A stretch of DNA of 64,000 nt from a virus. The notes beneath the pieces were generated by a model, which was not told the origin of the DNA, did no database searches, and worked only from the letters and a program-made list of their open reading frames with translations. Both the position numbers and the translations under genes were made by a program. The stretch lies in IMG/VR virus record IMGVR_UViG_3300044949_001956, positions 1 through 64,000 of that record. The stretch is one strand, 5' to 3'. Positions 1 through 64,000 of this stretch are shown here, one piece after another (within the stretch, counting starts at the first letter, position 1; each line of letters begins with the position of its first letter).

Positions 1-2
1 AT

Positions 3-443
3 ATCGAGCTGCACTGGTCGATGGACTACATCGCAGCCAACGGTAGAAGGTTTCTGATCATACACGGCGACCAGTACGACACGTTTCTGATACAGAATAC
101 GTTCATCGCCAAGCTTGGTTCGTTCGCGTATGACTGGCTTGTGGCATTGAACTCCTGCTTGTCCTTTATCAGGAGAAAGTTTGGGTTTGGCTACTGGTCT
201 CTCTCACAGTACGTGAAGCTAAGAGCCAAGACCGCAACTAACGTTGTTGACATCTTCGAGAACACCATGTGTGACGCTATAAGGAAAGACGGATACGACG
301 GTGTCATCTGCGGTCACATACACATGCCCAAGATAATGGAACGCGCAGACGGTTTCAAGTACATCAACTGCGGCGACTGGACAGAGTCATGCACTGCCGT
401 TGCTGAAACGTATGATGGTAAGTTCGTACTACTGTATATATGA
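3..443 (+). CDS. LpxH-like metallophosphoesterase (5'-truncated by window edge)
   Basis: C-terminal part of a calcineurin-type metallophosphoesterase that resembles UDP-2,3-diacylglucosamine diphosphatase (LpxH/LpxH2), a lipid A pathway enzyme. Visible motifs are LIIHGDQYDTF, the metal-binding GHIHMP and the downstream YINCGDWTES. The frame is open to the left window edge, and the usual N-terminal DxH and GNHD motifs are missing, so the start lies outside the window. A role in lipid A or LPS metabolism would fit the heptose genes nearby, but many phage phosphoesterases of this type have no assigned substrate. Family is fairly sure; substrate is inferred. Confidence 0.7.
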   Translation: MELHWSMDYIAANGRRFLIIHGDQYDTFLIQNTFIAKLGSFAYDWLVALNSCLSFIRRKFGFGYWSLSQYVKLRAKTATNVVDIFENTMCDAIRKDGYDGVICGHIHMPKIMERADGFKYINCGDWTESCTAVAETYDGKFVLLYI

Positions 444-452
444 GGGAATCCT

Positions 453-629
453 ATGACACCTGAAGAGATCCAACGGGCTCTTGACTACGACCTGTTTGTA
501 GCCAGAGACAAGCGGACAGTCTTTCTACTGTCGGTCATCGTGTCGTTCTGTGATGACAGCCAATGGTGGACACTGCCTCAGCACGTCAGAGATGCCGTCA
601 ACGAACTGAAGGAACTTAGCAATGCCTGA
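453..629 (+). CDS. Small hypothetical protein (58 aa)
   Basis: Short reading frame starting MTPEEIQRALDYDLF, preceded by a good ribosome binding site (GAGGG, about 5 nt upstream). Its 3' end overlaps the start of the kinase gene that follows, so the two are probably translationally coupled. No domain recognised. The ribosome binding site, tight packing and protein-like composition support it as a real gene. Confidence 0.6.
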   Translation: MTPEEIQRALDYDLFVARDKRTVFLLSVIVSFCDDSQWWTLPQHVRDAVNELKELSNA

Positions 630-1110
630 ATTGATCATGCTTGTCGGACTGCCTGGCACCGGCAAGTCGACCTGGGTTCAGTCCCAGGGCTACTTTGAAA
701 AGCCGGACTGGATGGTCCTATCGACCGACAACTTCATCGAATCTTGCATCATCGGCACGAACGACACATACAGCGCTGTGTTTCCGTCCCTGATCAGACT
801 GGCAGAAAGGAACCTGGTGGAGGGACTTAACTACGCCTGCAGGGCTCGGATGAACATCGTGTGGGACCAGACCAACCTCTCTGCAGCCGGCCGAGCAAAG
901 AAGCTCAAGCAGCTGCCCATCTGCTACAAGAAGACGGCCCGAGTGTTCCCCGTGCCGTCCAACCACTCTGAGTGGCTCAACTCGGAAGAGCGCTACGGTA
1001 AGGTCATCCCGCAGAACGTGCTTGACAGCATGCATGCCATCTTCGAGCAGCCCACCATCTACGAGGGGTTTGATGAGATCATCACCCCGTACGTGTTCAG
1101 GGATCCCTGA
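622..1110 (+). CDS. P-loop polynucleotide 5'-kinase-like protein
   Basis: 162-residue P-loop kinase. It has a Walker A motif GLPGTGKST near residue 9, an STDNF segment as in T4 PseT-type kinases, and WDQTNLS followed by RAKKL, the typical substrate/lid region of polynucleotide kinases. T4 Pnkp is longer because it also carries a phosphatase domain, which is absent here. The likely role is 5' phosphorylation of nucleic acid ends in repair of DNA or tRNA. It overlaps the 58-residue gene upstream and runs convergently into hldD, overlapping it by 14 nt. Kinase fold is confident; substrate is inferred. Confidence 0.75.
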   Translation: MPELIMLVGLPGTGKSTWVQSQGYFEKPDWMVLSTDNFIESCIIGTNDTYSAVFPSLIRLAERNLVEGLNYACRARMNIVWDQTNLSAAGRAKKLKQLPICYKKTARVFPVPSNHSEWLNSEERYGKVIPQNVLDSMHAIFEQPTIYEGFDEIITPYVFRDP

Positions 1111-1912
1111 TCCAGTCTAGAACATCAGTCCAGTCCATAGAGCAGACCTCATCCAACCGGGTGCGGTCTGCTTTAGTATAGCGCTGATACTGCGCCTTGA
1201 GTTCCTCGGGCATGTCTATCTCTGCTATCTTGGAGTTCTCCTTGATGGCGATAGTCACCGCAACCTGCAGGAAGCTCTTGGGTGATCCTGTACCCACATT
1301 CCATATGTCGGACTGATTTACATACAGAAGCCTGTCGTGAACTTGGCACACGTCGTCGACGTGAACAAAGTCGCGGAAGTACTTGTCTGAATCCTTAAAC
1401 ACCTTGATGGTGCCGGTCTCTCTGGCTTGCTTCCTGAACTTGGTCACAGGACTTGCTTGATCGCCCTTGTGGTCCTCGTGGTCTCCATACACGTTGAAGT
1501 ACCTGAACCCTTGAACCGGCACTCTCCAGTTGCCGGCTTTCACGTATTGGTCGAACGCATACTTCGACCACGCATATGGACTACGAGGTTGACCCGGCGC
1601 TGACTCGCTGAAGTCGGGTCCAGGTCCGTACACACTAGCGCTGCTGGCGTATTGGAACCTTACCCCCAGTTCGTTGCACATGGACAGCAGGTCGATGCTG
1701 AACAGCAGATTCTGCTCTAGTATCTTGTTGATGTCCTTCTCGGTCGTACTGGATATGGCGCCTAGATGGATGACAGCATCTAGTCCTGACACGCGAGGCA
1801 AGGTCTTGTCTGGGTCATACTCATAGCCCTCAACCTCGTGCCCACGGGCAGTCAAGTGCTTGACCATGTTCTGCCCGATGAAGCCCTGGTGACCGGTGAC
1901 TAGTACCTTCAT
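1097..1912 (-). CDS. hldD: ADP-L-glycero-D-manno-heptose 6-epimerase
   Basis: Extended short-chain dehydrogenase of 271 residues. It shows the N-terminal nucleotide-binding VTGHQGFIGQN, the catalytic YAWSK (YxxxK), and a GFRYFNVYGDHEDHKG segment typical of HldD/RfaD. In the known pathway it epimerises ADP-D-glycero-heptose to the L,D form used in LPS core. Its start overlaps the end of hldE by 4 nt (ATGA), so the two form an operon. It is shorter than the roughly 310 residues of E. coli HldD. Confidence 0.88.
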   Translation of the reverse strand: MKVLVTGHQGFIGQNMVKHLTARGHEVEGYEYDPDKTLPRVSGLDAVIHLGAISSTTEKDINKILEQNLLFSIDLLSMCNELGVRFQYASSASVYGPGPDFSESAPGQPRSPYAWSKYAFDQYVKAGNWRVPVQGFRYFNVYGDHEDHKGDQASPVTKFRKQARETGTIKVFKDSDKYFRDFVHVDDVCQVHDRLLYVNQSDIWNVGTGSPKSFLQVAVTIAIKENSKIAEIDMPEELKAQYQRYTKADRTRLDEVCSMDWTDVLDWIRDP

Positions 1913-3078
1913 CTTAACTTCTCTATGATGCTGGTGGTGGAGAGATTGCCCACAAGTGGGATGATGACCACCTCAGCCAAGTCGTTGCCCACCACAGTCT
2001 CGGTGGTGTAGTCACCACCCTTGGTGATCACGTCTGGTCGCAGGTTCTCTATGACTCTTCTGGGCGTGTCCGCGTCAAAGATCACCACCTCGTCAACCGA
2101 CTCTAGAGACTCAAGCAGAGCCTTTCGATCCTCCTGCTTGTTCACGGGTCTGTCGTTGCCCTTGAGTCTTCTGACTGACTCATCCGAGTTGAGACCCACA
2201 ACAAGTCTACCGCCGAGCTTCTTGGACTCTCTCAACAGCTCTATGTGACCTCGATGGAGGATGTCAAAGCATCCGTTTGTAAAGACGGTCTTGACTCTCC
2301 TGATGTCGTCTTGTGTCAGGACGTAGGTGCCGAACTTGGTCACGCTGAGTCCCGCCAGCTTGTTTGCTTTGGTGCACGCCATGACCAGATCGTCACCCAG
2401 TGACAAGTAGTAAGTCATGCTGGCAATGAACACGTCACCTGCGCCCGTGACGTCGCTGACCGAGTGCTCGTCGCCCTTTATGTGTGTTGTAGAGTCCTTG
2501 GTGTACACAGACACACCATCTCTACCTCGTGTGACAACCAGAGCTCCTATCTGATACTTGTAGAGCATTCTTGCAGGACTGTTTTGGTAGTCCTCCTTGT
2601 CCGTGTAGTCAACCAGTTCCTTCTGGTTGAGCTTGACGATGTCTGCGCCGATGTAGTTCTCGAGGCGCTTCTTGGGATCTACAATGACCTTACAGCCGAA
2701 GCTCTTGCACCGAGTGATGATCCTATGGGTGTAGTGCAGGTAACCCTTGTTGTAGTCGCTCAGTACGCAGTACTCGATTCCAGTCAGATCAAGGTAGTCT
2801 ACATCATTGTTTATGGTGTACTGCTCGTTGTCAGAGCGAAACACGAGGTGATTATCACACACGTACCTCTTCTTGATGGCGTGGTTCGTCACATCAAAGT
2901 AGTGATCCACTTCGGCTCCTAGGGCCTGCAAGTTTGCCACCACGTTGCCCGAGCCACCGTCACGGCACTCGTACGACACCTCCTTGAAGATGGGTATGGG
3001 CGACTCCGGCGAGATCCTCTCCACCTTGCCCGTGATGTACTCATCTAGAATGTAGTCACCTATGACTGCTATTGTCAT
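1909..3078 (-). CDS. hldE: Bifunctional heptose 7-phosphate kinase / heptose 1-phosphate adenylyltransferase
   Basis: 389-residue protein. The N-terminal PfkB-type kinase domain has DGGSGNVVANLQALG and the catalytic VTGAGDVF. The C-terminal nucleotidyltransferase domain has FTNGCFDILHRGH and KGGDYT. This is the HldE architecture, which makes ADP-D-glycero-beta-D-manno-heptose. It is somewhat shorter than bacterial HldE (about 475 residues), with the loss mainly in the kinase half. It is coupled to the nuclease gene upstream and to hldD downstream by 4-nt overlaps. Both active-site signatures are intact. Confidence 0.88.
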   Translation of the reverse strand: MTIAVIGDYILDEYITGKVERISPESPIPIFKEVSYECRDGGSGNVVANLQALGAEVDHYFDVTNHAIKKRYVCDNHLVFRSDNEQYTINNDVDYLDLTGIEYCVLSDYNKGYLHYTHRIITRCKSFGCKVIVDPKKRLENYIGADIVKLNQKELVDYTDKEDYQNSPARMLYKYQIGALVVTRGRDGVSVYTKDSTTHIKGDEHSVSDVTGAGDVFIASMTYYLSLGDDLVMACTKANKLAGLSVTKFGTYVLTQDDIRRVKTVFTNGCFDILHRGHIELLRESKKLGGRLVVGLNSDESVRRLKGNDRPVNKQEDRKALLESLESVDEVVIFDADTPRRVIENLRPDVITKGGDYTTETVVGNDLAEVVIIPLVGNLSTTSIIEKLR

Positions 3079-3740
3079 TCTGCAAAAATCTCTAGTGCTC
3101 TGTCAACATAATCGTCCCTGTTCTTCACAAAGATCTGGGCGTCGTCGTGGTCGACCGCAATGGCCACCACGATCTGAGGAAACTTGTGCTCGGTCAGCTC
3201 TTCAGCCATCATCGAGTAGACCGTAGCCTGAAGGAAGTAAGACTGAATGTCTTCCTCTTCTTTCCTGCGCTTGGAGGTCTTGAAGTCGATCACCGAGTTG
3301 ACACCCAGCCAACCAGCAAGCAAGTCAGTCCGACCTGCGGTCCCCAGTCTCTTGGACCAGAGCGGAACCTCTAGTCCGTATACGGTGCCGATGCAGAGGT
3401 CGAGGTGCTTCTTGATCGAGCTGAAGGTGACCAGGTTGAAGGGCATCGCACCCCTCTTGTAGTCCGGATCATTGCTCAGGTACTTCTCACAGAGGAGATG
3501 GACTGCAGATCCCCGCCCGGCCGCCTGAGTGGACACCCTCTTGGCCTCTTCCTCACCGACTCGAGCCTTCCAAGCCTCAAGCCCTGGATTCTTGAGCTTC
3601 TGACCCAGTACTGTGGTCACCGACGGCAAGTTACCAGCAGGCGTCTTGTAGTATCGCTTGCCGTCTACATACTCAGTCTCTAAGTCCGGCAGATACACCG
3701 GGTTGTGAAGGAATCCCTTGTGTCGATTTGTCGTGATCAT
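3075..3740 (-). CDS. PD-(D/E)XK (RecB/Cas4-like) exonuclease
   Basis: 221 residues. The conserved nuclease core is visible as GRTDLLAGW followed by VIDFKTSKR (D-x(n)-DxK) and then a QATVYS helix typical of the RecB/Cas4/MGME1 group. An N-terminal LPSVTTVLG segment is also typical of MGME1-like phage exonucleases. The likely role is DNA end processing in recombination or degradation of host DNA. It overlaps hldE and the dCMP deaminase gene by 4 nt on either side. Confidence 0.8.
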   Translation of the reverse strand: MITTNRHKGFLHNPVYLPDLETEYVDGKRYYKTPAGNLPSVTTVLGQKLKNPGLEAWKARVGEEEAKRVSTQAAGRGSAVHLLCEKYLSNDPDYKRGAMPFNLVTFSSIKKHLDLCIGTVYGLEVPLWSKRLGTAGRTDLLAGWLGVNSVIDFKTSKRRKEEEDIQSYFLQATVYSMMAEELTEHKFPQIVVAIAVDHDDAQIFVKNRDDYVDRALEIFAE

Positions 3741-4177
3741 GCCAGCTTTATCTCAACCCCCGCTTCTAGAGCCATGACGTGACTGTACTCAAAGCTTTCT
3801 TGCCACTTCTCCGTGGCGTCACCTGAAATGCACACGAATATCCGCTTGACGCCAGACTGGATCAGCCCTCTGGTGCAGTCTGCACAGGGTAGTAGAGTGA
3901 CGTATGCTGTGCACCCCTCAAGTGGGATTCCGTTCCTGGCTGCATTAAATATAGCATTACGCTCTGCATGCTCGGTCCAGAAGTACTTCTCTGGCTTCTC
4001 GTGCCTGATGTCGATGTCGTCGTTGACGCCTCGACAAAAGCCGTTGTAGCCAGTAGTCCGAACTTCGTGGTTAGGTCCGACTATGACGCACCCGACCTTA
4101 GTCGATCGGTCCTTGGACTTGGTGGCCACCAGTTCGGCCATCTGCATGAAGTACTCGTCCCAATTCACCTGTTTCAT
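3737..4177 (-). CDS. dCMP deaminase
   Basis: 146-residue zinc-dependent deaminase with the catalytic HAE (TEHAERNAIFNAARNG) and the zinc-binding PCADCTRGL. It converts dCMP to dUMP, supplying substrate for the thymidylate synthase ThyX encoded at about 26.4-27.1 kb. T4 encodes an analogous enzyme (cd). It is divergent from the secreted nuclease gene with only 18 nt between the two start codons, so the two must share or overlap their control regions. Confidence 0.9.
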   Translation of the reverse strand: MKQVNWDEYFMQMAELVATKSKDRSTKVGCVIVGPNHEVRTTGYNGFCRGVNDDIDIRHEKPEKYFWTEHAERNAIFNAARNGIPLEGCTAYVTLLPCADCTRGLIQSGVKRIFVCISGDATEKWQESFEYSHVMALEAGVEIKLA

Positions 4178-4195
4178 CCTATTGAGGGTTCAATC

Positions 4196-4642
4196 ATGAA
4201 GACACTAGTTGCTCTACTTCTTATTTTAGGCCTCACGGCTACGTCAGCTCTAGCTCAGAGGCGCAACCCAGAGTTCATTCAGTACGACTGGAAGGTCATC
4301 AGGGTGATCGACGGCGACACGATCGAGTTTGAAGCCCCATGGGTGCCACCGCCCATCCGTCAGAGGATTGCCCTTCGAGTGTTTGGGGTCGACACGCCAG
4401 AGAAGGGTCACAGAGCGCAGTGTCCGCAGGAAGCGACCAGAGCTCAAGCGGCGACCGAGTTCACCAGGCAGGCCATATCAAACAGCCGTACTGTCCGAGC
4501 GGCCATTACCGACTGGGACAAGTACGGCGGTAGGATCCTCGGTGACGTCATCCTAGACAACGGCGTGAGCCTCAGGGCATTGCTGATCCAGAACGGTCAC
4601 GCCCGTGCCTACTTTGGTGAAACCAAGCAGAGCTGGTGCTAG
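4196..4642 (+). CDS. Secreted staphylococcal-nuclease-like thermonuclease
   Basis: 148 residues with an N-terminal signal peptide (MKTLVALLLILGLTATSALA, cleavage after ALA). The SNase/OB-fold core shows VIDGDTIEF, LRVFGVDTPE and DKYGGRILG, which hold the calcium-binding Asp, the catalytic Arg and the Glu of the family. The start chosen has a GAGGG ribosome binding site and opens with the signal peptide. It is one of few plus-strand genes here. Export to the periplasm or beyond is inferred. It may degrade extracellular or periplasmic DNA of host or competing phage. Confidence 0.85.
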   Translation: MKTLVALLLILGLTATSALAQRRNPEFIQYDWKVIRVIDGDTIEFEAPWVPPPIRQRIALRVFGVDTPEKGHRAQCPQEATRAQAATEFTRQAISNSRTVRAAITDWDKYGGRILGDVILDNGVSLRALLIQNGHARAYFGETKQSWC

Positions 4643-5040
4643 TCTTTACTCTTGTACTTGTCAAAGTTTGAGTGGTCGTAGCAGGTGAGTCTGTAACCAC
4701 CATCACTTGGCCACCCACAGGTAGCATGGCTGAAGCAGTTTGGCTCGTCACACACCCGGGCAAACTTCTTCAGCTCCTTGTTCTCTATTGCCTGCTCTTG
4801 AATGACTTTTATAAGAGCAGGCGCCGTGCTGTAGTCCAGCTCGTTGGTGATGTTCATGCCGCCCGCCTCATAGAGAGGTACATATGCGTCAGGACCAAAG
4901 CCAAGTAGATTGTAGATCAGATAGCGAAACGAACCTGGATTCTCTCCGTGCTCGTCGATCTTCGAGATGACCCAGGCTGCAATCTCGAGCTTGGTATCAT
5001 AGTCATACTTGGCCACAAGGGCGTCGTAGTCCTCACTCAT
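4639..5040 (-). CDS. Hypothetical protein (133 aa)
   Basis: Starts MSEDYDALVAKYDYDTKLE. This start was chosen because GGAGGAAG lies directly upstream and because it overlaps the preceding stop codon as ATGA. The C-terminal third has several cysteines and histidines (RVCDEPNCFSHATCGWP and CYDHS), suggesting a small zinc-binding site. No family recognised. It converges on the thermonuclease gene with a 4-nt overlap. Confidence 0.65.
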   Translation of the reverse strand: MSEDYDALVAKYDYDTKLEIAAWVISKIDEHGENPGSFRYLIYNLLGFGPDAYVPLYEAGGMNITNELDYSTAPALIKVIQEQAIENKELKKFARVCDEPNCFSHATCGWPSDGGYRLTCYDHSNFDKYKSKD

Positions 5041-5216
5041 TTCTCTTCCTCCCAGAATCGGCAGTAGAAGTGTGCGCCGAACGCCTCGATCTCTGGTCGA
5101 GGATATCCCTCCTCGACCAGCCACTCTACCAAATCACTCATCCTATCATTCGGGATGGCCTTAGGAAACCCGTATTTCCATCCCGACGGTGGATCAACAT
5201 ATCTAACAGTCTTCAT
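5037..5216 (-). CDS. Small hypothetical protein (59 aa)
   Basis: Begins MKTVRYVDPPSGWKYGFPK and ends FYCRFWEEEK. It is linked by ATGA overlaps to phoH upstream and to the 133-residue gene downstream, which strongly supports translation as part of that operon. No recognised domain. Confidence 0.7.
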   Translation of the reverse strand: MKTVRYVDPPSGWKYGFPKAIPNDRMSDLVEWLVEEGYPRPEIEAFGAHFYCRFWEEEK

Positions 5217-5983
5217 AGTACGGTGATCATACCCCTGTCCTCTAGGTCCTCTCTGGCGATGATGTACTCCTTCACCAGGTCAGACCTCACGATATCATCT
5301 CGATTGAACTCGATGACGTTGAAGCTTCTCATCTTGTTAATGACCTTAAAGAAGTCCTTGAAGCCCGATACGTCCCTGCGGCCGTCCAAGTCGTTCTGCT
5401 TGATGTCGCCCGCAAACACCACCTTGCAGTTCTTGCCGATGCGAGTGAACACGCTGTGCAGCTCACCTGGAGTCATGTTCTGGAACTCATCAACAATGAT
5501 CACGGCGTCGTTGATGGTGATGCCTCGGACGAACGATGTGGTCATGAACTCGACTACGTTCTTAGTCTTCATGTACTCGTAGGCGTCGCCTCTGCCGAAG
5601 AGCTCCGAGAAGATGGAGTAGTAGGGCGCCTCGTAGACCTTGGACTTTTCCTTGTTGGATCCAGGCAGGAATCCCATGTCTCTGGTAGGGACCACGCTCC
5701 TGACGATGATCATCTTGTCGTGGGTCTTCCTCTCCATGATATCGGTCATGCCGAGGTATATGGACAGGAATGACTTACCAGTGCCAGCGGTGCCGACCAG
5801 GAGAAGGTGTTGGTCTTGGTCGTAAGCGTCAAACGTCAGCCGCTGATTGTCAGTGAGTGGTCGGAACTGTTTGAGGGTAAAGTTAAGTCGTTCAGATATC
5901 TGTGTGGCACCCCCTCCCTCTCCCGACTGTCTCTGGATCCTGCGCTCTTTCTTTGTGAGCTTTCTTTGTCTGGGTGCCTGCAT
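5213..5983 (-). CDS. phoH: PhoH-like ATPase
   Basis: 256 residues. It has a Walker A (GTAGTGKSF), a Walker B-type IIVDEFQNM and the conserved GDIKQNDL of the PhoH/helicase superfamily 1 group. PhoH-like genes are very common in marine phages; their biochemical role in infection is not settled (ATPase, possibly RNA-related, linked to phosphate stress in bacteria). A basic N-terminal segment (RKLTKKERRIQRQ) is typical of T4-like PhoH. The window also carries pstS, another phosphate-linked gene. Confidence 0.9.
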   Translation of the reverse strand: MQAPRQRKLTKKERRIQRQSGEGGGATQISERLNFTLKQFRPLTDNQRLTFDAYDQDQHLLLVGTAGTGKSFLSIYLGMTDIMERKTHDKMIIVRSVVPTRDMGFLPGSNKEKSKVYEAPYYSIFSELFGRGDAYEYMKTKNVVEFMTTSFVRGITINDAVIIVDEFQNMTPGELHSVFTRIGKNCKVVFAGDIKQNDLDGRRDVSGFKDFFKVINKMRSFNVIEFNRDDIVRSDLVKEYIIAREDLEDRGMITVL

Positions 5984-5992
5984 GAGGACTCT

Positions 5993-6241
5993 CTAAAACG
6001 TGTTGATGTTGCTCCGAGTGAGGCCGCGTGAGTGAGCCTTCTTGATTTCCTTCAGACGATCCCGGAAGCCGCTATCCGGTTTCTTGAGCCCCAGGCGGAT
6101 TGAGTCGCCTAGGGCGGGAGCGCTGTGGAACACTTGCTGCATGTGTGGATTGCTAGCCACAAACTCCTCGCGCTCGTTCATCGACATTATGACGGTGAAC
6201 TCCTCACTTGTATTTAGGTCTTTGAAGGTGTAAGACGGCAT
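5993..6241 (-). CDS. Conserved small T4-like phage protein (82 aa)
   Basis: Begins MPSYTFKDLNTSEEFTV and ends LTRSNINTF. The N-terminal strand pattern resembles the FmdB-type zinc ribbon fold, but the zinc-binding cysteines are missing. I recognise the pattern (MPxYxFK...GFRDxLKEIK...INTF) from marine T4-like phages, where it has no assigned function. It lies in a run of overlapping or abutting small genes between phoH and rnh. Confidence 0.65.
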   Translation of the reverse strand: MPSYTFKDLNTSEEFTVIMSMNEREEFVASNPHMQQVFHSAPALGDSIRLGLKKPDSGFRDRLKEIKKAHSRGLTRSNINTF

Positions 6242-6444
6242 CAGCGGTGCCTCCGGTTGTCATCCAAGTCATCCTCGTCATCGTCGATCTCTAGTAGACC
6301 GTTGACATTCTTTGCTCGGATCAGGTTCTTGATCTTCTTGGATCGTCGGTGCTCGTTGAGGCTCTTTCGATCAATGTAGTCGTAGTGGGCATAGTCGTCG
6401 TACCAGTTGTTGTGACCGTAACCCTTAGGCTTAGACTTGCTCAT
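6241..6444 (-). CDS. Hypothetical acidic/basic small protein (67 aa)
   Basis: Tyr/Asp-rich N-terminus (GHNNWYDDYAHYDYIDRK), a basic middle (EHRRSKKIKNLIRAKN) and a strongly acidic tail (EIDDDEDDLDDN). No family assigned. It abuts its neighbours with 1-4 nt overlaps, consistent with an operon. Confidence 0.6.
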   Translation of the reverse strand: MSKSKPKGYGHNNWYDDYAHYDYIDRKSLNEHRRSKKIKNLIRAKNVNGLLEIDDDEDDLDDNRRHR

Positions 6445-6857
6445 GTATCAATCAGTCCCGGGAATGCTAGATTTACTACCTCAATGGTGATGCCTGGATA
6501 AGGGATCTTCTTATCCTTTGCCGCTAGAACCAACTTGGCGTCCTCTGGATCCAGTGATTCTAGAAGTTCGATGAACAGCGCCTCACGGCGGAGCTGCTTC
6601 AGGTTGGGGTTGCCGTTCTCTAGGAACAGGTAAAACTTTCGGGCCTCCGTGAAGAGCCTGTGCTGCTGATCAACTAGATCACACGGCCTGTAGGGAGGAT
6701 CACCCTCTGGCAATAGCCACTTGACTCGTGGGTCAAGCGCTACCCAGAGAACTTGTCGGAGGGGAACTGTGTCATGAGCCCTGAGTACGTTGGCTCGGTC
6801 TTGATCCGTCGTGCCTTGAGAGGCCTTCTTTAGGATCTCACTGATACTGAGTTTCAT
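6441..6857 (-). CDS. Conserved T4-like phage protein, DUF6433-like
   Basis: 138 residues. It matches from memory a conserved marine T4-like family: MKLSISEIL at the start, a central PPYRPCDLVDQQH, then RREALFIELLESLDPEDA and a C-terminal KKIPYPGITxxVVxxAFPGL. Function unknown. It is immediately downstream of the RNase H gene, as in related phages, suggesting a link to replication. Confidence 0.65.
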   Translation of the reverse strand: MKLSISEILKKASQGTTDQDRANVLRAHDTVPLRQVLWVALDPRVKWLLPEGDPPYRPCDLVDQQHRLFTEARKFYLFLENGNPNLKQLRREALFIELLESLDPEDAKLVLAAKDKKIPYPGITIEVVNLAFPGLIDT

Positions 6858-7712
6858 TTAGACAAAGTCTCCAATGGAGTCTGTGAGGTTGCGAAGTCGG
6901 TTGACGATGAAGTAGTTGAGCAAGTTCGGGCTCTTCTTGCCGCCCTGTGAGGTGTAGCTCTCAAGGATGTTCTGGCGCACGTTGGCGGGAATCTGAGTCA
7001 GGTCGATGAGCTGCTTGTTCCGAATGTAGTTCCGGAAGTTCGGGTGGTCGTACTTGCCATCTAGATTTAGGGCAGCCAAAGTGTCCAGCTTCTTCTGTGT
7101 GACTGGAGACTGGCGCTTGCCGATCACGAAGCTGTTGTCATCACTGAGGATGTTGGGAATGCCGTCACCAGCGTCGCCCTTGATGATGTGCTCGAGCAGG
7201 AAGCGATCAGGGTCGTTGCAGATGATCTTCTTCTTGCGGACCGGGTCGTACTGCTGAACGTTGATGTACTGCTGCAGCTGCTGGAAGTCCTTGTCGCCAG
7301 AGAGGATCAGGATCTTCTCGTTGGTGTTGCCGAACTCCTGGCAGAGCGTTCCGATTACGTCGTCGGCCTCGGCAGACTCCACGTCGATCACTCGGTAGGG
7401 GAAGAACTCCTTGAGCTCGCCACGAATCTTACCCAGACACTCGAAGATGGCCTTCCAGTCAAGCTCGGATTCGGCCTGGGACTTCTTGCGATTGGCCTTG
7501 TAGTAGGGAAACAGCTGACGGCGCCAGTAGTTCTTGTTGTCGCAGGCGATCACGAACTCGCCGAAGTCAGGGCCGAACTTGGTCTTGTACATGCGGATGG
7601 AGTTGAGCACCATGTGGCGCACCATCCCCTCATCCACCTTGGCGTTGGTGTGGTTGCCAAGCTGGACCATGATGTTGGAAAGCATTACCTGGGACAGGTC
7701 AAGAATGATCAT
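6858..7712 (-). CDS. rnh: T4-type RNase H / 5'-3' flap exonuclease
   Basis: 284 residues of the FEN-1/5'-nuclease family. Acidic active-site motifs are visible: N-terminal MIILDLSQ, YKANRKK (the basic arch region), ESAEADDVIGTL, LSGDKDFQQL and KGDAGDGIPN. In T4 this enzyme removes RNA primers and flaps during lagging-strand synthesis. All catalytic carboxylate clusters look intact. It sits in the phoH-to-rnh run of small genes. Confidence 0.88.
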   Translation of the reverse strand: MIILDLSQVMLSNIMVQLGNHTNAKVDEGMVRHMVLNSIRMYKTKFGPDFGEFVIACDNKNYWRRQLFPYYKANRKKSQAESELDWKAIFECLGKIRGELKEFFPYRVIDVESAEADDVIGTLCQEFGNTNEKILILSGDKDFQQLQQYINVQQYDPVRKKKIICNDPDRFLLEHIIKGDAGDGIPNILSDDNSFVIGKRQSPVTQKKLDTLAALNLDGKYDHPNFRNYIRNKQLIDLTQIPANVRQNILESYTSQGGKKSPNLLNYFIVNRLRNLTDSIGDFV

Positions 7713-7727
7713 TGTGTATAGAGCTCT

Positions 7728-8111
7728 TCAGCTCTGCTCCTCTGTGGGTGTGATGATGATCTTTACTTTGTCAGACACTTCTAGGTTCCCTTCGCTGTCA
7801 AGCTGAACGAAGAGGTTGTCGGCAATGATCTGCAGTGGGTGACTCATGCCGTAGACTTTGTTGAGAAAGGATCGAGCAGCCTCTACGATGAGAGCGCCGT
7901 CCTTGAGGAAGACCATCTCATCGGAGGGCTGAAAGCCCGCTAGAGCAAGGTTGTCAAACATCATGGGGATGACTTGCTCTAGTGTCTGCTGTATGTGGGC
8001 TTGCCTGACAACGTCTACTGTGTCCTCAACTTCTTCCATGCTCTGGGGAGCCATCTCACCCAGAGGCGACTGGCGCTTCCTGGGAAAGGGAATGACGTTG
8101 TCAATTTCCAT
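7728..8111 (-). CDS. Hypothetical protein (127 aa)
   Basis: Starts MEIDNVIPFPRKRQSP. This ATG was chosen over an upstream GTG (at 8129) because a sigma70-like promoter (-35 at 8141-8146, -10 at 8118-8123, 17-bp spacer) would place the transcript start almost exactly at this ATG. The protein has a helical middle region and ends EVSDKVKIIITPTEEQS. No family assigned. Start-site choice is uncertain. Confidence 0.55.
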   Translation of the reverse strand: MEIDNVIPFPRKRQSPLGEMAPQSMEEVEDTVDVVRQAHIQQTLEQVIPMMFDNLALAGFQPSDEMVFLKDGALIVEAARSFLNKVYGMSHPLQIIADNLFVQLDSEGNLEVSDKVKIIITPTEEQS

Positions 8112-8117
8112 GATTGT

Positions 8118-8146
8118 ATTGTATCTCACCTGGGATTAGAAGTCAA
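8118..8146 (-). promoter_or_regulatory. Sigma70-type promoter upstream of the 127-aa gene
   Basis: On the minus strand, TTGACT, a 17-bp spacer and TACAAT. The predicted +1 is at or next to the ATG at 8111, implying a leaderless or nearly leaderless message. Confidence 0.55.
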
Positions 8147-8150
8147 TCAA

Positions 8151-8158
8151 TATTTATA
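8151..8158 (-). promoter_or_regulatory. T4-type late promoter TATAAATA
   Basis: Perfect T4 late consensus on the minus strand, just upstream of the sigma70-type promoter for the 127-aa gene and overlapping the 3' end of gmhA. Confidence 0.5.
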
Positions 8159-8738
8159 GCTTTAGAGACTCACGGTCTGTAGCGTCTCGGTACCTGATCC
8201 GCTGAGAGATGGCGTGTAGGATCATCATGTGCACATCTTCTACTACGCCGTAGTTGAATGAAGGAACGTGCACGTTGATTTGGGACATCAGTGATGCATA
8301 CCCACCGGTAAAGCCGGTAAGGGCAATCGTTTTAGCGCCCAGCTCGTTTGCCGCGGTGATACCATTTATGATGTTCTGTGAATTGCCGCTGGCTGACATC
8401 GCCAGCACCACGTCGCCGTATTGACACCGATGGTAGCGCAACTGCTTGGCAAAGATGTGCTCGTAGCCTATGTCGTTGGCAAGAGCGGTCACAAGCGGCC
8501 CGTTGCTCGCTAGACTGATAGCCTTCGCGGTGAGGATGTCGTGCTTGTTGGTGTCCTCGTTGAGGCCCTTCATGTAGTCGCAGACCCAGTGATCTGCATT
8601 GGCTGCCGATCCGCCGTTACCCATGATGTAGAGTCTGGCACAGCCGTCGATTGCTTTAAAGGCTTGCTCTAAGATCTCTCGGTTGATCCCTGCTGTAGCA
8701 AGATTGACTGCCCCAAAGTACTCGTCAAAGCTGTTCAT
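8154..8738 (-). CDS. gmhA: Sedoheptulose 7-phosphate isomerase
   Basis: 194-residue SIS-domain protein. It has YIMGNGGSAANADHW, the sugar-phosphate loop of GmhA, followed by SASGNSQNI and ALTGFTGG. It makes D-glycero-D-manno-heptose 7-phosphate, the first committed step to LPS heptose. Its start overlaps the end of the HddA-like kinase gene by 4 nt. Together with hddA, hldE and hldD it gives the phage most of a heptose pathway. Confidence 0.88.
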   Translation of the reverse strand: MNSFDEYFGAVNLATAGINREILEQAFKAIDGCARLYIMGNGGSAANADHWVCDYMKGLNEDTNKHDILTAKAISLASNGPLVTALANDIGYEHIFAKQLRYHRCQYGDVVLAMSASGNSQNIINGITAANELGAKTIALTGFTGGYASLMSQINVHVPSFNYGVVEDVHMMILHAISQRIRYRDATDRESLKL

Positions 8739-9709
8739 AGCTTGAATGCCTCACTTCCGATGTCTGTGAACGAGATGTGGAACTGCTTGTAGTGCTTCCG
8801 CATGTGGGTCTTGAAGCTGGCGTGGCGCTCGTGCGGGACGTAGAAGAGCATGTACCCACCGCCGCCTGCGCCCAATAGCTTGCCGCCGATGGCTCCCGCC
8901 TTCCTCCCCTCCTCGTACATCGCGTCAATATGAGGGTTAGAGATAGAGCTTGCCAGCTTCTTCTTTTGCTCCCAGGTCGTGTGCAGCAGGGCGCCGAAGT
9001 CATGAAGCTTTTCAGACTTCAGGAGCTTGAGACCTTCCTCTGCAATTTGGACCAGCTCCTTGGTGGCATCAACCGTCGACTTGGTCTGCAGGTTGGCGAC
9101 CTGCTCCCCGAGTATATCAGACGTCTTTCTATTCACGCCGGTTGAATAGCAGATGAGTCGCTCGTTGAGCACGCCAAGGATTGCGGAGCTCAGTGGTATT
9201 GGGGTCACCTCTACACCAGAGCTGTCGAACCGGATGCAGTTGAATCCACCGTAAGCTGCCGCATACTGGTCCTGCTTGCCGATGGGCTCTCCGCAGAAGT
9301 CGATCTCGATGTTGCTTGCAAGCTCTGCTAGGTCTCTCTTATTATACGGCAGGCACTTGAGCTTGTAAAGGGCATTCACCAGCGCTACGGTGAAAGTCGA
9401 CGACGAGCCGAGACCCGTGCCCTTGGTCGGAACGTCAGAGAAAGAGCAGATCTCTATCTTGCGCTGAGTCTCAAATATGCCAAGGGCATGCCTGATCCTG
9501 TCGTGCTTGAGTTCACTGGCGTCCTTGACCACTTCCATCTCTGAGTAGACTGCACGAACGTGGTCAGTCTCGCAGGGGTTTACGGCTATCTTGATGCGTC
9601 GGTCAATAGCCGTAGAGATCACCATCCCGGGTGAGTTCCTGTAGAACTGCGGGATGTCACTGCCCCCTCCGAAGAACGAGATCCGGAGGGGAGCCGAGGA
9701 GATGATCAT
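8735..9709 (-). CDS. hddA: GHMP-family heptose 7-phosphate 1-kinase-like protein
   Basis: 324 residues. It has SAPLRISFFGGGSD at the N-terminus, the ATP-binding GLGSSSTFTVALVNAL and the C-terminal GGKLLGAGGGGYMLF, the three GHMP kinase motifs. Its sequence pattern and pairing with gmhA point to D-glycero-alpha-D-manno-heptose 7-phosphate kinase (HddA), the kinase of the GDP-heptose route. The start was chosen at MIISSAPLR, whose ATG overlaps the upstream stop (ATGA). Another sugar kinase of the family is the alternative. Confidence 0.8.
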   Translation of the reverse strand: MIISSAPLRISFFGGGSDIPQFYRNSPGMVISTAIDRRIKIAVNPCETDHVRAVYSEMEVVKDASELKHDRIRHALGIFETQRKIEICSFSDVPTKGTGLGSSSTFTVALVNALYKLKCLPYNKRDLAELASNIEIDFCGEPIGKQDQYAAAYGGFNCIRFDSSGVEVTPIPLSSAILGVLNERLICYSTGVNRKTSDILGEQVANLQTKSTVDATKELVQIAEEGLKLLKSEKLHDFGALLHTTWEQKKKLASSISNPHIDAMYEEGRKAGAIGGKLLGAGGGGYMLFYVPHERHASFKTHMRKHYKQFHISFTDIGSEAFKL

Positions 9710-10707
9710 GCTGTCTTGTACGTGAACTTGGGCGTTGGAAATGCCCTGGACTCTACAGTTGGGTATTCGGCTCGAAGTGACCGAATGAGGTCTTCCCACT
9801 GACTGGCGATCTTTGTCGCGTTAAACCTGACATCTGCATACTGCTTGACAAAGCCCAGGTAGTTGATGGCATTATCCTGGTGCACCACCTGAATGGCATT
9901 CTCCAGTAGGTGATAGAACTTAGAGGCATGCTGATTGTGGTCGTCGATGAACTGGTACATGGATGTCAATCCACCAGACGTGTCAGCAAGACCAGCCAGA
10001 TTTGGATGCAGACACAGGCATCCAGCGCTCATGGCCTCAATCAGTGCTCGGGAGTTGCACTCCTGCCAGATTGAGGGGTAAGCAAAGATGTGAGCCTTCT
10101 GAAGGTGCTCTCGGACCACGTCGTTCGGCTGAGAGCCGTGGTACGTGATCTGCGGGTGGGACTTGCAGCGCTCGAAGAGCTCCTGGTATGGCTTGTCGGA
10201 CTCTTCCCACCCGTAGATGGAGAAGCTAGAGAACACGTCCAGGTGGATGTTCTTGTGCTTTTTCGCTAGTTCCTCAAAGACCGGGATCAGCAGGGCAAGG
10301 CCGCGCTGAGGTGTCGAGGTGTAGATGAGTCGGACTTCATCCTTGGACTTCTCTACCCACTGGATCGGTTCGATGGGTGTCTCGATGGTGACGCACTTGT
10401 CGTTCTGCGGTACACCCAGATATGTGACGTACTGGTTGTACTGCCAGTTGCCACAGAATACCAGCTTGTGGAACCTATCCCTACTGGACTGATCCTTGAG
10501 GTGGTTGGTCTCAGGGTCAAGTGGGAGGTCATGGAGCCAGTAGACTCGAATCTTGCTCTCGTCAAGGCCTCGAACACGACTGCAGATGACCTGCATGTTG
10601 TCCTGGGCTAGTAGGTCGGGTGATAGCTTTGCCGCCACCATCCTCTTGGTCTGCTCGGTTCCTCCGTTAGACTTTACGGAGATTTCGTTCTCTTCAAAGA
10701 TTGCCAT
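9706..10707 (-). CDS. GT-B glycosyltransferase (family 4-like)
   Basis: 333 residues. The C-terminal Rossmann half has RLIYTSTPQRGL, HIFAYPSIWQECNSRALIEAMSAG and a later GG motif, matching the donor-binding EX7E region of GT4/GT1 enzymes. The N-terminal half is short. The start (MAIFEENEISVKSNGGTEQ) retains the glycine-rich acceptor-side loop. Likely adds a sugar to LPS, capsule or modified DNA, and the surrounding heptose and GalE genes favour a surface glycan. It overlaps galE by 14 nt. Confidence 0.78.
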   Translation of the reverse strand: MAIFEENEISVKSNGGTEQTKRMVAAKLSPDLLAQDNMQVICSRVRGLDESKIRVYWLHDLPLDPETNHLKDQSSRDRFHKLVFCGNWQYNQYVTYLGVPQNDKCVTIETPIEPIQWVEKSKDEVRLIYTSTPQRGLALLIPVFEELAKKHKNIHLDVFSSFSIYGWEESDKPYQELFERCKSHPQITYHGSQPNDVVREHLQKAHIFAYPSIWQECNSRALIEAMSAGCLCLHPNLAGLADTSGGLTSMYQFIDDHNQHASKFYHLLENAIQVVHQDNAINYLGFVKQYADVRFNATKIASQWEDLIRSLRAEYPTVESRAFPTPKFTYKTA

Positions 10708-11671
10708 TGCGATACTCCCATGCAGACCGCATCATGAGATCAAGGTCATCAGCACCGTACTGGTACTTGAAGCCGGTCTGCTTTATGAACTTGTTTGGAT
10801 TTGCTACAAGGAAAGGCGGATCGCCTACTCGGCGTGGGCCTTCAACCACCTCAACTTCTGCACAGGCCTTGCTGAAGCAGTCAATCATCTGGCGGACAGA
10901 GTAGCCCATGTTTGTGCCGAGATTGAACTTGTGGTGGCAGGGATTTGAGCCCTCTAGGTATTTATCCGCGTGAATCAGAGCTCGGGCTACGTCGACCACG
11001 TGGAGGTAGTCGCGAATCGGTGTGCCGTCATGCGTATCGTAGTCGGTGCCGTTGATGATGAACGGCTCCTTCTTCATCGACCGGTCACATAGCTGGTTGA
11101 CGATGTGCGGTGTCTCAGGTAGCTGGCCGACATCCCCGTATGCGCCTACGACACAGAAGAAGCGGAACGACACCGCACGGATGTGACCCAACTTGTAGTA
11201 GGAGTCAAGCATCTGCTCGGTCCAGAGTTTGGACAAGCCGTAGTTGTTGGGAGGATCCAGACGACTAGTTTCCCTGAGCACTCGGTCAGAGATGCCGTAT
11301 GTCGCCGCCGTGCTGGCAAAGATAAACTTGTTTGAAGGGGTGAGCTCTCTGATCAAATTGAGAGTCTTGGCGGTGTTGTTCTTAAAGTAGAGTAGAGGCT
11401 CGATGGCACTTGGGCCAAGGAGACTGTTTGCGGCTAGGTGAAAGATGGTTGCATCCTTGTACTCGTGGTACACGTGCATCGCTTGCTCGGATACAAAGTC
11501 TGCTGCCAGGAAGTCGTCGCAGTACTTCACCCTGTTTGCGCCGTTGATCCAGTCAAGCTGACAGTTTGGGTCGTTGTCAATGCCGACGACGTAGTAGCCG
11601 TTCTCCTTGAGCAACTTGCACAGAACAGAGCCGATGTAGCCGTAGGCTCCGGTTACAATAGCTGTCTTCAT
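10694..11671 (-). CDS. galE: UDP-glucose 4-epimerase-like NAD-dependent epimerase
   Basis: 325-residue extended SDR. It has the NAD-binding VTGAYGYIGSVL, ASTAATYG, the catalytic YGLSK and the GalE-like GTPIRDYLHVVDVARA. GalE interconverts UDP-glucose and UDP-galactose (or the N-acetyl forms). It overlaps the glycosyltransferase and cytidylyltransferase genes, forming one surface-sugar operon. Confidence 0.85.
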   Translation of the reverse strand: MKTAIVTGAYGYIGSVLCKLLKENGYYVVGIDNDPNCQLDWINGANRVKYCDDFLAADFVSEQAMHVYHEYKDATIFHLAANSLLGPSAIEPLLYFKNNTAKTLNLIRELTPSNKFIFASTAATYGISDRVLRETSRLDPPNNYGLSKLWTEQMLDSYYKLGHIRAVSFRFFCVVGAYGDVGQLPETPHIVNQLCDRSMKKEPFIINGTDYDTHDGTPIRDYLHVVDVARALIHADKYLEGSNPCHHKFNLGTNMGYSVRQMIDCFSKACAEVEVVEGPRRVGDPPFLVANPNKFIKQTGFKYQYGADDLDLMMRSAWEYRNGNL

Positions 11672-12084
11672 TGCTTCAGTCTCTCCCTCAATTTGGTGGA
11701 GCTGAAGTCATGGAGTCGAGGAATGTAGGAGACTTCGATGCCCCTGGCGTTGCAGATATCCTCGCCAGTGATCCTCTTACCGTCATAATCAGATCCGACA
11801 AAGCGAGCCTGAATATCCAGAGTCGCCATCATGTTGACCAGATCACGCTCGGTATCATACGGCACAATCAGGTCAACGCAAGACAAGCCATCCAGCTGTA
11901 GGTATCTCTCGAATACAGACTGGATGGGCTTGTTCTTTGAGTCAGGCCTGTCGATTGTTGGATCTGTGTGGAGTCCGACAATCAGCAGGTTGCATCGTCG
12001 ACGACACTCTTGAATAAAGTGCACGTGGCCCGGATGCAGTAGATCAAACGCTCCGCAAGTGAAGCCGTTGCGATAGCTTTCCAT
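11668..12084 (-). CDS. Cytidylyltransferase-like nucleotidyltransferase
   Basis: 138 residues with the HxGH family signature GAFDLLHPGHVHFIQ near residue 11, a VGSDYDG segment and a C-terminal SSTKLRERL that corresponds to the ISSTxIR motif. The size is that of stand-alone glycerol-3-phosphate cytidylyltransferase (TagD) or the HldE C-terminal domain. It could activate a polyol- or heptose-phosphate with CTP, ATP or GTP. Its place in the sugar operon supports a nucleotide-sugar role, but the nucleotide and sugar are unknown. Confidence 0.75.
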   Translation of the reverse strand: MESYRNGFTCGAFDLLHPGHVHFIQECRRRCNLLIVGLHTDPTIDRPDSKNKPIQSVFERYLQLDGLSCVDLIVPYDTERDLVNMMATLDIQARFVGSDYDGKRITGEDICNARGIEVSYIPRLHDFSSTKLRERLKQ

Positions 12085-12098
12085 GATGTAGGGTGCCT

Positions 12099-12458
12099 TT
12101 AGGCCTGACGCGTTACAAAGTTCTTTCTGATCTTTGTGGCGCCGAAGTACGCTACGACTAGGTCCTCAACCACCTGCTCGTCGTAGGGCTTGCAGCTGAA
12201 CACGTCTAGGTACATCGTGTCGTTCTCGTCCACAAAGTGAGCGCAGATGTTGCTGGTCTCAATCAACTGGACCAGGGTATAGCCCGCCTTATTGCCGCTG
12301 CCGAACTTTACAATCTGAGGCTCGCCGTAGGCCACCATGTCGATGTCCTTGACGAGCTTCTTAGTAAAGTCATAGATGACCTTGTCGTTTGTAATAGCGG
12401 CATGACTGCATCCCGAGCAGTCGAGCATGAGGTGGTAACCCCAGTGAGACATCAGCAT
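12099..12458 (-). CDS. speD: S-adenosylmethionine decarboxylase, phage-type
   Basis: 119 residues. It starts MLMSHWGYHLMLDCSGC and contains VAYGEPQIVKFGSGNKAGYT and the LIETSNICAHF segment where the pyruvoyl-forming serine is expected. This is the divergent AdoMet decarboxylase-like family I associate with marine T4-like phages. It would make decarboxylated AdoMet for polyamine synthesis. A second, canonical SpeD lies at 52184-52555. Confidence 0.75.
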   Translation of the reverse strand: MLMSHWGYHLMLDCSGCSHAAITNDKVIYDFTKKLVKDIDMVAYGEPQIVKFGSGNKAGYTLVQLIETSNICAHFVDENDTMYLDVFSCKPYDEQVVEDLVVAYFGATKIRKNFVTRQA

Positions 12459-12470
12459 TGTTTCCTTTGG

Positions 12471-12746
12471 TTAGTAGTTGTCGAGGACTTGACAGTACGT
12501 GACCGACTCGATCCGGAAGGAGCGCCAGGCTGCCTTCTCTAGATCCCAAGCCGCAATCACGTCTGTGTTTTGGTTGTGGAAGTTCTTCTCGCTCTGCTGC
12601 TCTTCAAGGCTCTTCACGTAGGAAGCAGGGAGAAGTCGGGGCATGAGAGTGCACCGCATCGCGCGGTTCTCGCCGTTCACCTTGGTGAAGTGAACCTCAA
12701 TGGCGTTGTTCCTGAGATCAGACAGGAGCTTGTCACGCTGGTACAT
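12471..12746 (-). CDS. WYL_2 / Sm-like SH3-fold phage protein
   Basis: 91 residues. The pattern VxFTKVNGExRxMRCTL at the start and a C-terminal AWDLEKAAWRSFRIESV matches the small T4-like family annotated as WYL_2 or DUF2693. It probably forms a small beta-barrel that may bind nucleic acid. Function unknown. Confidence 0.65.
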   Translation of the reverse strand: MYQRDKLLSDLRNNAIEVHFTKVNGENRAMRCTLMPRLLPASYVKSLEEQQSEKNFHNQNTDVIAAWDLEKAAWRSFRIESVTYCQVLDNY

Positions 12747-12760
12747 TATATAGGGTTCCT

Positions 12761-13012
12761 CTACTCGTTGAGAAGGATCTGTGAAGAGCCCTTGTTGAGC
12801 TCCTCACTGAGTTCATTATAACCGCCGATGTACATGCCGTCAACTACAATGACAGGGAATGTCTTGGCGTCCGGGAACTTCTCGAGAAGCATCTCTCTGG
12901 TGAAGTGGACATTCAGCTCTTGGACATTAAACTGGATGCCCTTCTGCATCATGAGTCGAGCTGCAGCCATGCAGTAGTTGCAGCCGTCCTTAGAGTACAT
13001 CTCGACCTTCAC
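12761..13012 (-). CDS. nrdC: Glutaredoxin
   Basis: 83-residue thioredoxin-fold protein with a CNYC redox motif (SKDGCNYCMAAARLM), a cis-proline TFPVIVVDG and the glutathione-binding IGGYNEL. As in T4 (NrdC), it probably reduces the ribonucleotide reductase encoded about 2-6 kb further along (nrdA/nrdB). Its start overlaps the upstream gene by 4 nt. Confidence 0.88.
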   Translation of the reverse strand: MKVEMYSKDGCNYCMAAARLMMQKGIQFNVQELNVHFTREMLLEKFPDAKTFPVIVVDGMYIGGYNELSEELNKGSSQILLNE

Positions 13013-13434
13013 AGAATGGTCTCCGAGGCGCCCGCCTGGACCACAGTGTAGCGCTGTGCCGGGTTCGACATGCTAGCAAAGTAGTTGACGAACTTGGAGA
13101 GAGCCTCATCCACGTTTGCAGCATTCACGATCCTGCGCTGGTCTGCAATTACGGGAGGATCGCCGCCCTGATCTAGACGAACCTTGCCTTCAACGAGGTA
13201 TGTCGACGATGTCGCGACAGCCACCGCGGGAATAGCAACTTGAGGGGTGGGAACATTAGGCTCAGTACGAGCAATCACATCATCCAGCACGTTTGCTGGA
13301 TCTTCAAATGCAGGAGCCACAGCGCCGCTGCTCATGACCTGCTGATACAGGGCATCGCTGTCCTCATAGTTGAACTCTGCTGCAGGATCTTGAGTCTCTG
13401 CAGGCTTGTTCTTTGAACCCTTTGGTCTTGCCAT
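13009..13434 (-). CDS. Hypothetical protein (141 aa)
   Basis: Starts MARPKGSKNKPAETQDP, a basic, proline-rich N-terminus reminiscent of AT-hook-like phage proteins. The middle is Ala/Pro/Val-rich and low-complexity, and the C-terminal part (VNAANVDEALSKFVNYFASM) looks folded. The ATG was chosen for the AGGAG site about 9 nt upstream. Function unknown. Confidence 0.6.
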   Translation of the reverse strand: MARPKGSKNKPAETQDPAAEFNYEDSDALYQQVMSSGAVAPAFEDPANVLDDVIARTEPNVPTPQVAIPAVAVATSSTYLVEGKVRLDQGGDPPVIADQRRIVNAANVDEALSKFVNYFASMSNPAQRYTVVQAGASETIL

Positions 13435-13435
13435 T

Positions 13436-13921
13436 TCACCTATTCTCCTGAAAAATTTCGATATCAAGCGTTGCAACCCCTCTTTCAAGTATACCCAGGC
13501 GCCGCGCCGTTCCCATGCTCAGGTCGAACTCTCGCCCTCTGACGTAGGGCCCTCGATCATTGACTCTTGCAATGACCTCAGCGCCAGTCTCGGGATTCGT
13601 GAATCTGACCCATGTGTTGAACGGGAGAGTCCTGTGAGCGACCGTCAGGTCGTTAGGGTTGTACCTCTCTCCGTTGGCTGTCACGGTGCCGTGTCTGTAC
13701 CACGAGACCACCGCTCTGTATTTAGTTCGTGTAACTACACTCCTAGAAGGGCGAACCCTTCTAGTCTCTTGAGTAAGAGCATTCGCGTTTCCGACTCGGG
13801 CGTCGGGTCTTGTCACCTCTGATGGCGAGTTGTTTCTGTTGTTCAATGTGGACGCCGTAGTGGGTCCGTATATTGCTATGCTCAAACCCAAAAGTGCAGC
13901 AATAAAGATGCACTTTTGCAA
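13436..13921 (-). CDS. RlpA-like double-psi beta-barrel exported protein
   Basis: 161 residues with a signal peptide (MQKCIFIAALLGLSIAIYG). The RlpA-type DPBB domain shows VSWYRHG, TANGERYNPNDLTVAHRTLP and RVNDRGPYVRGREFDLS, including the catalytic Asp of RlpA lytic transglycosylases. It lacks the SPOR domain of full-length RlpA. The likely target is peptidoglycan in the periplasm, perhaps in lysis or cell-wall remodelling. A TA-rich late-like box (CTAAATAA) lies just upstream. Confidence 0.82.
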   Translation of the reverse strand: MQKCIFIAALLGLSIAIYGPTTASTLNNRNNSPSEVTRPDARVGNANALTQETRRVRPSRSVVTRTKYRAVVSWYRHGTVTANGERYNPNDLTVAHRTLPFNTWVRFTNPETGAEVIARVNDRGPYVRGREFDLSMGTARRLGILERGVATLDIEIFQENR

Positions 13922-13945
13922 GGTTTGTCTCCTTCGTTGGTTTAT

Positions 13946-14410
13946 TTAGGCGGCAAGATCCTTGAACCGATCCGCTGCAATTGAGGCAGCAAACGCGTCA
14001 GGCTTTATCTTGGGCCGCATGTTACAGGTGCCAGCGATGTAGCCGATGGCCTGTGAGACTACGCAAGAAGATCCGTAGCGCTCGTTTGGGTTGATGTCTA
14101 GATGTATTTCACAGGGCCTAGCTCCTATAGCTTCTGCCAGCTTGAAGTAAAGACTGGCGACTTTGGTCACCTCGTTCATCAGTCTGATTGATGGCTTGTT
14201 TGGTCTATAGTCGTAGTCCCTTTCCCTTGTTACCTCTCCAAAGATCTTGCACCCATGCTTGCCGTCTATGTGGATCACCACGACTGTGGCGTAGTCAGCA
14301 AACCACTGGTCTCCGACTTTGAAGCGCTCGGAATCGCCTCCGATGTATATCTTGGACTCGTGCGAGGACCGCATGATGTAGTCTCGCGCCTCATCTAGAT
14401 CAAGTTTCAT
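13946..14410 (-). CDS. DUF458 (YkuK-type) RNase H-like protein
   Basis: 154 residues. IYIGGDSERF near the N-terminus, VVVIHIDGKHGCKIFG, IHLDINPNERYGSS and the C-terminal KIKPDAFAASIAADR match the DUF458/YkuK family, predicted to have a ribonuclease H-like fold. The conserved Asp residues (GGDS, LDIN, KPDA) look intact. The substrate is unknown. Confidence 0.75.
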   Translation of the reverse strand: MKLDLDEARDYIMRSSHESKIYIGGDSERFKVGDQWFADYATVVVIHIDGKHGCKIFGEVTRERDYDYRPNKPSIRLMNEVTKVASLYFKLAEAIGARPCEIHLDINPNERYGSSCVVSQAIGYIAGTCNMRPKIKPDAFAASIAADRFKDLAA

Positions 14411-14447
14411 TGGTGAATTCCGAACTCAGTCACTTGGTAACTATATA

Positions 14448-14861
14448 TCAAGTTGAGCTGAAGTCAACCTTTTTCAGGTGGACCTTGTGGATCTTACAAG
14501 AGACCCACTCGTTGTAGAAGCGCTCAGACTCTAGAGCGCCCATGGTGAACTGGTACCTGGCCTCAAAGTAGTTTAGCTCGCCCTTCGACTTACAGAGCCG
14601 AACTATCTCTCTCTTGTACTTGTCCTGACCAAGAGACTGGACTTCCTCGATGAGGACCTTGTTAGATCCCCAGTAGGTCTTCCAGTCGGAGTCGACAAGG
14701 ATCTTTTTCTTCTTGCCCTTGACCGTCTTGGTCCTCTTGAACTTTAGGAGCTTCTTGCCGATGTACTGGCGTCCAGAGTCAAGGTTGGTTATGATGTACA
14801 CGAAGCCGATGAAGTCACTGAGCGAGTCCTCGATGACCGGCTCCCCATAGTAAAGCCACAT
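14448..14861 (-). CDS. GIY-YIG-like endonuclease
   Basis: 137 residues. The GIY-YIG core is present as FVYIITNLDSGRQYIGKK, followed by DWKTYWGSN and a conserved Glu in NYFEARYQF. It looks like the free-standing GIY-YIG proteins of T4-like phages (Seg-type homing nucleases or repair nucleases). Its start codon and ribosome binding site lie inside a 9-bp hairpin (14860-14881), which suggests tight translational control as known for T4 homing endonucleases. Confidence 0.75.
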   Translation of the reverse strand: MWLYYGEPVIEDSLSDFIGFVYIITNLDSGRQYIGKKLLKFKRTKTVKGKKKKILVDSDWKTYWGSNKVLIEEVQSLGQDKYKREIVRLCKSKGELNYFEARYQFTMGALESERFYNEWVSCKIHKVHLKKVDFSST

Positions 14862-14881
14862 GGGAAAGTCTCCTTTCCCAT
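14860..14881 (-). promoter_or_regulatory. Hairpin sequestering the GIY-YIG gene's Shine-Dalgarno and start codon
   Basis: A perfect 9-bp stem (ATGGGAAAG / CTTTCCCAT on the minus strand) with a 4-nt loop. The stem and loop cover AGGAG and the first two bases of the ATG at 14861, so the folded mRNA would block ribosome entry. Confidence 0.65.
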
Positions 14882-14894
14882 ACTTATGGCTCCC

Positions 14895-15116
14895 TTACTC
14901 GTCTTCTTCCAGATCCGCAATGATGCCCTCTTCAATGAGGACCTCATCTAGAACGAAGTCGATGTCTGCACACTCATCCAGGTTGTCACAGTCGTAGTCC
15001 TGGAAGAGCTCGACGAGCTCCTTGTAGATTGTCTTCCTGTCGTCTTCGTCGCCGACATATCGGGCGATCGTTTCCGCTATTTCAGCAAATATGCTAGCGC
15101 CTGTGCTCCATCCCAT
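14895..15116 (-). CDS. Hypothetical acidic protein (73 aa)
   Basis: Strongly acidic (DEDDRKTIYKELVELFQDYD, then a C-terminal EEGIIADLEEDE). It is directly downstream of nrdB, overlapping by 1 nt. It could be a small regulator or structural partner, but no family is recognised. Confidence 0.6.
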   Translation of the reverse strand: MGWSTGASIFAEIAETIARYVGDEDDRKTIYKELVELFQDYDCDNLDECADIDFVLDEVLIEEGIIADLEEDE

Positions 15117-16237
15117 CAGAGTGACATCCCCTTAAGTGACTCGGTTGACACGTCCTTCTTTACACCGCCGATGATGTAGGACGTGATTTGGGTTTCCTGA
15201 GGCGCTACCTGCACCTCACTGCCGCTGATCCACTTCTGTGTCCATGGCAGTGGATTAGATCCGCTCTTATATAGGAGCGGCAAGCCGACCGCCTGCAGTC
15301 GACGGTTGGTGATCCACTCGACGTAGTCAGACAAGAGCTCCATGTTGAGGCCGATCATCGAGCCGTCCTTGAACAGGTAATTGGCCCAGGCCTTCTCCTG
15401 CTCTGCGGCGGACTTGAACATTGCCAGGCACTCCTCGCGAGTCTCCTCACGGATCTTAGCGAAGTCTGGATCATCCTGCGGCAGAATCTTGAGCAACTGT
15501 TGTGTGCCCGCCAGGTGGAGGTTCTCATCACGGGCAATCAGCTTGATGATCTTGGCATTGCCCTCCATCTTCTTCAGTTCGGCAAATGCCCAGGAGCAGG
15601 CAAAGCTGACATAGAAGCGGATGCCCTCCAGGATGTTGACCGACACTAGAGCCAGCCAGAGAGACTTCTTGTGATTATACAGCACTTCCTCTGAGTGTAG
15701 GAAGGCATCGCCATGGTAACCTGTTATCTGCGCCAGGTTGTTGTAGTGGATCAGGTCATCGTAGTTCTTTGAGATGTCCTTGGCGCAGTCGACGATCTCC
15801 TGCATGTCCGTAATCTCGTCGAGCACCTTAGACGGGTCGCTGAAGATGTTGCGGATGATGTGAGTATAGGACCGAGAGTGTACCGACTCGCTGAACGTCC
15901 ACGCCACGATCCAGTTCTCGAGCTCGGGTAGTGAGCAGATGGGCCCGAAGGCGACCGTGGGCGCCCGACCCTGCACCGAGTCGAGCAGGATCTGACGCTT
16001 GAGGTTACTAGTGAAGATGTGCTGCTCGTGCTTGCTGAGAGAACGGTAGTCCTTGGTGTCCTTGGTAAGGTCGACCTCTTCCGGCACCCAGAAGAAGCCC
16101 ATCTGCTGACGGGTGAGCTTCTCTAGGAACGGATACTTCTGCTTGTCGAACCTGGCAATGGTCGGAGCGTCGTCAAAGAACGCCTTGACGCTCAGGTGGT
16201 CCTTCTTGTTATTAGAGTCGAATACGCTGTATGTCAT
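15116..16237 (-). CDS. nrdB: Ribonucleotide reductase class Ia, beta subunit
   Basis: 373 residues from MTYSVFDSNN. Ferritin-like R2 protein with the iron ligands in SESVHSRSYTHI and ARDENLH, and the radical tyrosine region (DLIHYNNLAQITG). It holds the diiron-tyrosyl cofactor used by NrdA. The start chosen is 2 nt from the upstream stop; a longer frame exists upstream but has no family match. The gene lies with nrdA and the glutaredoxin gene, as in T4-like phages. Confidence 0.92.
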   Translation of the reverse strand: MTYSVFDSNNKKDHLSVKAFFDDAPTIARFDKQKYPFLEKLTRQQMGFFWVPEEVDLTKDTKDYRSLSKHEQHIFTSNLKRQILLDSVQGRAPTVAFGPICSLPELENWIVAWTFSESVHSRSYTHIIRNIFSDPSKVLDEITDMQEIVDCAKDISKNYDDLIHYNNLAQITGYHGDAFLHSEEVLYNHKKSLWLALVSVNILEGIRFYVSFACSWAFAELKKMEGNAKIIKLIARDENLHLAGTQQLLKILPQDDPDFAKIREETREECLAMFKSAAEQEKAWANYLFKDGSMIGLNMELLSDYVEWITNRRLQAVGLPLLYKSGSNPLPWTQKWISGSEVQVAPQETQITSYIIGGVKKDVSTESLKGMSL

Positions 16238-16239
16238 CT

Positions 16240-16896
16240 CTATTCCCGTTGATCGTCTTCTGATTTCATGTACATGACTGTATCCGTATCGCCGAGGGAC
16301 CACTTTGACTCGGCTTCGACCGACCACTTAGTCTTTGCAACTCGGAAGTCCGGGAACTTCAGGGTGCTCGGGTTGTTGGACGGCTCGAGGATGATGGTGC
16401 GGTTGTTGGGCTGTGCGGCAAACTGACCGTTGTCGCACTTGATGAAATTGAAGGACTTGTGGTCCTCCGTATCCTCACTGAACCCTGTATTCAGTATATT
16501 ACCATCTGGAAAGCTACTGTCAACCGTAAACATGTAGGTGCCCCAAGTCCACTGCTTGTTCTTGTTTAGGAACTTGCACCGCAGACCACTGATGAGCTTT
16601 TTCTCTAGGATCGTAACGTCATATGACATGCAGTCCCAGATCTGCAGGTAATCAAGCGGTAGTAGTTCATCAGGGTTCACGTCCGTCCGCCAGACGTAGG
16701 CGTGGATCGGGAGCTTGTCATACAGCGCACCGTAGTTGTGCAGGTACGACTCGATCCTAAACGCCTCGCCTCGGATGGACTTCAGAGAGACCCAGAAGCA
16801 CGGCTCAAACTCGCCGTGCCCCTTCTCGAAGTCATAGAGAAACTCTCTGCGAACATAGCACCTCACAGGCGGTAGGTTCGCGATCAGGTGAGCCAT
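16240..16896 (-). CDS. Conserved phage protein between nrdA and nrdB (218 aa)
   Basis: Begins MAHLIANLPPVRCYVRREFL and has EFEPCFWVSLKSIRGEAF, GALYDKLPIHAYVW and LDYLQIWDCMSYDV. I recall similar proteins next to ribonucleotide reductase genes in marine T4-like phages; they have no assigned function. The position suggests co-expression with NrdA/NrdB. Confidence 0.65.
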   Translation of the reverse strand: MAHLIANLPPVRCYVRREFLYDFEKGHGEFEPCFWVSLKSIRGEAFRIESYLHNYGALYDKLPIHAYVWRTDVNPDELLPLDYLQIWDCMSYDVTILEKKLISGLRCKFLNKNKQWTWGTYMFTVDSSFPDGNILNTGFSEDTEDHKSFNFIKCDNGQFAAQPNNRTIILEPSNNPSTLKFPDFRVAKTKWSVEAESKWSLGDTDTVMYMKSEDDQRE

Positions 16897-16908
16897 TGTT
16901 CAGTTCCT

Positions 16909-19206
16909 TCAGATGGTGCAGGAGTCACAGGTCTCGTTGTCAAGTTCGGTCGACTGGATAGTCTCTGGCTGCTTCACCTCGAGCTCGCCGGCGCCGTCAG
17001 CGGTGTTGAAGTAGTATAGTTGCTTGCCGCCGTACTTATAGAACATGATGACGTGGCGGATGAGCTCCGACATGGGAATCTGCTCGTCCTCGTAGTGCTT
17101 CGGGTTGTAGCTCGTGTTCACCGAGATGCCCTGGTCAATGAACTTTTGCAGGACGGCGCAGATCTTCAGGTAGCCCTCAGGTGACTTCTGATCCCAGAGC
17201 AGGTCGTACTTGTTCTTGAGTCGACGAACCTCTGGCGCCACCTGCTTCAGCACGCCGTCCTTGGAGGTCTTGACGGAGACCAGGGCACGGATGGGCTCGA
17301 TGCCGTTGGTCGAGTTGCTGATCTGTGCCGATGTCTCGGACGGCATGAGCGCCATCAGAGTCGAGTTGCGGATGCCATGGATCCTCAGCTCTTCCCTCAG
17401 CAGGTCCCAGTCAAAGTCGTACGAGGGCTCTACCAGAGAGTCGACGTCTCGCTTGTACGTGTCGATGGGTAGGATGCCCTGGCTGTACTTTGTCTCGTTG
17501 AGAGCAAGGCACGACCCCTTCTCCTTGGCAAGCTCGATGGATGCCTTGATCAGGCTGTATGACCAGGCTTCTGTCCACTCGTGAAGTTTCTTCAAACCCT
17601 CCTCAGTGATGTTCTGGTATGACAGGTCATTCCTTGCCAGCCAGTAGGCCAAGTTGATAATGCCGATGCCGAGTGGGCGACGGTTCATCGTACCGATTTC
17701 AGCCGCACGGACGGGATAGTCTTGGTAGTCAAGGATCTCATCCAGACCGCGAACCGCCAGTTCACAAACTCGAGCAAAGTCATACTTGGACCTGATCTTA
17801 CCCCAGTTGACGGCAGCCAGGGTGCAGAGCGAGATCTCACCTTCCTCATCGAACACGTGCTTCAGTGGCTTGGTGGGCAGATCAATCTCCTGGCAGAGGT
17901 TGCTCATCTTGATCGGAGCAACTTCCTTGAGGAACGCGCCGTGGTCGTTGGCGTGATCCACGTTCATCAGATAGATACGTCCAGTATCCTTCCTCTCCTG
18001 TATGAAGGATGAGAAGAGGTCAATGGCGCTGATTGACTTCTTTCGTATCGAAGCGTCAGCTTCATACCCTTCGTAGAGAGTACGAAAGCGATCACAGTCA
18101 GTAAAGAATGCATCGTATAGTCCTGGGACATCTGATGGACTGAATAGGGTGATGTTGCCGCCTGTGAGCAAGCGCTCGTACATCACCTTGTTGAACTGCA
18201 CCGAGTAGTCCATGTGGCGCACTCGGTTGTCGTCGGTGCCCTTGTTGTTCTTGAGGACAAGCAGGTCCTCGACCTCAAGGTGCCAGATGGGATAGTGTAG
18301 AGTTGCGGCGCCGCCGCGGACGCCGCCCTGACTGCACGACTTTACAGCGGACTGAAAGAGCTTATAAAATGGAATAACACCAGTATGAGCAGCATCTCCA
18401 TTGCGAATTGGAGAGCCAATAGCGCGAATACGCCCAGCGCCAATGCCGATGCCAGCTTTTTGCGAGACGTACTTGACAATTGCGGAGGCTGATGCGTTGA
18501 TGGAGTCGAGAGAGTCATCTGTCTCGATGAGGACGCATGAACTAAACTGCTTTTGTGGCGTCCTAAGCCCAGCCATGATCGGCGTGGGGAGAGAGATTTC
18601 AAAGGTTGAGATTGCGTCATAGAAGTCCTTGACCCACTTCAAACGGGTTGTCTTTGGATAGTTGCGGAAGAGCGTCATCGAGATCAGCATGTACGCCATC
18701 TGAGGCGTCTCATAGAACTGACCGGTGACTCGGTTCTTTACTAGGTACTTGCCACGAAACTGCTCCATGCCGGCATAGGCGATGGCAAAGTCGCGCTCGT
18801 GGTCGAGTTGCTTGTTGAGCCAGTCGAACTGTGCCTGGGTGTAGTGTTGCCCGAGTTCCTTTGAGTAGTAGCCCCAGTCAGCAACGTGGTCGTAGTGTTC
18901 ATATAGAGAGCATGGCTCGGGTTGCCCATAGATCTCTTTGCGGAGATTGTAGTTGATTAGTCGTGAAGCAGCATACTGGTAGTTTGGAGCATCCTCAGAG
19001 ATCAACTCTGCAGTTGCCTTGATCAGAGTCTCCTGAATGTCCACGGTCTTGATCTTGTCGTAGAACTGGACCTGTGAGCGGATCTCAATCTCACTGGCGC
19101 TGGTGCCAGCCAGACCCTCACACGCCCAGGCGACCACCTTGTGGAATTTCTGGAGGTCCAGAGGCTCTAGTCGGCCGCCACGCTTAGTCACTCTAGTTGT
19201 TGTCAT
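16909..19206 (-). CDS. nrdA: Ribonucleotide reductase class Ia, alpha subunit
   Basis: 765 residues. N-terminal ATP-cone-like region (TKRGGRLEPLDLQKFHKVV), substrate-site SSCVLIETDDS, the active-site segment NLCQEIDLPTK, a finger loop with MPSETSAQISNSTNGIEP and a C-terminal CDSCTI that carries the redox-active cysteine pair. It reduces ribonucleoside diphosphates to deoxy forms. Length matches E. coli and T4 NrdA (about 750-760), and no intron or inserted element is seen. Confidence 0.95.
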   Translation of the reverse strand: MTTTRVTKRGGRLEPLDLQKFHKVVAWACEGLAGTSASEIEIRSQVQFYDKIKTVDIQETLIKATAELISEDAPNYQYAASRLINYNLRKEIYGQPEPCSLYEHYDHVADWGYYSKELGQHYTQAQFDWLNKQLDHERDFAIAYAGMEQFRGKYLVKNRVTGQFYETPQMAYMLISMTLFRNYPKTTRLKWVKDFYDAISTFEISLPTPIMAGLRTPQKQFSSCVLIETDDSLDSINASASAIVKYVSQKAGIGIGAGRIRAIGSPIRNGDAAHTGVIPFYKLFQSAVKSCSQGGVRGGAATLHYPIWHLEVEDLLVLKNNKGTDDNRVRHMDYSVQFNKVMYERLLTGGNITLFSPSDVPGLYDAFFTDCDRFRTLYEGYEADASIRKKSISAIDLFSSFIQERKDTGRIYLMNVDHANDHGAFLKEVAPIKMSNLCQEIDLPTKPLKHVFDEEGEISLCTLAAVNWGKIRSKYDFARVCELAVRGLDEILDYQDYPVRAAEIGTMNRRPLGIGIINLAYWLARNDLSYQNITEEGLKKLHEWTEAWSYSLIKASIELAKEKGSCLALNETKYSQGILPIDTYKRDVDSLVEPSYDFDWDLLREELRIHGIRNSTLMALMPSETSAQISNSTNGIEPIRALVSVKTSKDGVLKQVAPEVRRLKNKYDLLWDQKSPEGYLKICAVLQKFIDQGISVNTSYNPKHYEDEQIPMSELIRHVIMFYKYGGKQLYYFNTADGAGELEVKQPETIQSTELDNETCDSCTI

Positions 19207-19219
19207 TCGTTACCTCTTT

Positions 19220-19227
19220 TATAAATA
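19220..19227 (+). promoter_or_regulatory. T4-type late promoter TATAAATA
   Basis: Perfect late-promoter box on the plus strand in the gap between nrdA and the small membrane protein gene starting at 19248, about 20 nt before its ATG. Confidence 0.65.
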
Positions 19228-19247
19228 GCTGAAAAGTGGAGGACACC

Positions 19248-19535
19248 ATGGACGTAAACTCTTGGTTCAAGTTGGTAGCCGATTTAGGCTTTCCGATAGC
19301 CTCGGCTCTTGCGGGAGGCTACTTCGTGTTTCTGACCATGAAGTTCATCCTGTCAGGAGTCTTAAGTTCGGTGAAGAGCCTCAGCGGCATCATTACGGCT
19401 CTCGACAACAGAGTCAAGACAATGAACCACGACGTCATCCGAATTGATACCCTTGTCAGTAACGCGATGGGCGTCAAGCCTGACGTCGAGCGAATTGCAA
19501 GGGCAGACGGAAAGAACGACGCCCGTAGAGATTGA
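19248..19535 (+). CDS. Small membrane protein with one N-terminal TM segment (95 aa)
   Basis: Starts MDVNSWFKLVADLGFPIASA at an ATG with GGAGG 5 nt upstream. One hydrophobic segment at roughly residues 13-40 is followed by a coiled-coil-like amphipathic region. It resembles the next protein (19592-19921) in layout: a GFPI motif, a Gly-rich TM segment, then a helical tail. The pair may be holin-like or accessory envelope proteins expressed late. No family assigned. Confidence 0.65.
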   Translation: MDVNSWFKLVADLGFPIASALAGGYFVFLTMKFILSGVLSSVKSLSGIITALDNRVKTMNHDVIRIDTLVSNAMGVKPDVERIARADGKNDARRD

Positions 19536-19591
19536 CTATATATTCTTCCCACGCAAATTGAAACCAAAAAATCAGCACAAGGGTCAAAAAG

Positions 19592-19921
19592 ATGGGCGGT
19601 GTAGTAGAACTCATAAGCAAGTATGGGTTTCCGATCGTGGCGGCCGGCGGGCTTGGCTACTTTGTCTACTACGTTTGGATCTGGGCCACCAAGGAAATCA
19701 AGCCCGTCCTCTCAGACGCAAGCAGTGTACTTATAGCGCTCATAGACCGAATCCGAATGCTTGACAACGACTTGATCAGGCTCAACCAGAAGGTCAACGT
19801 AGTCCTCATGCTGCGAGAGATGGAGCATGAGGAACTGGTCAAGAAGGCGGCTGAGTTCCGTCAAGCGGATCGGGAGACCAAGAAGGAAGCGCCTCCCGAA
19901 AAGCCGCCTACTTCGAAGTAG
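19592..19921 (+). CDS. Small membrane protein with one N-terminal TM segment (109 aa)
   Basis: Starts MGGVVELISKYGFPIVAAGG. One TM segment (about residues 13-35) is followed by an amphipathic helix (ALIDRIRMLDNDLIRLNQKV) and a Lys/Pro-rich tail. It shares the GFPI-TM-helix layout with the protein at 19248-19535, suggesting tandem duplication and divergence. It converges on the cyclase gene, overlapping it by 14 nt. Confidence 0.65.
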   Translation: MGGVVELISKYGFPIVAAGGLGYFVYYVWIWATKEIKPVLSDASSVLIALIDRIRMLDNDLIRLNQKVNVVLMLREMEHEELVKKAAEFRQADRETKKEAPPEKPPTSK

Positions 19922-21932
19922 CCCTGTACACGCCGTCAAAGCCCTTCGGCGGAGAGTAACTTTCCATTCTCTCCGCCATCATCTTGTAGTAGTCAACCAG
20001 CTCGCCGTCAAACAGCGGCTTGAGGTTGGGCAGCATTGACCTGGCAATGTCCCACCTGCCCTTGCGATACGCGGTCAGGAACTCCTGATGCAGGTTCATC
20101 GCCAGTATGTCTCTGTTCTTGACTACGGTATAGATCGACACGGGCTCGGTCTTGCCCTTGACCGCTAGTAGGTCAAGCTCGACCACGTTGAACTCTCCCA
20201 TGACTTGCTCTGCGGTCTTTGGACCAAGGACCAACTTCACGCCGTATGGCTTTGACTGTCCCTCAAGCCTTGCCGCTAGGTTCACGCTGTCGCCCAAGCA
20301 CGTGTAGTCAAACCTCTGGTCACTGCCCATGTTGCCGACCACGACTGAACCCGTATTGATGCCCAGGCCCATGCCGAACGCAGGCACTCCCTCCTTGGCG
20401 ATCTCGTCGTTGAACCTCTTTAGGTCGTCAAGCATAGCAAGTGCCGTGCGGACTGCATCGACTGCGTGCTTTTCGTTGTCAAGCGGAGCATTCCAGAATG
20501 CCATCTGGGCATCGCCGATGTACTTATCAAGAGTGCCGTTGTTCTCTAAGATCTTTGCTGTCATGGCAGTCATGTAGCGATTCATGATCTGAGTCAGGCC
20601 CTGGACGTTGTCGCCGTAGTGCTCAGAGATGGTGGTGAATCCTCGAACGTCGGTGAACATGATCGACAGCTCTCTGGTCTCACCGCCGAGCTTCAAGAGC
20701 TCTGGATTCTTCTGCAGCTTCTCCACCATGTCGGGAGACAGGTACGTGCCGAACTGCTTCTTGATCTGCTGCTTGAGTCTGAACTCCTCCATGGCTCTAG
20801 AGAATGCGGCAGCGGAGAACACAAGTATTGCTGCGGTGATAGGGAACACGGCGTCAAATAGGACCATGTACTCGGCTCTGGCAAACAGCGAGGCGTAGGC
20901 GACCCACCCGATTACAAACACCACGACTGGTCCGCCGACTATCAGTCTCGTCCGTAGGGCCATCAGTATTACCAGTAGACCGACAAGGAGCGATACAGCT
21001 AGCTCGTACGTGTCTGCCTCTGCCTGTCTGGTCACAAACAGTCGATTTATGACAGATGACAGCTCAGTCGCTATGACCTTTGCCGGCAGCATCTCGCCGT
21101 GACTTGTGGCGACCGGGTTGCTGAATCCCTCGGCGGTCAGTGACAGGATGACTATCGTTCCGTCCAGATCATCCGGGAGGTCCAGCACTGAGTATGATTC
21201 GTACCTGAACGAGCGAACGGGCCAAAGTCGACTGTTGGGGTCTGTGTATAGCAGAGGTTGCCCGGGTATCCTCAGCACCTCTACACCCAGATCGTTTGAT
21301 CTGATCTGAAAGCTGACCTCGTCGGACAGCACTCGAAGAGTCTCTAGAATCAGTGATGGATAGACCTTGTCGCCCACCGACACAAGCATCGGACTGCGAC
21401 GAACTACGCCGTCGGGCTCTGGCATGGTGGCTATCATGCCCACGCCAGATGCCGCTTCAGCAAACTGAGGCAGCGGCGGTATGGCGCCGGGCCATGAGGG
21501 CAGGACGTCGTTGATAGGAGGACCGATCAGGGCATAGCCTCTGTCCCTGGCAAACGGCTCTCTTGCCTGTGTTGTCGGCGCCTGAGCCAGGATGACCGTG
21601 TGCTCTCTCAGGGCATTCTCTAGGTCTGAGTCCTTGCCTGACCTATCAGTCTCCGAGAACAGTATGGGCACCACTATAGCCGCGGCGCCTCTGTCCATGA
21701 TGTCGTTGATGTATCGGGCGACAACATCTCTGGGCCATGGCCATTGACCGTTCTGCTGTAGAGCCGCCTCGTCTATGTTGACTAGCACTATCCCCGGATC
21801 GTTGATGACGGCCTGCTGGCGCTCGAGGAAGTCAAAGTACTTCATCCTTGCAACCTCAACGGGCCATGGATCAAAAGCTCTGATCGCCAGTAAGGCGACT
21901 AGGATCAATGCGGAGAGGATGTATTTCTTCAT
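19908..21932 (-). CDS. CHASE2-domain class III adenylate/guanylate cyclase
   Basis: 674 residues. N-terminal TM segment, an extracytoplasmic CHASE2 domain (about 30-320, with INDPGIVLVNIDEAALQQ and WPWPRDVVARYINDI), three TM segments near 330-400, then a class III catalytic domain. The catalytic motifs look intact: ELSIMFTDVRGFTTISE (metal-binding Asp), DKYIGDAQMAFW and GINTGSVVVGNMGS with LGDSVNLAARLEG. The start at MKKYILSAL overlaps the upstream stop by 1 nt (TAATG), making it the last gene of the curli-like operon. It would make cAMP or cGMP at the inner membrane in response to a periplasmic signal. Very unusual cargo for a phage. Confidence 0.9.
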   Translation of the reverse strand: MKKYILSALILVALLAIRAFDPWPVEVARMKYFDFLERQQAVINDPGIVLVNIDEAALQQNGQWPWPRDVVARYINDIMDRGAAAIVVPILFSETDRSGKDSDLENALREHTVILAQAPTTQAREPFARDRGYALIGPPINDVLPSWPGAIPPLPQFAEAASGVGMIATMPEPDGVVRRSPMLVSVGDKVYPSLILETLRVLSDEVSFQIRSNDLGVEVLRIPGQPLLYTDPNSRLWPVRSFRYESYSVLDLPDDLDGTIVILSLTAEGFSNPVATSHGEMLPAKVIATELSSVINRLFVTRQAEADTYELAVSLLVGLLVILMALRTRLIVGGPVVVFVIGWVAYASLFARAEYMVLFDAVFPITAAILVFSAAAFSRAMEEFRLKQQIKKQFGTYLSPDMVEKLQKNPELLKLGGETRELSIMFTDVRGFTTISEHYGDNVQGLTQIMNRYMTAMTAKILENNGTLDKYIGDAQMAFWNAPLDNEKHAVDAVRTALAMLDDLKRFNDEIAKEGVPAFGMGLGINTGSVVVGNMGSDQRFDYTCLGDSVNLAARLEGQSKPYGVKLVLGPKTAEQVMGEFNVVELDLLAVKGKTEPVSIYTVVKNRDILAMNLHQEFLTAYRKGRWDIARSMLPNLKPLFDGELVDYYKMMAERMESYSPPKGFDGVYRATSK

Positions 21933-23326
21933 TATTGCCCCTGTATCACCGTTATGGCTGCACAACTAGCGGTAGCGCAGTTGTGAGTGATTGAGTAGTG
22001 CTGTTGGGTGCTGCCCGTCTGTGTAGTCGTGATGGAAGTTGAACCGCCGCTTAACTCGATCCTCGCCATGTGGTTGCCAGAACCAGACTGATTCACGTTT
22101 ACGGTCTTGTTGCCGCCCAATAGGTTGATCTCAGCATAGTGTGACCCTGCGTTCTGTTGCTGCACCGTTATGGAGTTCACGTTGTTGCCTACAGTAGCAA
22201 GAACTCCTCTGGAACCACCGGTGCCTGATTGATTTATGGTTGTAGAGTTATTGCTTCCTTGGATGGTGGTCTCTATGTAGTTTGTGCTGTTATTGGAGTT
22301 CTGTGTGATGTTGGCGATGTTATTGGATCCATTGACTGTGTACTGCGTAAAGTTCCTTGTGCCCAGCTGAGTGACATTGGCTGTATTGGAGTTGCCGACC
22401 TGCTCGATGATCACTCTGCTGTCACCAGTTGCAGTAAACGTCTGCACACGTCCTGTAAATGCGGCATTGGAGTTGAATGGCGTGGCACTACCGCCGCAGC
22501 AAAGAGAGGGTGCGGCCGCGGGCGGGGGCGGGGCGGATGAGCCAGCATTTGGCTGGACGGGAGCAAACGTCTGCCCGTTCAGTGTGGTCGTGCCCTGAAT
22601 CTCATCAACTAGTAGGATCGGACTCAAAGCTGTATCACCAAGGTTAAAGCTAGCAAACCCCAGTGTGTATGTTCCTGTTTCCGGAACCGTAAATGTTGCC
22701 ACCTGCCATCCAGTTGAGCCGTAGCTGCCGGTAGAGTAGTTGCCCGTGCCGGGATTAGTAAACCCAAGCAGTCCGTATCTGCGCTGTAGGTTGTTCAGCG
22801 TTGGAATCTTGCTTGCATCCGTAGAGTGGACCAACGTGATCAGAGAGCCGTCATTGAACGGCGTGTAGTCAGAGGAGATGTACTGCCACGCTATGCTGTA
22901 GGTTACCCCGACTTGTAGTGCAACTGATCGCCTCAACCAGACTCCGTTTGTTGGGGTAGGATTACCACCACCGGTTTGAGCTTGCTGCTGCAGCATAGTT
23001 CTTATGGCTGTATTGTCTGCCTGCAGCAATCCAAGGCTAGACACTATGGAATCAAATCCAGGAGCTCCGGAGCCAGCTTGTAGTGAGGCCATGTGTGTTC
23101 CATGCGGCGTGACATTCCATGTCTTACCGCCACCTGGCGCAAAGTTAGTTACTCCTGTGACAACAGCCACGCCCACACCATTGGCGCCCCAACCTGTAGG
23201 ACCACGGGTTGCATTGTTGCTTGCGGTCCATCCAGTTAGGTTGCCAAGCTCAAATCCATAGTTGTCCTGAGCCGTTGCTGTGGTAGCAAACAGCAGTACA
23301 AACAATGCGGCAAGTAATCTGATCAT
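21932..23326 (-). CDS. Exported adhesin-like protein with C-terminal curlin-type repeats
   Basis: 464 residues. Signal peptide ends at TATAQ. The N-terminal about 240 residues look like a beta-sandwich module (NYGFELGNLTGWTAS, then VPETGTYTLGFASFNLGD), typical of exported surface proteins. A Pro/Ala linker follows (about 265-285). The C-terminal about 170 residues carry curlin-like repeats with the N-x-A/T-x-x-x-Q-x-G spacing (NSNTANVTQLG, NNIANITQ, NNSTTINQSG). A likely curli-associated fibre subunit or tip adhesin. It overlaps the FecR gene by 4 nt. Confidence 0.75.
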   Translation of the reverse strand: MIRLLAALFVLLFATTATAQDNYGFELGNLTGWTASNNATRGPTGWGANGVGVAVVTGVTNFAPGGGKTWNVTPHGTHMASLQAGSGAPGFDSIVSSLGLLQADNTAIRTMLQQQAQTGGGNPTPTNGVWLRRSVALQVGVTYSIAWQYISSDYTPFNDGSLITLVHSTDASKIPTLNNLQRRYGLLGFTNPGTGNYSTGSYGSTGWQVATFTVPETGTYTLGFASFNLGDTALSPILLVDEIQGTTTLNGQTFAPVQPNAGSSAPPPPAAAPSLCCGGSATPFNSNAAFTGRVQTFTATGDSRVIIEQVGNSNTANVTQLGTRNFTQYTVNGSNNIANITQNSNNSTNYIETTIQGSNNSTTINQSGTGGSRGVLATVGNNVNSITVQQQNAGSHYAEINLLGGNKTVNVNQSGSGNHMARIELSGGSTSITTTQTGSTQQHYSITHNCATASCAAITVIQGQ

Positions 23327-24408
23327 CTGTTCCAGATCCTTACTGTTACTCTGCTTCCACCGTCACCGCTGACCCTAGACTGAGTGTCGACCTCATTGAT
23401 AGAGATGCTGTATGTCGTGTTGTCGGTGCGCTCGCCGGTGTAGATTCTGATCACGTTGTTGCGCTGCTCGTCCTCTCTGTGATACCAGTTTCTACCCCTC
23501 TCGTTCCCACAAGCGTTGAATGGCCAACACGGGTTCGTGGGGGACACGTCGCCTTGCATCTCCGCTGTGGATGACACAAGCAATCTAGTCGATGAAGATG
23601 ACTCTGATTGTTGGTGATTGGATTCAGCGCTACTGGAGGAAGTCGCTCTCTGCTCCTCGCTCGACACAGCACTGCGGTTGCGGTCCCTTTCTCTAGCCTC
23701 ATTGCGCTGCTGCTCTGCAGCCAATATGCCCTCGGGCTTGCGCAGGGCTAGATCATTGCTGATGGTGGCTATGTTTGCTTCTATTCGGACTGGGGGCAGG
23801 GGTTGCTGATTAGCGTCTGTAACGTACGTGGCTGTAAATGGCTGAGTCAGGGTAACAGACCCCGCTGCCGTTATGACGTCGATTATGCCCACTGTGCAGT
23901 TGCCAGAGATCTCAAAGCGATTGATTTCTCTGGGGTCATTGCACGAGGGAAGCAGCACCACAAAGCTACGCCCCGCTTCATCCACCGACATCGCCATGTC
24001 AGTTCCCCTTACAGCAACTGTGGCTGTAGGAGTTGAGATGTTTAGGTTCTGTCGATTGGATCTAGCTATCTGACCAGACGTGTACTGAACTGTGCCCAGA
24101 GTGACTCTCATCGCCATCCTGCCAGCATCGGATCGGTTGGGATCGAACACGAAGCTGTCGATGACTAGTCTGGAGTTCTCTTTGATCTTGACTCTGGTGT
24201 TGTCCTGGAACGTGATGTTGGTCTCCGCTCTGGAGCCAACAAGCACGGTGTCCATGCTCTCTATGCTTGTGTTCTGTTGACCCGGTATAGAGTTTGAACC
24301 TCGTCTGATTTCAACGGTTGTCCCCGTCTGCTCAGAGACTCTGCCGACGGCAGCGTGAGCCACCGTCGGCATTAGGCATAACAATAATCCCACCAGTAGC
24401 TTTTTCAT
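23323..24408 (-). CDS. Exported FecR-domain protein
   Basis: 361 residues. Signal peptide (MKKLLVGLLLCLMPTVAHA) and then a FecR-type beta domain (about 40-150) with VLVGSRAETNITFQDNTRVKIK and LNISTPTATVAVRGTDM. There is no anti-sigma TM arrangement; it is a secreted FecR-domain protein. The second half is Ser/Gln/Arg-rich and low-complexity, then ends in a beta-like region. FecR-domain proteins occur in some bacterial surface and biofilm loci. It sits between the two curlin-repeat genes, so a role in the fibre or its assembly is likely. Confidence 0.78.
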   Translation of the reverse strand: MKKLLVGLLLCLMPTVAHAAVGRVSEQTGTTVEIRRGSNSIPGQQNTSIESMDTVLVGSRAETNITFQDNTRVKIKENSRLVIDSFVFDPNRSDAGRMAMRVTLGTVQYTSGQIARSNRQNLNISTPTATVAVRGTDMAMSVDEAGRSFVVLLPSCNDPREINRFEISGNCTVGIIDVITAAGSVTLTQPFTATYVTDANQQPLPPVRIEANIATISNDLALRKPEGILAAEQQRNEARERDRNRSAVSSEEQRATSSSSAESNHQQSESSSSTRLLVSSTAEMQGDVSPTNPCWPFNACGNERGRNWYHREDEQRNNVIRIYTGERTDNTTYSISINEVDTQSRVSGDGGSRVTVRIWNR

Positions 24409-24412
24409 GCTA

Positions 24413-25081
24413 CTATCTGCCGGTGGAGATCGTTACTGCGTTTGAGTTACCGGTTGTAGTTAGATTAACAGTCGTGTCTGCGGTGCCATGCTGAGTGATA
24501 GAGTGCGTGTTGCTTGTGCCGGTGATTGCGGCGACAAGTACGTGACCTGCACCAGCGCTTGCCCCAGTCATTGAGCTTGTAAGTGTGTTAGAGTCACCGA
24601 GGATCGTGATAGAGCTTGAGCTGCTGTTTGTGGTGATGGTCTGTGTCACAGCATTTGAGTTGCCTGTGATGTCAAGTGTGTTGGTGATGTTGCTGCCTCT
24701 GATAGTTGAGGTAACGGTGTTGAGATCACCAGCGATCGTCATTGTGCTAGTTACGGCCGTGCATGCAGTCGTGTTGTTGCCGCAGTTGAACGTGATCTGG
24801 TTTGTGTCGCCAGTCACGGTCTTTGTGATGGTGTTGTTGTCACCGATCACCTCATAGTCAATGATGTTGGCGTCACCTGTCTGAGTTGTCGATAGTGTGT
24901 TGTTGCTACCAGTGATGCTAGATGGGGACTGTGCAGTTCCTACGCGGTTGGTGTTTCCCATCTGTGTGATGTTAACTGTATTGGTGCTACCGACCTGCTC
25001 GATGTGAACTAGGTTCTGAGCAAGCAGAGGTGAAGCTGTTAGTAGAAAAAGACCTACTGCAGCTACTATTTTTCTGAGCAT
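24413..25081 (-). CDS. Curlin-repeat amyloid subunit-like protein (CsgA/CsgB type)
   Basis: 222 residues from MLRKIVAAVGLFLL (start chosen for GGACGG upstream). A signal peptide is followed by an almost purely repetitive Asn/Thr/Gly/Gln sequence with N-T-V-x-x-x-Q-x-G type units (HIEQVGSTNTVNITQMGNTN, NNTLSTTQTGDAN, NSNAVTQTITTN, SNTHSITQHG). This repeat pattern is diagnostic of curlin subunits that form amyloid. It follows csgG by 16 nt and precedes the FecR gene by 4 nt. Confidence 0.82.
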   Translation of the reverse strand: MLRKIVAAVGLFLLTASPLLAQNLVHIEQVGSTNTVNITQMGNTNRVGTAQSPSSITGSNNTLSTTQTGDANIIDYEVIGDNNTITKTVTGDTNQITFNCGNNTTACTAVTSTMTIAGDLNTVTSTIRGSNITNTLDITGNSNAVTQTITTNSSSSSITILGDSNTLTSSMTGASAGAGHVLVAAITGTSNTHSITQHGTADTTVNLTTTGNSNAVTISTGR

Positions 25082-25097
25082 TTTCCGTCCTATTTGA

Positions 25098-25907
25098 TTA
25101 TGGTGAAGTGGGTGCAAATTGCCAGACGCCTCTTCGTTCACCATCAAATATTATTTCAGTTACAGCGCCCAAAATAGCCAATTGTACTGCATAGTTCATG
25201 CTTTCATTAGAAGCAGCACCGGTCTCCATCTCCAATGACCGTGTGCCGAGTTCATTGAACCTGAGCACACTTACCTTGTCTTGCCAGCTGACAACAGTCT
25301 TGCTGACAGTTACCGACGAAAGAACTTCGCCCGTGGCTACGCTTACAGCACGAAGGTTGACCACTACTTCATCTTGCCTGTACTCGGTTAGACCGCCGAT
25401 GCCCAGGACCCTGGCGCCAAGACCGCCACTCATTAGATTTGAGTCGTAGCCTATGATGCCGCCTTCAAAGATCATGCCGGCAAACACGAGCGGTGGGAGT
25501 GGTCTTGCGTTTGGACCCTCATACAGCTCGCGCATCTGACGAATCAGCTGGCGCTCCTTGATCAGGTTGTCCAATCCGCCTCGCTCGACTACTCGGAACC
25601 AACGGCCGTTGCCAACCGTCTGCAGCGTACGAACTAGATACGCGTCAGCACCCTGAGTCACTGCGGAGCTCAAGGTGGCTATGTTTTGACTTGCTCTTCT
25701 CTGACCTGTTAGGTCTCTGAACTGATACACGGCAACCGTGACTGCACCTGTGGCAGGCGCCGGTATCTCTCTGGGAGTTTCTAGTGCTGGATTGACAAGC
25801 TCCGGGTCTCTTGTTCCGAGCCCGACTTGCTCTCGTAGGTCTCTACCGAGCTGACCGCAGCCAGACAGTAGCAGACCCGCTAAGATGATGATGGGGATGT
25901 TCTTCAT
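25098..25907 (-). CDS. csgG: Curli secretion channel lipoprotein CsgG
   Basis: 269 residues. Lipoprotein signal with lipobox LLLSGC. The CsgG core is visible as VAVYQFRDLTGQR, GRWFRVVERGGLDNLIKERQLIR, FAGMIFEGGIIGYDSN, EYRQDEVVVNLRAVSVATGEVL and the C-terminal NYAVQLAILGAV. Length matches E. coli CsgG (277). It forms the outer-membrane pore for curli subunits. The ATG overlaps the csgF stop by 4 nt (ATGA). Confidence 0.92.
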   Translation of the reverse strand: MKNIPIIILAGLLLSGCGQLGRDLREQVGLGTRDPELVNPALETPREIPAPATGAVTVAVYQFRDLTGQRRASQNIATLSSAVTQGADAYLVRTLQTVGNGRWFRVVERGGLDNLIKERQLIRQMRELYEGPNARPLPPLVFAGMIFEGGIIGYDSNLMSGGLGARVLGIGGLTEYRQDEVVVNLRAVSVATGEVLSSVTVSKTVVSWQDKVSVLRFNELGTRSLEMETGAASNESMNYAVQLAILGAVTEIIFDGERRGVWQFAPTSP

Positions 25908-26356
25908 GGCGCCATCCACCCAAAGTCCCCGATGGGCACATTCATGGTGGTGACTGAACCGGCAGAGTCCCTGATGGTCACTGCTATCAGATTACCGGTC
26001 TTTGAGTACGATATAGTACCGCCATTGAAGGCAAAGGTACCCGAGGCTTGAGCACCAGTGCCTTCAAATAGCTTTTCGGTAATCTGTCTGGCTAGTTCGT
26101 TGTAGACTCTACTCTCTAGGTTTGTGATGAACCTAGCCATAGTGGTGTTCTGAGCTGTCTGCTCGGCTCTGAGCTGCGCTGCCTTTCTTTCGGCTTCGAC
26201 AGCTATCCTTCTTGACAGCTCCATGTTGTAGACAGTAAGCACATGACTGCTGTAGCCAACACCCGAGAAGGCAGGCGAGTTGAATTGGAAGAGTATTTCA
26301 CTTGATTTCGCGGGATTAATGATGAAGACCATAACGATGAGAAGCAGTGCTCTCAT
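25904..26356 (-). CDS. csgF: Curli assembly component CsgF
   Basis: 150 residues with a signal peptide (MRALLLIVMVFIINPAKS) followed by ILFQFNSPAFSGVG, the conserved mature N-terminus of CsgF that plugs the CsgG pore. The rest is helical and then a beta-rich tail. First gene of the operon csgF-csgG-curlin-fecR-adhesin-cyclase. The ribosome binding site GGAGAC is paired with GTCTCC just downstream of a late-promoter box, suggesting late-specific translation. Confidence 0.88.
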   Translation of the reverse strand: MRALLLIVMVFIINPAKSSEILFQFNSPAFSGVGYSSHVLTVYNMELSRRIAVEAERKAAQLRAEQTAQNTTMARFITNLESRVYNELARQITEKLFEGTGAQASGTFAFNGGTISYSKTGNLIAVTIRDSAGSVTTMNVPIGDFGWMAP

Positions 26357-26361
26357 TCGAT

Positions 26362-26394
26362 GTCTCCTGGACCACTATTGGTCCTTGCGGAGAC
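26362..26394 (-). promoter_or_regulatory. Hairpin over the csgF ribosome binding site
   Basis: Nested stems on the minus strand: outer GTCTCC (26394-26389) with GGAGAC (26367-26362) and inner GGACC/GGTCC. The outer stem covers the csgF Shine-Dalgarno. A transcript starting from the adjacent late promoter would begin within the 5' arm and could not form the full outer stem. Confidence 0.55.
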
Positions 26395-26402
26395 TATTTA
26401 TG
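26395..26402 (-). promoter_or_regulatory. T4-type late promoter (CATAAATA) for the curli operon
   Basis: Minus-strand CATAAATAG, one mismatch from TATAAATA, about 40 nt before the csgF ATG and directly next to the 5' arm of the hairpin over its ribosome binding site. Confidence 0.6.
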
Positions 26403-26404
26403 GT

Positions 26405-27055
26405 TTAACTCTGGGTTAGGAACTTGAAGTACTTACTAATTTCACCCCAGGCAGACGTGGCGACCTCGATGTGCTCCTTCTGTGTGCCGTTCTCCATGCG
26501 GAGCTCACAGTAGTGGATCCAGGAACGCAGAGTGCCGTTCATATACATTCGTGAGAGAGTCAGGCCCTCAGGCAGTACTGCACGTGCCTGTTCCTTAGCG
26601 ATACCAGCTTTGATAGCTTCACTGTATACAAATTCAGCAGTATCCCACACGCTACGCTGATGGAAATGCCACCAGTCTTGCAGTTCTTGGTCTTCAACCT
26701 CAATGCTGTTCTGTCGATTCTTGGTGTCCTGCAGTCGAGCCTCGCGAGTCACAAAGCCGAGGTCCTTGGTCGGATCGGCGTAGCGCTGGGAAAACTCCTG
26801 GAAAGAGAATGAGCGGTGCCGAAGGATCTGTCGGGCAATGTCACGTGTCGTCTCGATTTCCATGACCACGTTGACCATCTCGAACACGCTGAAGTGCTTG
26901 TGGCGGATGCAGTATCGAAGAAGCTTCTCGCTTGTCTCGGAGTTGATCTGGTTGGATGGATTGGAGACTCGAGCCGCATACGCAATGAACTGATCTGAGG
27001 TATCTACGCCCTCGATCAGTGGGTTGGTGATGGCTACAATCTTAGCGCTGTTCAT
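26405..27055 (-). CDS. thyX: Flavin-dependent thymidylate synthase
   Basis: 216 residues from MNSAKIVAITNP, with AGGAA about 8 nt upstream. The ThyX motif RHRSFSFQEFSQRY (RHRxxSxxxxSxR) is intact, and the C-terminal part has LPEGLTLSRMYMNGTLRSW. It makes dTMP from dUMP with FAD and methylene-THF, using dUMP from the dCMP deaminase. It overlaps the small gene upstream by 14 nt. Confidence 0.93.
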   Translation of the reverse strand: MNSAKIVAITNPLIEGVDTSDQFIAYAARVSNPSNQINSETSEKLLRYCIRHKHFSVFEMVNVVMEIETTRDIARQILRHRSFSFQEFSQRYADPTKDLGFVTREARLQDTKNRQNSIEVEDQELQDWWHFHQRSVWDTAEFVYSEAIKAGIAKEQARAVLPEGLTLSRMYMNGTLRSWIHYCELRMENGTQKEHIEVATSAWGEISKYFKFLTQS

Positions 27056-27245
27056 TCTGAATGTTCCTCTCATGGTATCCTGTCGTGAACATGTGCCAGA
27101 GCTTCATGTCACGCTTTGGTAGGTCAAGCGCCATCTTCATGTAGAAACGGCCGTTATCTCGATCGTCGTCGTCTGCACAGTGACGACCCTCAAGGTAAGC
27201 GTAGAGGACTTCCTGGTCCTTAAGCTTCATCGGTCGGCGGTCCAT
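27042..27245 (-). CDS. Small hypothetical protein (67 aa)
   Basis: Starts MDRRPMKLKDQEVLYAYLEG at an ATG 12-15 nt after AGGAG. Contains DDDDRDNGRFYMKMALDLPKRD. No family recognised. It overlaps thyX downstream and the 77-aa gene upstream, consistent with an operon. A start at 27230 is the alternative. Confidence 0.6.
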   Translation of the reverse strand: MDRRPMKLKDQEVLYAYLEGRHCADDDDRDNGRFYMKMALDLPKRDMKLWHMFTTGYHERNIQNEQR

Positions 27246-27453
27246 TTTGCTTGAGTGTCTCCTGCGCTGCTTCATTCATGGCTTCCATGAGCCCGATATC
27301 GGAATCCTTTACGGCATCTGTCAGGACTTTCATGATTCCGATCTTTGCAAAGGCACGGATTGCATCCCATTCCATTTCAAACATGACCGTTGCAGATCCG
27401 TCCTCGTTGTCGATGATCTTTGTGATTTCCATCTTACCAAGCTCGTTGCTCAT
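27220..27453 (-). CDS. Small hypothetical protein (77 aa)
   Basis: Starts MSNELGKMEITKIIDNEDGS with GGAG about 7 nt upstream. Looks like a small alpha/beta protein (ATVMFEMEWDAIRAFAKIG) with a helical C-terminus. No assigned function. It overlaps both neighbours. Confidence 0.6.
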   Translation of the reverse strand: MSNELGKMEITKIIDNEDGSATVMFEMEWDAIRAFAKIGIMKVLTDAVKDSDIGLMEAMNEAAQETLKQNGPPTDEA

Positions 27454-27775
27454 GTTTGGCTCCCATCTTCTCAATTACAAACTTAGCCAGTTGCTCTATT
27501 CGTTGGCGCTCTGGATGACCGTGGATCCACATGCCCGTGAAGGGATCAAAGTTCTTGCGGAACCATTTATCCAGGTCAGGTCGTCGCGTGTCTACACTCA
27601 GGTCGATCGACTTAGCAAGCTCGTCAAACTCGGAGTCCGACATGACGGGGCAGTGCAGAATTTCATAGGCAAATGCGGCTACCGTAAGCCGAATCCTGCG
27701 CCGAGTCTCATCACACACCCTGTCACTATAGGGCCCGTTGTCGACTTCGTCAACCAAAAAGGCTTCCAGGTTCAT
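27434..27775 (-). CDS. Conserved phage protein with NAD-ligase Ia-like motif (113 aa)
   Basis: Starts MNLEAFLVDEVDNGPYSDR; its ATG overlaps the primase stop (ATGA). It contains AAFAYEILHCPVMSDSEFDE, which resembles the YYxxxxPxxSDxEFD segment of the N-terminal Ia domain of NAD-dependent DNA ligases, followed by TGMWIHGHPERQRIEQL. No ligase catalytic domain is present. Seen from memory as a stand-alone phage protein of unknown role. Confidence 0.6.
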   Translation of the reverse strand: MNLEAFLVDEVDNGPYSDRVCDETRRRIRLTVAAFAYEILHCPVMSDSEFDELAKSIDLSVDTRRPDLDKWFRKNFDPFTGMWIHGHPERQRIEQLAKFVIEKMGAKHEQRAW

Positions 27776-28803
27776 GCTTTGCTCCACTTGGTGAGCTCGA
27801 GTCGGGCTCGGAGGTCACTGAAGGTGTGAGTGTCGATGATGTACCGAATGAAGTCCTGGCTCAGGCCTGACATGACCATGTCGTTCACGTCCTTGGCCTC
27901 TAGGTTCTCTGGCCAGATGCAGACCCTGTAGCCGTTGATGATGGCACGCTCTAGCTTCTTGCGAGTCTCTGCACTACGAGGCTCGTTGTCGTACACGACC
28001 ACCATGTTCTTCTTCGGCATGTCCTTGACTGCCGCAACTAGATCACCGCCTGCGGTGGCGATGGCGTTGGGGATGAACATGGAGTCGATCGGGCCCTCTA
28101 GCACGTAGGTAGTCTTGTTGAAGTCGACGTCGTCCAGCCCGTAGACCTTGGGCACAGACTCGTCGTTGACTATGGTAATATACCTCACTTTGCTGTTGGA
28201 GTCAATAGACCTGCCCTGGAAAGCGTGCATCTTCTGGTCCTTATCCAGGAAGGGGATAAGTAACCTTGCCTCGTCCTTCTCGGTAGTCTTCTCACTGAAC
28301 TTGCCAGGAATCACCTCGTTGCACCAAGAGTAGAAGTTCGGGCACAAGAACATCTTGGCGTGGAACCGGTTGGGGATCTTGCGGGACTCGACATAGACCT
28401 TAACAGGATGGTCGTGGTGAAGCTGACTGATCTTCTTCAGTCCCTTGAGCGGACCGCCCTTGAGGTACACGGGCTTGGCGAGCTTCTTGACGAACTCATC
28501 CAGCTCACTCTTCCTGATGTCGACCTTCTTCTCGTCCTTGAGCTTCTCTAGGACAAACTCGGAGTAGAGCCTGACGTCGAGCTCTTCGAGGAACTTGTTG
28601 AAGTTGGTGGACTTGCCGCAGTTGTGACAGTGGTAGAGGGTGTTTCCCTTCTTCGAGTACATGAAGCCTCGAGCCTTGCGGTTGTCCGACAAGGAGTCAC
28701 CGCAGAAGGGACACGAGAAGTTGTATAGGGTGTTGGACTTGCGCTTGTAGTTTCGGAGCCTATTGGACACCAGTCCAATGTATTTCTGTTCCAGCCAGTG
28801 CAT
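27772..28803 (-). CDS. 61: DNA primase (gp61-like)
   Basis: 343 residues. An N-terminal zinc-binding domain has CPFC near residue 31 and YHCHNC near residue 58. The TOPRIM domain has TYVLEGPIDSMFIPNA and VVVYDNEPR, carrying the catalytic Glu and Asp residues. It makes RNA primers for lagging-strand synthesis with the helicase at 40859-42268. Driven by its own early promoter at 28838-28865. Confidence 0.9.
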   Translation of the reverse strand: MHWLEQKYIGLVSNRLRNYKRKSNTLYNFSCPFCGDSLSDNRKARGFMYSKKGNTLYHCHNCGKSTNFNKFLEELDVRLYSEFVLEKLKDEKKVDIRKSELDEFVKKLAKPVYLKGGPLKGLKKISQLHHDHPVKVYVESRKIPNRFHAKMFLCPNFYSWCNEVIPGKFSEKTTEKDEARLLIPFLDKDQKMHAFQGRSIDSNSKVRYITIVNDESVPKVYGLDDVDFNKTTYVLEGPIDSMFIPNAIATAGGDLVAAVKDMPKKNMVVVYDNEPRSAETRKKLERAIINGYRVCIWPENLEAKDVNDMVMSGLSQDFIRYIIDTHTFSDLRARLELTKWSKA

Positions 28804-28837
28804 ATTGGTAAAGATCCATGTTTATCGGTCACTAACC

Positions 28838-28865
28838 ATTATACCGATCCAGGATCAAAAGTCAA
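28838..28865 (-). promoter_or_regulatory. Early sigma70-type promoter for primase
   Basis: Minus-strand TTGACT, 16-bp spacer, TATAAT, about 35 nt before the primase ATG. Confidence 0.7.
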
Positions 28866-29248
28866 CTGAAGATTTTGAAGTACTTTTCTACCATGCCAAG
28901 GATGAAGCCGACTGTTATAGCGGATCCAGTTACAAGTAAAGCGAGCTTCTCGAGCTTGGAGACCTTGGCCTCTAAGCGCTCGTGGTGTGCGTCGGACGCT
29001 TCTCTGGACTTCTTGATCTCTTCGAGGATGGCGCCGTCCTCTTCCTTCATGGTCACGTAGACCTCCTTGAGCTTTGCCTCGAGGTCCTCACGTCGCTTTT
29101 CTATCATGAAGTTGATGTGGTCCGTACTCTTCTCTTGCTGTGAGAGCCTGAGCTCCTGGACCGCAAGCATCTTTGACAGGTCCGCCGAGACTGCGGCAAG
29201 TCTCTGTATGGCGTCGTCAATCTTTGAAAAGCGAAGCTCGTCCGACAC
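28862..29248 (-). CDS. Coiled-coil protein with C-terminal membrane anchor (128 aa)
   Basis: Residues 1-100 are highly charged and heptad-like (coiled coil), and residues about 103-122 (LALLVTGSAITVGFILGMV) form one TM segment near the C-terminus. This layout is common for small phage membrane proteins (holin-associated or virion-related), but no family is recognised. It ends inside the primase promoter region. Confidence 0.65.
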   Translation of the reverse strand: MSDELRFSKIDDAIQRLAAVSADLSKMLAVQELRLSQQEKSTDHINFMIEKRREDLEAKLKEVYVTMKEEDGAILEEIKKSREASDAHHERLEAKVSKLEKLALLVTGSAITVGFILGMVEKYFKIFS

Positions 29249-29250
29249 GA

Positions 29251-29436
29251 CTACATTTCCTTGGAGATGTCGCGAAGTGTCTTTCGCTTCAGCATGGGAA
29301 ACAGGACTCTGAGCTTTTTGCCCTTCTTGGGAACTCCGGGCTCACCCTTGGGACCGACGCCGATTCCCTCGATGCCGCCGCTGCCTACGTTGTTCAACGG
29401 AACAGAGGATTGAAGGTCTTCTTTTAGCTTACTCAT
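29251..29436 (-). CDS. Small Gly-rich conserved phage protein (61 aa)
   Basis: Starts MSKLKEDLQSSVPLNNVGSG with AGGAAT upstream. Contains GGIEGIGVGPKGEPGVPKK and a basic C-terminus (KRKTLRDISKEM). I recall similar small proteins in marine T4-like phages near structural genes. Function unknown. Confidence 0.6.
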   Translation of the reverse strand: MSKLKEDLQSSVPLNNVGSGGIEGIGVGPKGEPGVPKKGKKLRVLFPMLKRKTLRDISKEM

Positions 29437-29830
29437 TCCTGATTCCTCTGAGTGCGTCGACAATCTTTTGGTCTAGCGGTATCTCATCTGTATCGACTAC
29501 GGTGTATTTACCGACATTGTGAATCACGGGCGGTAGGGCATTCAGCAGTATCAGAAACGGCTTTATGCAGTGGTACTGCTTCTCCGTCTTTAAAAACAGT
29601 ATCTTCGCAAGGTGAATGCCGAAGCAGTTGTGGAGAGTGATCACGTGGTTCAGGATCAGTCTCTCTTTCAGTTCACCCGCATCCTCATACCTAGTGAGTA
29701 GTTTCTTGATATAGCGGATCCTGTTCAGGTCCTCAAGAAATTCCTCGGATGACTGCATTCCAGGGTTGTCATACACCTTGGCGCAGTAAACGAGGAAGTT
29801 CTCTTCTGTCAGGCGCTCTCTTGGATCCAC
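29429..29830 (-). CDS. Conserved T4-like phage protein, DUF7207-like (about 133 aa)
   Basis: Contains LTEENFLVYCAKVYDNPGMQ, EEFLEDLNRIRYIKKLLTRY and ELKERLILNHVITLHNCFG, matching from memory a widely conserved small T4-like phage family of unknown function. The start is uncertain: GTG at 29830 overlaps the upstream stop (TAGTG), and TTG at 29836 is the alternative. Confidence 0.65.
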   Translation of the reverse strand: MDPRERLTEENFLVYCAKVYDNPGMQSSEEFLEDLNRIRYIKKLLTRYEDAGELKERLILNHVITLHNCFGIHLAKILFLKTEKQYHCIKPFLILLNALPPVIHNVGKYTVVDTDEIPLDQKIVDALRGIRNE

Positions 29831-30108
29831 TACCAAGAGAGAGTCAGTGTCGTCTTACCCCAGCGATTGTTAGCTACACACACGTATAGGCTGGTGCCGT
29901 CGTAAGCTATCTGACCGGGGGAGCCGTTTGCCGTGTTGCTAGCGGGCGCACTGTTTGAGATGAGCCTGGCAGCAACTGAGTTGGCAAAGTTGGCGGTGGT
30001 AATCGTCCTAACGCTGGCGTTAGAAGCGGGGTTGACTAGCACAACTACCCTGTCCGTAGTGGACAGGGTGTTGGCTATCGGTAGTGCAGATATCTTTACG
30101 TCGGCCAT
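29830..30108 (-). CDS. Tail-fibre-type small structural protein (92 aa)
   Basis: Starts MADVKISALPIANTLSTTDR and ends in a beta-rich GQIAYDGTSLYVCVANNRWG. This N-terminal MADxKISxLP pattern and the YDGxxLYVCxxxxxW ending are typical of T4-like marine phage fibre or baseplate-associated proteins. Probably a virion component. AAGGAAC lies upstream of the ATG. Confidence 0.65.
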   Translation of the reverse strand: MADVKISALPIANTLSTTDRVVVLVNPASNASVRTITTANFANSVAARLISNSAPASNTANGSPGQIAYDGTSLYVCVANNRWGKTTLTLSW

Positions 30109-30122
30109 AACAAATTAGTTCC

Positions 30123-30845
30123 TTACACGCCAGGGAATAGTGTGTTGTCAGATGCGGCGTCGTTGACCGCAGCGGGTGTACCGAATGCTGCAGTCTGAGC
30201 GCCGAGAGATCCCATGGCGATGATCGTCTCGTGATGGATCCTGCCGGCACGACCACCAGCTGTAACCACCAGATTTGTGACTGTGTTGTTACCGGCTGCT
30301 GTTCCACCTGTGGCATTTGTCACCGAGATGTTTGATGTCGGAATAGTCACCAGGTCAAACCCAGCGCCTGAATTGGCGATCGTGAACGATAGAGACCCAC
30401 CGGTGGCGTTTGTCGTGAACGTGATGCGCGCATTTGCACCGCCGACGGCGGGTGACCTCACGGTGATGATGTCGGCGTTGTTGTAGCCGGTTAGTGTGGC
30501 ATTGGCTGCAATGCTCGCGATCGGGCCCGTGCCAGCTCTGCGGAAGTTCCAGCCAGCATGAGCGCCACGCTCCTTGCTGTTGTTGAGAACGTTGTTTGAC
30601 ATTTCCGTAGCGGATACGCCGAACACGCCAGTTTCAAGGCCAGGAATAAAGGCGCCCGGTGTGGTGTTGCTGAACAGGTTAACGTCGGTCGCTGCACGTG
30701 TTCCGCTCGTGTTACCGAAGTCGGCGTTCGGACCACCGCCGCCATTGACCAGTGCGTATAGACCGATAGGCGCACCGGTGGATGTGACCCTGACCGTAGT
30801 CGAGTTGGCTGTAACGGCCTGGTCGTTTCTGCCCCAAGATGACAT
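30123..30845 (-). CDS. Virion structural protein (240 aa)
   Basis: Starts MSSWGRNDQAVTANSTTVR. Gly/Ala/Thr-rich, beta-rich sequence with HAGWNFRRAGTGPIAS and a C-terminal GRAGRIHHETIIAMGS. The MSSWG N-terminus and the GRAGRxxxET segment are recognisable from marine T4-like virion proteins. The gene has a late-type promoter box (AATAAATA, 30873-30880) and AAGGAG before its ATG. Confidence 0.7.
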   Translation of the reverse strand: MSSWGRNDQAVTANSTTVRVTSTGAPIGLYALVNGGGGPNADFGNTSGTRAATDVNLFSNTTPGAFIPGLETGVFGVSATEMSNNVLNNSKERGAHAGWNFRRAGTGPIASIAANATLTGYNNADIITVRSPAVGGANARITFTTNATGGSLSFTIANSGAGFDLVTIPTSNISVTNATGGTAAGNNTVTNLVVTAGGRAGRIHHETIIAMGSLGAQTAAFGTPAAVNDAASDNTLFPGV

Positions 30846-30872
30846 TTAGCTACTCCTTATGAGTGTTTTTCT

Positions 30873-30880
30873 TATTTATT
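30873..30880 (-). promoter_or_regulatory. T4-type late promoter (AATAAATA)
   Basis: Minus strand, one mismatch to TATAAATA, about 28 nt upstream of the 240-aa virion protein gene. Confidence 0.5.
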
Positions 30881-30881
30881 A

Positions 30882-33269
30882 TTAGAAGAGCTTGCTCACC
30901 GCGGACTTCATTGAGTCCTTGCTGGCGTGAAGCTTGTTAGCAAAGTCATCCTTTTCCTGCGAAGTCCTCATGGAGCCATAGACTGCCATGACGTGCTTGG
31001 CTAGGTGCTTACCGACCTTGGTCTTTGCGCCGTCCTTGTGCTCGAAGTGTGGCTCAGATCCCTCGATTGCATGGGAAATCTTTGTGAGCTGCTGGATGGG
31101 ATGCCTGTGAGTGTCGTCACCCTCTGCCTCACCGCCGGACTTCTTCGGACGCCCGCGACCCTCCTCGAGCTCGATTTCCTCGTTGGTGCTCTTGCGTGTG
31201 GGATTGAGCTTGGTGTGCCAGTGTTCCTTGCTGGCAACGGCATAATCAGCTCCTCTCTTTTCGGCATGCTTTTTTGCTGTTGCTGTATTTGCATGCGTCG
31301 AGACCACCTTCTTTGAGTCCTTGTGGTAGACTACAAACTGCTCCTCGATCTCGACTTCTTCCTTGCGGACCTTCTTCTCGTCGGAGATGGTGTAGTCAGC
31401 CGTGTTCTTCTTCACGCCAAATCCTGACTGGTCCTGGTTGGCGCCGCGGATAGGGGCGGAAACGATCGTGGGCTTAGCTTCGTCGAGCTGTGCGGCAATG
31501 GACTCGATGCGCTCTAGCTCTTCAGCTGTAAACTCGAACTCTTCGCGAGCAGGAACGTTGGCGTGCATGTATCCAGACCTGCCGCTCTTGTTCATCTTGG
31601 CCTTAGCGAGATCAGTCCCGAGAGTCCTCTTGCGGATTGTCGTCTGCAGGTCTTTTACGTCGGACTTTTGGCCAAAATCACGGGCCATCCTGTTGCTATA
31701 CTGGAGTTCCTTCCTTGCAGAATCTGCTTCTTTCTTAGCGCCCTTGGTGTAGGACTGCAGCGTTGCCTTGCTGATCTCATCAAGCTGTTCTTCTTCCTTC
31801 ATGCCCTGTGCAGCCTTGTGAGCCTTCATGGCCTTCTGCTTGCGAATTGCAAGAGCCTTTCTTTCGGGAGAGATCCCAGCGGGTAGCTTCTTTTCCTGCT
31901 TGGCGATTAGGTCAAGGCGACGCTTTGTCGCGAACTGATCACCTTCCTCGATCTCGACTTCTTCGTTGCGCTGCTTGGCGTAGTATGCGCCAAGGGCCTG
32001 CTTCATGCGCTCCTTCTTGGACTTGCCCTCAAACTTGGGATTCTTTGAGTGCACGAAGTCACTGATCCACTTGCCGGCAGGATCGGACTTCTTCAGGACT
32101 TCCTCGAGCTGCTCTTCGGTGAGGGAGTCGACATCGGATTCAACTTCCTCGCTGTGGAGCTTCTTCATGTTCTTCTTGAAGTAGTCCATGGCCTTCTGCT
32201 TGTAGTCGGCGCCGTGCTCGTCCTTGCTGAACGTCTTGTGCGGCTTCTCACCTGCAGCCATGACCGTGGCTGATGGGGACTTACCTGGGCGGGGACCTGA
32301 GTACGAGACGTATGGCTTGATTGCTTCCTCGATCTCTGTCTCTTCCTTCTTCAGGACACCGCGGCCGACCAGCACGTCCTTGTGCGTGATCTTGTCCTTG
32401 GGATGAGCAAGGGCAGCTAGCTTCTTCTCCTTGTGTGACTTAGGAGAAGTGTGCTTCTTGCTTTCCTTCTTCACATCATCATCGTCGTCGCCGTTCTCGT
32501 CGTCCAACTTGTCATTGGTCTCCGGATCAAGGTCGACATCGGTCTTGGCTTCCTTGGCGTGCTTCTTTTCCATGATGCTTCTAGTGGCGTTGATCAGGCT
32601 GGAAGACAGCCCAAAATCAATCTTTGACATGGTGGGTCTCTCCTCGACAATCTTTGTTTTGATTTCAGCCTGCTTTGACAGCTTTGATTTCTCTGATGTG
32701 GACTCTGCATCGTCGGGTCTAGCGACGTTCTTGATCTTGACACGAGCCTCGGTGCCAGATGATTCTTCCTTGACATAGCTGGTTCTGCCAAGATTTCTGT
32801 GCTGAGGGAGATCGGGCACACTTTCTCCACGCTTCTTGAGGACGTGGTGAACTGCTAGGAGGCGCTCACTTGTGCTAGGGTCGGACTTCTTGTCTATGTG
32901 ATCGCCTGACCACCTGTCATGCATGCCCTTGAGATCGGCCGTATCTCTCTTATCCATTGCTGCAACGTGGACCTTCATGGGCCTATCTGGAATCCACTTG
33001 CCCTTTGCCTCGCTGATCTCTTCCTTAGCCATACGCAGTGTCTCCTTGGCTCGCTGTGCGGCCGCTTTAGTTCTGTTGATGATGTCTTGCTCTTTCTTGG
33101 CCTTGGAGTCATTTGCTTTATTAACAGCGGCCTTTTCGTGAGCAAAGTTTCTTGCTGCTCCTACGTCCTTACCGGAGTTATCCGACCAGTCATCTGGCTT
33201 AGAAGTAGATGTCCTGCGAAACGCAGCATCCTTTGATCCGACTAGTTTGCCTTGACTTACAGTGCTCAT
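30882..33269 (-). CDS. Large Lys/Glu-rich head-associated protein with repeated protease-type sites
   Basis: 795 residues, extremely rich in Lys, Glu, Asp and Ala, mostly predicted coil or helix. Acidic clusters recur: EETEIEEA, EEVEIEEGD, EEVEIEEQ and EEIELEEG, each followed by a new folded-looking block (for example QFVVYHKDSKKVVSTHA). Several fit the T4 prohead protease rule (I/L-x-E then A/G/S). It resembles prohead core or internal proteins of T4-like phages, perhaps processed into several fragments. It overlaps the Dps gene by 4 nt. Confidence 0.6.
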   Translation of the reverse strand: MSTVSQGKLVGSKDAAFRRTSTSKPDDWSDNSGKDVGAARNFAHEKAAVNKANDSKAKKEQDIINRTKAAAQRAKETLRMAKEEISEAKGKWIPDRPMKVHVAAMDKRDTADLKGMHDRWSGDHIDKKSDPSTSERLLAVHHVLKKRGESVPDLPQHRNLGRTSYVKEESSGTEARVKIKNVARPDDAESTSEKSKLSKQAEIKTKIVEERPTMSKIDFGLSSSLINATRSIMEKKHAKEAKTDVDLDPETNDKLDDENGDDDDDVKKESKKHTSPKSHKEKKLAALAHPKDKITHKDVLVGRGVLKKEETEIEEAIKPYVSYSGPRPGKSPSATVMAAGEKPHKTFSKDEHGADYKQKAMDYFKKNMKKLHSEEVESDVDSLTEEQLEEVLKKSDPAGKWISDFVHSKNPKFEGKSKKERMKQALGAYYAKQRNEEVEIEEGDQFATKRRLDLIAKQEKKLPAGISPERKALAIRKQKAMKAHKAAQGMKEEEQLDEISKATLQSYTKGAKKEADSARKELQYSNRMARDFGQKSDVKDLQTTIRKRTLGTDLAKAKMNKSGRSGYMHANVPAREEFEFTAEELERIESIAAQLDEAKPTIVSAPIRGANQDQSGFGVKKNTADYTISDEKKVRKEEVEIEEQFVVYHKDSKKVVSTHANTATAKKHAEKRGADYAVASKEHWHTKLNPTRKSTNEEIELEEGRGRPKKSGGEAEGDDTHRHPIQQLTKISHAIEGSEPHFEHKDGAKTKVGKHLAKHVMAVYGSMRTSQEKDDFANKLHASKDSMKSAVSKLF

Positions 33270-33703
33270 GACTTCAGCGTAGCCCTCAGCATCCAGCCGT
33301 GCTTCTCGTGCACGTCGATCCTGCCAGCGAGGTAATCTGCAAGACCTTCCTTACCAGCCTTTACTGCTAGATTAAAGGCCTTGGTGAGCTCTGCAATGAC
33401 CTTGACGTTGTCTGATAGGAGCTCTTGGACCATACCACGAGCTGTGGGAATGTTGATCTGATCGTCGACCACAGACAGTTGAGCAAACCTGCTCATGCTA
33501 CCAGGCGCATACTGATCTAGTGTCCTGATCCTCTCGGCAACTTCATCGACCGATCCCCAGATGTCCTCATAGATGTCACCGAACAGCTTGTGGTACTCGC
33601 TGAAGTTGGGCCCTTCAACGTTCCAGTGGAAGTTATGAGCCTTGAGGTACATGGCAAAGTTGCTTGCCAGTACCACCTTCATCTGCTGAATTAGGTCGGC
33701 CAT
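33266..33703 (-). CDS. dps: Dps-like ferritin
   Basis: 145 residues. Helical ferritin-like protein with KAHNFHWNVEGPNFSEYH and DIYEDIWGSVDEVAERIR, the Dps ferroxidase site His/Asp/Glu pattern. Dps stores iron and shields DNA from oxidative damage. Dps-like genes occur in some marine phages. It lies among virion genes, so the product may be packaged or bind phage DNA; this is inference. Confidence 0.85.
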   Translation of the reverse strand: MADLIQQMKVVLASNFAMYLKAHNFHWNVEGPNFSEYHKLFGDIYEDIWGSVDEVAERIRTLDQYAPGSMSRFAQLSVVDDQINIPTARGMVQELLSDNVKVIAELTKAFNLAVKAGKEGLADYLAGRIDVHEKHGWMLRATLKS

Positions 33704-34080
33704 TGCTTCTTTGCCTTCTTGGTTGTCTTCTTAGCGGGAGAGGCAGGTGCCTTCGGTGCGGCTGCCTTCCTCTTAGCCTTTGGGGCAGGCGGCGGAGCCT
33801 CTACGACAACTGGCGCTGGAGGTGCAACTGGTGCAGGCTCAGGCTTTGCTGCCTCCGCTGCAATCACCTTGACCTGCTCAACGACCGCCGTAACCGCAGC
33901 CTTGGCGTCTGCATCAGTGACCTTGCCGTCCTTGTTTACGTCGGCGACTGCCTTCACATCATCCATATTCACCTTGCCGTCCTTGTTTACGTCAAGGGCG
34001 CCGTCGGGTGATGCCTTCTTGAAGAAGAACCAAGCGCCGACCGCAGCAACGCCAAAAGCCAAAAGTGTTAGATACCACAT
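33691..34080 (-). CDS. Membrane-anchored protein with two EF-hand-like loops
   Basis: 129 residues. An N-terminal TM segment (WYLTLLAFGVAAVGAWFFF) is followed by two calcium-binding loop signatures DVNKDGKVNMDD and DVNKDGKVTDAD, close to dockerin/EF-hand consensus. A Pro/Ala/Lys-rich tail (about 85-129) follows, ending KKTTKKAKKQWPT. Calcium binding is a prediction from the Asp/Asn spacing. It overlaps the dps gene by 13 nt. Confidence 0.75.
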   Translation of the reverse strand: MWYLTLLAFGVAAVGAWFFFKKASPDGALDVNKDGKVNMDDVKAVADVNKDGKVTDADAKAAVTAVVEQVKVIAAEAAKPEPAPVAPPAPVVVEAPPPAPKAKRKAAAPKAPASPAKKTTKKAKKQWPT

Positions 34081-34105
34081 ATTATCCTCCGTTGATCAAA
34101 TGTTC

Positions 34106-35029
34106 TTACCACGCCCTGCAAGACCAGTACCTGGCCTTCGTGCGAGGACCTGGGTTGTCGCAGTTGTGTCTAGCTCTGAAGTTCTTTCTGCGGCCCGGAA
34201 TGTGCTTCTTGATCGTCATGTTCGGATCGCCGAACTCGACCTTGACCACGTTGCCCTTCTCGTTCTTGACGTAGACCTTGGACTTCTTCACGTCGCCCTT
34301 CATGGGCTTACCGAGAGCAACATTTCTGCCCTGGTACTCCGCCTCGTCCATGCCCAGGCACTCACGGACCACTCTCTTGACTACCTGCCCCGGCGTGCTC
34401 TTCTTGTAGATGCTTGTCAAGGAATCTGTTCCTATCATCCGATTGATCGGCTTGTTGGGGTCGATGGACTCCTTTGCAGACCTAAGCGCATCGGGTGTAG
34501 GAGCACCCTTCTCGCCGGGCTTCCTCATCTTCTCGCCAGATCCTGCAGCAATGCGCTTCCTCTTGGCATGGATGTTTGCCCATAGGCTCTCACGCAGGTC
34601 CTTGTCAGCGCCGTGGTATGTTCCCTTGCCCTTAGTTATGTAGGAGTTGACTCTAGCCATTCCCCACTGCTGCGGCGTGGTGCCGGGACGATGACCTGTG
34701 CGCCAGGCTGCAACGCCGCGGTTATAGACCTTGCGGAGGGTGCCGATAGAGACGCCAGATGCCTTAGCCTTCTTGGCGAGCCCTGCCGTCGCTGTCTCGT
34801 CGATCTCTGCTTCCTCACCGAACTTAGCCCTGTACGCCTTGGTGTGCTTTGATTCCTTGGTCTTGGCGGTCTTGTCGCCAGGGGCGGGCTCGTAAGCGGC
34901 TGGGTTCTTTGGGTCCATCTTGCTTGTCTTCTTCCAATGAGCAGCACGAGCCTTCGCGGTCGACGATGAGAGACCTGACACGTATGCCTTGGTCAGCCCA
35001 GATTCTTTGTCTTTTGGGTTCTTCTTCAC
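34106..35029 (-). CDS. DUF5824-type conserved virion-associated protein
   Basis: 307 residues, GTG start after GGAG. Contains SGLTKAYVSGLSSSTAKARA, KGTYHGADKDLRE, GSGEKMRKPGEKGAPTP and a C-terminal RKNFRARHNCDNPGPRTKARYW. These are hallmarks of a family common in marine T4-like phages. Very basic, so nucleic-acid or head association is plausible. EAEIDET near residue 75 may be a prohead-protease site. A late-type box AATAAATA lies at 35052-35059. Confidence 0.7.
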   Translation of the reverse strand: MKKNPKDKESGLTKAYVSGLSSSTAKARAAHWKKTSKMDPKNPAAYEPAPGDKTAKTKESKHTKAYRAKFGEEAEIDETATAGLAKKAKASGVSIGTLRKVYNRGVAAWRTGHRPGTTPQQWGMARVNSYITKGKGTYHGADKDLRESLWANIHAKRKRIAAGSGEKMRKPGEKGAPTPDALRSAKESIDPNKPINRMIGTDSLTSIYKKSTPGQVVKRVVRECLGMDEAEYQGRNVALGKPMKGDVKKSKVYVKNEKGNVVKVEFGDPNMTIKKHIPGRRKNFRARHNCDNPGPRTKARYWSCRAW

Positions 35030-35051
35030 GTCAGTCTCCGCTGATTTTCAC

Positions 35052-35059
35052 TATTTATT
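35052..35059 (-). promoter_or_regulatory. T4-type late promoter (AATAAATA)
   Basis: Minus strand, about 23 nt upstream of the GTG start of the DUF5824-type gene. Confidence 0.5.
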
Positions 35060-35076
35060 CAATTTAGCCCTTCGAC

Positions 35077-36387
35077 CTATCGAGTGATCTCTTCCCAGTC
35101 CATGGATCCATACACCAATTCGGTGTTTGTAGAAGCTGATACCTCTAGAGTAAGTGCACTGGGTGTACCTGTTAGTCCGTTGCGCTCCAACTGAAACTTA
35201 AAGAGTGCTTCTCTTAGGATGTCGATGGATGTACTGCCCTGTGTTGTAGAGGTGAAGAATCCACTGGCTAGAATTCTTCCACCTGAAACGGCTGTGCCAG
35301 CAATCGTGTACTCAATCGCAGAATCTGCGCCTGCATCAGCCCATGACCCAGTTGTTACAGTAGCACCTGATGTCACCCTCCATGCGTAGATACCTGTAGA
35401 AACACCCATTAGTGATATAGCGGTGGGAATAACGATAGCATCCAGCGCTGTAGATTTGAGTCTTATGGAAACAACGGGATAGTAAGTTCCAGCTGTCGTT
35501 AATGCCTTGGGTGCAGTGATAGCTGTACCTACTGCCTGTTGAAGCCCTCTAAGCTCGTAGCCGCCTTCTGAAATAACGGTGGAACAGACCTGCTTCATTT
35601 TGCTAGACGTGGCTGTAGCTCCACCGTTATTCTTGATCTCGTACCTCAGTGGAAGGCTAGCTGTAGTCATGTACGTGGAGTCAATAAGATTAGCGTGGTG
35701 GAATGAGTGACAGTGGATTAGCTTGCCGTCAATGACGAATCCACACCTTACAGTTCCTACACCTAACCACTCGATGTCAAAGAATGAAATCTGAGCCTTG
35801 GTCACGTCGAGGCTGATCTTCGATGGGCTTGAAGTTACGTTGCCGAGAAGTGTGTCGACATTCCAGTTTTGCTGGGCGACGCGTGTCTCGGTGACGACCC
35901 CACTTACAAGTGACCTCTCAACGAAGTTGACTGTTGTACCGTCCACTTCCAGATAGATGCCGTTCTGAGCACCAAAGTAACCCACTCTCTGTCTCAGATT
36001 GGTCTTGGGTGCATTAAAGACAAAGGTGTTCAGGACCTGTAGAGACTTACCTGGCTGATATGAAAATACCTTGTTGGTCTCACGGACAATCTCTGCATCA
36101 GCTGTGGTGGGTAGATTCAACTCGATCAGACCAGCATTGGCATTGAACGCGTATGTGGTGCCTGCCGTATTAGACGTGTGCCACAGCCCGTTGTCTTTAT
36201 AGCGATGAGAGGAATCAAATAGTGTGAAGGGCAACGCTACTCTACTGCGGCCGAATGCATCGACAGCAACACCGCTTGGGTTGGCTGGTCCGACCAGATT
36301 GCCGTACTGGTCTGCAAGCATGACCACCTCAAAGATGGTCTTCCCATCGGGGAGATACTGGTGTGAGTCTTTTCTAAACTGCGCCAT
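35077..36387 (-). CDS. Virion structural protein, fibre/whisker-like (436 aa)
   Basis: Starts MAQFRKDSHQYLPDGKTIFE and contains FGRSRVALPFTLFDSSHRYK, NAGLIELNLPTTADAEIVRE and SFFDIEWLGVGTVRCGFVIDG, a pattern I recognise from marine T4-like virion proteins. Beta-rich throughout. It ends just before the internal-protein cluster. The exact virion position is unknown. Confidence 0.7.
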   Translation of the reverse strand: MAQFRKDSHQYLPDGKTIFEVVMLADQYGNLVGPANPSGVAVDAFGRSRVALPFTLFDSSHRYKDNGLWHTSNTAGTTYAFNANAGLIELNLPTTADAEIVRETNKVFSYQPGKSLQVLNTFVFNAPKTNLRQRVGYFGAQNGIYLEVDGTTVNFVERSLVSGVVTETRVAQQNWNVDTLLGNVTSSPSKISLDVTKAQISFFDIEWLGVGTVRCGFVIDGKLIHCHSFHHANLIDSTYMTTASLPLRYEIKNNGGATATSSKMKQVCSTVISEGGYELRGLQQAVGTAITAPKALTTAGTYYPVVSIRLKSTALDAIVIPTAISLMGVSTGIYAWRVTSGATVTTGSWADAGADSAIEYTIAGTAVSGGRILASGFFTSTTQGSTSIDILREALFKFQLERNGLTGTPSALTLEVSASTNTELVYGSMDWEEITR

Positions 36388-36390
36388 GAC

Positions 36391-37092
36391 TTATCTCTTG
36401 ACCTGCTCTCTGATGACTTGCATGACCGTCTGATAGCACTCGGACACCCGAGACCTCATGGGCCTGATGTTCTTGTTCTTGTGGGCGACGAGTATCATCG
36501 ACTGAGTCTTCTTGATGTCGCCGTACTCTTTCTTCCTCTGGGCCGCGGTGCCACCCTTGGTCTTCCTGAACTTCTCCAGCTCTGAGTGACTGACGTGGCT
36601 GAGCTCGGGCCTGCGCACTATGTCAACGTGTTGGGCTCTACCCGTCTTTGGATGATACCCGTGCACGTTGACGCCGCCCATCTTCCTCATCTTCTGCCAG
36701 ATACCCAAGCCGCCGACTGACTGCTCTTTACCGGTCAGAATGTGGTTGTGCTTCGTGATGAGATGGTGATACAGCTTGTGCACACCCGCCCCCGGGCGGG
36801 CGACCGCCATCTCGATGGCGTGGGACTTGCCCTGTTTGACTGCATTGACGTGGGCGTCCACCTTGTCGTCGTGACCGACTACGCTGAAGTGGTGATCACC
36901 TGCTTCATCAACGCCGTGGTAGACCTTGCGACCGTCTTCCATGGTGGAGTGCAGCTTCATCTTCTTTTTGGCGCCTGGATCGACCGACTTCTTTACGTCA
37001 GCGATGCCCTTACCCAAGAGCTTCTTGTATGCAAATCCGCCTGCTGTTCTCTTGATGTCGGTCCTCAGAACCGCTTCGTCTAGGTCTTCCAT
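36391..37092 (-). CDS. Possible head-packaged GNAT-like protein (233 aa)
   Basis: Starts MEDLDEAVLRTDIKRTAGG; LDE followed by Ala fits a prohead-protease cut near residue 6. The middle has GKSHAIEMAVARPGAGVHKLYHHL and HNHILTGKEQSVGGLGIWQKM, which resembles a GNAT-like acyltransferase fold of phage proteins. The C-terminus is basic. Family assignment is tentative. Its ATG overlaps the end of the upstream ligase-nucleotidyltransferase gene (TGATG). Confidence 0.5.
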   Translation of the reverse strand: MEDLDEAVLRTDIKRTAGGFAYKKLLGKGIADVKKSVDPGAKKKMKLHSTMEDGRKVYHGVDEAGDHHFSVVGHDDKVDAHVNAVKQGKSHAIEMAVARPGAGVHKLYHHLITKHNHILTGKEQSVGGLGIWQKMRKMGGVNVHGYHPKTGRAQHVDIVRRPELSHVSHSELEKFRKTKGGTAAQRKKEYGDIKKTQSMILVAHKNKNIRPMRSRVSECYQTVMQVIREQVKR

Positions 37093-39179
37093 CAGAACAC
37101 GGTTCCCTTTGCCTTTTTAGCATTTATGGACTTTGAGTGATCAATGAAGCCTCTGAGTCCCCACTTCTGGAGTCTCTTGTTTAGGTCCTTGACCTCTGCG
37201 TCGTACACCTTGAGATTCTTGTCGTGGTAGTCATTGATTGCATCGGATGAAACGACGGGATTGCCGGTCACCAATCCGAGACCTCGGATATCAGCTGTGG
37301 ACTCCTCATTGAGCTTGCCGCGACGCTTTAGCTCCGCTCTGGCTCTGGTACCGATAACATCATTCCTCTTGGCATATTTACCTAGCGATATGTTGCTGGT
37401 CTCAGGCCCTATCCTTATGTCCATGGCCTTACGCACGTCGTCGTATAGTTCTCTGGAATGCTCTGGGTTGACGTGCTGTGGAATTCCCTTCTTGAACTCG
37501 CCGAACTTACCTGTCATGGCATGACCGCGCATCTTCGATGCAGACATTCCAGACACGCCTTCGGCATCAGGATCTCTCTCACCCGCGGAAACCACGTTGA
37601 TCGACTTGAAGTTGAACTCCTTGTGTGGTCCGTTGTAGCGGTCAAGCAACTTCTTGTACTCGTCGATCCTGTCGGAGCCAGCGACCATTGTGACGTGCGT
37701 GACGCCTCGGCTGTGCAGGTCCTTGAGCTGATGTATGAACGTCGGAGCTTCCTTACTTGCAACGGACATGTTAGCATTGGGAAAGAACCTCTGAGCGTGC
37801 TTGAGCTTCTGCTCTGCTGACAGCGGATTTTTCTCTGGATCTTGAGAGTGTGAGAGAACTATCGAGTGACCTGCCTTGTTTGCGTTGGCCAACTCCATGA
37901 CTCGATCGACCAGGGCGCCGTGACCGACGGTCGGTGGGTTCATCCGCCCGAACGCGAACACGTGGTGGATCTCGCTCTCAGTCGGTGCAGTTGCCTCTGG
38001 GTCGCCCTTGCCTCTGTTATTGGCAAAGTTGAGTCTGGAGAACTCCGCCCTGTCAACCAGCTTTGTTGGTCTGCCGTTTCTGATGGAAACAAATCCCTCG
38101 GGCTTGACTTGCTTGCCGCCCACGGTGTGCTCAAACTCTGTAGGATTACCTAAGGCTTTAACCAGAGTGTCCTTGGCCTGCTGCAGGTGACTGTGAAGCT
38201 CTAGAGCCTTAGAGAACTGATCGGCATTCCCTCCCACGTCGTCGATAAACTTGTTGTACTGATCCTCTTTTCTTTTCTTTGCGGAATCAGTCTTTACCTT
38301 CGAGACGTCGGACTCCCTCTTGGCCTCTAGGTGCTTGCTGTATCCCGCAGCTGTGGGCTTGGTTCCGTCCCTGACAGTTTGGTTGATGTAAGGCTTTAGG
38401 TACTGATCGTGTGCAGAGAGCTTGTCAAACATGCCCAAGTCGAGAGCCCTGTAGGCTTCCAGAGCATTGTCCTTGTGACCCTGGTATTCCTGCTGCACCT
38501 TGCTGGTGTATCTGGATGGATCAACTTCCTTGATCTCTGGGTTCACCAGGTTGACGTGCGGATCCTGCTTGAACGCACCGTGGTCTACATCAAAGCCCGC
38601 TTTCATGTCGGCCAGCTTCTTGCCGGAGTACTTGGTGTGTACCACAAATCCGATCTTTGATGCGGCAATCTTTCTACCCTGAGGCGAGTCCTTATCGGCG
38701 GAGTACGTTATGGTGTTGGGCGCAAACTTGTATCTGCCGTTCTCATCTTCTACGTCGGGTCTCTCGTACAGGAAGTCTCCCTGATAGACTCCGCCCGTGT
38801 GCGGCATGACCTTGGGGAGGTGCTCTAGGGCGGCCTTCAGCTTTGCTGCCAGACCAGGAGCGTGACCGTGATTCCTGTCAACGTCTTCTGGGGTGTAGTT
38901 GATCTTGGGATTGACATTGAACGCCGACTTTGATGCCACAAAGAAGTTGCCAGTCTCTGGGTCCTTGCCGAATACCACACTGGGTGATCCGTCATACTTC
39001 ACAGTCAGTCTTGACTTTGACTTCTTGCCCAACAGAATGTTGTGGACATCTTCAAGGTTGTCAGCTGCATGGGCAACGCCCTCGTCACCGCCGTGGATGA
39101 TGTGATCCTCTGCATGCTCTAAGTGCTTAAGCTTGTCAACGTCCAGAGACTCAGTAAGAAATCTTGCAAATGCTAACAC
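37092..39179 (-). CDS. Ligase-like / nucleotidyltransferase fusion with capsid-targeting-like N-terminus
   Basis: 695 residues. N-terminus MLAFARFLTESLDVDKL resembles a T4 capsid-targeting sequence (cleavage after LTE). Residues about 57-380 carry ligase-type motifs: KYDGSPS near 61 (motif I KxDG), GGVYQGDFLYE, and EGFVSIRNG with KLV (motifs IV and V). Residues about 400-570 form an HxGH-type nucleotidyltransferase: FAFGRMNPPTVGHG and GMSASKMRGH (the ISST-type motif). A likely role is nucleic acid end repair or NAD-linked chemistry delivered with the DNA. Domain calls are by eye. Confidence 0.65.
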   Translation of the reverse strand: MLAFARFLTESLDVDKLKHLEHAEDHIIHGGDEGVAHAADNLEDVHNILLGKKSKSRLTVKYDGSPSVVFGKDPETGNFFVASKSAFNVNPKINYTPEDVDRNHGHAPGLAAKLKAALEHLPKVMPHTGGVYQGDFLYERPDVEDENGRYKFAPNTITYSADKDSPQGRKIAASKIGFVVHTKYSGKKLADMKAGFDVDHGAFKQDPHVNLVNPEIKEVDPSRYTSKVQQEYQGHKDNALEAYRALDLGMFDKLSAHDQYLKPYINQTVRDGTKPTAAGYSKHLEAKRESDVSKVKTDSAKKRKEDQYNKFIDDVGGNADQFSKALELHSHLQQAKDTLVKALGNPTEFEHTVGGKQVKPEGFVSIRNGRPTKLVDRAEFSRLNFANNRGKGDPEATAPTESEIHHVFAFGRMNPPTVGHGALVDRVMELANANKAGHSIVLSHSQDPEKNPLSAEQKLKHAQRFFPNANMSVASKEAPTFIHQLKDLHSRGVTHVTMVAGSDRIDEYKKLLDRYNGPHKEFNFKSINVVSAGERDPDAEGVSGMSASKMRGHAMTGKFGEFKKGIPQHVNPEHSRELYDDVRKAMDIRIGPETSNISLGKYAKRNDVIGTRARAELKRRGKLNEESTADIRGLGLVTGNPVVSSDAINDYHDKNLKVYDAEVKDLNKRLQKWGLRGFIDHSKSINAKKAKGTVF

Positions 39180-39199
39180 GGTTGAGGATCTCCGGGGGT

Positions 39200-40207
39200 T
39201 CAGTGACCAAGAATCTTCTTTATCTTTTTGGCGCCCTCATCCGTACCGATGTGGGTGTGTGACTTGTCTAGCTTCCTGATCATGAACTGAACGGTGCGGG
39301 CGTTGTCGTTCACCCTGTCCTTCTGTCGGATCCTAAATCTACCGACACCCTCCATTGATGGGAGACCGAGCTTGTGCCTGTCCTTGTCTCGGCTCAGACC
39401 TGCTCTGTACGTGCCGTGGGAGTCTAGATGAACAACATCGACGTGGTGGTCCTTCATGTACGCGTGAGCTGGAGACAAGTCATGATCGTCTGAAAACACC
39501 TCTTCAGCTGTGGTCCGATGCGCTGGCTTTACGTAGTCCTTACCCTGCACGTCGTTGATGTGGTCAATCAGCTTCTTCTTTTTGCCGTTTACCGTAACGT
39601 GGGCCTTTTCAATTGCTGCGGCGTACTCCGGTCTATTCTGTCTGGCCTTATCGCTGATGTGCCAGCGCCCGGTCTTCGGATGTCTCGTGAGAGTTAGCTG
39701 ACCGAAGGCAGCCGTGAGATTTGACTTGTGCTCTCCTGTAACCGCGGATTCATTTGTGGTGACGCCCTCAGAACCACTGATCTTCTTTTGAGTCTTGCCT
39801 CTCTTGTCGATGAGATGAAAGTCATTTCCTGCCGTAGACCCTGCACCCCCGCCACTCATCAGACCATGACCGTTAAGGTGCTTGACCAGGGTGTTTTCCT
39901 GAGCCAGACCTATGTTCTTTCTGTCACTGACCTTCTTGATCTTGCTGATGGGGACAGCGACCTTGTTTGAACCTTCCTTGCTCACAACCACATGGTGCAC
40001 ACCGTTGCTGTCGACGTGATGTGAGTGCATGGTGACCTTATCACCTGTCCTGAAGTCTCCTACATCGCCGTCGATCTCGTGTGACAGAGGCTTGTGAGCC
40101 GGCTGTCCTGCAACAAATGGCTTAATATACTTGCTTGCATGATATTCACCTCTGGCGCCAGATGCGGTGAGCTTAGCTTCTGAGATAAAGCTAACAAATG
40201 AGAGCAT
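39200..40207 (-). CDS. Possible head-packaged PD-(D/E)XK-like nuclease (335 aa)
   Basis: N-terminus MLSFVSFISEAKLTASGARG closely parallels the T4 internal-protein targeting sequence (pattern M-K-T-Y-Q-E-F-I-A-E-A), with a predicted prohead-protease cut after ISE. The middle has NDFHLIDKRG and, 28 residues later, TGEHKSNLTAAFGQLTL, which fits a D-x(n)-E-x-K nuclease core and its following Gln. The C-terminus is basic. Driven by a late promoter at 40240-40247, beside a hairpin that touches its ribosome binding site. Confidence 0.55.
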   Translation of the reverse strand: MLSFVSFISEAKLTASGARGEYHASKYIKPFVAGQPAHKPLSHEIDGDVGDFRTGDKVTMHSHHVDSNGVHHVVVSKEGSNKVAVPISKIKKVSDRKNIGLAQENTLVKHLNGHGLMSGGGAGSTAGNDFHLIDKRGKTQKKISGSEGVTTNESAVTGEHKSNLTAAFGQLTLTRHPKTGRWHISDKARQNRPEYAAAIEKAHVTVNGKKKKLIDHINDVQGKDYVKPAHRTTAEEVFSDDHDLSPAHAYMKDHHVDVVHLDSHGTYRAGLSRDKDRHKLGLPSMEGVGRFRIRQKDRVNDNARTVQFMIRKLDKSHTHIGTDEGAKKIKKILGH

Positions 40208-40215
40208 GATTCTTC

Positions 40216-40239
40216 TCCACAGAGACTATTAGTTTGTGG
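40216..40239 (-). promoter_or_regulatory. Short hairpin next to the ribosome binding site of the 335-aa gene
   Basis: CCACA, directly after the late promoter, can pair with TGTGG, whose last bases are the first of the GGAGAAG ribosome binding site. The stem is only 5 bp. Confidence 0.4.
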
Positions 40240-40247
40240 TATTTATG
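40240..40247 (-). promoter_or_regulatory. T4-type late promoter (CATAAATA)
   Basis: Minus strand, immediately after the T-run of the terminator at 40249-40279 and about 33 nt before the ATG of the 335-aa gene. Confidence 0.6.
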
Positions 40248-40248
40248 C

Positions 40249-40279
40249 AAAAAGGGATCGGGCCCTAAGACCCGATCCC
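40249..40279 (-). terminator. Rho-independent terminator
   Basis: On the minus strand, a perfect 9-bp stem GGGATCGGG / CCCGATCCC with an 8-nt loop, followed by TTTTT. It ends the presumed noncoding transcript from 40389 and insulates the next late promoter. Confidence 0.85.
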
Positions 40280-40389
40280 CTGCATTCAAGAGTAAGACTG
40301 TCGAGCGGAACCCCACCGTGCTCCCGACTGTTCCTTTCGGTTATCCCCTGTGCCTCTGCTTGTCTAGATCAAGCAAGTCTTACTTCATT
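40249..40389 (-). ncRNA. Candidate structured noncoding RNA (about 140 nt)
   Basis: A perfect late promoter TATAAATA (40395-40402) is followed by about 110 nt without a usable reading frame and then a strong terminator (40249-40279). The transcript can fold: GTAAGACT (40383-40376) pairs with AGTCTTAC (40299-40292) and encloses a TGCTTG/CAAGCA hairpin (about 40357-40375) and a GTCG-GAGC/GCTCGAC stem (about 40300-40328). No similarity to a known RNA family was recognised. Promoter, terminator and multi-stem fold together support a real RNA. Confidence 0.65.
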
Positions 40390-40394
40390 GAGCT

Positions 40395-40402
40395 TATTTA
40401 TA
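40395..40402 (-). promoter_or_regulatory. T4-type late promoter TATAAATA
   Basis: Perfect late consensus on the minus strand, upstream of the candidate noncoding RNA and just beyond the end of the 85-aa gene. Confidence 0.7.
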
Positions 40403-40407
40403 CAAGT

Positions 40408-40665
40408 TTAGCCGATTCTATGAGACGGTTGCAAAATAAATGCAGGCGTCCACCCGTCGAAGGCCCGCCCTTCCTGTAGTGATTTGCGGAACTTATGAGC
40501 CTCATCAAACGTGTAAAACTGCTTGATGACCTGGTCAGTGGCCCGTTCGATTACCTGAAAGCCGTCATACTGAAACACGCCCTCAGGCTTTGCGGTCGGC
40601 TTGCCTAGGACATAGTACTTGCCCGGCTCGGGAGTCACGTTGTCTGAGTACATCTTCTTCTTCAC
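40408..40665 (-). CDS. Hypothetical protein (85 aa)
   Basis: Contains PGKYYVLGKPTAKPEG and a helical EAHKFRKSLQEG with a GWTPAFIL ending. No family recognised. Last gene of the helicase operon; its ATG overlaps the upstream stop. Confidence 0.6.
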   Translation of the reverse strand: MKKKMYSDNVTPEPGKYYVLGKPTAKPEGVFQYDGFQVIERATDQVIKQFYTFDEAHKFRKSLQEGRAFDGWTPAFILQPSHRIG

Positions 40666-40862
40666 TTCTTGATTGCATCCATGAGACGACGATATATCGT
40701 GATTGCTTCAGCGATATCCGCTACAGGTAGGTCGGGAAACTCTGGCTGTGGGGTAGAGTGCTGCCATCGGTTCTCCAAGACCATGCGCTTTGTAAACATC
40801 TGATCTCTTACTTCAGTCACTGCCATCTCTAGGACTTTAAACTTCAGTTCGTTATCTGTCAT
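40662..40862 (-). CDS. Hypothetical protein (66 aa)
   Basis: Starts MTDNELKFKVLEMAVTEVRD, helical, with TPQPEFPDLPVADIAEAITI. ATGA overlap with the helicase gene supports translation. It may be a helicase-associated small protein, but nothing in the sequence shows this. Confidence 0.6.
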   Translation of the reverse strand: MTDNELKFKVLEMAVTEVRDQMFTKRMVLENRWQHSTPQPEFPDLPVADIAEAITIYRRLMDAIKK

Positions 40863-42268
40863 GCAAATCCGTCCATCTTCTTGCTGCCAAACTTAGAGCG
40901 CTTCTTGAAGAAGTCAGAGTCACGCTCGCCAAACTCAGACTTGTCCATTACAGGTCGATCATCCATGATGCCATCCTGTGCGGCCTCATCCACATCATAC
41001 AACTTCATCTTGGATCTGTCAACACCAATGACAAACCTGCGGTTCTTAGCTGGATCATTGAAGCGGTTCTTCAACTGCTTGACCATGAGCTGATTGAGTG
41101 ACTCGAGTTCCTCGCTGTTGATCAGAGCGAACATGAAGTCAGCCGTGGCTGGCAGACCGAAGGACTCGGAGGTGTCCGTCAGATCGACGTCGCTGTTGCT
41201 GTAGCCGCTTCGAGTCGTCTGAGTGGCAGTGACGATGGGCACACTGAACTCGACTGCAAGGGCTCGAAGCTCCTCGGCTATGGCCTTGATGTAGGTGTAG
41301 CTGTTCACGTTGGCTGTGTACTTTACCCGACTCGATGCGCAGATGTTGATGTAGTCGATATAGATGATGTCGGGGATGAAGTTCTTCTTGAGCTTGAGCT
41401 CATTCAGCAGGTGTCTGAAGTTGGCGGAACCAGCCGATGAGGTCGGATATTCCTTGATGATGAGCTTGCCCGTGGTCTTGTTCTTGACTCTGGCGATCTT
41501 CTTCTGGAACGCGTCGAAGGGCATCACCGCAAGCTCGTCGATGGTCACGTCTAGCAGGTTGGAGTCGATGCGCTCAGCGATCCTCTCCTCGGCCATCTCC
41601 ATGGTGATGTAGAGGACGTTCTTACCGTCAAGCAGGTTGCCTGCCGCACAGTGACACATGAACATCGACTTACCGACGCCGGTGCCAGCCAGGCACACGC
41701 TGAGGGTCTTCTTGGGCAGACCGCCCTTCGTGATGGTATTGAAGTACTCTAGGTTGAAAGGAAGCCTTAGCTCCTTGCGGTGGTAGAACTCGTATCGGGC
41801 CTCGGCGTCGTCAAGGAAGTTGTGACCGATGTTGGTGTCAAAGCTCACCGCAAGTGCGTCGGACAGCACCTGAGGGATGGAGTCCTTGGTGAGCTTTGGA
41901 TCCTTGTTGTCGAGGATCTGGATAGACTTCATGATCCCGTTGTAGACTGCCTTCTCCTGGCAGAACTTCTCAGTCTTCTCGACTAGCCACTCGAGGTTGG
42001 TCTTGGGATCAAACTCGTCTAACTGGGTGATGGCATCCCGTACTGAAGTGTGTAGGTCCTCATCCGAGCCCCGACGAGAGTCGTTGTCGATGTGGAGGAT
42101 CTCGGTGGACGGGAACTTGTTGTACTTGTGGACGTAGTCCTCGATCAGCTCGAAGACGGACCTGTCAATGCGATCCTGAAAGTACTCGGACTTCAGGAAG
42201 GGGATGACCTTTCTCCCGAAGTCCTCGCGGTTGATCAGGTTAGTAAAGATGACTTTTTCAAACGTCAT
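40859..42268 (-). CDS. 41: Replicative DNA helicase (gp41/DnaB family)
   Basis: 469 residues. N-terminal helical domain, then a RecA-like ATPase with Walker A (AGTGVGKSMFM), ITMEMAEERIAERID, Walker B (PDIIYIDYINICASS) and TATQTTRSG. It unwinds DNA ahead of the polymerase and recruits the primase. Upstream lies a small gene, then uvsX, giving a replication-recombination operon. Confidence 0.92.
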   Translation of the reverse strand: MTFEKVIFTNLINREDFGRKVIPFLKSEYFQDRIDRSVFELIEDYVHKYNKFPSTEILHIDNDSRRGSDEDLHTSVRDAITQLDEFDPKTNLEWLVEKTEKFCQEKAVYNGIMKSIQILDNKDPKLTKDSIPQVLSDALAVSFDTNIGHNFLDDAEARYEFYHRKELRLPFNLEYFNTITKGGLPKKTLSVCLAGTGVGKSMFMCHCAAGNLLDGKNVLYITMEMAEERIAERIDSNLLDVTIDELAVMPFDAFQKKIARVKNKTTGKLIIKEYPTSSAGSANFRHLLNELKLKKNFIPDIIYIDYINICASSRVKYTANVNSYTYIKAIAEELRALAVEFSVPIVTATQTTRSGYSNSDVDLTDTSESFGLPATADFMFALINSEELESLNQLMVKQLKNRFNDPAKNRRFVIGVDRSKMKLYDVDEAAQDGIMDDRPVMDKSEFGERDSDFFKKRSKFGSKKMDGFA

Positions 42269-42486
42269 TCAGCCCTCTTGTAAATTCCGAGTACGTAGTT
42301 CTCTGCAGCATCCTCTACGTATTGGATACTTTTACCCTTAATCACCATGTAGTCAACAAGAGTCTCACCCTCATACAAGTCGATGACGTACGAAGAGCCT
42401 TCGTTGATGGACCAGACTACAGAGCGCCTGGATCCATCCGGACTTTGAAAACTGGATACGGAGACCTCTACATCAGACGTCATCAT
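42265..42486 (-). CDS. Small hypothetical protein between uvsX and helicase (73 aa)
   Basis: Starts MMTSDVEVSVSSFQSPDGSR, beta-rich with SINEGSSYVIDLYEGETLV. It starts inside the end of uvsX with GGAGG 6 nt upstream and ends overlapping the helicase ATG, so it is coupled to both. No family recognised. Confidence 0.65.
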   Translation of the reverse strand: MMTSDVEVSVSSFQSPDGSRRSVVWSINEGSSYVIDLYEGETLVDYMVIKGKSIQYVEDAAENYVLGIYKRAE

Positions 42487-43522
42487 CTTGATCCTCCGGC
42501 ATGATGTCATTCATGCCCAGGCTGTAGCGGCGCTGGATCCAGCCGGAGAAGTCAGTCTCGTCGAGCAGGGTCTTCCAGAAGTCACCGTTGTCGACGATGT
42601 CGGCTGCACGATAGTTCTTTGTGGCAATCTCACCGGTCTCCTGGTCAACACGGGCATACCAGCCCTGCTTTGGCTTGGTCATGAAGCCGCCCTCAAGTGC
42701 CAGATCGAGCAGACCAGACCACTTGTTGATGCCCGAGTCGTAGTTGACCGTAATGGGAATCTTGGACTTTTCCTTGACGTGGCGAGACTTTTCCACGTTG
42801 ATGATGAAGTGGTAGCCCTTGATCTCCTTGTCGTCCTTGTCCTGCTGACGGCCGATGATCCAGATGTTGTCGGCAGAGTAGTAGATGCCGGTACCGCCAC
42901 TGACCACGGGCTTCGAGAACATCTCCTGCGTCATGTACACGTGGTTCACGACGACCATCGGAATGTCCTTGAGGGTCAGGTGAGGTGTGACCATGCGGAA
43001 CAGAGACTTCAACTGCTTGGCTCGAGTCATGTCTGCCGCCGAACTCTGCTTTAGGGCATCCTCGACTTCCTTCTTCGAGGCCAAGTTGCCGACCGAGTCA
43101 ACGATGATCATGACCTTGTCGTCACGCTTCAGTTCCTGCAGCTGAGCCATCACGTCGAACTTTAGCTGCTCGATGTCGGTGATGGGCGTGTGGACCACGG
43201 ACTCCATCGGGACGCCAAACGACGAGAAGTAGGACTGAGGCGTGCCGAACTCCGAGTCATAGAACAGGATGATGCCGTCTGGGTGAGCCTTGAGGAAGGC
43301 GGCAGCCATGAGCAGAGAGAAGGCCGTCTTGAAGTGCTTGGACGGCGCCGCGAGTACCGTCAGACCCGGCGTGAGCCCGCCGTCAATGCGGCCAGACAGC
43401 GCCACGTTGATCATGGGGACTCGAGTCGGGATCATGTCCTTGCGGCCGTAGATCTTGGAGTCGGTGAGTGTAGCGGTGAAGTCTATGGTGCTGTTCTTGA
43501 TCAGGCGTTCTTTGAGAGACAT
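42473..43522 (-). CDS. uvsX: UvsX recombinase (RecA family)
   Basis: 349 residues. Walker A variant AAPSKHFKTAF, then GIILFYDSEFG, the Walker B-type VMIIVDSVGNLASK and VVVNHVYMTQEM, matching T4 UvsX (which also has a divergent GP-SKTF P-loop). It catalyses strand exchange and recombination-dependent replication. It has its own early promoter at 43553-43580. Confidence 0.92.
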   Translation of the reverse strand: MSLKERLIKNSTIDFTATLTDSKIYGRKDMIPTRVPMINVALSGRIDGGLTPGLTVLAAPSKHFKTAFSLLMAAAFLKAHPDGIILFYDSEFGTPQSYFSSFGVPMESVVHTPITDIEQLKFDVMAQLQELKRDDKVMIIVDSVGNLASKKEVEDALKQSSAADMTRAKQLKSLFRMVTPHLTLKDIPMVVVNHVYMTQEMFSKPVVSGGTGIYYSADNIWIIGRQQDKDDKEIKGYHFIINVEKSRHVKEKSKIPITVNYDSGINKWSGLLDLALEGGFMTKPKQGWYARVDQETGEIATKNYRAADIVDNGDFWKTLLDETDFSGWIQRRYSLGMNDIMPEDQDDDV

Positions 43523-43552
43523 GCTTAGCTCCTGTGGATGGATGTCGGATTT

Positions 43553-43580
43553 AGTATATCACCGGCTGGCAAAAAGTCAA
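43553..43580 (-). promoter_or_regulatory. Early sigma70-type promoter for uvsX
   Basis: Minus-strand TTGACT, 16-bp spacer, TATACT, about 30 nt before the uvsX ATG; AGGAGC precedes the ATG. Confidence 0.7.
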
Positions 43581-43795
43581 CCGTCAACTAGCTTGTTCAT
43601 CTTCTTGATGAATTCATCAATCCGTTGAACACGGTCCTTTCCAGCCCACTTGATGATGTCCTTGTCTGGGTTAGACTTGAGGTTCTTAAGCAGGGGCATG
43701 ATCATGTCCCGGAGTTGCTCTGCCTTGTCGTTCCTCTCGATGACTGTGGTGAGTTCTGACTCGTCCACAATGGAGAAACCGAAGTCGTCTTCCAT
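43577..43795 (-). CDS. Conserved small T4-like phage protein (72 aa)
   Basis: Starts MEDDFGFSIVDESELTTVIE and contains LRDMIMPLLKNLKSNPDKD and RIDEFIKKMNKL. I recall a similar short protein downstream of gp43-type polymerase genes in marine T4-like phages. Function unknown. Confidence 0.65.
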   Translation of the reverse strand: MEDDFGFSIVDESELTTVIERNDKAEQLRDMIMPLLKNLKSNPDKDIIKWAGKDRVQRIDEFIKKMNKLVDG

Positions 43796-43804
43796 AATTG
43801 TCTC

Positions 43805-46321
43805 CTAACCGAAGAAGTCTTCTAGAGTGTTGATCTTTTCTACCTGCCATCCGACAACCTCAAGCAGGGATCGGATGGGCTCCAGAAATGACTTCTGGAA
43901 CTGAATCTCGTAGTCCACATAGCGATGCAGGTCTAGCTCAGTGGGCAGCTCATCCAGGATGGCGATCACGTGGTCACCGATGGGGTTGGGCGTCTTGAGG
44001 TACGCAAACTTCACCTTGTCGCCGTCGCCGATCATCTGGTACTTCTTGTCGAGGTCCCGCTTCCTGAGCAGGTCGTTGTATAGCAGGGCGCCCTTGACGT
44101 GGATCGGCGTGCCCTTCATGTACACGGAGTGTCTGTCACGGTACTTATCCATCCCCTTCATGCCTCGGGGGAACGCCACCTCCTCGAAGGGCAGCTTCAT
44201 GAACTGACCCTTGAACTCGGCGATGAATGCCTGGACCGTGACCTCGTCCTCGTTCATGATGATGCGGAGGGCCTTCTTGATGCTCGCCCGACACGCCTTG
44301 GGAGTAGAGGACCGAACCGCCTCGATGCCCATGACCTTGAGCTGAGGCTCCGTGTACCGAACGTCCTCGATGTCGAGGGCATTCAGTATGTACATCTTGC
44401 GGGCCTTCCAGATGCCCTTGTTGGCGATGGTCTCCCGCTTCATGAACATCTTCTGAGAGTAGGCGTGCATGTAGTCTGCCAGACCCTCATACGACTTGTT
44501 GATGACCGACTGGATCTTGCTCTTGCAGAACTTGTCCAGAGCCTCGACAATCTTGTCCCGGTCGGTGACCCCAAGCAACTTGACCAGCGGATCCATGTTG
44601 ACGTAGATCGAGTCGGTGTCAGCCGCGATCACGTAGTCGATGTCATTGGTCTTGAGCAGACCGTTGAGGTACTCGTTGAAGTCCCGCTCGATCCACCGGA
44701 TGGACAGCTGACCAGACATGGTGATCGCCTCAGCCAAGTCGAAGTCAAACCACCGGAAGTACTCGTTGGCCAAGGCGCCGTAAGCTGAGTTCAACTGGAT
44801 CTTCTTGGCGAGCTGCAGGTTGTGGTACCTGGCGATCCTGTTGGTGACCTCTCGGCGCTTGTCACTGTCAGCGGTCAGAGTCTCGAGTTCTCGCTTGGCC
44901 TCGAGCATCTTTTTCTTGTACTCGGTGCGGTCGTTGTACATCTTCTCCATCAGCGCCGGCAGGAAGCCCTGCTTGTCCTTGGAGAACTTCACGCCGTTGG
45001 CAGCATATGCTACCCCCTGCTCCTCGATAACCGCGTGCTTGTCCAGGATCGAGTCGATCACCGGGAAGTAGGGCTCTCGACTGAGCTTGGTCTCCGGGCT
45101 GATGTTGTACTGCATGATCAGGTGCGGATACAGGCTGTTCAAGTCAAACGACACCACCCAGTCATACATGCCGGGCTTGACTTCCTTCACGTGACCGCCG
45201 ACTAGCGACTGGCTGAAGTCGCCCTTCTTAAACTGAGGGATGACAACGGCACGGTCCATCAGGTAGTTGTGGATGATCACGTCCCAGGGAAGCACGGTGG
45301 TCATTACGTCGCTGTAGTTGACCTTGGCGTCGTAGGCAAAGGCGATGACCTGGTCGATGAACTTGAGCTTCTCCTCAAGCAAGTCGACTACGGTGGTGTC
45401 CTGGATGTTATAGTCGATGAACAGCTCGAAGTTCTTGCGGTAGAGGTCATCAAGACTGGTGTAGCCCTGAGCCTTGTAGTCGAGCTTCTTGATCTGGAGG
45501 TTCTCGACCTCAGCGATGGACTCTAGCTTGTAGCTCTCCTGCTGCTCGAACTTGAACTTCTTGTAGAGGTTGAGGTAGTCCAGGATGCTGATCCCAGCCG
45601 GCGTGAATGCCTGGTTCTCTCGGCCGTGGATCTCTACGGTCCGCTCCTCGAGGATGCCCCACGGTGAGAGCTTCTTGGCCTCTGCCATGCCCAGGACGTT
45701 CTTAATCCTGTTCACGATGTAGGGCAAGTCGAAGAACTCTATGTTCCAGCCGGTCAAGATGTCGGGCTGATAGCGTCCAGACTGCCAGATCTTCAGGAAG
45801 TTGTTGAGGAGGTGCCACTCGTCCTTGCACTTGATGTAGTGCACGTTGTCGGCCTTGGGCTTGTAGTCAAAGTAGCCCAGCACCACCTTCTCGCCTCGGC
45901 GGCTGAGGGTGATGGCGGTGATTTCCTTGTCGGCGGCTGCAATGTCTGGGAACCCATCAGACGAGTCCGTCTCGATGTCGATGCCGATCACGTTGATCCA
46001 CGAGGGATCGTAGTCAAGCTCGCCGTGGAACTTGTCGTAGATGTAGAGGTACTTGAAGTGGTTGAGGCCGTAGATGTCTACGTTCGACACGTCGGAGTAG
46101 CGCTTGATGAAGTCCCGAGCGTCCGAGATGGACTCGAAGTCCATCCGCTCGACTGGTCGGCCGTCTAGGGTCCGGTACTTCGTGTTCCCGTCCCGGCGAC
46201 TCGACAAGAACATGTAGGGCTTGTAGTCGATGATGTCCTGAACGCGACGATTGTCACTGGTGTAGCCGCGGAGATAGATTTTGTCTCCGCGGCTGTAAAC
46301 GTTGGTGTAGAACTTTGCCAT
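43805..46321 (-). CDS. 43: Family B DNA polymerase (gp43)
   Basis: 838 residues. The 3'-5' exonuclease has GIDIETDSSDGFPD, and the polymerase has motif A (SFDLNSLYPHLIMQYNISP), motif B (KKIQLNSAYGALANEY) and motif C (IAADTDSIYVN). All catalytic Asp residues appear intact in both active sites. Length is close to cyanophage gp43 and slightly below T4 (898). No intein or split is seen. Own early promoter at 46352-46379. Confidence 0.96.
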   Translation of the reverse strand: MAKFYTNVYSRGDKIYLRGYTSDNRRVQDIIDYKPYMFLSSRRDGNTKYRTLDGRPVERMDFESISDARDFIKRYSDVSNVDIYGLNHFKYLYIYDKFHGELDYDPSWINVIGIDIETDSSDGFPDIAAADKEITAITLSRRGEKVVLGYFDYKPKADNVHYIKCKDEWHLLNNFLKIWQSGRYQPDILTGWNIEFFDLPYIVNRIKNVLGMAEAKKLSPWGILEERTVEIHGRENQAFTPAGISILDYLNLYKKFKFEQQESYKLESIAEVENLQIKKLDYKAQGYTSLDDLYRKNFELFIDYNIQDTTVVDLLEEKLKFIDQVIAFAYDAKVNYSDVMTTVLPWDVIIHNYLMDRAVVIPQFKKGDFSQSLVGGHVKEVKPGMYDWVVSFDLNSLYPHLIMQYNISPETKLSREPYFPVIDSILDKHAVIEEQGVAYAANGVKFSKDKQGFLPALMEKMYNDRTEYKKKMLEAKRELETLTADSDKRREVTNRIARYHNLQLAKKIQLNSAYGALANEYFRWFDFDLAEAITMSGQLSIRWIERDFNEYLNGLLKTNDIDYVIAADTDSIYVNMDPLVKLLGVTDRDKIVEALDKFCKSKIQSVINKSYEGLADYMHAYSQKMFMKRETIANKGIWKARKMYILNALDIEDVRYTEPQLKVMGIEAVRSSTPKACRASIKKALRIIMNEDEVTVQAFIAEFKGQFMKLPFEEVAFPRGMKGMDKYRDRHSVYMKGTPIHVKGALLYNDLLRKRDLDKKYQMIGDGDKVKFAYLKTPNPIGDHVIAILDELPTELDLHRYVDYEIQFQKSFLEPIRSLLEVVGWQVEKINTLEDFFG

Positions 46322-46351
46322 TACGAATCCTGAGAGTGCGGTGAGACCTTC

Positions 46352-46379
46352 AGTATATCACATGTAGAGCAAAGGTCAA
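46352..46379 (-). promoter_or_regulatory. Early sigma70-type promoter for DNA polymerase
   Basis: Minus-strand TTGACC, 16-bp spacer, TATACT, about 30 nt before the polymerase ATG. Confidence 0.65.
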
Positions 46380-47011
46380 CGGAAGATTTCAAGCGCTCTC
46401 TTGTATGAATCTCTGCGCTTGTCTAGGCCGTGCACAGAGGACATTGCGCCGGCGGGACCAGCGTTAATGATCCTGCTGACCTCGTCGATGTTGCCCTTGT
46501 CGGCAACTGCGTTCAGCTTGTTTGTCTCCCAGAACCAGCCGGCAGACATGCAGGCGCCCTCTGGGTTGTTCATGTAGTCCGACGCCTCTTCGGCTGTCAT
46601 ACCCATGGACTTGCCGAACGCCGTGTAGTTGTTCTTGCCGGTCAGCTGAATGAACCCGCGGCCGCGGTACCTCCAGCCGTCGCCCGAGGCCTCAGAGCCG
46701 TTGCCCATCCTGTCCCTGTAGACTCGGTTGGCGATCTTCTCTGGCGCCCTATCATAGGCATTGGGGTCGACATCCCTGAAATGCCTGGGGAACACCTCAG
46801 TCAGTCTCTTGGCGCTGTAGTTCAAGTTCTCTTCACGAGCCCTCAGACCGCCAGACTCGATGTCGATCTGCGCCATAAACGCGGCAACGCGCTCTGGTGT
46901 ATTGATGGAGTACTGCTCAAGCGCATGGTTCAGGTCGTCGACCAGGGGCTCGACCGTCGCGGCAGGCGTCTTGTTAAAAAATGCTGTAAGCTGCTCTCTT
47001 GTAACCTTCAT
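46376..47011 (-). CDS. GH19-type endolysin
   Basis: 211 residues from MKVTREQLTAFF, with GGAGG 5-6 nt upstream. A glycoside hydrolase family 19 (chitinase/lysozyme-like) domain: FMAQIDIESGGLRAREENLNYSA (first catalytic Glu), YRGRGFIQLTGKNNYTAFG and a C-terminal RIINAGPAGAM. No signal peptide, so it would need the phage's holin to reach peptidoglycan. Spanins are encoded 1 kb away on the other strand. Confidence 0.88.
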   Translation of the reverse strand: MKVTREQLTAFFNKTPAATVEPLVDDLNHALEQYSINTPERVAAFMAQIDIESGGLRAREENLNYSAKRLTEVFPRHFRDVDPNAYDRAPEKIANRVYRDRMGNGSEASGDGWRYRGRGFIQLTGKNNYTAFGKSMGMTAEEASDYMNNPEGACMSAGWFWETNKLNAVADKGNIDEVSRIINAGPAGAMSSVHGLDKRRDSYKRALEIFR

Positions 47012-47028
47012 GCGATCCTCCAATGAAA

Positions 47029-47051
47029 GAAGGGGGCAAAGCGCCCCCTTC
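47029..47051 (-). terminator. Rho-independent terminator between the DUF1127 gene and endolysin
   Basis: Minus-strand 9-bp GC-rich stem GAAGGGGGC / GCCCCCTTC with a 5-nt loop, then a short T-rich TTTC. It ends the hsp20-DUF1127 transcript just before the endolysin ribosome binding site. Confidence 0.7.
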
Positions 47052-47054
47052 TAC

Positions 47055-47234
47055 TTATACTCCAAACTTGGAGTTTGAAAGCCTCTCGGACAAGGCTTTT
47101 ATGTCGGACCTCTGGACTCCAATGTCCTGGAGGTCACGATCTGATAGTCGGTCCAGGTTGTTGATCTGCCTGTTGAACGCGACCGTGCCGCGAACCCCCT
47201 GAATAAAGTGGGACACGAAGTCCTTGAGAGCCAT
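47055..47234 (-). CDS. DUF1127 small protein
   Basis: 59 residues, starts MALKDFVSHFIQGVRGTVAF. The signature LDRLSDRDLQDIGVQRSDI is the DUF1127 (YjiS-like) motif, common in alphaproteobacteria, where such proteins have been linked to RNA binding and metabolic or stress control. Its ATG overlaps the hsp20 stop (TGATG), so it is translationally coupled to hsp20. It was probably captured from a host. Confidence 0.85.
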   Translation of the reverse strand: MALKDFVSHFIQGVRGTVAFNRQINNLDRLSDRDLQDIGVQRSDIKALSERLSNSKFGV

Positions 47235-47692
47235 CACTTGCTGCCCGCCTCCTTGACTTCGATCTTGCGGGGCTTCTTCTCTTCCGGGATCATGTGCTCG
47301 AGCCAAACCTTGAGCATGCCGTTGATGAGTTCGGCATTGTGGATCTCGACGTTGTCGGCCAGCGTGAAGCGGCGAGTAAATGCCCGACTGGCGATACCGT
47401 AGTGGAGGTAGTTAGCCTTCTCGTCATCAGTATCGGCGGCAGCGTTGCCCTTGATGACCAGCTTGCTGTCCTCGAGCGTGAGCTCGATATCCTGCTTGGT
47501 AAAGCCGGCAACCGCCATCTCGATCACGTACTTGTTGTCGTCGACCTTCTTGAGATTGAACGGAGGGTACGAGGCCGCATTGTTAGCGAGCCACTCGGAG
47601 CCTTCCTTGAGTGACTTGGCGAGCTTGTCAGCGCCGATGAAGAATCGGTCGAAGTTGCTCGAGTCGAACGTGTAGGTCTTCCAGTGTGTCAT
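47234..47692 (-). CDS. Small heat shock protein Hsp20 (alpha-crystallin family)
   Basis: 152 residues. Alpha-crystallin domain with YPPFNLKKVDDNKYVIEMAVAG, LVIKGNAA, AFTRRFTLADNVEIHNAELING and the C-terminal KIEV anchor. Hsp20 prevents aggregation of unfolded proteins, and such genes are common in marine T4-like phages. Own promoter at 47752-47779 and a leader of about 55 nt; AGGAG lies 6 nt before the ATG. Confidence 0.93.
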   Translation of the reverse strand: MTHWKTYTFDSSNFDRFFIGADKLAKSLKEGSEWLANNAASYPPFNLKKVDDNKYVIEMAVAGFTKQDIELTLEDSKLVIKGNAAADTDDEKANYLHYGIASRAFTRRFTLADNVEIHNAELINGMLKVWLEHMIPEEKKPRKIEVKEAGSK

Positions 47693-47751
47693 GTCTTTCT
47701 CCTGTTAAAGCGAGATTGGTGTTGTGGATGCCCATTCGGCGCACCCAATGC

Positions 47752-47779
47752 ATATATAGGCGCATTCTTGTAGGAGTCA
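47752..47779 (-). promoter_or_regulatory. Sigma70-type promoter for hsp20
   Basis: Minus-strand TTGACT, 16-bp spacer, TATATA. Confidence 0.6.
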
Positions 47780-47834
47780 ACGGAAATGTGAAAGGATTTT
47801 TACACTCCGTAAAGCTTTTAGAGGGTCAGTCAGT

Positions 47835-48032
47835 CTAGTGAAAAGATTTTTGTATCCGCTCCGCTGAGGTCACATACACGTCGGCGGTTTTTCGGTCTAA
47901 GATATAAATAGGAGTTAGATCGGCTGCCTTGAACTCCTCTCCGTACACAAGAAGCTTAGCAAAGCTGTTGTCGGTACCGGACAGGTAATCTGCAGCGATC
48001 CTAATCCTCTCCTCGGAGACTATCTCGAACAT
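47835..48032 (-). CDS. Hypothetical protein (65 aa)
   Basis: Starts MFEIVSEERIRIAADYLSGT, with AGGGAAAG upstream. Small alpha/beta sequence with TPIYILDRKTADVYVTSA. No family. Its start overlaps the divergent i-spanin start by 2 nt, so its control region lies inside the i-spanin gene. The opposite strand inside it carries a late promoter. Confidence 0.6.
   Translation of the reverse strand: MFEIVSEERIRIAADYLSGTDNSFAKLLVYGEEFKAADLTPIYILDRKTADVYVTSAERIQKSFH
47903..47910 (+). promoter_or_regulatory. T4-type late promoter TATAAATA for the spanin pair
   Basis: Perfect consensus on the plus strand, inside the oppositely oriented 65-aa gene and about 120 nt before the i-spanin ATG. Confidence 0.65.
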
Positions 48033-48399
48033 GATTCTTTCCCTACTCGGCTTAAATCGCCTCTGGCTCTACGCGGCACTTGCAGTGATGGCCATAGGCG
48101 CCATCACCACCACGTACTATGTATGGAAGTCGTCCATCGAGCGAGCAGCTCTCATGGAGTTCAACCGTGCTCAGCTAGAGCAGAACAGGAAGGACCAAGA
48201 GGAGTTCCTCCGAAGGCAAGAAGCACTAGAGGAGCAGCAGAGAGAAGCCACTAGAGCTCTGCTAGAGCAGAACAGAGACGTGCAGAACCGGATTGAAAGC
48301 ATCCAGGGGAACCTGAACTCTCCCGCGGCCGCGGCCGCGGACAGGCCCGCCTCTGACATATTGAAGCGCACAGTCGAGCAGTTGAGGGCAATCAGATGA
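48031..48399 (+). CDS. Inner-membrane spanin (Rz-like)
   Basis: 122 residues. N-terminal TM anchor (LWLYAALAVMAIGAITTTYYV), then a long periplasmic coiled coil (LEQNRKDQEEFLRRQEALEE) and an Ala-rich segment. It is followed by a lipoprotein gene overlapping by 4 nt, the classic Rz/Rz1 arrangement. Together the two fuse inner and outer membranes at lysis. Ribosome binding site GGAG upstream; late promoter at 47903-47910. Confidence 0.85.
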   Translation: MILSLLGLNRLWLYAALAVMAIGAITTTYYVWKSSIERAALMEFNRAQLEQNRKDQEEFLRRQEALEEQQREATRALLEQNRDVQNRIESIQGNLNSPAAAAADRPASDILKRTVEQLRAIR

Positions 48400-48767
48400 G
48401 AACCGTAGTCACCCTAGGAGCAGTACTTCTGCTGACCGCTTGCGCTTCACCAGAGCCGGTGGTGGTCACCTCGACAAAGTACAGAGTCGTGATGCCAGAG
48501 GACAGCATGTTCACTTGTGAGACTGTAAGCAGGTTCCCGGAGCCAAGAACTCTGACTGACCTGCAAGTCGCTAGGCTGCTCGCCGAACTGCATCAGAACA
48601 ACGTCAGGTGCAGGAACAGCATGCAGGCCATCCGTCAGTTTCTTGACGACGCCAAGATCAGAGTCGAAGAGGGAAGAGAGCCTCCCGCTAGACCGGAGAC
48701 TCCCGCCCCTGCACCAGCTGCACCGACAAGCGAGCAGCCAAGACAGAGACGAGTCCCGATCCGGTAA
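48396..48767 (+). CDS. Outer-membrane spanin lipoprotein (Rz1-like)
   Basis: 123 residues with a lipoprotein signal (VVTLGAVLLLTAC, lipobox LTAC) and a Pro/Ala-rich C-terminal third (PETPAPAPAAPTSEQP), as in o-spanins. Overlaps the i-spanin gene by 4 nt (ATGA). It converges on the His-rich lipoprotein gene with no gap. Confidence 0.82.
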   Translation: MRTVVTLGAVLLLTACASPEPVVVTSTKYRVVMPEDSMFTCETVSRFPEPRTLTDLQVARLLAELHQNNVRCRNSMQAIRQFLDDAKIRVEEGREPPARPETPAPAPAAPTSEQPRQRRVPIR

Positions 48768-48998
48768 TCACCACCTGCGCCAGTGATGGTGGTGGTGGCG
48801 GTAGACGTGGTGCTCTCGGTATACCACCACCGGTGTCCTAGTGCTGAAGTAGTAGACCTCAGGTCGAATCTCGGTGTGCGAGTAAACAGCGACCGGAGGC
48901 GGCGGATGGTAGATGGTCACCACCCTCGCCGGCTGGATGACCGTCGTGCAGCCCGTGGCGAGTAGGGCAAGCAGGCACACCGAGATTCGTTTGAGCAT
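48768..48998 (-). CDS. Small His-rich lipoprotein (76 aa)
   Basis: Signal with lipobox LLATGC, then a Val/Pro/Tyr-rich stretch and a histidine cluster at the C-terminus (REHHVYRHHHHHWRRW). Export and lipid attachment are clear from the sequence. The His cluster could bind metal. It overlaps the upstream gene by 1 nt. Function unknown. Confidence 0.7.
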   Translation of the reverse strand: MLKRISVCLLALLATGCTTVIQPARVVTIYHPPPPVAVYSHTEIRPEVYYFSTRTPVVVYREHHVYRHHHHHWRRW

Positions 48999-49174
48999 CA
49001 GTCCTCGTCCTTGATCAGGGGCTTGCCCACCACGTGAGTCGTGTTGGCGATGTACTTGGAGAACTGCACCGCCTCACCGATGGTGTTGAACGTCTTGGTG
49101 CGCTCGACAACAGACGGGCGCGAGTAGGACGGAAAGCCCTTGACCACCTCGGAGTAGACTACCTTCAGCATCAT
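48998..49174 (-). CDS. Small hypothetical early protein (58 aa)
   Basis: Starts MMLKVVYSEVVKGFPSYSRP, preceded by GGAG 5 nt upstream and by a sigma70-type promoter (49200-49228). Contains KTFNTIGEAVQFSKYIANTT. No family recognised. Coupled to the His-rich lipoprotein gene downstream. Confidence 0.65.
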   Translation of the reverse strand: MMLKVVYSEVVKGFPSYSRPSVVERTKTFNTIGEAVQFSKYIANTTHVVGKPLIKDED

Positions 49175-49199
49175 CGTGTCTCCATTGCCTGTTGTTGTG

Positions 49200-49228
49200 A
49201 CCATACCACATCTATATATCAAAGTCAA
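49200..49228 (-). promoter_or_regulatory. Early promoter cassette
   Basis: Minus-strand TTGACT, 17-bp spacer, TATGGT, followed by a leader with GGAGACA. Confidence 0.6.
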
Positions 49229-49235
49229 CCGATCT

Positions 49236-49619
49236 TTAAAGTCGGCGACTCCGAGAACCGAGACAGTTGCCGTCAGACGGGACTGCCACGCCGTAGCCGC
49301 CCTTGTTGTAGAGCTGAGTCACGCCGGCGACCTTGGCCATGACCTGTGTCTGCACGTGGGCCGACTCCTTGTAGAGGTTGGCCATGATGCCCTTGGCTCT
49401 ACCGCCGTCCACGATCGTATTACTGAGTTGAGGCTCTTCGGTCTTGTAAGACGGAATCTTGTTCTTGTGCAGCTTGGCCTTGGTCAACTGCTCGGGATGG
49501 ACGCCGTTGCGGCGAAGCCACGCCTCGTGCTCTGCCTTGGCCTGGACCTGCTTGGCGGTCGGCTTGGGCTTGCACTTGCCGTTCGAGTTGTACATCGGAC
49601 CAAGGAGGTGCATCGTCAT
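49236..49619 (-). CDS. Hypothetical conserved phage protein (127 aa)
   Basis: Starts MTMHLLGPMYNSNGKCKPKP. Contains HEAWLRRNGVHPEQLTKAKL, QLSNTIVDGGRAKGIMANLY and QLYNKGGYGVAVPSDGNCLG. I recall similar proteins in unrelated phages (pattern WLRxxGVHPxQL ... KGGLQ) without a function. Second gene of the transcript from the promoter at 49739-49767. Confidence 0.65.
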   Translation of the reverse strand: MTMHLLGPMYNSNGKCKPKPTAKQVQAKAEHEAWLRRNGVHPEQLTKAKLHKNKIPSYKTEEPQLSNTIVDGGRAKGIMANLYKESAHVQTQVMAKVAGVTQLYNKGGYGVAVPSDGNCLGSRSRRL

Positions 49620-49630
49620 AGGCTGATGCC

Positions 49631-49717
49631 TCAGAATACAAAGATGAGGAAGAAGGCAAACACGGCAAAGAGGGTGACGGCGCCGAGAGCCTCGAAGAGG
49701 ATGTTGGTCATCTGCAT
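49631..49717 (-). CDS. Single-TM microprotein (28 aa)
   Basis: A 28-codon frame, MQMTNILFEALGAVTLFAVF and on to a stop, almost entirely one hydrophobic helix. It has its own strong promoter (49739-49767) and a GGAGACA ribosome binding site directly upstream. The leader's ATG (MNNGD) is in frame. Likely a real early membrane microprotein, perhaps acting on the host envelope. Confidence 0.6.
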   Translation of the reverse strand: MQMTNILFEALGAVTLFAVFAFFLIFVF

Positions 49718-49738
49718 GTCTCCGTTGTTCATAGTCTC

Positions 49739-49767
49739 TTTATACCCTACCTGGCTTTTAAAGTCAA
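49739..49767 (-). promoter_or_regulatory. Early promoter cassette
   Basis: Minus-strand TTGACT, 17-bp spacer, TATAAA, followed by GAGACTATGAACAACGGAGA. One of the near-identical copies in this region. Confidence 0.75.
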
Positions 49768-49796
49768 CCACAGTTTTGTAACCGATTGTAACAGGA

Positions 49797-49864
49797 CTAC
49801 CAGCGATCTTGGTGGGCTAGGTGGGTTTCCCATCAGTCTGGATGGTTTAGATCGCTGGTAGCTG
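49797..49864 (-). repeat. Conserved hairpin element, copy 1
   Basis: Outer inverted repeat CTACCAGCGATCT / AGATCGCTGGTAG (13 bp, perfect) encloses a 19-nt core AGACTGATGGGAAACCCAC (minus-strand reading). A close copy lies on the plus strand at 62271-62341. Both sit just upstream of early promoters. Confidence 0.7.
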
Positions 49865-49872
49865 ACTTTCTT

Positions 49873-49933
49873 GGCTAACCCATTGAGATCCTAACAAAAC
49901 GCCCTATCCCACGGATAGGGCTAAGTTATTGAG
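49873..49933. repeat. Noncoding hairpin stretch with GGCTAACCCATTGAG element
   Basis: Contains GGCTAACCCATTGAG, a motif that recurs (inverted or partial) at 51529-51541, 52118-52145 and 62377-62406, and a strong GCCCTATCC / GGATAGGGC hairpin (about 49902-49922), followed on the minus strand by GTTTTG and so possibly a weak terminator for the gene at 49944-50042. Confidence 0.5.
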
Positions 49934-49943
49934 ACCAAATGAT

Positions 49944-50042
49944 TTATCCGTATATTGTCAAGACTATAAACAGCAAAACCGAAAAGCAGAGGAGGATCAC
50001 GTCTGCAGGACCCCATGGTGGGTCTCTCTCTGGGTCCTTCAT
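49944..50042 (-). CDS. Single-TM microprotein (32 aa)
   Basis: Starts MKDPERDPPWGPADVILLCF and continues as one hydrophobic helix to ...TIYG. The short charged Pro-rich N-terminus followed by a TM segment looks like a genuine small membrane protein. GAGGG lies about 10 nt upstream of the ATG. Last gene of the run starting at 51119. Confidence 0.5.
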   Translation of the reverse strand: MKDPERDPPWGPADVILLCFSVLLFIVLTIYG

Positions 50043-50043
50043 T

Positions 50044-50253
50044 TCATATGATCCCTCTGGTTATGTTTCGGTACTCGTACGGACCGTCGTTTATACCGGG
50101 GCGACGAAGATGAGGTAGTACGTACTGCCTCTCCCTGCGCTCTATGACTTCGAGCCAGACAGTCTCGACACAGACGTCTTCTTCTCGAACTTCGACTGGA
50201 TGCCATGCAAACCAGCGGTGCCACCCGTCTGGGTCTCTACGATTCCAGCGCAC
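50044..50253 (-). CDS. Hypothetical protein (69 aa)
   Basis: GTG start. Trp/Arg-rich N-terminus (RWNRRDPDGWHRWFAWHPVE), then ETVWLEVIERRERQYVLPHL. No other start is possible because of an in-frame stop just upstream. No family, but composition and position in a packed operon favour a real gene. Confidence 0.55.
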   Translation of the reverse strand: MRWNRRDPDGWHRWFAWHPVEVREEDVCVETVWLEVIERRERQYVLPHLRRPGINDGPYEYRNITRGII

Positions 50254-50261
50254 TGTTCACA

Positions 50262-50417
50262 TCATCGGTCATTGTGCATGTTGTCCTTCACAAAGTTAAT
50301 AGCAACAGCAAAGTGCAGGATAGAGGCGGCCCACCATTGCATTTCGCGCTCTGTAATCAGATAGATGAAGCCGAGTACTGTAAAGCTCACGGCCATCACG
50401 ATGTTAAAGATTTTCAT
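50262..50417 (-). CDS. Small two-TM membrane protein (51 aa)
   Basis: Starts MKIFNIVMAVSFTVLGFIYL and contains a second hydrophobic segment (WWAASILHFAVAINFV). Its ATG overlaps the upstream stop (TAATG), supporting coupled translation. No family. Confidence 0.6.
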   Translation of the reverse strand: MKIFNIVMAVSFTVLGFIYLITEREMQWWAASILHFAVAINFVKDNMHNDR

Positions 50418-50704
50418 TATCGCTTTACCGCCTCAAGATCATTCCTCAGTCGATCATTCTCTTCCACTTGTAAGACATAAGCATCATGATACTCGTGCCA
50501 CAACCCATCCAGAAGTGTGATGTTTTCCCTCAGCTGATCACGTTCAGCTAGCAGCATATAAAGAGTCGAGGCAGTCTCTCCGTGCATCTCAGCCAATCCG
50601 TGCGTAGAGGTCATATCAGCGTCAGAATGCTTACGCAGCCTCACAGCCTCATTTTCGTGCCACTTAGCCAGTCGGATAACGTCACTGGTGAGAATGTCGG
50701 TCAT
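50417..50704 (-). CDS. Hypothetical helical protein (95 aa)
   Basis: Starts MTDILTSDVIRLAKWHENEA with GGAGG 7 nt upstream. Highly helical and charged (DQLRENITLLDGLWHEYHDA). No family. Third gene of the transcript from the promoter at 51145-51173. Confidence 0.6.
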   Translation of the reverse strand: MTDILTSDVIRLAKWHENEAVRLRKHSDADMTSTHGLAEMHGETASTLYMLLAERDQLRENITLLDGLWHEYHDAYVLQVEENDRLRNDLEAVKR

Positions 50705-50706
50705 GC

Positions 50707-50907
50707 TCAATCCTCCAGCATCGAGATGGCGACCATCTGGTCGGGTTCAAAGATGAGAGACGTGCTCGGATATGAGCGCATCTCGTACGCGCACCTGAGG
50801 ATGACTCGAGTGGCGGTTTGGTTGACCTCGATCACAAACTTGTCCTCATCCTCGAGGTAGTCGCCGGGGCACACGTCCTCGGCTCGGATTTCCTTGCGGT
50901 ACCTCAT
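50707..50907 (-). CDS. Hypothetical protein (66 aa)
   Basis: Starts MRYRKEIRAEDVCPGDYLED with GGAGG about 10 nt upstream. Beta-rich, with a DEDKFVIEVNQTATRVILRC stretch that may form a small SH3-like barrel. No assigned function. Confidence 0.6.
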   Translation of the reverse strand: MRYRKEIRAEDVCPGDYLEDEDKFVIEVNQTATRVILRCAYEMRSYPSTSLIFEPDQMVAISMLED

Positions 50908-50909
50908 GA

Positions 50910-51119
50910 TCACTCAACCTCCAGTCGTTCACCATCAAGGAGCCGCTCGCAAGCCGGAGCGTCGACTCCAACTTCGTGAATGAAGTAGTCGTACTGCGTG
51001 GTGCGGTTAGCGGCCTCGAAGGTCCGAGCCGCAACCAGAGCGATCTCGCGAGTCGAATAAACGCCCAGGACGGTACCGGGCTCGTAAGTGATCTCACCCA
51101 TAAGAACGTAGACGGTCAT
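50910..51119 (-). CDS. Hypothetical early protein (69 aa)
   Basis: Starts MTVYVLMGEITYEPGTVLGV. Looks like an alpha/beta small protein of the kind seen in phage early regions (YFIHEVGVDAPACERLLDGE). Directly downstream of an early promoter (51145-51173) and AGGAGACAGACAG. Confidence 0.6.
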   Translation of the reverse strand: MTVYVLMGEITYEPGTVLGVYSTREIALVAARTFEAANRTTQYDYFIHEVGVDAPACERLLDGERLEVE

Positions 51120-51144
51120 CTGTCTGTCTCCTGTTTATGGTTTA

Positions 51145-51173
51145 ACTATAACCTAGATGGAAATTAAAGTCAA
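51145..51173 (-). promoter_or_regulatory. Early promoter cassette
   Basis: Minus-strand TTGACT, 17-bp spacer, TATAGT, then a leader with AGGAGACA before the 69-aa gene. Confidence 0.7.
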
Positions 51174-51184
51174 CCCCTATTTGA

Positions 51185-51451
51185 TTAACCCTTGGTAATT
51201 TCCGCCAGGGCGGCCTTGCCGGTCTTGCCGAGCGCATTGTTTGCCGTCAGAATCTGCACCCCGAGATCGTAGCTGATATGACCCTCACGGATAGCAGCCA
51301 CCACCTGGCGCTGGATCGCAAGCTTGCGCTCTGCAGCGTTTATGTTGGCCCGGTTTCGGGTGCCCGTGGAGTTCGGCCGCGGGCGGAGGGCATGCTGCAG
51401 GGAAGTGGGGAGCTTGGCGATGTCGGCCAGGGTTTTAATTTCCGTGATCAC
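51185..51451 (-). CDS. Hypothetical early protein (88 aa)
   Basis: GTG start chosen because GGAG lies 6 nt upstream; an in-frame ATG at 51472 (MDNGDTG) sits at the predicted +1 of the promoter and is the alternative. Basic, with ALRPRPNSTGTRNRANINAA and a helical AERKLAIQRQVVAAIREGHI. No family. Confidence 0.6.
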   Translation of the reverse strand: MITEIKTLADIAKLPTSLQHALRPRPNSTGTRNRANINAAERKLAIQRQVVAAIREGHISYDLGVQILTANNALGKTGKAALAEITKG

Positions 51452-51478
51452 ACCCGTGTCTCCGTTGTCCATAGTCTC

Positions 51479-51507
51479 TTTATACCCCATTCCGGGATTA
51501 AAGTCAA
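51479..51507 (-). promoter_or_regulatory. Early promoter cassette
   Basis: Minus-strand TTGACT, 17-bp spacer, TATAAA, then GAGACTATGGACAACGGAGA. Confidence 0.75.
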
Positions 51508-51537
51508 CCCCTATTTTTGTTATTAAAACTCAATGGG

Positions 51538-51777
51538 TTAGTCCAGCTCGACTTCCTCGACCTGGGACTGGGACTCTGTCAGTTCCTGGTGCTGCTCCAG
51601 GAGCTCCATCATGGCCCGGCACATCTCGTACATGTTGTTGAACGGGCGCTGCTCGTACTGGTTCAGCTGCAGCGGCTCTCCGTTCTCAAGCGCCTCTTCG
51701 ATACCCGCGGCACACTGCTTCATGGCAGCCATGGTGTTCTCGAACATGCAGTAGGACATGTTGGGGTAGTCGCGCAT
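51538..51777 (-). CDS. Hypothetical protein (79 aa)
   Basis: Starts MRDYPNMSYCMFENTMAAMK with AGGAGAG about 7 nt upstream. The MSYCxFENT segment occurs in many small phage and bacterial proteins of unknown function. The tail is acidic (ESQSQVEEVELD). Second gene after the promoter at 52079-52107. Confidence 0.65.
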   Translation of the reverse strand: MRDYPNMSYCMFENTMAAMKQCAAGIEEALENGEPLQLNQYEQRPFNNMYEMCRAMMELLEQHQELTESQSQVEEVELD

Positions 51778-51808
51778 TCTATCTCTCCTTCTGATGACGA
51801 TTTGTGGA

Positions 51809-52051
51809 TTAACCGACGACCTTGAAGCCGTCGAGTGCATTGTATGTCACGTAGCCGTCATTCTGCAGGATCGTGAGAGGAGGATTGGACTTCAGCTTCT
51901 CCACCCAATCCTCGAGCGTGTAGTGCTTGCAGAGGATCTTGATGTACTCGCCTTTCTTGACGGCACCGCGATACTTAAAGCGGGCGATGAAGTTACCCTG
52001 ATAGGTCAGGTAGCCACCGTGATATTCAAAGCCGGAACGTTCAAATTTCAT
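51809..52051 (-). CDS. Hypothetical early protein (80 aa)
   Basis: Starts MKFERSGFEYHGGYLTYQGN with GGAGACAGACAG directly upstream; an in-frame upstream ATG (MNNGDRQ) lies at the predicted +1. Beta-rich N-terminus, then YIKILCKHYTLEDWVEKLKS. No family. Confidence 0.6.
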   Translation of the reverse strand: MKFERSGFEYHGGYLTYQGNFIARFKYRGAVKKGEYIKILCKHYTLEDWVEKLKSNPPLTILQNDGYVTYNALDGFKVVG

Positions 52052-52078
52052 CTGTCTGTCTCCGTTGTTCATAGTCTC

Positions 52079-52107
52079 TTTATACCACCACCCGCTATAA
52101 AAGTCAA
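52079..52107 (-). promoter_or_regulatory. Early promoter cassette
   Basis: Minus-strand TTGACT, 17-bp spacer, TATAAA, then GAGACTATGAACAACGGAGA. Confidence 0.75.
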
Positions 52108-52117
52108 CCCCATACAA

Positions 52118-52145
52118 ATCAATGGGTTACGGCTAACCTATTGAT
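52118..52145. repeat. Hairpin ATCAATGGGTTA / TAACCTATTGAT
   Basis: 12-bp imperfect inverted repeat (one mismatch) with a 4-nt loop, directly upstream of the early promoter at 52079-52107. Related to the CAATGGGTTAG elements at 51529-51541, 49873 and 62377. Confidence 0.55.
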
Positions 52146-52183
52146 CTATATGGGGCTGTTTTTTTATAAAAAAGTAGGGTGTT

Positions 52184-52555
52184 TTAGATCAAGGGTTTAG
52201 CCTGACCCCTCTCCATGTAGTGGACCACGCACCTCTGAGCCCTGTAGAACTGCTTGATGGTGTCCAGACAGTCCATGGGGTCGCAGTCGCCGCACATGAA
52301 GGCATCTATGAGAGCAGACCCATGCTCTGGCCAGGTGTGGACCGAGATGTGAGACTCGGCAAGCACGATGACGCCGGTGTATCCGTGACCGTCTCCGAAG
52401 TGGTGCCAGCGCTCGGTGATGACGGTGGCGCCCGCCTCGTTTGCGGCTCTCTTCAGAGCCTCGGCGGCGCCGTCCATGTCCCAGAAGGGCATGGAACCGA
52501 CCTCACCCCACACGTCTACTACAAGGTGCCTTCCCAGAGGCCTAGTCTGATCCAT
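52184..52555 (-). CDS. speD: S-adenosylmethionine decarboxylase proenzyme, bacterial SpeD type
   Basis: 123 residues. It has the full class 1b signature VLAESHISVHTWPEHGSALI, with the pyruvoyl-forming Ser after HI and catalytic His, and FMCGDCDP. It makes decarboxylated AdoMet for spermidine synthesis. Length is the bacterial norm. This is the second AdoMet decarboxylase-like gene here (the other is at 12099-12458). GAGGG lies upstream. Confidence 0.9.
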   Translation of the reverse strand: MDQTRPLGRHLVVDVWGEVGSMPFWDMDGAAEALKRAANEAGATVITERWHHFGDGHGYTGVIVLAESHISVHTWPEHGSALIDAFMCGDCDPMDCLDTIKQFYRAQRCVVHYMERGQAKPLI

Positions 52556-52586
52556 CGCATGTGACCCTCAGCGTTGTTGCGGGTGG

Positions 52587-52594
52587 TATTTAGA
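52587..52594 (-). promoter_or_regulatory. Possible late promoter (TCTAAATA) for speD
   Basis: Minus strand, one mismatch to TATAAATA, about 35 nt before the speD ATG. Confidence 0.35.
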
Positions 52595-53186
52595 CCTGCC
52601 AGTTGAGGTTCGAGTTAAAGAAGACCATGCCGCTGAATCGAATGTAGCGCTGGGTCATGGTAGACGCCCTGCGGACCTCATCAGTAGTCACCATGTCAAG
52701 CAAGAAGCCGCGCTTACCGAACTGCTGGAACCAGTAGTTGGGATCCTGCTCGTTGACGTGGTGGTGTCCGCCCTGGCCGGGGAAAGCGTGGGTGACCACG
52801 ATGCGCTTGCACTTGCCGAACGTGTCCATGTAGTTGTCCATGTACTGCTCGGACACGTGCTCAAGAAACTCACAGGACCAGCCTAGGTCCCAGTAATCCC
52901 CAAATGGAGATCCAACTGGGGCGGGACCCTTGGTGTAGTCGTGGAGGACGTAGCGGTCTGGGTCCGGTCGCTCTAGGGTAAAGTCGCCGTCCACACCCAG
53001 TGACACAAGTCCCTTGCTGTGGGCAAGCTCTACCATCCCCCCGGGCCCGCACCCGACGTCGAGGTATGACTTCACGCCGAACTTGTTGATGAAGTGATCT
53101 AGAGCGCCCTCGTCGATGTGAGTCTCGTTCTGGTGCCCGCCAAGGTGAGAGGGAAGTCCATTGGCGTCGGTGATGACTAGCTTCAT
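52590..53186 (-). CDS. Class I SAM-dependent methyltransferase
   Basis: 198 residues from MKLVITDANGLPSHLGG. The SAM-binding motif YLDVGCGPGGMVELA and SLGVDGDFTLERP are clear, and WDLGWSCEFLEHV is the motif II region. The C-terminal half has THAFPGQGGHHHVNEQ. This is a common phage/FkbM-like family; the substrate is unknown, with sugars or peptides possible. Frames further upstream run into the tRNA-Tyr gene, so this ATG or the one at 53201 must be the start. Confidence 0.75.
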   Translation of the reverse strand: MKLVITDANGLPSHLGGHQNETHIDEGALDHFINKFGVKSYLDVGCGPGGMVELAHSKGLVSLGVDGDFTLERPDPDRYVLHDYTKGPAPVGSPFGDYWDLGWSCEFLEHVSEQYMDNYMDTFGKCKRIVVTHAFPGQGGHHHVNEQDPNYWFQQFGKRGFLLDMVTTDEVRRASTMTQRYIRFSGMVFFNSNLNWQV

Positions 53187-53212
53187 TCTGTATCCATCCA
53201 TGAGATCAAAAA

Positions 53213-53297
53213 TGGTGGGAGGTGCTGGGTTCGAACCAGCCGTGACCGAAGTCGCCGGATTTACAGTCCGGTGCCCGTCCACTCGAGCATACCTCCC
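53213..53297 (-). tRNA. tRNA-Tyr(GTA)
   Basis: 85 nt with acceptor GGGAGGT / ACCTCCC, discriminator A and encoded CCA. The anticodon loop is CTGTAAA, giving GTA. The long variable arm expected for Tyr is present. T-loop TTCGAAC. Confidence 0.92.
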
Positions 53298-53301
53298 AAA
53301 G

Positions 53302-53375
53302 TACCCGCTGTCGGATTCGAACCGACGCTGAAAGGCTTTTAAGGCCCATACCTCTGCCTGTTGGGTTAAGCGGGC
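53302..53375 (-). tRNA. tRNA with UAA anticodon (Leu-type) but short variable arm
   Basis: Acceptor GCCCGCT / AGCGGGT, T-arm GTCGG TTCGAAT CCGAC, anticodon loop CTTAAAA giving UAA, a Leu anticodon. The variable region is only about 5 nt, whereas tRNA-Leu is normally a class II tRNA with a long arm. CCA is not encoded. Charging identity is uncertain. Confidence 0.75.
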
Positions 53376-53389
53376 AGACACACTATATA

Positions 53390-53464
53390 TGGTAGTTCCT
53401 GTCAGATTCGAACTGACGACCTACTGATTAAGAGTCAGCTGCTCTACCGCTGAGCTAAGGAACT
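53390..53464 (-). tRNA. tRNA-Lys(CTT)
   Basis: Acceptor AGTTCCT / AGGAACT, anticodon loop CTCTTAA (CTT), T-loop TTCGAAT, encoded CCA. Confidence 0.9.
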
Positions 53465-53470
53465 GTAGGG

Positions 53471-53547
53471 TGGTGTTCCCGGCGAGACTCGAACTCACGA
53501 CCCCCAGATTAGGAATCTGGTGCTCTATCCAGCTGAGCTACGGGAAC
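53471..53547 (-). tRNA. tRNA-Arg(CCT)
   Basis: Acceptor GTTCCCG / CGGGAAC, anticodon stem CCAGA/TCTGG with loop TTCCTAA (CCT), T-loop TTCGAGT, encoded CCA. Confidence 0.92.
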
Positions 53548-53550
53548 AAG

Positions 53551-53844
53551 TCACTTGAAGAACTCATCTGCATTGAAGGCCTTGTCGTCGATCCACACGT
53601 CGTACGAGGGCTTACCCAACTTCAGGCTCGTGTACTTGCAACCCCAGTCGGCAAGCTGATTGTGAGTCAACTCAGTCCAGTCCTTGCCAGATCCAGAGCC
53701 GCGGGCCGTCCAGTAGTGGATCTCATGGCCTTGGTCATAGAGTCGATTGAACAAGTAGATCCGATCCATCAAGGGTTGTGCGTGGGGATAGTCGCCCTCG
53801 GTGTTGGTGCAGATCGTGCCGTCAATGTCAACCAGATACTTCAT
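53551..53844 (-). CDS. HAD-like phosphatase
   Basis: 97 residues from MKYLVDIDGTICTNTEGDYP. The HAD motif I DIDGT is present, YWTARGSGSG matches motif II (T/S), and DVWIDDKAFNADEFF gives the C-terminal acidic pair. Such minimal HADs occur beside capsule and LPS genes and in phages; it could dephosphorylate a sugar phosphate (for example a GmhB-type step missing from the heptose set), but this is inference. Overlaps the zinc-finger gene upstream by 17 nt. Confidence 0.78.
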   Translation of the reverse strand: MKYLVDIDGTICTNTEGDYPHAQPLMDRIYLFNRLYDQGHEIHYWTARGSGSGKDWTELTHNQLADWGCKYTSLKLGKPSYDVWIDDKAFNADEFFK

Positions 53845-54025
53845 CTGTAAACTTCTCGTAAGTGATTGTTGTCTTCTTGACCATGCGACCAGATCCACCG
53901 CAGGGCTTGCAAGGGATCTTGAACGTGTCGTACTCTCGCTTGTGGTAGTCGGTCATCTCACTGCCCCAGATGTAGCCCTTGCCCTCACAAGAGGCGCAGA
54001 GGATGACTTCAACGGTGGTCTTCAT
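53828..54025 (-). CDS. DnaJ-type zinc-finger small protein (65 aa)
   Basis: Starts MKTTVEVILCASCEGKGYIW. Two CxxCxGxG motifs (CASCEGKG and CKPCGGSG) make one DnaJ cysteine-rich zinc-binding unit without a J domain. Such proteins may act as small chaperone or RNA-binding factors. Start chosen because the region upstream is the tRNA-Pro gene. Confidence 0.75.
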   Translation of the reverse strand: MKTTVEVILCASCEGKGYIWGSEMTDYHKREYDTFKIPCKPCGGSGRMVKKTTITYEKFTDEVSG

Positions 54026-54044
54026 AGCGATTATCCTCTGGAGT

Positions 54045-54119
54045 TGGTCTGAGAGACAGGATTTGAACCTACAACCCCTGCGTCCCAAACGCAGTGCTCT
54101 ACCGTTGAGCTACTCTCAG
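54045..54119 (-). tRNA. tRNA-Pro(TGG)
   Basis: Acceptor CTGAGAG / CTCTCAG, anticodon stem CTGCG/CGCAG with loop TTTGGGA (TGG), T-loop TTCAAAT, encoded CCA. Confidence 0.92.
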
Positions 54120-54281
54120 TTAGATCTTAGTCTTTGCATCTAGCTCTTTGATTCGACGCTTGAAGTACTCTATCACACTTACCGTATCTTCGTCAACACT
54201 TTCCACAGGGATGAGGTTTAAGGTGTTGATCAGTTCATCTTCAAAGACAGACTTCTTGAGAACGTCGATGGAATAGCTCAA
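54120..54281 (-). CDS. Small hypothetical protein (53 aa), TTG start
   Basis: Open frame between two tRNA genes, starting at TTG with GGAGAG about 6 nt upstream: (L/M)SYSIDVLKKSVFEDELI and so on to ...KELDAKTKI. Helical, charged and protein-like. Not recognised; the rare start codon lowers confidence. Confidence 0.5.
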   Translation of the reverse strand: MSYSIDVLKKSVFEDELINTLNLIPVESVDEDTVSVIEYFKRRIKELDAKTKI

Positions 54282-54299
54282 TGCAATCTCTCCAAAAGG

Positions 54300-54390
54300 T
54301 GGCGGAAGGGGTGAGATTCGAACTCACGGTAGGGTATCAGCCTACGTCGGTTTTCAAGACCGGTGCCTTAAACCACTCGGCCACCCTTCC
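54300..54390 (-). tRNA. tRNA-Ser(TGA)
   Basis: Acceptor GGAAGGG / CCCTTCC, discriminator G, encoded CCA, D-arm TGGCCGAGTGG typical of Ser, loop CTTGAAA (TGA), long variable arm (TAGGCTGATACCCTA) as expected for Ser, T-loop TTCGAAT. Confidence 0.93.
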
Positions 54391-54401
54391 GCAAGCCCTA
54401 C

Positions 54402-54890
54402 TTAGAAGCGATAGTTCAGACCGAGGGTTACACGGTCCGCAGTCACGTCTCCACTAAAAGCCTCTACACGACGATAGCGAGCGTCGACCTGCCAGTTGGC
54501 GCTCAGGTTGTAAGCCACGCCTACGCCGGCATTCCACAGCGCCTGAGGATCATTGGCAGCATCGGCAAGTGCATTGAAGCCGTAGCCAGCGCCCACCAGG
54601 ACATACGGAACCACGGGACCCAGAGGATACCCAGCAGTCACGTTTGCAAAGACCGCCTGACCGCCACGCTGAGTCTCCGTCTGAGCGGTGAAGTCACCGA
54701 GTGCCTCTACAGCAAGGAAGCGGTTGACGCGATACCCTACGGTTGCAGTTCCGCCCCACTGGGCATCTTCAACCGAGCGGCCCTGAGTCGCTGCGGCGGC
54801 GCCGACATAGACGCCAGACTGAGCCGCGGCTTCAGTAGCAAAGGCGCCGACGGCAAGAGCAGCGACGAGAGCAATACCAGTCTTGTTCAT
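54402..54890 (-). CDS. Outer-membrane beta-barrel protein
   Basis: 162 residues. Signal peptide (MNKTGIALVAALAVGAFATEAAA), then alternating strands typical of an 8-stranded OMP barrel (GTATVGYRVNRFLAVEALGD, VDARYRRVEAF) ending in LGLNYRF, the BAM-type C-terminal Phe signature. OmpA-like/Omp25-like family. It could alter the infected cell surface or block superinfection (inference). GGAG lies 8 nt upstream of the ATG, just after the tmRNA gene. Confidence 0.8.
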   Translation of the reverse strand: MNKTGIALVAALAVGAFATEAAAQSGVYVGAAAATQGRSVEDAQWGGTATVGYRVNRFLAVEALGDFTAQTETQRGGQAVFANVTAGYPLGPVVPYVLVGAGYGFNALADAANDPQALWNAGVGVAYNLSANWQVDARYRRVEAFSGDVTADRVTLGLNYRF

Positions 54891-54919
54891 GTAGTTTCTC
54901 CATATCGAGTTGTGAGGTC

Positions 54920-55203
54920 GGTTGATTCTGTTTCTAGGCTCAACCGTAAGCCCAAGAGATTACGCCGCTAAGCGAGTCTCAACAAAGCCGTTATCGTTGG
55001 CGTTTGTGTTGGTTTGTTGCGTTGGGTAGCTTCCGCACCATTGCCTACTTCGACCCTTACTGTCATCAGTCGATCCTGTTTCCGCCCCAAAGGAAAACTG
55101 TGACGTATCATCACTGACAGAGGTCACAGCCGTGTTATTGGTGGAGCGGCGGAGTGCTGCCCTCCGGTCCTGTCTGACCTATTTGGTCGCTATCATCAGC
55201 AAC
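54920..55203 (-). ncRNA. ssrA: Two-piece (circularly permuted) tmRNA
   Basis: Read on the minus strand. The acceptor piece comes first and ends CCGCTCC-A-CCA (55148-55139), with a T-arm CGGAG/CTCCG just before. After an about 50-nt spacer (itself with a CTGTGAC/GTCACAG hairpin) the coding piece begins GGGGCGG (55088-55082), pairing with CCGCTCC to rebuild the 7-bp acceptor stem. The tag frame reads ANDNGFVETRLAA followed by TAA (stop at 54960-54962), matching proteobacterial tags (AND...LAA). Permuted tmRNA is the alphaproteobacterial form. Outer ends are approximate. The promoter lies directly upstream. Confidence 0.88.
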
Positions 55204-55207
55204 AAGG

Positions 55208-55215
55208 TATTTATA
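55208..55215 (-). promoter_or_regulatory. T4-type late promoter TATAAATA overlapping the tmRNA -10 box
   Basis: A perfect late consensus that shares bases with the sigma70-type -10 of the tmRNA promoter, so the same site could be used early and late. Confidence 0.55.
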
Positions 55216-55237
55216 CACCAGTCCTAGTCGAAGTCAA
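55210..55237 (-). promoter_or_regulatory. Early sigma70-type promoter for tmRNA
   Basis: Minus-strand TTGACT, 16-bp spacer, TATAAA. The predicted +1 (about 55203) is just before the acceptor piece; it overlaps the 3' end of the 103-aa gene. Confidence 0.75.
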
Positions 55238-55535
55238 CCTTTTCCGACACAAGAGTTCGAGTCTCAGTGACCTTAGTGACTTGAATCGTCTCGAGCTTTG
55301 GAGAGTAATAGCTGGGCCCGACCTTTGATCTTGCTACGCTTATAGCCTTCTCTTTGGTGTCGAACTTGTATGCCAGCGTCTCGTTGGTGATCCACTGAAA
55401 GATGTTGTACTGGTAGTCGATGGAGACCCAAGCTGGTACATTCTCCTCCATCATCACGTACCCGGCTGAGTTCTCAGACTGATTCATCCGGACCGATACC
55501 GTGTAGTACTCTGTCTTGATCTCGTTAACTGTCAT
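55224..55535 (-). CDS. Hypothetical protein (103 aa)
   Basis: Starts MTVNEIKTEYYTVSVRMNQS. Beta-rich with repeated Thr/Val, ending TETRTLVSEKVDFD. No family. Overlaps the 61-aa membrane protein gene by 4 nt. Confidence 0.6.
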   Translation of the reverse strand: MTVNEIKTEYYTVSVRMNQSENSAGYVMMEENVPAWVSIDYQYNIFQWITNETLAYKFDTKEKAISVARSKVGPSYYSPKLETIQVTKVTETRTLVSEKVDFD

Positions 55536-55717
55536 CGGTTCTTGATGAGCTTGTAGAGTTCTGGGGCTACAACAAAGGCTCCGAACACGAGGAAGGGCGC
55601 TGCAAGCATGAACAGTGACAGAGCAGCGCCGAAGATGAATCCTAGACCGATACCGAGTAAGATGTAGCCAAACGCTAGTATCAAAAGTCCGATGATGAGT
55701 CTTTCCTGATCAGGCAT
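55532..55717 (-). CDS. Small membrane protein with two TM segments (61 aa)
   Basis: Hydrophobic throughout (IIGLLILAFGYILLGIGLGF, then LSLFMLAAPFLVFGAFVV) with a short basic tail YKLIKNR. Coupled to neighbours by overlaps. Function unknown. Confidence 0.65.
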   Translation of the reverse strand: MPDQERLIIGLLILAFGYILLGIGLGFIFGAALSLFMLAAPFLVFGAFVVAPELYKLIKNR

Positions 55718-56030
55718 CTAACTCTCCCAGGGGATCAAAAATGTTGACTGTCTCTTCCTTTCTGGGTTCCATGATGACTCTACTGGGGTCATATCCAGTG
55801 TAGTACCAGAAGGCTATTCTAAGTGCGGACAGAGTCTTGAACTGTATGGAGGCGCCCTTGGCGATCATGATTGCCGCCGGCTCTCCGGAGCTCTTTCGTA
55901 CGTAGTCAATGAACTCCTCGTCGAAGAGGCACTGAGTTTCCAGTCGATTGATGTCACGAAGCAATGCCTCGCAAGTCTCTTTGTGCTTCTTGTTGAGGAA
56001 CGGAACGTCAGAGAACCTTATGTAAGCCAT
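55710..56030 (-). CDS. Hypothetical protein (106 aa)
   Basis: Starts MAYIRFSDVPFLNKKHKETC. Helical with ETQCLFDEEFIDYVRKSSGE and an acidic tail. No family. First gene of a three-gene run. Its ribosome binding site (GGGAGAG) is inside a 12-bp hairpin whose loop holds a late-promoter-like box. Confidence 0.65.
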   Translation of the reverse strand: MAYIRFSDVPFLNKKHKETCEALLRDINRLETQCLFDEEFIDYVRKSSGEPAAIMIAKGASIQFKTLSALRIAFWYYTGYDPSRVIMEPRKEETVNIFDPLGELDA

Positions 56031-56032
56031 CA

Positions 56033-56078
56033 GTCTCTCCCGTCAGTGTGTGTGCCTATTTAATGAGACGGGAGAGAC
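56033..56078 (-). promoter_or_regulatory. Hairpin covering the ribosome binding site of the 106-aa gene, with an internal late-type promoter
   Basis: Perfect 12-bp stem GTCTCTCCCGTC / GACGGGAGAGAC. The 3' arm contains GGGAGAG, the Shine-Dalgarno, 5 nt before the ATG. The 22-nt loop contains ATTAAATA (56057-56064), so transcripts starting there lose the 5' arm. Confidence 0.65.
56057..56064 (-). promoter_or_regulatory. T4-type late promoter-like box (ATTAAATA)
   Basis: Two mismatches to TATAAATA; lies in the loop of the hairpin at 56033-56078, about 27 nt before the ATG at 56030. Confidence 0.45.
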
Positions 56079-56095
56079 GCGGTTCAGTGCACCGC

Positions 56096-57139
56096 CTACG
56101 TCCAGATTGATTGACCGTTCGGACTACGAATACGATCTCTCCAAGCAGCTCGGATCAGCTCATGAGTCGCAGCAGGGAGCGGAATGTACTCTAGACGAGA
56201 GGCAATGTCACTGCCCTGACGGTATGCCCAATCAAAGAAGCGCATCGTATTCAAGCTGCCCGCCACCTTGTCCGCCGTCGGGTTGGTCGGCAACAGGATG
56301 TAGGTGGGCGAGGTGATCGGCCACACCGTCGCACCGTTCAGGTCGATGGTGTCGGCGGCGAAGTTCGGCACATTCCAATCGGCCGCCGCGGCGGTCGCCA
56401 GGAAGGCAGGCGGCTCCGGGCGCACGAAGTTGCCGGACTTGTTCCGGATCTGCGTGGTCGGCATCCGGTTCACCACGGCATAGGCGTTCTCGATGTAGCC
56501 GATCGTGCCCGGGGTGTTGCGGATGATGTTCGACACGCCTTCATTGCCGCGCGCGCCATTGCCCACCGGCCAGCGCACGGAGGTCCCGGCACCCGGACCA
56601 TTGCGCCACTCTTGGGAGATGCGCGAGAGATAGGTCGTCCACACCCAGGTCGTGCCCGAGCCATCGGCACGGTAGGCGACCGAAAGCGGCAGGTTCGGGA
56701 TACGGATGTCGCGGTTCAGCTCGGCGATCCGCGGATCGTTCCAGCGGGTGATCCGGCCGAAGAAGATGTCGGTGATGATTTCCGGCGTCAGGCGCAGCGC
56801 ATTGTCCGCCACACCCGGCAGGTTCGCGCTCAGCACGACCGAGCCCATGACGGTCGGGAACTGCAGAAGGTTGCGCTCGGCGAGCTGCGCCGTGGTCAGC
56901 GGCGCGTCAGAGGCGCCGAAATCGACCGTACGCGCGGTGATCTGGTTGATGCCGCCGCCGGAGCCGATTGACTGGTAGTTCAGCTGCACGCTGATGGCTT
57001 CTCGTGCGGCCTGCGCCCAGCGCTCATAGAGCGGACGGGGGAAGGTGGCGCCGGCGCCGGTGATCGTAAGTGTTTGTGCTGATAGACTGGGGGATGCTAG
57101 TAGAGCGGCACCAGTCAGCATTAATGTTCGTCGGTCCAT
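56096..57139 (-). CDS. pstS: Periplasmic phosphate-binding protein PstS
   Basis: 347 residues with a signal peptide (MDRRTLMLTGAALLASPSLSA). The P-binding sites are visible: ITGAGATFPRPLYERW, QSIGSGGGINQI, DFGASDAPL and VAYRADGSGTTWVW. It binds phosphate for the host Pst transporter. The middle of the gene (about 56.23-57.06 kb) is much richer in GC and GC-ending codons than its flanks, as expected for a recently host-derived gene. AAGGAG lies before the ATG. Confidence 0.92.
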   Translation of the reverse strand: MDRRTLMLTGAALLASPSLSAQTLTITGAGATFPRPLYERWAQAAREAISVQLNYQSIGSGGGINQITARTVDFGASDAPLTTAQLAERNLLQFPTVMGSVVLSANLPGVADNALRLTPEIITDIFFGRITRWNDPRIAELNRDIRIPNLPLSVAYRADGSGTTWVWTTYLSRISQEWRNGPGAGTSVRWPVGNGARGNEGVSNIIRNTPGTIGYIENAYAVVNRMPTTQIRNKSGNFVRPEPPAFLATAAAADWNVPNFAADTIDLNGATVWPITSPTYILLPTNPTADKVAGSLNTMRFFDWAYRQGSDIASRLEYIPLPAATHELIRAAWRDRIRSPNGQSIWT

Positions 57140-57179
57140 AATATCTCCTTTTCATGATGTACAAATCACATTTACAGAA

Positions 57180-57251
57180 AGCGGATGGCCAGACTCGAAC
57201 TGGTCTTCTACGGCTTGGAAGGCCGGGGCACAACCCTTATACCACACCCGC
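57180..57251 (-). tRNA. tRNA-Gly(TCC)
   Basis: Acceptor GCGGGTG / CATCCGC, anticodon loop CTTCCAA (TCC), T-loop TTCGAGT. CCA not encoded. 72 nt. Confidence 0.88.
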
Positions 57252-57499
57252 AAAACTAGCTGAGCCTCACGCCCTTGGCTCGAATGTTGTCTGGCATTAC
57301 CAATGAGCGACGTCCGCTATGCGGTCCGTATCCAGATCAAACATACTAGATGACGTTCTACTTTATCAGGTATGTCGCTCCCCCGTAGGCGAACTTACCA
57401 CGCCCATTATTCAGCACCACTGAGCCTGGACCCTTACGAACGCCTGACCACGATTGTAGAACTACGTCTCCTGTCACCTAGTATACCACTACTTAGTGT
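57252..57499. other. Mostly noncoding stretch between tRNA-Gly and phosphatase gene
   Basis: Apart from the 39-codon frame listed at 57358-57477, only fragments of protein-like sequence are seen on the minus strand (for example PDNIRAKGVRLS at about 57256-57291), broken by stops. No tRNA, promoter of the repeated type or strong hairpin recognised. It may hold decayed small genes. Confidence 0.4.
57358..57477 (-). CDS. Possible small protein (39 aa), GTG start
   Basis: Frame (V/M)TGDVVLQSWSGVRKGPGS and so on to ...YGGATYLIK looks protein-like, but the ribosome binding site is poorly placed (AGGAG lies inside the frame). Low confidence. Confidence 0.3.
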   Translation of the reverse strand: MTGDVVLQSWSGVRKGPGSVVLNNGRGKFAYGGATYLIK

Positions 57500-57862
57500 T
57501 CACCACTTATAGGCCCGCCGGATAATTTCGACAAGCTCCGGGTCCCGGTACTCATAGTTATCCGGGATCATGAGATTGAACACCGGCGTATTGAGACCGC
57601 AATCAGCCAGCAGCTTATTAACCACCATCTCATGGTCAAGCTGGACGCACACAATCTCATCCGCCCAAGTCAGCAGCACCCGATCCAGAGGGACCAGTGC
57701 ATAGTCGTGGATACCACAAGCCCGGGTGTTGTAGTTATACGGGTCCTGTGAAAGCACCCACGCGATGGTAGGAGACCGCAGAAGGCCCGCCGAACAAACC
57801 GTCAGAACCTTCTTGTATGAACCCTGGTGCGGGTTCTTGCAGTTGTGCAGCCGGTTCATCAT
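57500..57862 (-). CDS. Low-molecular-weight protein tyrosine phosphatase-like protein
   Basis: 120 residues. The CX5R loop is visible as VCSAGLLRSPT, preceded by a VLTV strand as in LMW-PTPs and the wider phage phosphatase group; ALVPLDRVLLTWADEIVCV follows. The Asp of the usual DPxx general-acid loop is not obvious. AAAGG lies 9 nt before the ATG. Likely a phosphatase on host or phage proteins. Confidence 0.75.
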   Translation of the reverse strand: MMNRLHNCKNPHQGSYKKVLTVCSAGLLRSPTIAWVLSQDPYNYNTRACGIHDYALVPLDRVLLTWADEIVCVQLDHEMVVNKLLADCGLNTPVFNLMIPDNYEYRDPELVEIIRRAYKW

Positions 57863-57991
57863 GTATGCATGCCTTTCTTCTGGAATACTTGTCGAAGACC
57901 AGGGCCCTGGAACCCATGGGTGGTTTTATCGGTTCTACCACCAGTCACCTTGAAGCCGTGTTCCCCATTAGCAACGGCTAGTCTTCGAACT

Positions 57992-58067
57992 TGGTGAGAG
58001 TGTGGTGGAGTCGAACCACCTCCGGCGTAGGCCACGTCTCCGCTCAGCTCCCAGCTCTTACACTCTC
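57992..58067 (-). tRNA. tRNA-like sequence, isotype unassigned
   Basis: 76 nt with acceptor GAGAGTG / CACTCTC (extendable to 8 bp), discriminator A, encoded CCA, and a perfect T-arm GGTGG TTCGACT CCACC. No anticodon stem-loop with a U33 fits the middle section, so it may be a degenerate or unusual tRNA. Confidence 0.5.
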
Positions 58068-58073
58068 AAACTT

Positions 58074-58168
58074 TGGTAGTCGTGACAGGACTCGAACCTG
58101 CAACCGCGCACCAATCTAGTGCATACGAGAGGTATAAGCTCTCCGCTCTGCCATTGAGCTACACGACC
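58074..58168 (-). tRNA. tRNA with UAU anticodon (Ile-type) and expanded variable arm
   Basis: 95 nt with acceptor GGTCGTG / CACGACT and encoded CCA. D-arm TAGCTCAATGGCAGAGC. Anticodon stem GAGAG/CTCTC with loop CTTATAC gives UAU. An 18-nt hairpin-forming insert (GCAC/GTGC) lies in the variable region, unusual for Ile. T-loop TTCGAGT. Confidence 0.75.
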
Positions 58169-58173
58169 AAAAA

Positions 58174-58250
58174 TGGTGCCCGCAGAGAGATTTGAACTCC
58201 CGACCTACTGATTACAAATCAGTTGCTGCTACCAGCTGAGCTATACGGGC
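58174..58250 (-). tRNA. tRNA-Thr(TGT)
   Basis: Acceptor GCCCGTA / TGCGGGC, anticodon stem ACTGA/TCAGT with loop TTTGTAA (TGT), T-loop TTCAAAT, encoded CCA. Confidence 0.9.
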
Positions 58251-58411
58251 TAGTTGGCTCGGGCTAACACCACCACGTTCGCAGTAGCGCTTGATCTCTT
58301 ATCGCACCCCCGAGCAGCACGATCGTATCCTACTACTAACCCGAACCGCTATCTCTGCTGTTACACTAACGATCCGGGATCTCAGCCCAAATAGGCGTAA
58401 GCTGAAGATTT

Positions 58412-58487
58412 TGGCTGGCCTGGCAGGGCTCGAACCTGCGACCCGGTGATTAACAGTCACCTGCTCTACCAGCTGAGCTACAGACCA
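58412..58487 (-). tRNA. tRNA-Asn(GTT)
   Basis: Acceptor TGGTCTG / CAGGCCA, anticodon stem GGTGA/TCACC with loop CTGTTAA (GTT), T-loop TTCGAGC, discriminator G, encoded CCA. The 160 bases before it (58251-58411) hold no gene I can support. Confidence 0.93.
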
Positions 58488-58501
58488 CAACCCATTATAT
58501 A

Positions 58502-58732
58502 TCAGGCAGCCTTGGTGCGGCGCTTGGCCTTCTCGACCAGTCGGTAGAAGTTCTTGGACTGACCCTTGGAGTTGGTGCGCTCGACAAGCTCGACCTGGAA
58601 GCCGTTCTCGCGGAGACGGTAAATCAGATGGTACGGCTGGCTGATGCGGAAGCGTGCAGCAATCTGCTTTGCGGTCAGTTCAGTGCCCGAGCGCATCGTG
58701 GTCAGAAGACGGTTATAAGCGGTAGTTTCCAT
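58502..58732 (-). CDS. Small winged-helix/HTH-type protein (76 aa)
   Basis: Starts METTAYNRLLTTMRSGTELT with AGGAGAT upstream. TAKQIAARFRISQPYHLIYR followed by RENGFQVELVERTNSKG looks like a helix-turn-helix with a beta wing. A DNA-binding regulator is the likely role. Its basic tail (KAKRRTKAA) supports nucleic-acid contact. Confidence 0.7.
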   Translation of the reverse strand: METTAYNRLLTTMRSGTELTAKQIAARFRISQPYHLIYRLRENGFQVELVERTNSKGQSKNFYRLVEKAKRRTKAA

Positions 58733-58743
58733 GTTATATCTCC

Positions 58744-58932
58744 TTAGAGGATGTCAATGAGTCGGCCGTTCTCATCAACGGCACGAACTCGGTGGTCCGG
58801 CAGCATTCGAGCCGCCGCTTCCATGTAAGACTGAACCAGTTGAGCCGAGGAGCCAGCGCCGTTACCGACTCGGTTGATAGTCGACCAGTCGGAGTACTTG
58901 TTGGCAACTTGGATCAGTAGATCGCCGTTCAT
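58744..58932 (-). CDS. Small hypothetical early protein (62 aa)
   Basis: Starts MNGDLLIQVANKYSDWSTIN. Contains QLVQSYMEAAARMLPDHRVR. AAGGAA lies about 11 nt upstream; promoter at 58965-58993. Transcribed with the winged-helix gene. No family. Confidence 0.6.
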   Translation of the reverse strand: MNGDLLIQVANKYSDWSTINRVGNGAGSSAQLVQSYMEAAARMLPDHRVRAVDENGRLIDIL

Positions 58933-58964
58933 GTGGAAGTTGGTTCCTTTTGGTTAACTCTTAT

Positions 58965-58993
58965 GTTATACCATGGGTGGGGTATAAAGTCAA
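58965..58993 (-). promoter_or_regulatory. Early promoter cassette
   Basis: Minus-strand TTGACT, 17-bp spacer, TATAAC, 33 nt before the 62-aa gene. Confidence 0.7.
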
Positions 58994-59036
58994 CCATAGT
59001 TTTGTAACAGAGTGCTACAGCAGGTTTGTATACAAA

Positions 59037-59477
59037 CTAGATTGTATACTCGAAGTTCACGGTGAACTCATTCTCCTGCAGTAGCTTGGCACCGTTTGAG
59101 AGGTGAAAGTCTCTAGCCATGTCCGTCTTGGGACTCAGAGTGACTGCTCGAGTCACACGAGGCTTGTTCCAGCGGATATGGGTGAGCGCTTGGGTGATGA
59201 TCTTTCGCCCAGAGCCCTTCTGGAAGGACCAGACCGAGTAGAAGCAAGCCACGTTGAAGCTCGACCACTCAGACAGAACGTCGGCTTCGGTCTTGGGTAC
59301 CGCACCGAGATAGGCGCCGCACAGCACCGCCTTCACGCTTATCTCCTCATGGAGCACAAAGCACTCTCGGTTTGCCGCTATTCGCTGCCAATGAGTTATG
59401 TTAGGCCTGACTGGATCGGTCTGAAGTACCTGCGACCAGTGCTCACTGTGTGTCCTGACTGCGGTCAATTGCTCCAT
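59037..59477 (-). CDS. GNAT-like acetyltransferase
   Basis: 146 residues. The central strand-loop-helix CFYSVWSFQKGSGRKIITQA matches the acetyl-CoA pyrophosphate loop (Q/R-x-x-G-x-G/A), followed by FHLSNGAKLLQENEF, the family's C-terminal strand. The substrate is unknown. Probably acetylates a small molecule or host protein. Confidence 0.7.
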   Translation of the reverse strand: MEQLTAVRTHSEHWSQVLQTDPVRPNITHWQRIAANRECFVLHEEISVKAVLCGAYLGAVPKTEADVLSEWSSFNVACFYSVWSFQKGSGRKIITQALTHIRWNKPRVTRAVTLSPKTDMARDFHLSNGAKLLQENEFTVNFEYTI

Positions 59478-59519
59478 GATGTCACCCCAAGTTTGACTTG
59501 CAGTACTATATAACCTACC

Positions 59520-59717
59520 TCAGTAGGCGGGGGTAAAGTACTCTAGGGTCTTCTTGATGGCCCTGTAGTGCTCGTCGATCTCCTTGATATTCTCGAGTCG
59601 ATTGCCGAGTCCATACTTGAGCACCATGTCGAGCTCGGAGTGCATTGCGCGCTCGAGGATCTCGAGGTGGTACTTTAGAAAGTCGATCGTAACTGCTTCG
59701 TCGTGGATCTTGCTCAT
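59520..59717 (-). CDS. Hypothetical protein (65 aa)
   Basis: Starts MSKIHDEAVTIDFLKYHLEI. All-helical (ERAMHSELDMVLKYGLGNRL). No family. First of a run of small genes in this block. Confidence 0.55.
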   Translation of the reverse strand: MSKIHDEAVTIDFLKYHLEILERAMHSELDMVLKYGLGNRLENIKEIDEHYRAIKKTLEYFTPAY

Positions 59718-59718
59718 G

Positions 59719-60021
59719 TCAGAGTGTTCTCACAATGGTGTGTCTAAAGCGAGTGGTAGAGCCATAGGCTTCCCAGGATGGCTGTCTAAGCTCTCGAAGA
59801 AGACCTAGCTTTGCATTCTCTAGGTCCGCGGACCTCAAGGCATCATCTTGGGCCTTTGCAAAGATTATAGTTTCCTTCTCGCCCAGCACCTCTTCCTTGA
59901 TCTTGTATGCGGTGGTCCTGACTACGTACCGCTTCTTGCCCTTGGTATCCTTCACGTACTTGGTGAAGTACCCGTAGGGCTTGCTGTCCCAGATGTCATC
60001 TAGCTCTTCTTTGCTGAGCAT
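59719..60021 (-). CDS. Hypothetical protein (100 aa)
   Basis: Starts MLSKEELDDIWDSKPYGYFT. Basic beta-rich middle (DTKGKKRYVVRTTAYKIKEE) and helical end. No family recognised. Confidence 0.55.
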   Translation of the reverse strand: MLSKEELDDIWDSKPYGYFTKYVKDTKGKKRYVVRTTAYKIKEEVLGEKETIIFAKAQDDALRSADLENAKLGLLRELRQPSWEAYGSTTRFRHTIVRTL

Positions 60022-60022
60022 G

Positions 60023-60217
60023 TCAGACCTTCATGATCGCACGGAGCATCTTCTCTTCAACGCCAGCTGCAAGAGCGACGTTGTAGAGCGTCCGGAGCTT
60101 TCGAATGGTCAAGTCGATGGCTTCCTGGTTGGAGATGCCCTCCAGGTCCTCGACTCCCATATAGGACAGGGAGTCGCAGAGGTGGTCGATCAATTCAGTC
60201 ACTTCGGACTCACTCAT
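60023..60217 (-). CDS. Hypothetical protein (64 aa)
   Basis: Starts MSESEVTELIDHLCDSLSYM with GGAGACAAGACC directly upstream, the same type of ribosome binding site as the other early genes. Helical, with ISNQEAIDLTIRKLRTLYNV. No family. Confidence 0.6.
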   Translation of the reverse strand: MSESEVTELIDHLCDSLSYMGVEDLEGISNQEAIDLTIRKLRTLYNVALAAGVEEKMLRAIMKV

Positions 60218-60251
60218 GGTCTTGTCTCCGTATGTTTGGATGTACACAGTG

Positions 60252-60578
60252 TTACGCGACATACCAGGTCTCGATCTCGTCTTCTACCTGGATGGACTCA
60301 GAGCCGTCGTACTCGGTGATCTTGAACCGAGTGCCCTGGGGAATCCACTCGATCTCCAGGTCATAAAAACCACTCCCGAGGTAGATGCCTGGGTACGTAT
60401 CTTCCAGATACTTGATCATGTCGTCCCTGCTCATGGACTTGCCGTCGGTCCGGACGTACTCGACGACAGTCGGATCAAACAAGATCGCTGGATGATCCTC
60501 ATTCCAAGTCGACCAGCCAGAGCCGAAGCTCGGGCTAAACAGTACGGCAACGTTGCCGCCTTCAATCACCTTGTGCAT
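60252..60578 (-). CDS. Conserved hypothetical protein (108 aa)
   Basis: Starts MHKVIEGGNVAVLFSPSFGS with GAGGAG about 9 nt upstream. Contains GWSTWNEDHPAILFDPTVVE and LEIEWIPQGTRFKITEYDGS, a pattern I have seen in phage and bacterial proteins of unknown function (VLFSPxFGxGW ... EWIPxGTxFxIxEYDGSE). Confidence 0.7.
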   Translation of the reverse strand: MHKVIEGGNVAVLFSPSFGSGWSTWNEDHPAILFDPTVVEYVRTDGKSMSRDDMIKYLEDTYPGIYLGSGFYDLEIEWIPQGTRFKITEYDGSESIQVEDEIETWYVA

Positions 60579-60585
60579 ATATCTA

Positions 60586-61026
60586 TCACTCCTCTGTTTG
60601 GCTGTCACTAACTATCACGAGTTCAGCTTGAAGCTCGCATCGAACCGTGTGTCGGCACTTCTTGTGGAACTGCCAGCCGGTGCACGTGCAGGACCAGAGT
60701 CGTGTGTGGCTATTCAGCTGCACGATATATACTTCACCGGTCTTGGACGAGGTCACGTTGTAGACCCGGTCCTTGATGGGCGCCTTCGGCTTTACCGGCT
60801 TGTCGTTGACAGCAACGATCCGATGCTCGGGCACCATGTTGAGGGCCCTGGTCTCCGAGTTGAGGAGACACACGTGAGGGCCCTTGAGCCAAGACGGTGC
60901 ACCGACCACGGTGCCACGAAGAGTGTCGGTCTTCCGTGCACGGTGCTTGCTGTCGTGAGCAAAGTACTGCAGAGTGTGAGCCATGTCGATGGTCACCTCG
61001 ACCTCAGAACCGATAGGCAATTCCAT
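60586..61026 (-). CDS. SWIM-type zinc-finger protein
   Basis: 146 residues. The C-terminal SWIM motif is visible as WSCTCTGWQFHKKCRHTVRC (CxCx(n)CxH). The N-terminal part is beta-rich (GSEVEVTIDMAHTLQYFAHD). SWIM domains bind DNA or protein; the role here is unknown. Own early promoter at 61052-61079 and AAGGAA before the ATG. Confidence 0.75.
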   Translation of the reverse strand: MELPIGSEVEVTIDMAHTLQYFAHDSKHRARKTDTLRGTVVGAPSWLKGPHVCLLNSETRALNMVPEHRIVAVNDKPVKPKAPIKDRVYNVTSSKTGEVYIVQLNSHTRLWSCTCTGWQFHKKCRHTVRCELQAELVIVSDSQTEE

Positions 61027-61051
61027 ATTGGTTTCCTTTATGTCACTACCG

Positions 61052-61079
61052 ATTATACCGAGGCCAAGGCAAAAGTCAA
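61052..61079 (-). promoter_or_regulatory. Early sigma70-type promoter for the SWIM gene
   Basis: Minus-strand TTGACT, 16-bp spacer, TATAAT, about 26 nt before the ATG. Confidence 0.7.
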
Positions 61080-61082
61080 CGA

Positions 61083-61505
61083 CTATGCTATCTTCTCCAT
61101 CTTGGACCGCACCTCGCGCTCGAGTCGATCCCAGCGACTGATCTTGCCGTTGCTGTAGGCAAAGTCGTCGCTCATCTCGTCCTGGTAGCGCCAGTTCTTA
61201 ATGTTGTCGAGGGTCTGCTGCAGCACCTCTCGAGTTATCTCAGGGAGATCCTCGATCTGTTCTCGGGCCCAGGTCAGCGCCTGTGAGCGGGTGGCAAAGG
61301 TACCCAGACGGGTATCGGTGCCGAGCTCTTCGCTGATGGGGTTGTAGACGGTGACGCCGAACTGCTCGCCGACCTTGTGGTGAGAGTTGTACACGAGCGT
61401 GCCGTAGACCTTCTGGGTGTCGTCGTCAATCAGGCGCCAGCCCTTGTACCAGACCTCACCCTGCTTGTTCTTGTAGTCGATGATCTTCTTGGCGACCAGG
61501 TTCAT
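61083..61505 (-). CDS. Hypothetical protein (140 aa)
   Basis: Starts MNLVAKKIIDYKNKQGEVWY with CGGAGAG upstream; its ATG overlaps the upstream stop (TGATG). Contains DTRLGTFATRSQALTWAREQ, a small alpha/beta pattern, and a charged C-terminus. No family. Confidence 0.6.
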   Translation of the reverse strand: MNLVAKKIIDYKNKQGEVWYKGWRLIDDDTQKVYGTLVYNSHHKVGEQFGVTVYNPISEELGTDTRLGTFATRSQALTWAREQIEDLPEITREVLQQTLDNIKNWRYQDEMSDDFAYSNGKISRWDRLEREVRSKMEKIA

Positions 61506-61771
61506 CACTTCTCTCCGTACTTGGCCTTGTCAAGGCTGCGGCGAATGCTGCTGACCAAGATCTCAGCGGAGTTGATCGCGGCCTCTGGGTTCATGCGGCC
61601 CGCACTGAAGAAGGCCGACTCGAGGCGACCGATGTGGGAGGAGTAGGCCGTCCGCCAGGCATCGGACTCCTTGGCGCCGTTCTTGACCAGAGTCTCGGCA
61701 TACTCCATGGTCAGCTTGAACGCGGTGTCCAGGAGCTGATTGATCCGAACGGAATCGGTGTTGTCGCTCAT
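61505..61771 (-). CDS. Hypothetical early protein (88 aa)
   Basis: Starts MSDNTDSVRINQLLDTAFKL with GGAGACAGACAG directly upstream; an in-frame leader ATG (MDNGDRQ) lies at the predicted +1. Helical, with NPEAAINSAEILVSSIRRSL. No family. Confidence 0.6.
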   Translation of the reverse strand: MSDNTDSVRINQLLDTAFKLTMEYAETLVKNGAKESDAWRTAYSSHIGRLESAFFSAGRMNPEAAINSAEILVSSIRRSLDKAKYGEK

Positions 61772-61798
61772 CTGTCTGTCTCCGTTGTCCATAGTCTC

Positions 61799-61827
61799 TT
61801 TATAACCCAGGTCGCTTTTAAAGTCAA
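61799..61827 (-). promoter_or_regulatory. Early promoter cassette
   Basis: Minus-strand TTGACT, 17-bp spacer, TATAAA, then GAGACTATGGACAACGGAGA. Confidence 0.75.
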
Positions 61828-61835
61828 CCCCTATC

Positions 61836-62078
61836 TCAGTTATAATTCCAGGCTTCCATCGAGACCTGGTGACCCGCCGAAGCCCATTCGGCCCGAAAGC
61901 CGTTGAACAGGGAAATGGCGAGCTTGGAGCCCGACGTCTCGAAGATATCGTATACAGAGCGATCGCCGCTCTCGGCGTCAACTTCCCAGATGATCACCCG
62001 ATACGTGTCGAACCCCTGCAGCTCGGCGGGGAGCCGCTTTTGGGTGAGGTTCCGGGAGAGATCGATGTTGATGGCCAT
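61836..62078 (-). CDS. Hypothetical early protein (80 aa)
   Basis: Starts MAINIDLSRNLTQKRLPAEL with CGGAGACAGACACA upstream. Beta-alpha small protein with IIWEVDAESGDRSVYDIFET. No family. Confidence 0.6.
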   Translation of the reverse strand: MAINIDLSRNLTQKRLPAELQGFDTYRVIIWEVDAESGDRSVYDIFETSGSKLAISLFNGFRAEWASAGHQVSMEAWNYN

Positions 62079-62105
62079 TGTGTCTGTCTCCGTGTTGATA
62101 GTCCC

Positions 62106-62134
62106 TTTATACCACCACCCGCTTTTAAAGTCAA
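62106..62134 (-). promoter_or_regulatory. Early promoter cassette (variant leader)
   Basis: Minus-strand TTGACT, 17-bp spacer, TATAAA. The leader has ATC instead of the in-frame ATG seen in other copies. Confidence 0.72.
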
Positions 62135-62270
62135 CCCCTATCTTGCGGCACCCACCGGCAGACCCCCACAAAGGTACCCGCTAGGCAAAAAGTCAATAAA
62201 ATCAATAACTTAGCCGATCTAGGGGTTCTATACAAAATGTATAAGAATCAATGGTTTAGCCGATTCCATA

Positions 62271-62341
62271 CAGCTACCAGCGATCTAAGTCAGCTAGACT
62301 GATGGGAAACCCACTAGAGCGGCTTAGTACGATAGTAGCTG
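62271..62341 (+). repeat. Conserved hairpin element, copy 2
   Basis: Outer stem CAGCTAC...GTAGCTG with paired internal CG and TAAG blocks encloses the 19-nt core AGACTGATGGGAAACCCAC (62296-62314), identical to copy 1 at 49821-49839 (opposite strand). A TTTTT run follows, so it may also terminate transcription. Confidence 0.7.
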
Positions 62342-62376
62342 TTTTTAGGTGACCCGCAAAAATTATTTCCGAATCT

Positions 62377-62406
62377 TCTCAATGCGTTGAAGCTAACCCA
62401 TTGAGA
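62377..62406. repeat. Hairpin TCTCAATGCGTT / AACCCATTGAGA
   Basis: 12-bp imperfect stem directly upstream of the plus-strand early promoter; related to the elements at 49873, 51529 and 52118. Confidence 0.5.
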
Positions 62407-62414
62407 TGGCGTGG

Positions 62415-62443
62415 TTGACTTTTATAGCGGCTAGGGGTATAAA
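62415..62443 (+). promoter_or_regulatory. Early promoter cassette
   Basis: Plus-strand TTGACT, 17-bp spacer, TATAAA, then GAGACTATGAACAACGGAGA. Confidence 0.75.
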
Positions 62444-62470
62444 GAGACTATGAACAACGGAGACACACAA

Positions 62471-62671
62471 GTGGATCGGATTGATCGGAACAAGGTTCGC
62501 GAACTGACCCGTGCGCTGGAAGCCCGGGTGAACTCTCCCCACTACGTCATCGGCTGGCTGGAGTCCATGATCGCCTCGGTCGACTCGCCGGTCCGCCTGA
62601 CCAAGAAGCAGGTCAAGGCCTTCAACGAGATGCTCGACGACAACATCCGCTGGGCATCGGAGACGAAGTGA
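62471..62671 (+). CDS. Hypothetical early protein (66 aa)
   Basis: GTG start (VDRIDRNKVRELTRALEARV) with GGAG 8 nt upstream; the in-frame ATG at 62450 (MNNGDTQ) at the predicted +1 is the alternative. Helical, basic, with SPVRLTKKQVKAFNEMLDDN. No family. Confidence 0.6.
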   Translation: MDRIDRNKVRELTRALEARVNSPHYVIGWLESMIASVDSPVRLTKKQVKAFNEMLDDNIRWASETK

Positions 62672-62675
62672 CCTA

Positions 62676-62703
62676 TTGACTTTATTCTCAGATCGGATAT
62701 AAT
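62676..62703 (+). promoter_or_regulatory. Early sigma70-type promoter
   Basis: Plus-strand TTGACT, 16-bp spacer, TATAAT, 25 nt before the 160-aa gene, with ACGGAGACAGAC before the ATG. Confidence 0.75.
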
Positions 62704-62728
62704 CCACAAGCAATCAACGGAGACAGAC

Positions 62729-63211
62729 ATGACCAAGCTCATCAAGCAGGCTAACCGCCCCGGGCTCTACGTCTCGGACATCATCAACGAGCGCTACCAG
62801 ATCCTCGAGTCCGAGGTGTTCAAGTCCTCGTACTTCGTGTACGACCTGGTCAAGGACGACATGATCCGCTCCAACGACGGCAGCTGCAAGTACTTCGACT
62901 CGCTCGACTCGGCAATGGCAGTCGCTACCGGTCTGGGCATGGTCGCTAAGGCCGTCAAGGTCAAGCAGCCCAAGCCCGAGAAGATCAAGGAGCCCAAGGC
63001 GGCTGGCAAGCGCGACGAACTTCAGGCAGCCGGCCGGCCGAAGCCCAAGAAGGGCTCCGCCAACGGCACGATCATCGAGCTCATCAAGACGACTCAGATG
63101 ACTGACGCCGAGATCTCTGCCGAGGTCATGCGGCTCTTCCCCGACTGCAAGACCTGCAAGCCCTACGACGTCAAGTACCGCCGTCGCAAGGTCGAGGCGG
63201 GCGCCCTTTGA
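62729..63211 (+). CDS. Hypothetical protein with Lys/Pro linker and C-terminal HTH-like region (160 aa)
   Basis: Starts MTKLIKQANRPGLYVSDIIN. Residues 1-70 form a small alpha/beta domain; about 75-112 is a Lys/Pro-rich linker (KQPKPEKIKEPKAAGKR). The C-terminal part (ANGTIIELIKTTQMTDAEIS ... KPYDVKYRRRKV) resembles a winged-helix DNA-binding module. A DNA-binding early protein is likely. Overlaps the peptidase gene by 4 nt. Confidence 0.65.
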   Translation: MTKLIKQANRPGLYVSDIINERYQILESEVFKSSYFVYDLVKDDMIRSNDGSCKYFDSLDSAMAVATGLGMVAKAVKVKQPKPEKIKEPKAAGKRDELQAAGRPKPKKGSANGTIIELIKTTQMTDAEISAEVMRLFPDCKTCKPYDVKYRRRKVEAGAL

Positions 63212-63666
63212 TCACTCGCTACGGCGCCCCTAATAGGGCCAGTCCGGAACTGGCAGTCGAGGCTCTCGGGTTCTTTACCGAGAGCCTCATGAGCAAGCGT
63301 CTGTGCGCCAACCTCAAGATCAGGCTGTTCTTCAAGGACGACCTGCTCAAGAAGCACAGGCTTGAAGCTCAGTGCGCCTGGGAGGATGACAACCTCCGGC
63401 CCCGCGAGTTTGCCGTCACGGTCGACAGCGGGCTCACCAGGCATCGCATGCTGCTTTCACTGGCTCACGAGGCGGTGCACATCAAGCAGTACGCGACTGG
63501 CGAGCTGAGGTACTTCATCCGCGGGTGCGCCTGCAGGTGGCGGGGCAAGCCCATCAACGAGGATCGTATCCCCTACACCGAGCTCCCGTGGGAGATTGAG
63601 GCCTGGGGCCGCGAGCGTGAACTGTTGGAGTCATTCTTAGAGACAAGGAAGAGAGGCCGTGCCTAA
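63208..63666 (+). CDS. SprT-like zinc metallopeptidase
   Basis: 152 residues. The zincin helix is visible as LSLAHEAVHIKQYATGEL (HExxH), with a downstream Glu in PWEIEAWGRERELL as a possible third ligand. SprT-type proteases act on DNA-protein crosslinks or unknown substrates. Coupled to the upstream gene by a 4-nt overlap and to the ArfA-like gene by an 8-nt overlap. Confidence 0.78.
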   Translation: MITRYGAPNRASPELAVEALGFFTESLMSKRLCANLKIRLFFKDDLLKKHRLEAQCAWEDDNLRPREFAVTVDSGLTRHRMLLSLAHEAVHIKQYATGELRYFIRGCACRWRGKPINEDRIPYTELPWEIEAWGRERELLESFLETRKRGRA

Positions 63667-63790
63667 AAGGAATCCTGTGGCCAGAGCTCTGGCCTCGCGA
63701 CTCTTCGCCAAGAGAGTCGTGAAATCCAAAAAGATCTATAGCCGCAAGGCAAAAAGAAAGGGCGCCGATTTGGCGCCCTTTTCGCATTAG
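63659..63790 (+). CDS. arfA: ArfA-like alternative ribosome-rescue factor with terminator inside the frame
   Basis: 43 codons from GTG, with AGAGG just upstream. PKRNPVARALASRLFAKRVV followed by KSKKIYSRKAKRKG aligns by eye with the ArfA core (N-A-I-x-A-L-x-x-x-LF-x-x-RV-x-K-x-KK-x(n)-Y-x-RK). ArfA recruits RF2 to ribosomes stalled without a stop codon. A GC-rich terminator (63760-63782) lies before the stop codon, so the mRNA should end without a stop, exactly the arrangement known for proteobacterial arfA, where tmRNA then keeps levels low. Confidence 0.72.
   Translation: MPKRNPVARALASRLFAKRVVKSKKIYSRKAKRKGADLAPFSH
63760..63782 (+). terminator. Bidirectional terminator inside the arfA-like frame
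   Basis: Perfect 7-bp stem GGGCGCC / GGCGCCC, 5-nt loop, then TTTT on the plus strand and TTTCTTTTT on the minus strand. It serves both the arfA-like gene and the convergent gene at 63787-63999. Confidence 0.85.
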
Positions 63791-63999
63791 TCGAGGTCCT
63801 TGTTTCGTGACCCTGGTGTGTCTACCATCAGGTAGCGAGCCTTTTCGTTGACTCGATGTCGAGCCTCCAGGATTTCACGGACCTCGAAGAGTCTCTGGAC
63901 ACAGGCCCTGATGGTCCGCCTGGTGACCTCGTCGTTGGTTCCGTCCTCTAGATCTATGAGAGCGGCATGGAGGTTGTTGTCCACCGACCGGTCGACCAA
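63787..63999 (-). CDS. Hypothetical protein, 5' end at or beyond window edge
   Basis: At least 70 residues (the frame is open to position 63999, with only a TTG there): VDNNLHAALIDLEDGTNDEV and RACVQRLFEVREILEARHRV. Helical. No family. Probably truncated by the window. Confidence 0.5.
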   Translation of the reverse strand: MVDRSVDNNLHAALIDLEDGTNDEVTRRTIRACVQRLFEVREILEARHRVNEKARYLMVDTPGSRNKDLD

Positions 64000-64000
64000 A

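Follow-up and report, generated by a model that had tools for sequence, protein, structure and literature searches.

A phage curli-type secretion module with a FecR-domain protein and a CHASE2 nucleotide cyclase

The six-gene operon and its surroundings

The window (the whole 64,000-nt stretch of viral DNA that was analyzed) contains a block of six open reading frames between positions 26356 and 19908, with neighbors touching or nearly so (Table 1). Read 5' to 3', the order is csgF, csgG, curlin 1, fecR, curlin 2 and a CHASE2 class-III cyclase. csgF and csgG overlap by 4 nt, gaps of 16 nt and 4 nt separate csgG from curlin 1 and curlin 1 from fecR, fecR and curlin 2 overlap by 4 nt, and curlin 2 and the cyclase gene overlap by 1 nt. 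This confirms the gene names and the compact spacing (gaps of at most 16 nt) given by an earlier sequence-only reading of the same DNA. That reading also placed the genes in one orientation; all six do share a strand, but it is the (-) strand, and the genes run right to left.

Table 1. Positions of the operon, its promoter-like box and surface-sugar genes in the window.
Feature	Position	Strand	Basis
T4-late-type promoter core ATAAATA (CATAAATA in context)	26395..26401	(-)	thyX-csgF gap, 38 nt before csgF ATG
csgF, 150 aa, signal peptide, N-terminal FQFNSPAFSG motif; curli pore-associated	25904..26356	(-)	Pfam CsgF 1.9e-17
csgG, 269 aa, lipoprotein with LLSGC lipobox; outer-membrane curli secretion pore	25098..25907	(-)	Pfam CsgG 1.3e-47
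Curlin-repeat protein 1, 222 aa, signal peptide, 11/22-residue repeats	24413..25081	(-)	Repeat period, Pfam stretches
FecR-domain exported protein, 361 aa, signal peptide, C-terminal beta strands	23323..24408	(-)	Pfam FecR 2.6e-10
Curlin-repeat protein 2, 464 aa, signal peptide	21932..23326	(-)	Jelly-roll head, proline linker, C-terminal curlin repeats
CHASE2 class-III nucleotide cyclase, 674 aa	19908..21932	(-)	Pfam CHASE2 1.2e-34, Guanylate_cyc 1.9e-19
HldE-like PfkB + cytidylyltransferase	1912-3078
Glycosyltransferase	9709-10707
Epimerase	10697-11671

The late-promoter-like box of the earlier reading is also present, and the window holds 10 boxes of this type against 1.4 expected, a number that 0 of 100 shuffles reached. 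Among distinct related loci, 17 of 72 have a late box upstream of csgF, where 2–5 would be expected; we count the late boxes in favor of our explanation, and against it that only this many relatives have an exact one. A scan for sigma-70 promoters and terminators gave no excess over chance. The gene directly before csgF is thyX, and two genes for small membrane proteins, with a late box of their own, converge on the operon.

Phage origin is borne out by T4-like gp43, gp41, UvsX, primase and NrdA/B in the window. The viral record of 107,845 bp is itself a fragment and may be incomplete. Its GC content is 53% and its tmRNA is of alphaproteobacterial type; a marine origin of the contig is not established.

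Pore, curlin-repeat, FecR and cyclase genes

Profile searches with the six proteins returned the expected Pfam families (CsgF, CsgG, FecR, CHASE2, Guanylate_cyc), with curlin recognized by single stretches. The csgG product additionally matches E. coli CsgG structures at about 1e-62. The strict CsgF plug motif is found in 22/67 sequences. In curli biogenesis, CsgE is the secretion gate and CsgC an inhibitor. As previously noted from the sequence, neither has a match here, and this now holds for the whole 107.8 kb record, fragment though it is, with the E. coli control positive. The missing gate and inhibitor are counted against our preferred explanation.

Over their whole length, the two curlin proteins match the Pfam curlin profile weakly (4.9e-4 and 2.8e-3, just below the cut-off), and repeats this divergent, at the edge of the cut-off, are a further point against that explanation. 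In a search limited to the phage's own record, individual stretches of each protein score above the curated cut-off, and the spacing of G and N residues shows periods of 11 and 22, as in curlin. Curlin-repeat protein 1 is likely the fiber subunit. The N-terminal domain of curlin 2 is a predicted jelly-roll of carbohydrate-binding or adhesin-like type, matching the gingipain K3 adhesin (3m1h) and TmCBM61 (2xom). Among relatives, the head is F5/8C in 10/34 and PA14 in 4/34; the second curlin protein bears swapped lectin-like heads. The evidence points to a lectin-headed protein rather than a plain fiber gene.

The best PDB fold matches of the FecR protein are the PupR signaling domain (6ovk) and an anti-sigma protein (4m0n). 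An anti-sigma regulator of the FecR/FecI kind would have a cytoplasmic DUF4880 part and a TM segment ahead of the FecR domain. The window protein consists of an N-terminal signal followed by the FecR domain only; the DUF4880 anti-sigma part is absent from it and from 34 relatives (0/34), and we rejected a role as iron-citrate anti-sigma factor on this count. The operon also lacks a TonB receptor or sigma factor as partner, which further weakens the iron-citrate reading. In alphaproteobacteria, FecR genes lie within about 5 kb of 15/40 CHASE2-cyclase genes without curli, versus 1/72 bacterial csg loci (p = 3e-7). FecR therefore looks like a periplasmic partner of the cyclase, and we consider this the likely role of the phage protein. 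Such neighbors have been described in Campylobacterota (PMC9239204), in a biofilm operon of Burkholderia (PMC5192318) and in S. meliloti (PMC5498481). In the last of these, plasmid CyaD1 without CHASE2 gave constitutive cAMP, but signal perception did not require the FecR protein beside CyaD1, which counts against our explanation (PMC5498481).

By motif counts, a curlin-like strand ends the FecR tail in 28/37 phage proteins versus 1/15 bacterial ones; such a C-terminal strand is not usual in bacterial FecR proteins. The window protein ends in VTVRIWNR, outside the strict Q-strand class. Profile comparison of FecR with curlin by hhalign found no match, so the likeness of the tails rests on the motif counts. 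Both the window tail and the lack of a profile match count against our explanation.

The cyclase comprises a periplasmic CHASE2 sensor, a transmembrane cluster and a catalytic domain, and its nearest solved structures are adenylate cyclases. Its catalytic set is complete and of adenylate type (D428, K470, D474, T544, N551, R555), comprising the two metal Asp, the purine Lys and Thr/Asp, and the transition-state Asn and Arg of class III adenylate cyclases. We infer that it makes cAMP. The catalytic D, K, D and R are kept in 59/59 phage-type cyclases, while Ser replaces the transition-state Asn in 23/59, including that of phage Melnitz; these enzymes might make little cAMP or none, which counts against our explanation.

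The module is well conserved in viruses. In a comparison set of 80 viral loci (denominators of 66 and 51 for individual genes), curlin 1 and FecR each follow csgG in 65/66, a cyclase is nearby in 50/51 and a second curlin is present in 31/51. The curlin counts indicate that the module holds fiber-type genes besides the pore, and that dozens of viral contigs keep the set whole is an argument for a single functional unit. The single bacterial csg locus with FecR belongs to Hyphomonas sp. TMED17 (L088). Its flanks are bacterial, and we rejected the idea that the coupling of FecR and cyclase to curli is virus-only. The other MAG matches resemble phage contigs (L084, L086, L135 and the partial L092) or are clearly phage (L101). 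A search of 105 Hyphomonas-family genomes gave no further close cyclase relative, and no named phage had a DNA-level relative of the operon.

A proposed mechanism and its alternatives

We favor, somewhat above even odds, a phage type VIII (curli) secretion module joined to a FecR-CHASE2 cAMP sensor and transcribed late from a T4-type promoter. By homology, CsgG with CsgF would form a nonameric outer-membrane pore, through which the small curlin-repeat protein may be secreted to form amyloid on the infected cell. The domain architecture of curlin 2 suggests that its repeats insert in the fiber and display the lectin-like head; if the head binds glycans on cells, the fibers would be adhesive. 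Periplasmic FecR, as the recurrent pairing suggests, may report envelope or fiber state to CHASE2, and the cyclase, with its catalytic residues in place, would produce cAMP. Since the phage record yielded no cNMP-binding protein, this cAMP would be read by host cAMP receptors. A coupling of fibers to second-messenger signaling had been proposed from the sequence, and it is better founded than was known then because FecR and CHASE2 form a signaling pair in bacteria without curli.

The likely benefit is the weakest part of the mechanism: an altered surface and stickiness of the infected cell might keep siblings or debris near, block competing phages, or both. Of the roles offered by the earlier reading, superinfection exclusion, virion trapping and lysis control would each be conceivable. 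We regard it as unlikely that exclusion is the whole story, with curlin and adhesin coating the cell and masking receptors but adhering to no other cell. The window does carry surface-sugar genes of a kind typical of receptor change, yet late-type expression comes late for exclusion, and swapped glycan-binding heads suggest a binding target outside.

The authors of the Melnitz study proposed instead that CsgG, with or without CsgF, serves as a gated pore or acts like a pinholin and so helps to trigger or time release, the fiber-like genes being passengers (PMC9004378). They modeled a narrowed CsgG barrel, pointed to synteny with thyX, which directly precedes csgF in our window too, and neither their cytograms nor their TEM showed clumping, which counts against fibers (PMC9004378). 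The small membrane proteins converging on the operon would also suit a lysis role. However, a pinholin acts in the inner membrane, and CsgG, a lipoprotein of the outer membrane, is badly placed for that. According to the same paper csgA/csgB are missing, but two curlin-repeat proteins are annotated in the Melnitz record, and curlin follows csgG almost invariably in viral loci. As passengers, the retained lectin-like heads and the FecR-cyclase pair would go unexplained, and we find this reading quite improbable. About as improbable is an uptake or envelope-stress module, in which an ungated pore admits nutrients or siderophores, FecR-CHASE2-cAMP retunes host metabolism and amyloid is secondary: the missing CsgE gate, shared with the pelagiphage module for which cofactor or siderophore uptake was proposed (PMC9599517), and the intact catalytic set fit it, but the iron-citrate role is weak for a FecR without anti-sigma domain or TonB/sigma partner in the operon, and this reading does not account for the conservation of the curlin genes or for the adhesin heads.

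Within our preferred mechanism, the curlin-like C-terminal strand of phage FecR could physically sample or nucleate the secreted amyloid and relay fiber status to the cyclase. We hold this closed loop to be doubtful, but if true, the amyloid outside the cell would be reported back to the phage that encodes it through cAMP. Should the mechanism as a whole hold, the hosts of many aquatic phages would be made to build an adhesive amyloid together with a second-messenger sensor that may be foreign to them. Phages would thereby have a means of steering aggregation and cell fate, of which we found no bench test.

Comparison with known systems

E. coli csgBAC/csgDEFG shares the CsgG pore, CsgF and curlin repeats with the window. 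In the window, CsgE and CsgC were not found and CsgD was not seen, and a single operon adds FecR and the cyclase. With the bacterial signaling clusters of Campylobacterota (PMC9239204), S. meliloti (PMC5498481) and Burkholderia (BiofilmReg, PMC5192318), the window shares an exported FecR-domain protein encoded next to a CHASE2 protein, which in those clusters is a cyclase or a kinase; no curli genes are described there. The Hyphomonas locus, the only one of its kind found and from a MAG, combines both: csgF-csgG-curlin-FecR-CHASE2 cyclase lie in order on a 705 kb contig. Unlike the window, it has no second curlin between FecR and cyclase, and its FecR lacks the curlin-like tail.

The closest systems are viral, and the earlier belief that the full set was unreported is wrong. 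A T8SS (curli) module was described in pelagiphages of the Myoviridae and Podoviridae in 2022, with the order CsgF-CsgG-CsgA/B-FecR-(CsgA/B)-adenylate cyclase, and its genes are present in ocean metatranscriptomes (PMC9599517). The window has this order: csgF, csgG and curlin are adjacent, FecR follows, and then come the second curlin and cyclase that are frequent in Myoviridae; CsgE, CsgC and CsgD are missing from both. The histidine kinase before csgF in the podophage version (PMC9599517) is absent from the window, which has thyX instead. It is also absent from the annotations of Melnitz and HTVC008M and is no requirement of the myophage version. The window phage also differs in having a GC content of 53% and in not being SAR11-like.

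In the cultured Methylophilales phage Melnitz and Pelagibacter phage HTVC008M, all six genes are annotated in the same order and on one strand, as in the window. Identity to the window is 46% (Melnitz) and 43% (HTVC008M) for CsgG, and 40% and 39% for the cyclase. In Melnitz, curlin 2 is headless and the catalytic Asn of the cyclase is replaced by Ser; in HTVC008M the cyclase lacks the C-terminal tail and the curlin-2 head is unlike the window's. The window phage is thus a further member of a six-gene module whose gene set was published in 2020–2022. New here are the counts linking FecR to csgG and the cyclase, the FecR-CHASE2 pairing, the swapped curlin-2 heads and the curlin-like FecR tails. 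The pelagiphage study took FecR for an iron regulator and the second curlin for a fiber gene like the first (PMC9599517); here the FecR label becomes a testable sensor-partner hypothesis, and the second curlin gene gains a concrete candidate role as a lectin-headed fiber component.

A six-gene operon behind a late-type box

In the window, csgF, csgG, curlin-repeat protein 1, a FecR-domain gene, curlin-repeat protein 2 and a CHASE2 cyclase follow one another on the minus strand. ORF reading and spacing confirmed an operon layout of these six genes in a single orientation with junctions of at most 16 nt, as the sequence-only reading had proposed: start/stop overlaps are 1–4 nt and gaps 4–16 nt. 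CsgF, CsgG, FecR, and the CHASE2 and class-III cyclase domains all scored well over the Pfam cut-off. Whole-length scores of both curlin-repeat proteins were near the cut-off, stretches of both passed it in a search of the phage's own record, and the G/N spacing of each is the 11/22-residue curlin period. Five of the six products carry N-terminal export signals, that of CsgG including a lipobox; in the cyclase, the CHASE2 domain is flanked by a lone N-terminal membrane segment and by a group of such segments near residues 300–380. The late-promoter-like box claimed ahead of the operon was also borne out. csgF is preceded, at a distance of 38 nt, by ATAAATA, which is the T4 late-promoter core, and the window holds 10 such boxes versus 1.4 expected.

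A profile scan yielded 486 viral CsgG relatives, the best 80 of which were read. Among those 80, both a curlin gene and FecR followed csgG in 65 of the 66 loci with more than 3 kb left downstream; with more than 8 kb left, a cyclase lay nearby in 50 of 51 (in line in 46) and a second curlin gene was present in 31 of 51. The bacterial comparison set was about 72 csg loci, left after phage-like contigs were taken out of the 80 that a genome scan gave; only one of them had both FecR and a cyclase. This chromosomal locus of Hyphomonas sp. TMED17 (L088) reads csgF-csgG-curlin-FecR-CHASE2 cyclase, in phage order with bacterial flanks, and is possibly a relative of the phage module's donor. In the cyclase tree, a fully supported branch parts the phage-type and Hyphomonas proteins from 39 other alphaproteobacterial CHASE2 cyclases. 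The earlier interpretation of an amyloid structure coupled to signalling is supported in part. The sequences show the gene content, order, conservation, catalytic residues, domain heads and late-type box; fibre secretion, sensing, a cAMP effect and a benefit are what we infer.

The FecR protein and the cyclase

The phage FecR can be read as a putative periplasmic partner of the cyclase on three grounds. The first is recurrent pairing with CHASE2. CHASE2-type cyclases occur in 178 of 385 alphaproteobacterial genomes, and 40 of them were read with their flanks. In 15 of these 40, a gene for a FecR-domain protein lay no more than about 5 kb away, in whichever orientation (4 directly adjacent and in line); of the 72 csg loci from bacteria, 1 had FecR (p = 3e-7). 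The pairing is reported in Campylobacterota (PMC9239204) and in S. meliloti, where signal perception is independent of the neighbouring FecR protein (PMC5498481), and a Burkholderia biofilm operon pairs FecR with a CHASE2 kinase (PMC5192318). Secondly, an anti-sigma part was found in none of 34 phage FecR relatives scanned, and thirdly, the predicted structure of the window's FecR has a fold like FecR signalling domains. By motif count, 28 of 37 phage FecR proteins have a C-terminal strand resembling those of curlin, versus 1 of 15 bacterial ones; the window's tail, VTVRIWNR, is a variant. Profile comparison gave no confirmation of FecR-curlin homology.

The window's cyclase retains all catalytic residues, and among solved structures adenylate cyclases come closest to it. 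Of 59 phage-type CHASE2 cyclases, 23 form one supported clade with a coupled active-site change (T/S544 to D with N551 to S); this clade includes the cyclase of Melnitz and those of loci L001, L015-L022, L026, L028, L030 and others. Judged from sequence, this D544/S551 pair may weaken or alter catalysis in a gene that is nonetheless kept. No cNMP-binding protein was found in the phage record, so any effect of the cyclase must act through the host. Immediately upstream of csgF, some comparison loci encode a stand-alone protein of about 100–125 aa similar to the phage cyclase's C-terminal tail.

The second curlin protein and the phage

Across 34 second curlin proteins the repeat tail is conserved and the heads are exchangeable (F5/8C in 10, PA14 in 4). 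The window's head was modelled with moderate confidence (mean pLDDT ~75, best structure-match E ~6e-4) as a jelly roll resembling gingipain adhesin domains and CBM61, so the role of adhesive component would suit this protein.

The window belongs to a viral record of 107,845 bases, and T4-like DNA polymerase (closest to cyanomyophages, ~49% identity), helicase, primase, UvsX and ribonucleotide reductase are present with the module. Its GC content is 53%, versus 37% and 34% for the Melnitz and HTVC008M loci. The tmRNA gene hints at an alphaproteobacterial host, since it is of the permuted, two-piece alphaproteobacterial type. A FecR protein 94% identical to the window's comes from an uncultured phage; close kin have therefore been sequenced before. 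The phrog_18771 pair has a late box at 19221, and its genes converge on the operon's end.

Positions of the operon and other features in the window and in comparison loci
Feature	Location	Strand	Remark
Six-gene operon	window 26356-19908	-	
HldE-like kinase/cytidylyltransferase	window 1912-3078	-	surface-sugar gene set
Glycosyltransferase	window 9709-10707	-	surface-sugar gene set
Sugar epimerase	window 10697-11671	-	surface-sugar gene set
Two paralogous small proteins, phrog_18771	window 19236-19535, 19592-19921	+	unknown function; hydrophobic N-terminal stretch
tmRNA gene	window 54916-55256	-	
Cyclase-tail-like protein	L012:2713-3012, L014:8188-8487, L042:8026-8400		also L049, L051, L069, L072

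Relation to the published phage module

The full set had been thought unreported, which proved mistaken. csgF and csgG with neighbouring genes were reported in 2020, with 'sibling capture' proposed (PMC7029224), and in 2022 a lysis role was proposed and clumping was not observed (PMC9004378). The whole module, FecR and adenylate cyclase included, was described that year in two phage families, with expression detected in metatranscriptomes and an alphaproteobacterial origin given (PMC9599517). New here are the readings of FecR, the second curlin protein and the cyclase. The proposed comparison of operon order across phages places the window's module as a further member of the published one: the cultured Methylophilales phage Melnitz and Pelagibacter phage HTVC008M each carry six genes identical in kind and order.

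Follow-up and report, generated by a model that had tools for sequence, protein, structure and literature searches.

Genomic context and layout of the RNA gene

The 64,000 nt of DNA analysed here (hereafter the window) come from a 107,845-base record of an uncultured virus in IMG/VR. Its minus strand carries genes for a DNA polymerase at the gp43 position, uvsX and the gp41 primase-helicase (DnaB_C), followed by two ORFs of 66 and 85 aa; the names gp43 and uvsX are based on gene order next to gp41 and on annotated relatives. This gene set is a T4-like replication cluster. Of all large phages, those of the T4 type have been studied best, and they rank with the most abundant phages in water. The 85-aa ORF (p85, 40408–40665) lies between gp41 and the RNA gene described below, after which a late module follows on the same strand. 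It comprises a 335-aa ORF (39200–40207), which is the next gene after the RNA, a 695-aa late protein with DUF6267 and a cytidylyltransferase-like domain (37092–39179), a 233-aa ORF and a virion structural protein (phrog_1645).

The first-pass annotation had proposed a new structured RNA between a late promoter and a terminator, and the parts it named are present on the minus strand: a perfect late promoter, a 9-bp terminator with TTTTT, and a closing stem around at least two inner hairpins (40374–40358 and 40328–40300). The promoter TATAAATA occupies positions 40395–40402. Promoters of this type drive late transcription, as established for the late genes of T4, where they lie at −13 to −6 relative to the transcript start. 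Applying the T4 spacing to TATAAATA puts the predicted start at A40389 and, with the terminator, gives a predicted transcript of about 141 nt including the terminator (40249–40389), which is also matched by models R1 and R2. The TA of the T4 late promoter has been placed at −13/−12 (PMC2988020).

Read in the direction of transcription, the closing helix P1 opens with GTAAGACT (40376–40383) and is completed by AGTCTTAC (40292–40299). Enclosed by it are the P2 hairpin GCTTG-ATCTAGA-CAAGC (40358–40374), which carries the palindrome TCTAGA in its loop, the conserved junction J2/3 AGAGGCAC (40350–40357), the P3 region (40335–40349), the conserved junction J3/4 GGAACAG (40328–40334), the final G of which opens P4, and the P4 hairpin itself (40300–40328), with a 5' bulge and the invariant loop UGGGGUU at 40315–40309. 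The intrinsic terminator (40249–40281) consists of the 9-bp stem GGGATCGGG/CCCGATCCC and the run TTTTT. Directly behind it stands a second late-type promoter, CATAAATA (40240–40247). As this promoter follows the terminator and precedes the gene at 39200–40207, the RNA need not belong to the mRNA of that gene.

We also considered whether a small protein gene had been overlooked. Short frames do exist on both strands, and the ORF list contains a 41-aa GTG frame on the RNA strand that starts inside the RNA and runs beyond the terminator; frames of ≥40 aa that are fully contained in the RNA are absent from its strand, in line with the earlier statement that the interval holds no usable reading frame. 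Among the aligned relatives introduced below, a stop-free sense frame through the RNA is found in only 24 of 91 members, the members range in length from 109 to 150, and the substitutions are compensatory for pairing, all of which speak against a coding function, the chance of which we regard as negligible.

The genes on either side of the RNA show some features of their own. p85 occurs in most relatives and has a conserved end, F-D-G-W/F-T-P-x-F; it is also kept at loci where the RNA is missing (L018, L024, HTVC008M). The DUF6267 part of the 695-aa protein contains a KYDG stretch that is, by eye, reminiscent of motif I of nucleotidyltransferases and ligases. Late proteins encoded after the RNA often start with M..F..FI.E, as seen for both 39200–40207 and 37092–39179 and for the first late genes of L016, L025, L034 and L053. 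We take it to resemble the start by which internal head proteins of T4 are targeted to the capsid, and proteins that carry it may be packaged in the head.

Late promoters and terminator

TATAAATA occurs five times in the window against an expectation of 0.21, a count that was reached in none of 100 shuffles. Among the relatives with enough sequence, a late-type promoter lies 5' of P1 in 100 of 102 and an intrinsic terminator follows the 3' strand of P1 in all 102, while 89 of 102 have an additional late promoter for the next gene within 60 nt of the terminator. In 26 cases among the relatives the promoter takes the variant form ACTAAATA, which agrees with the a/gC late-promoter variant reported for Aeh1 (PMC2988020). 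Late transcription units of T4 are read from promoters served by gp55, gp33 and gp45 (PMC2988020), and the window and its relatives share with them the upstream TATAAATA or a/gC element; the T4 units are mRNAs, unlike the non-coding RNA considered here, and models R1–R3 found no counterpart of the RNA in the T4 genome. Since the promoter is of the T4 late type, we infer that the RNA would be made late in infection by the gp55/gp33/gp45 system.

Conserved structure and covariation

Folding energy was a poor guide to the structure. The entire stretch gave z = −3.3, and without the terminator the value dropped to a non-significant −0.9. As so little remains once the terminator is removed, fold energy alone proves little, and we rejected the z-score as evidence. 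The case for a real RNA rests instead on conservation with covariation, for which three alignments were compared.

In the first alignment (A1, 54 sequences), evaluated with RNAalifold and a pair count, P1 and P4 were recovered; all eight pairs of P1 had changed on both sides, and 94.8% of cells were paired, compared with 37–47% in controls slid by 1–3 columns. The second, better aligned set (A2, 24 sequences) yielded all four helices including P2 and P3, with double changes in 24 of 30 pairs and the four core pairs of P2 formed in 24 of 24 sequences. The third (A3) comprises 91 sequences aligned to the covariance model and, being fitted to the model, favours the structure: here 87.8% of cells were paired against 34–42% in the slid controls, and 793 double-change cells were counted against 244 ± 18 in shuffles. 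In A3, P4 had 100% of its pairs formed and showed numerous double changes; P2 covaries in A2 and A3. P3 is the weakest helix (60–64% of cells paired). In the window's own subgroup it amounts to a hairpin of 2 bp at most, and in other subgroups it covaries. Compensatory changes thus exceed the controls in A1, A2 and A3, as would be seen for an autonomous structured RNA gene. Model R1 matched the window RNA (40276–40395) with 89.8 bits; model R2, which was built from the 24 A2 sequences only, with window-like sequences excluded, still recovered it (40276–40392) with 60.4 bits and an E-value of 2e-13.

Three stretches of unpaired letters are nearly invariant: GGCA between P2 and P3, GGAA between P3 and P4, and the P4 heptaloop UGGGGUU. 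GGC(A) and GGAA are each found in 91 of 91 aligned members. This invariance of the core is partly built in by the search patterns; UGGGGUU is also present in all displayed members that were found through similarity of gp41. A pairing of UGGGGUU with AACC of J2/3 or with CCA of the leader was considered and dropped, because those letters vary across subgroups.

Taken over more than 90 aligned relatives, compensatory changes are abundant and the stems are conserved together with promoter and terminator, which, by the covariation check that the first-pass annotation had suggested, supports the proposal of a new structured RNA between the two signals.

Relatives and their distribution

Homologs were found on well over 150 contigs in IMG/VR, which come from uncultured T4-like phages; the number is a lower bound. 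A search of IMG/VR with gp41 gave 80 loci, and blastn with the RNA detected homologs at the same place in the closest of them. The pattern of the conserved core had at least 120 matches in IMG/VR, and with a broader pattern about 70 of the added loci listed had an upstream late promoter and were member-like, including new subgroups.

Outside these viral contigs the searches were negative. In 84,980 bacterial and archaeal genomes the core pattern matched 14 times, about the number estimated for chance, and models R1 and R3 identified no convincing member among the 14. The two of these matches that were inspected, L202 and L211, have no homology to the phage genes and neither lies near phage genes; L202 was also rejected as its match sits within a protein gene. 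BLAST of 50,697 phage records with the window RNA, with members and with a concatenate of member cores returned weak, non-orthologous matches and no ortholog; the match in Vibrio phage pVa-21 is short and weak and stands in an unrelated context. Models R1–R3 detected no member in 19 isolate or single-cell phage records (among them T4, KVP40, 44RR, P-SSM2, S-PM2, phiM12, phiM9, Cr30, HTVC008M, Melnitz, DLP6, pf16 and Ma-LMM01), and the positive controls were detected; stricter filters were used for scans of larger sets. Searches of published papers, with few subscription titles among them, turned up no description of the RNA.

Genomic site and an inverted clade

At almost every locus that includes flanking sequence, gp43-uvsX-gp41-(p85) lies before the RNA and a late gene of the 695-aa type after it. 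The RNA gene has kept its place beside the genes of the replisome even between deeply diverged phages, whose gp41 identity goes down to about 55–60%. On the cyanophage/pelagiphage side (e.g. HTVC008M) and in L018/L019 and L024 the genes are in this order too, and the RNA is absent.

In a set of loci with a P1 of the GGGUGCGUG type, the site is the same, and the RNA and its promoter are on the opposite strand. Several of the loci displayed have a terminator-like inverted repeat that separates p85 from the RNA. In the gp41 tree the inverted loci form one clade (SH-aLRT 99), of which only L055 was scored as having no RNA; its contig ends soon after gp41. As the whole unit is inverted and the RNA conserved, a leader, a riboswitch, a 3' UTR or a simple insulator is hard to reconcile with the data, and we infer from the inversion an action in trans.

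A cis element would fit the fixed site between the two modules, the usual orientation on the same strand and the terminator that follows; it could belong to the next late gene, as its riboswitch, attenuator or leader, or be the 3' UTR of the replication operon. Such an element should lie on the same strand upstream of the gene it controls, which is not the case in the inverted clade. The next gene, moreover, mostly has its own late promoter past the terminator, and a promoter stands between the upstream gene and the RNA, so that we regard regulation in cis as very unlikely. Still less probable is that the region merely insulates the replication genes from the late genes, with the RNA as a by-product, as the first-pass annotation had offered among its possibilities. 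A strong terminator does lie at the module border and would by itself suffice for insulation, which makes insulation as the sole function implausible: the promoter, the covariation of four helices and the invariant loops would all be needless, and the conserved letters of loop and junctions, as well as the intact copy inverted at the same site, do not fit it either.

The inverted clade (L258, L266, L274, L303 and relatives) has a structural peculiarity in that the 5' bulge of P4 is enlarged to an extra hairpin, e.g. GCAU..AUGC, by which P4 becomes a three-way junction.

Comparison with known RNAs

None of the 4227 families of Rfam 15 matched the RNA at the gathering cut-off, either in the window or at 12 loci with relatives, and at E-values up to 10 only chance matches appeared at these sites. 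Neither ARAGORN nor the Rfam tRNA model called a tRNA or tRNA-like element at the site. A tRNA-like identity was rejected; the P4 loop of seven bases reads UGGGGUU, and a terminator forms the end of the predicted transcript.

Nearest in spirit are GOLLD and ROOL, which are likewise structured non-coding RNAs of unknown function encoded by phages. These RNAs of phages and prophages have a conserved structure and form multimers through kissing loops, and the level of GOLLD rises during lysis (PMC12286853). They differ from the present RNA in their size of hundreds of nt, in their frequent location near tRNA islands and in having Rfam models of their own, which gave no match in the window or at the 12 loci with relatives. 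Multimerisation, which GOLLD and ROOL undergo, is for the present RNA only a guess from the palindromic P2 loops.

The pRNA of phi29 acts in the packaging motor and associates by intermolecular pairing of loops. It is also a small structured phage RNA; it comes, however, from another phage group, and the loop pairing predicted for the present RNA is self-complementary and confined to part of the family. The Rfam model of the phi29 pRNA had no match in the window or at the 12 loci either. T4 itself produces the small stable RNAs C and D, which are encoded in the tRNA cluster and whose role is unknown. They resemble the present RNA as small RNAs of a T4-type phage and differ in their locus, and as models R1–R3 match nothing in T4, they are not detectable relatives. 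Phage Melnitz, finally, has a two-piece tmRNA and a glutamine riboswitch (PMC9004378); these are likewise structured RNAs of marine T4-like phages, but they belong to known Rfam families and are unrelated.

We conclude that the RNA family is new and widespread; the novelty lies at the level of the RNA family, as structured phage RNAs are already known as a kind. Since neither the RNA-family catalogue nor any of the cultured phages checked contains it, an RNA of late infection may have gone unnoticed.

A putative trans-acting RNA of late infection

The explanation that we consider highly likely is a stand-alone, trans-acting structured non-coding RNA gene of T4-like phages, and action in trans is also what we deem probable for its product. 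In the proposed course of events, the late RNA polymerase of the phage would start at TATAAATA and produce a compact RNA with a four-helix junction, made up of the closing helix P1, P2, P3, P4 with its UGGGGUU loop, and the GGCA and GGAA junctions. Transcription would stop at the terminator, and the RNA would be released and act in trans. Because the invariant letters of junctions and loop sit within covarying helices, we think of a protein as partner of the core, and less of another RNA. The core might, as a tentative proposal, bind a phage or host protein and give rise to an RNA-protein particle for late development, for which head assembly, packaging or control of late gene expression are candidate roles. 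A conserved autonomous late RNA would imply an RNA step in the late programme, which T4 and the cyanophages either lack or accomplish otherwise.

The autonomy of the unit, with its own promoter and terminator, and the conserved unpaired stretches would also suit a regulatory small RNA of late infection whose UGGGGUU loop or purine-rich junctions pair with mRNAs of the phage or the host. The conserved letters, however, belong to a junction of multiple helices, several of which covary, an architecture that goes beyond the needs of a pairing RNA, and we judge a base-pairing regulator to be unlikely.

Palindromic P2 loops

The P2 loop of the window and of several other subgroups contains a perfect palindrome of 6 nt (UCUAGA, CUGCAG, GUGCAC or UGCGCA). 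Among the distinct P2 loops of 6–9 nt, 7 of 31 have such a palindrome against 1.6 expected, and the maximum in 5000 letter shuffles was 6, with the reservation that loops of relatives are not independent. In many subgroups the P2 loop is non-palindromic. For the lineages with a palindrome it is conceivable, though rather doubtful, that the RNA works as a kissing-loop dimer.

A narrower version of the trans-acting RNA, drawn in analogy to the phi29 pRNA or to GOLLD and ROOL, would be a scaffold, for instance for DNA packaging or the assembly of heads, whose main working form is a homodimer or larger oligomer joined by kissing P2 loops. The excess of palindromes (7 of 31 loops) and the position of the gene at the border of the late module, which includes the virion structural protein, are consistent with such a scaffold. 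The many subgroups with non-palindromic loops and the relatedness of the loops weigh against it, as does the outer pair of the palindrome, which could form inside the hairpin, and we hold it to be improbable. Combining the two ideas, an undescribed class of phage RNA may be pictured in which self-association by palindromic P2 loops and binding of a protein to the UGGGGUU/GGAA/GGCA core together provide a late scaffold for virion production; this more specific picture is speculative and less probable still.

Other elements in the window

Apart from the structured RNA, the window encodes a permuted, two-piece tmRNA on the minus strand (54960–55203; Rfam RF04321, 93.4 bits) with the tag ANDNGFVETRLAA. 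A TATAAATA late promoter lies at 55208–55215 on the same strand, and the start predicted from it coincides with the 5' end of the tmRNA match, a position that suggests late expression of the tmRNA. Two-piece tmRNAs are known from marine T4-like phages (PMC9004378). Ten tRNA genes are clustered around the tmRNA (53213–58487, minus strand). On the plus strand, against the direction of most genes, lie two more TATAAATA sites, at 19220–19227 and 47903–47910; the former precedes a 99-aa ORF (FKLVADLGFPIASAL) that is similar to the gene after the RNA in L062.
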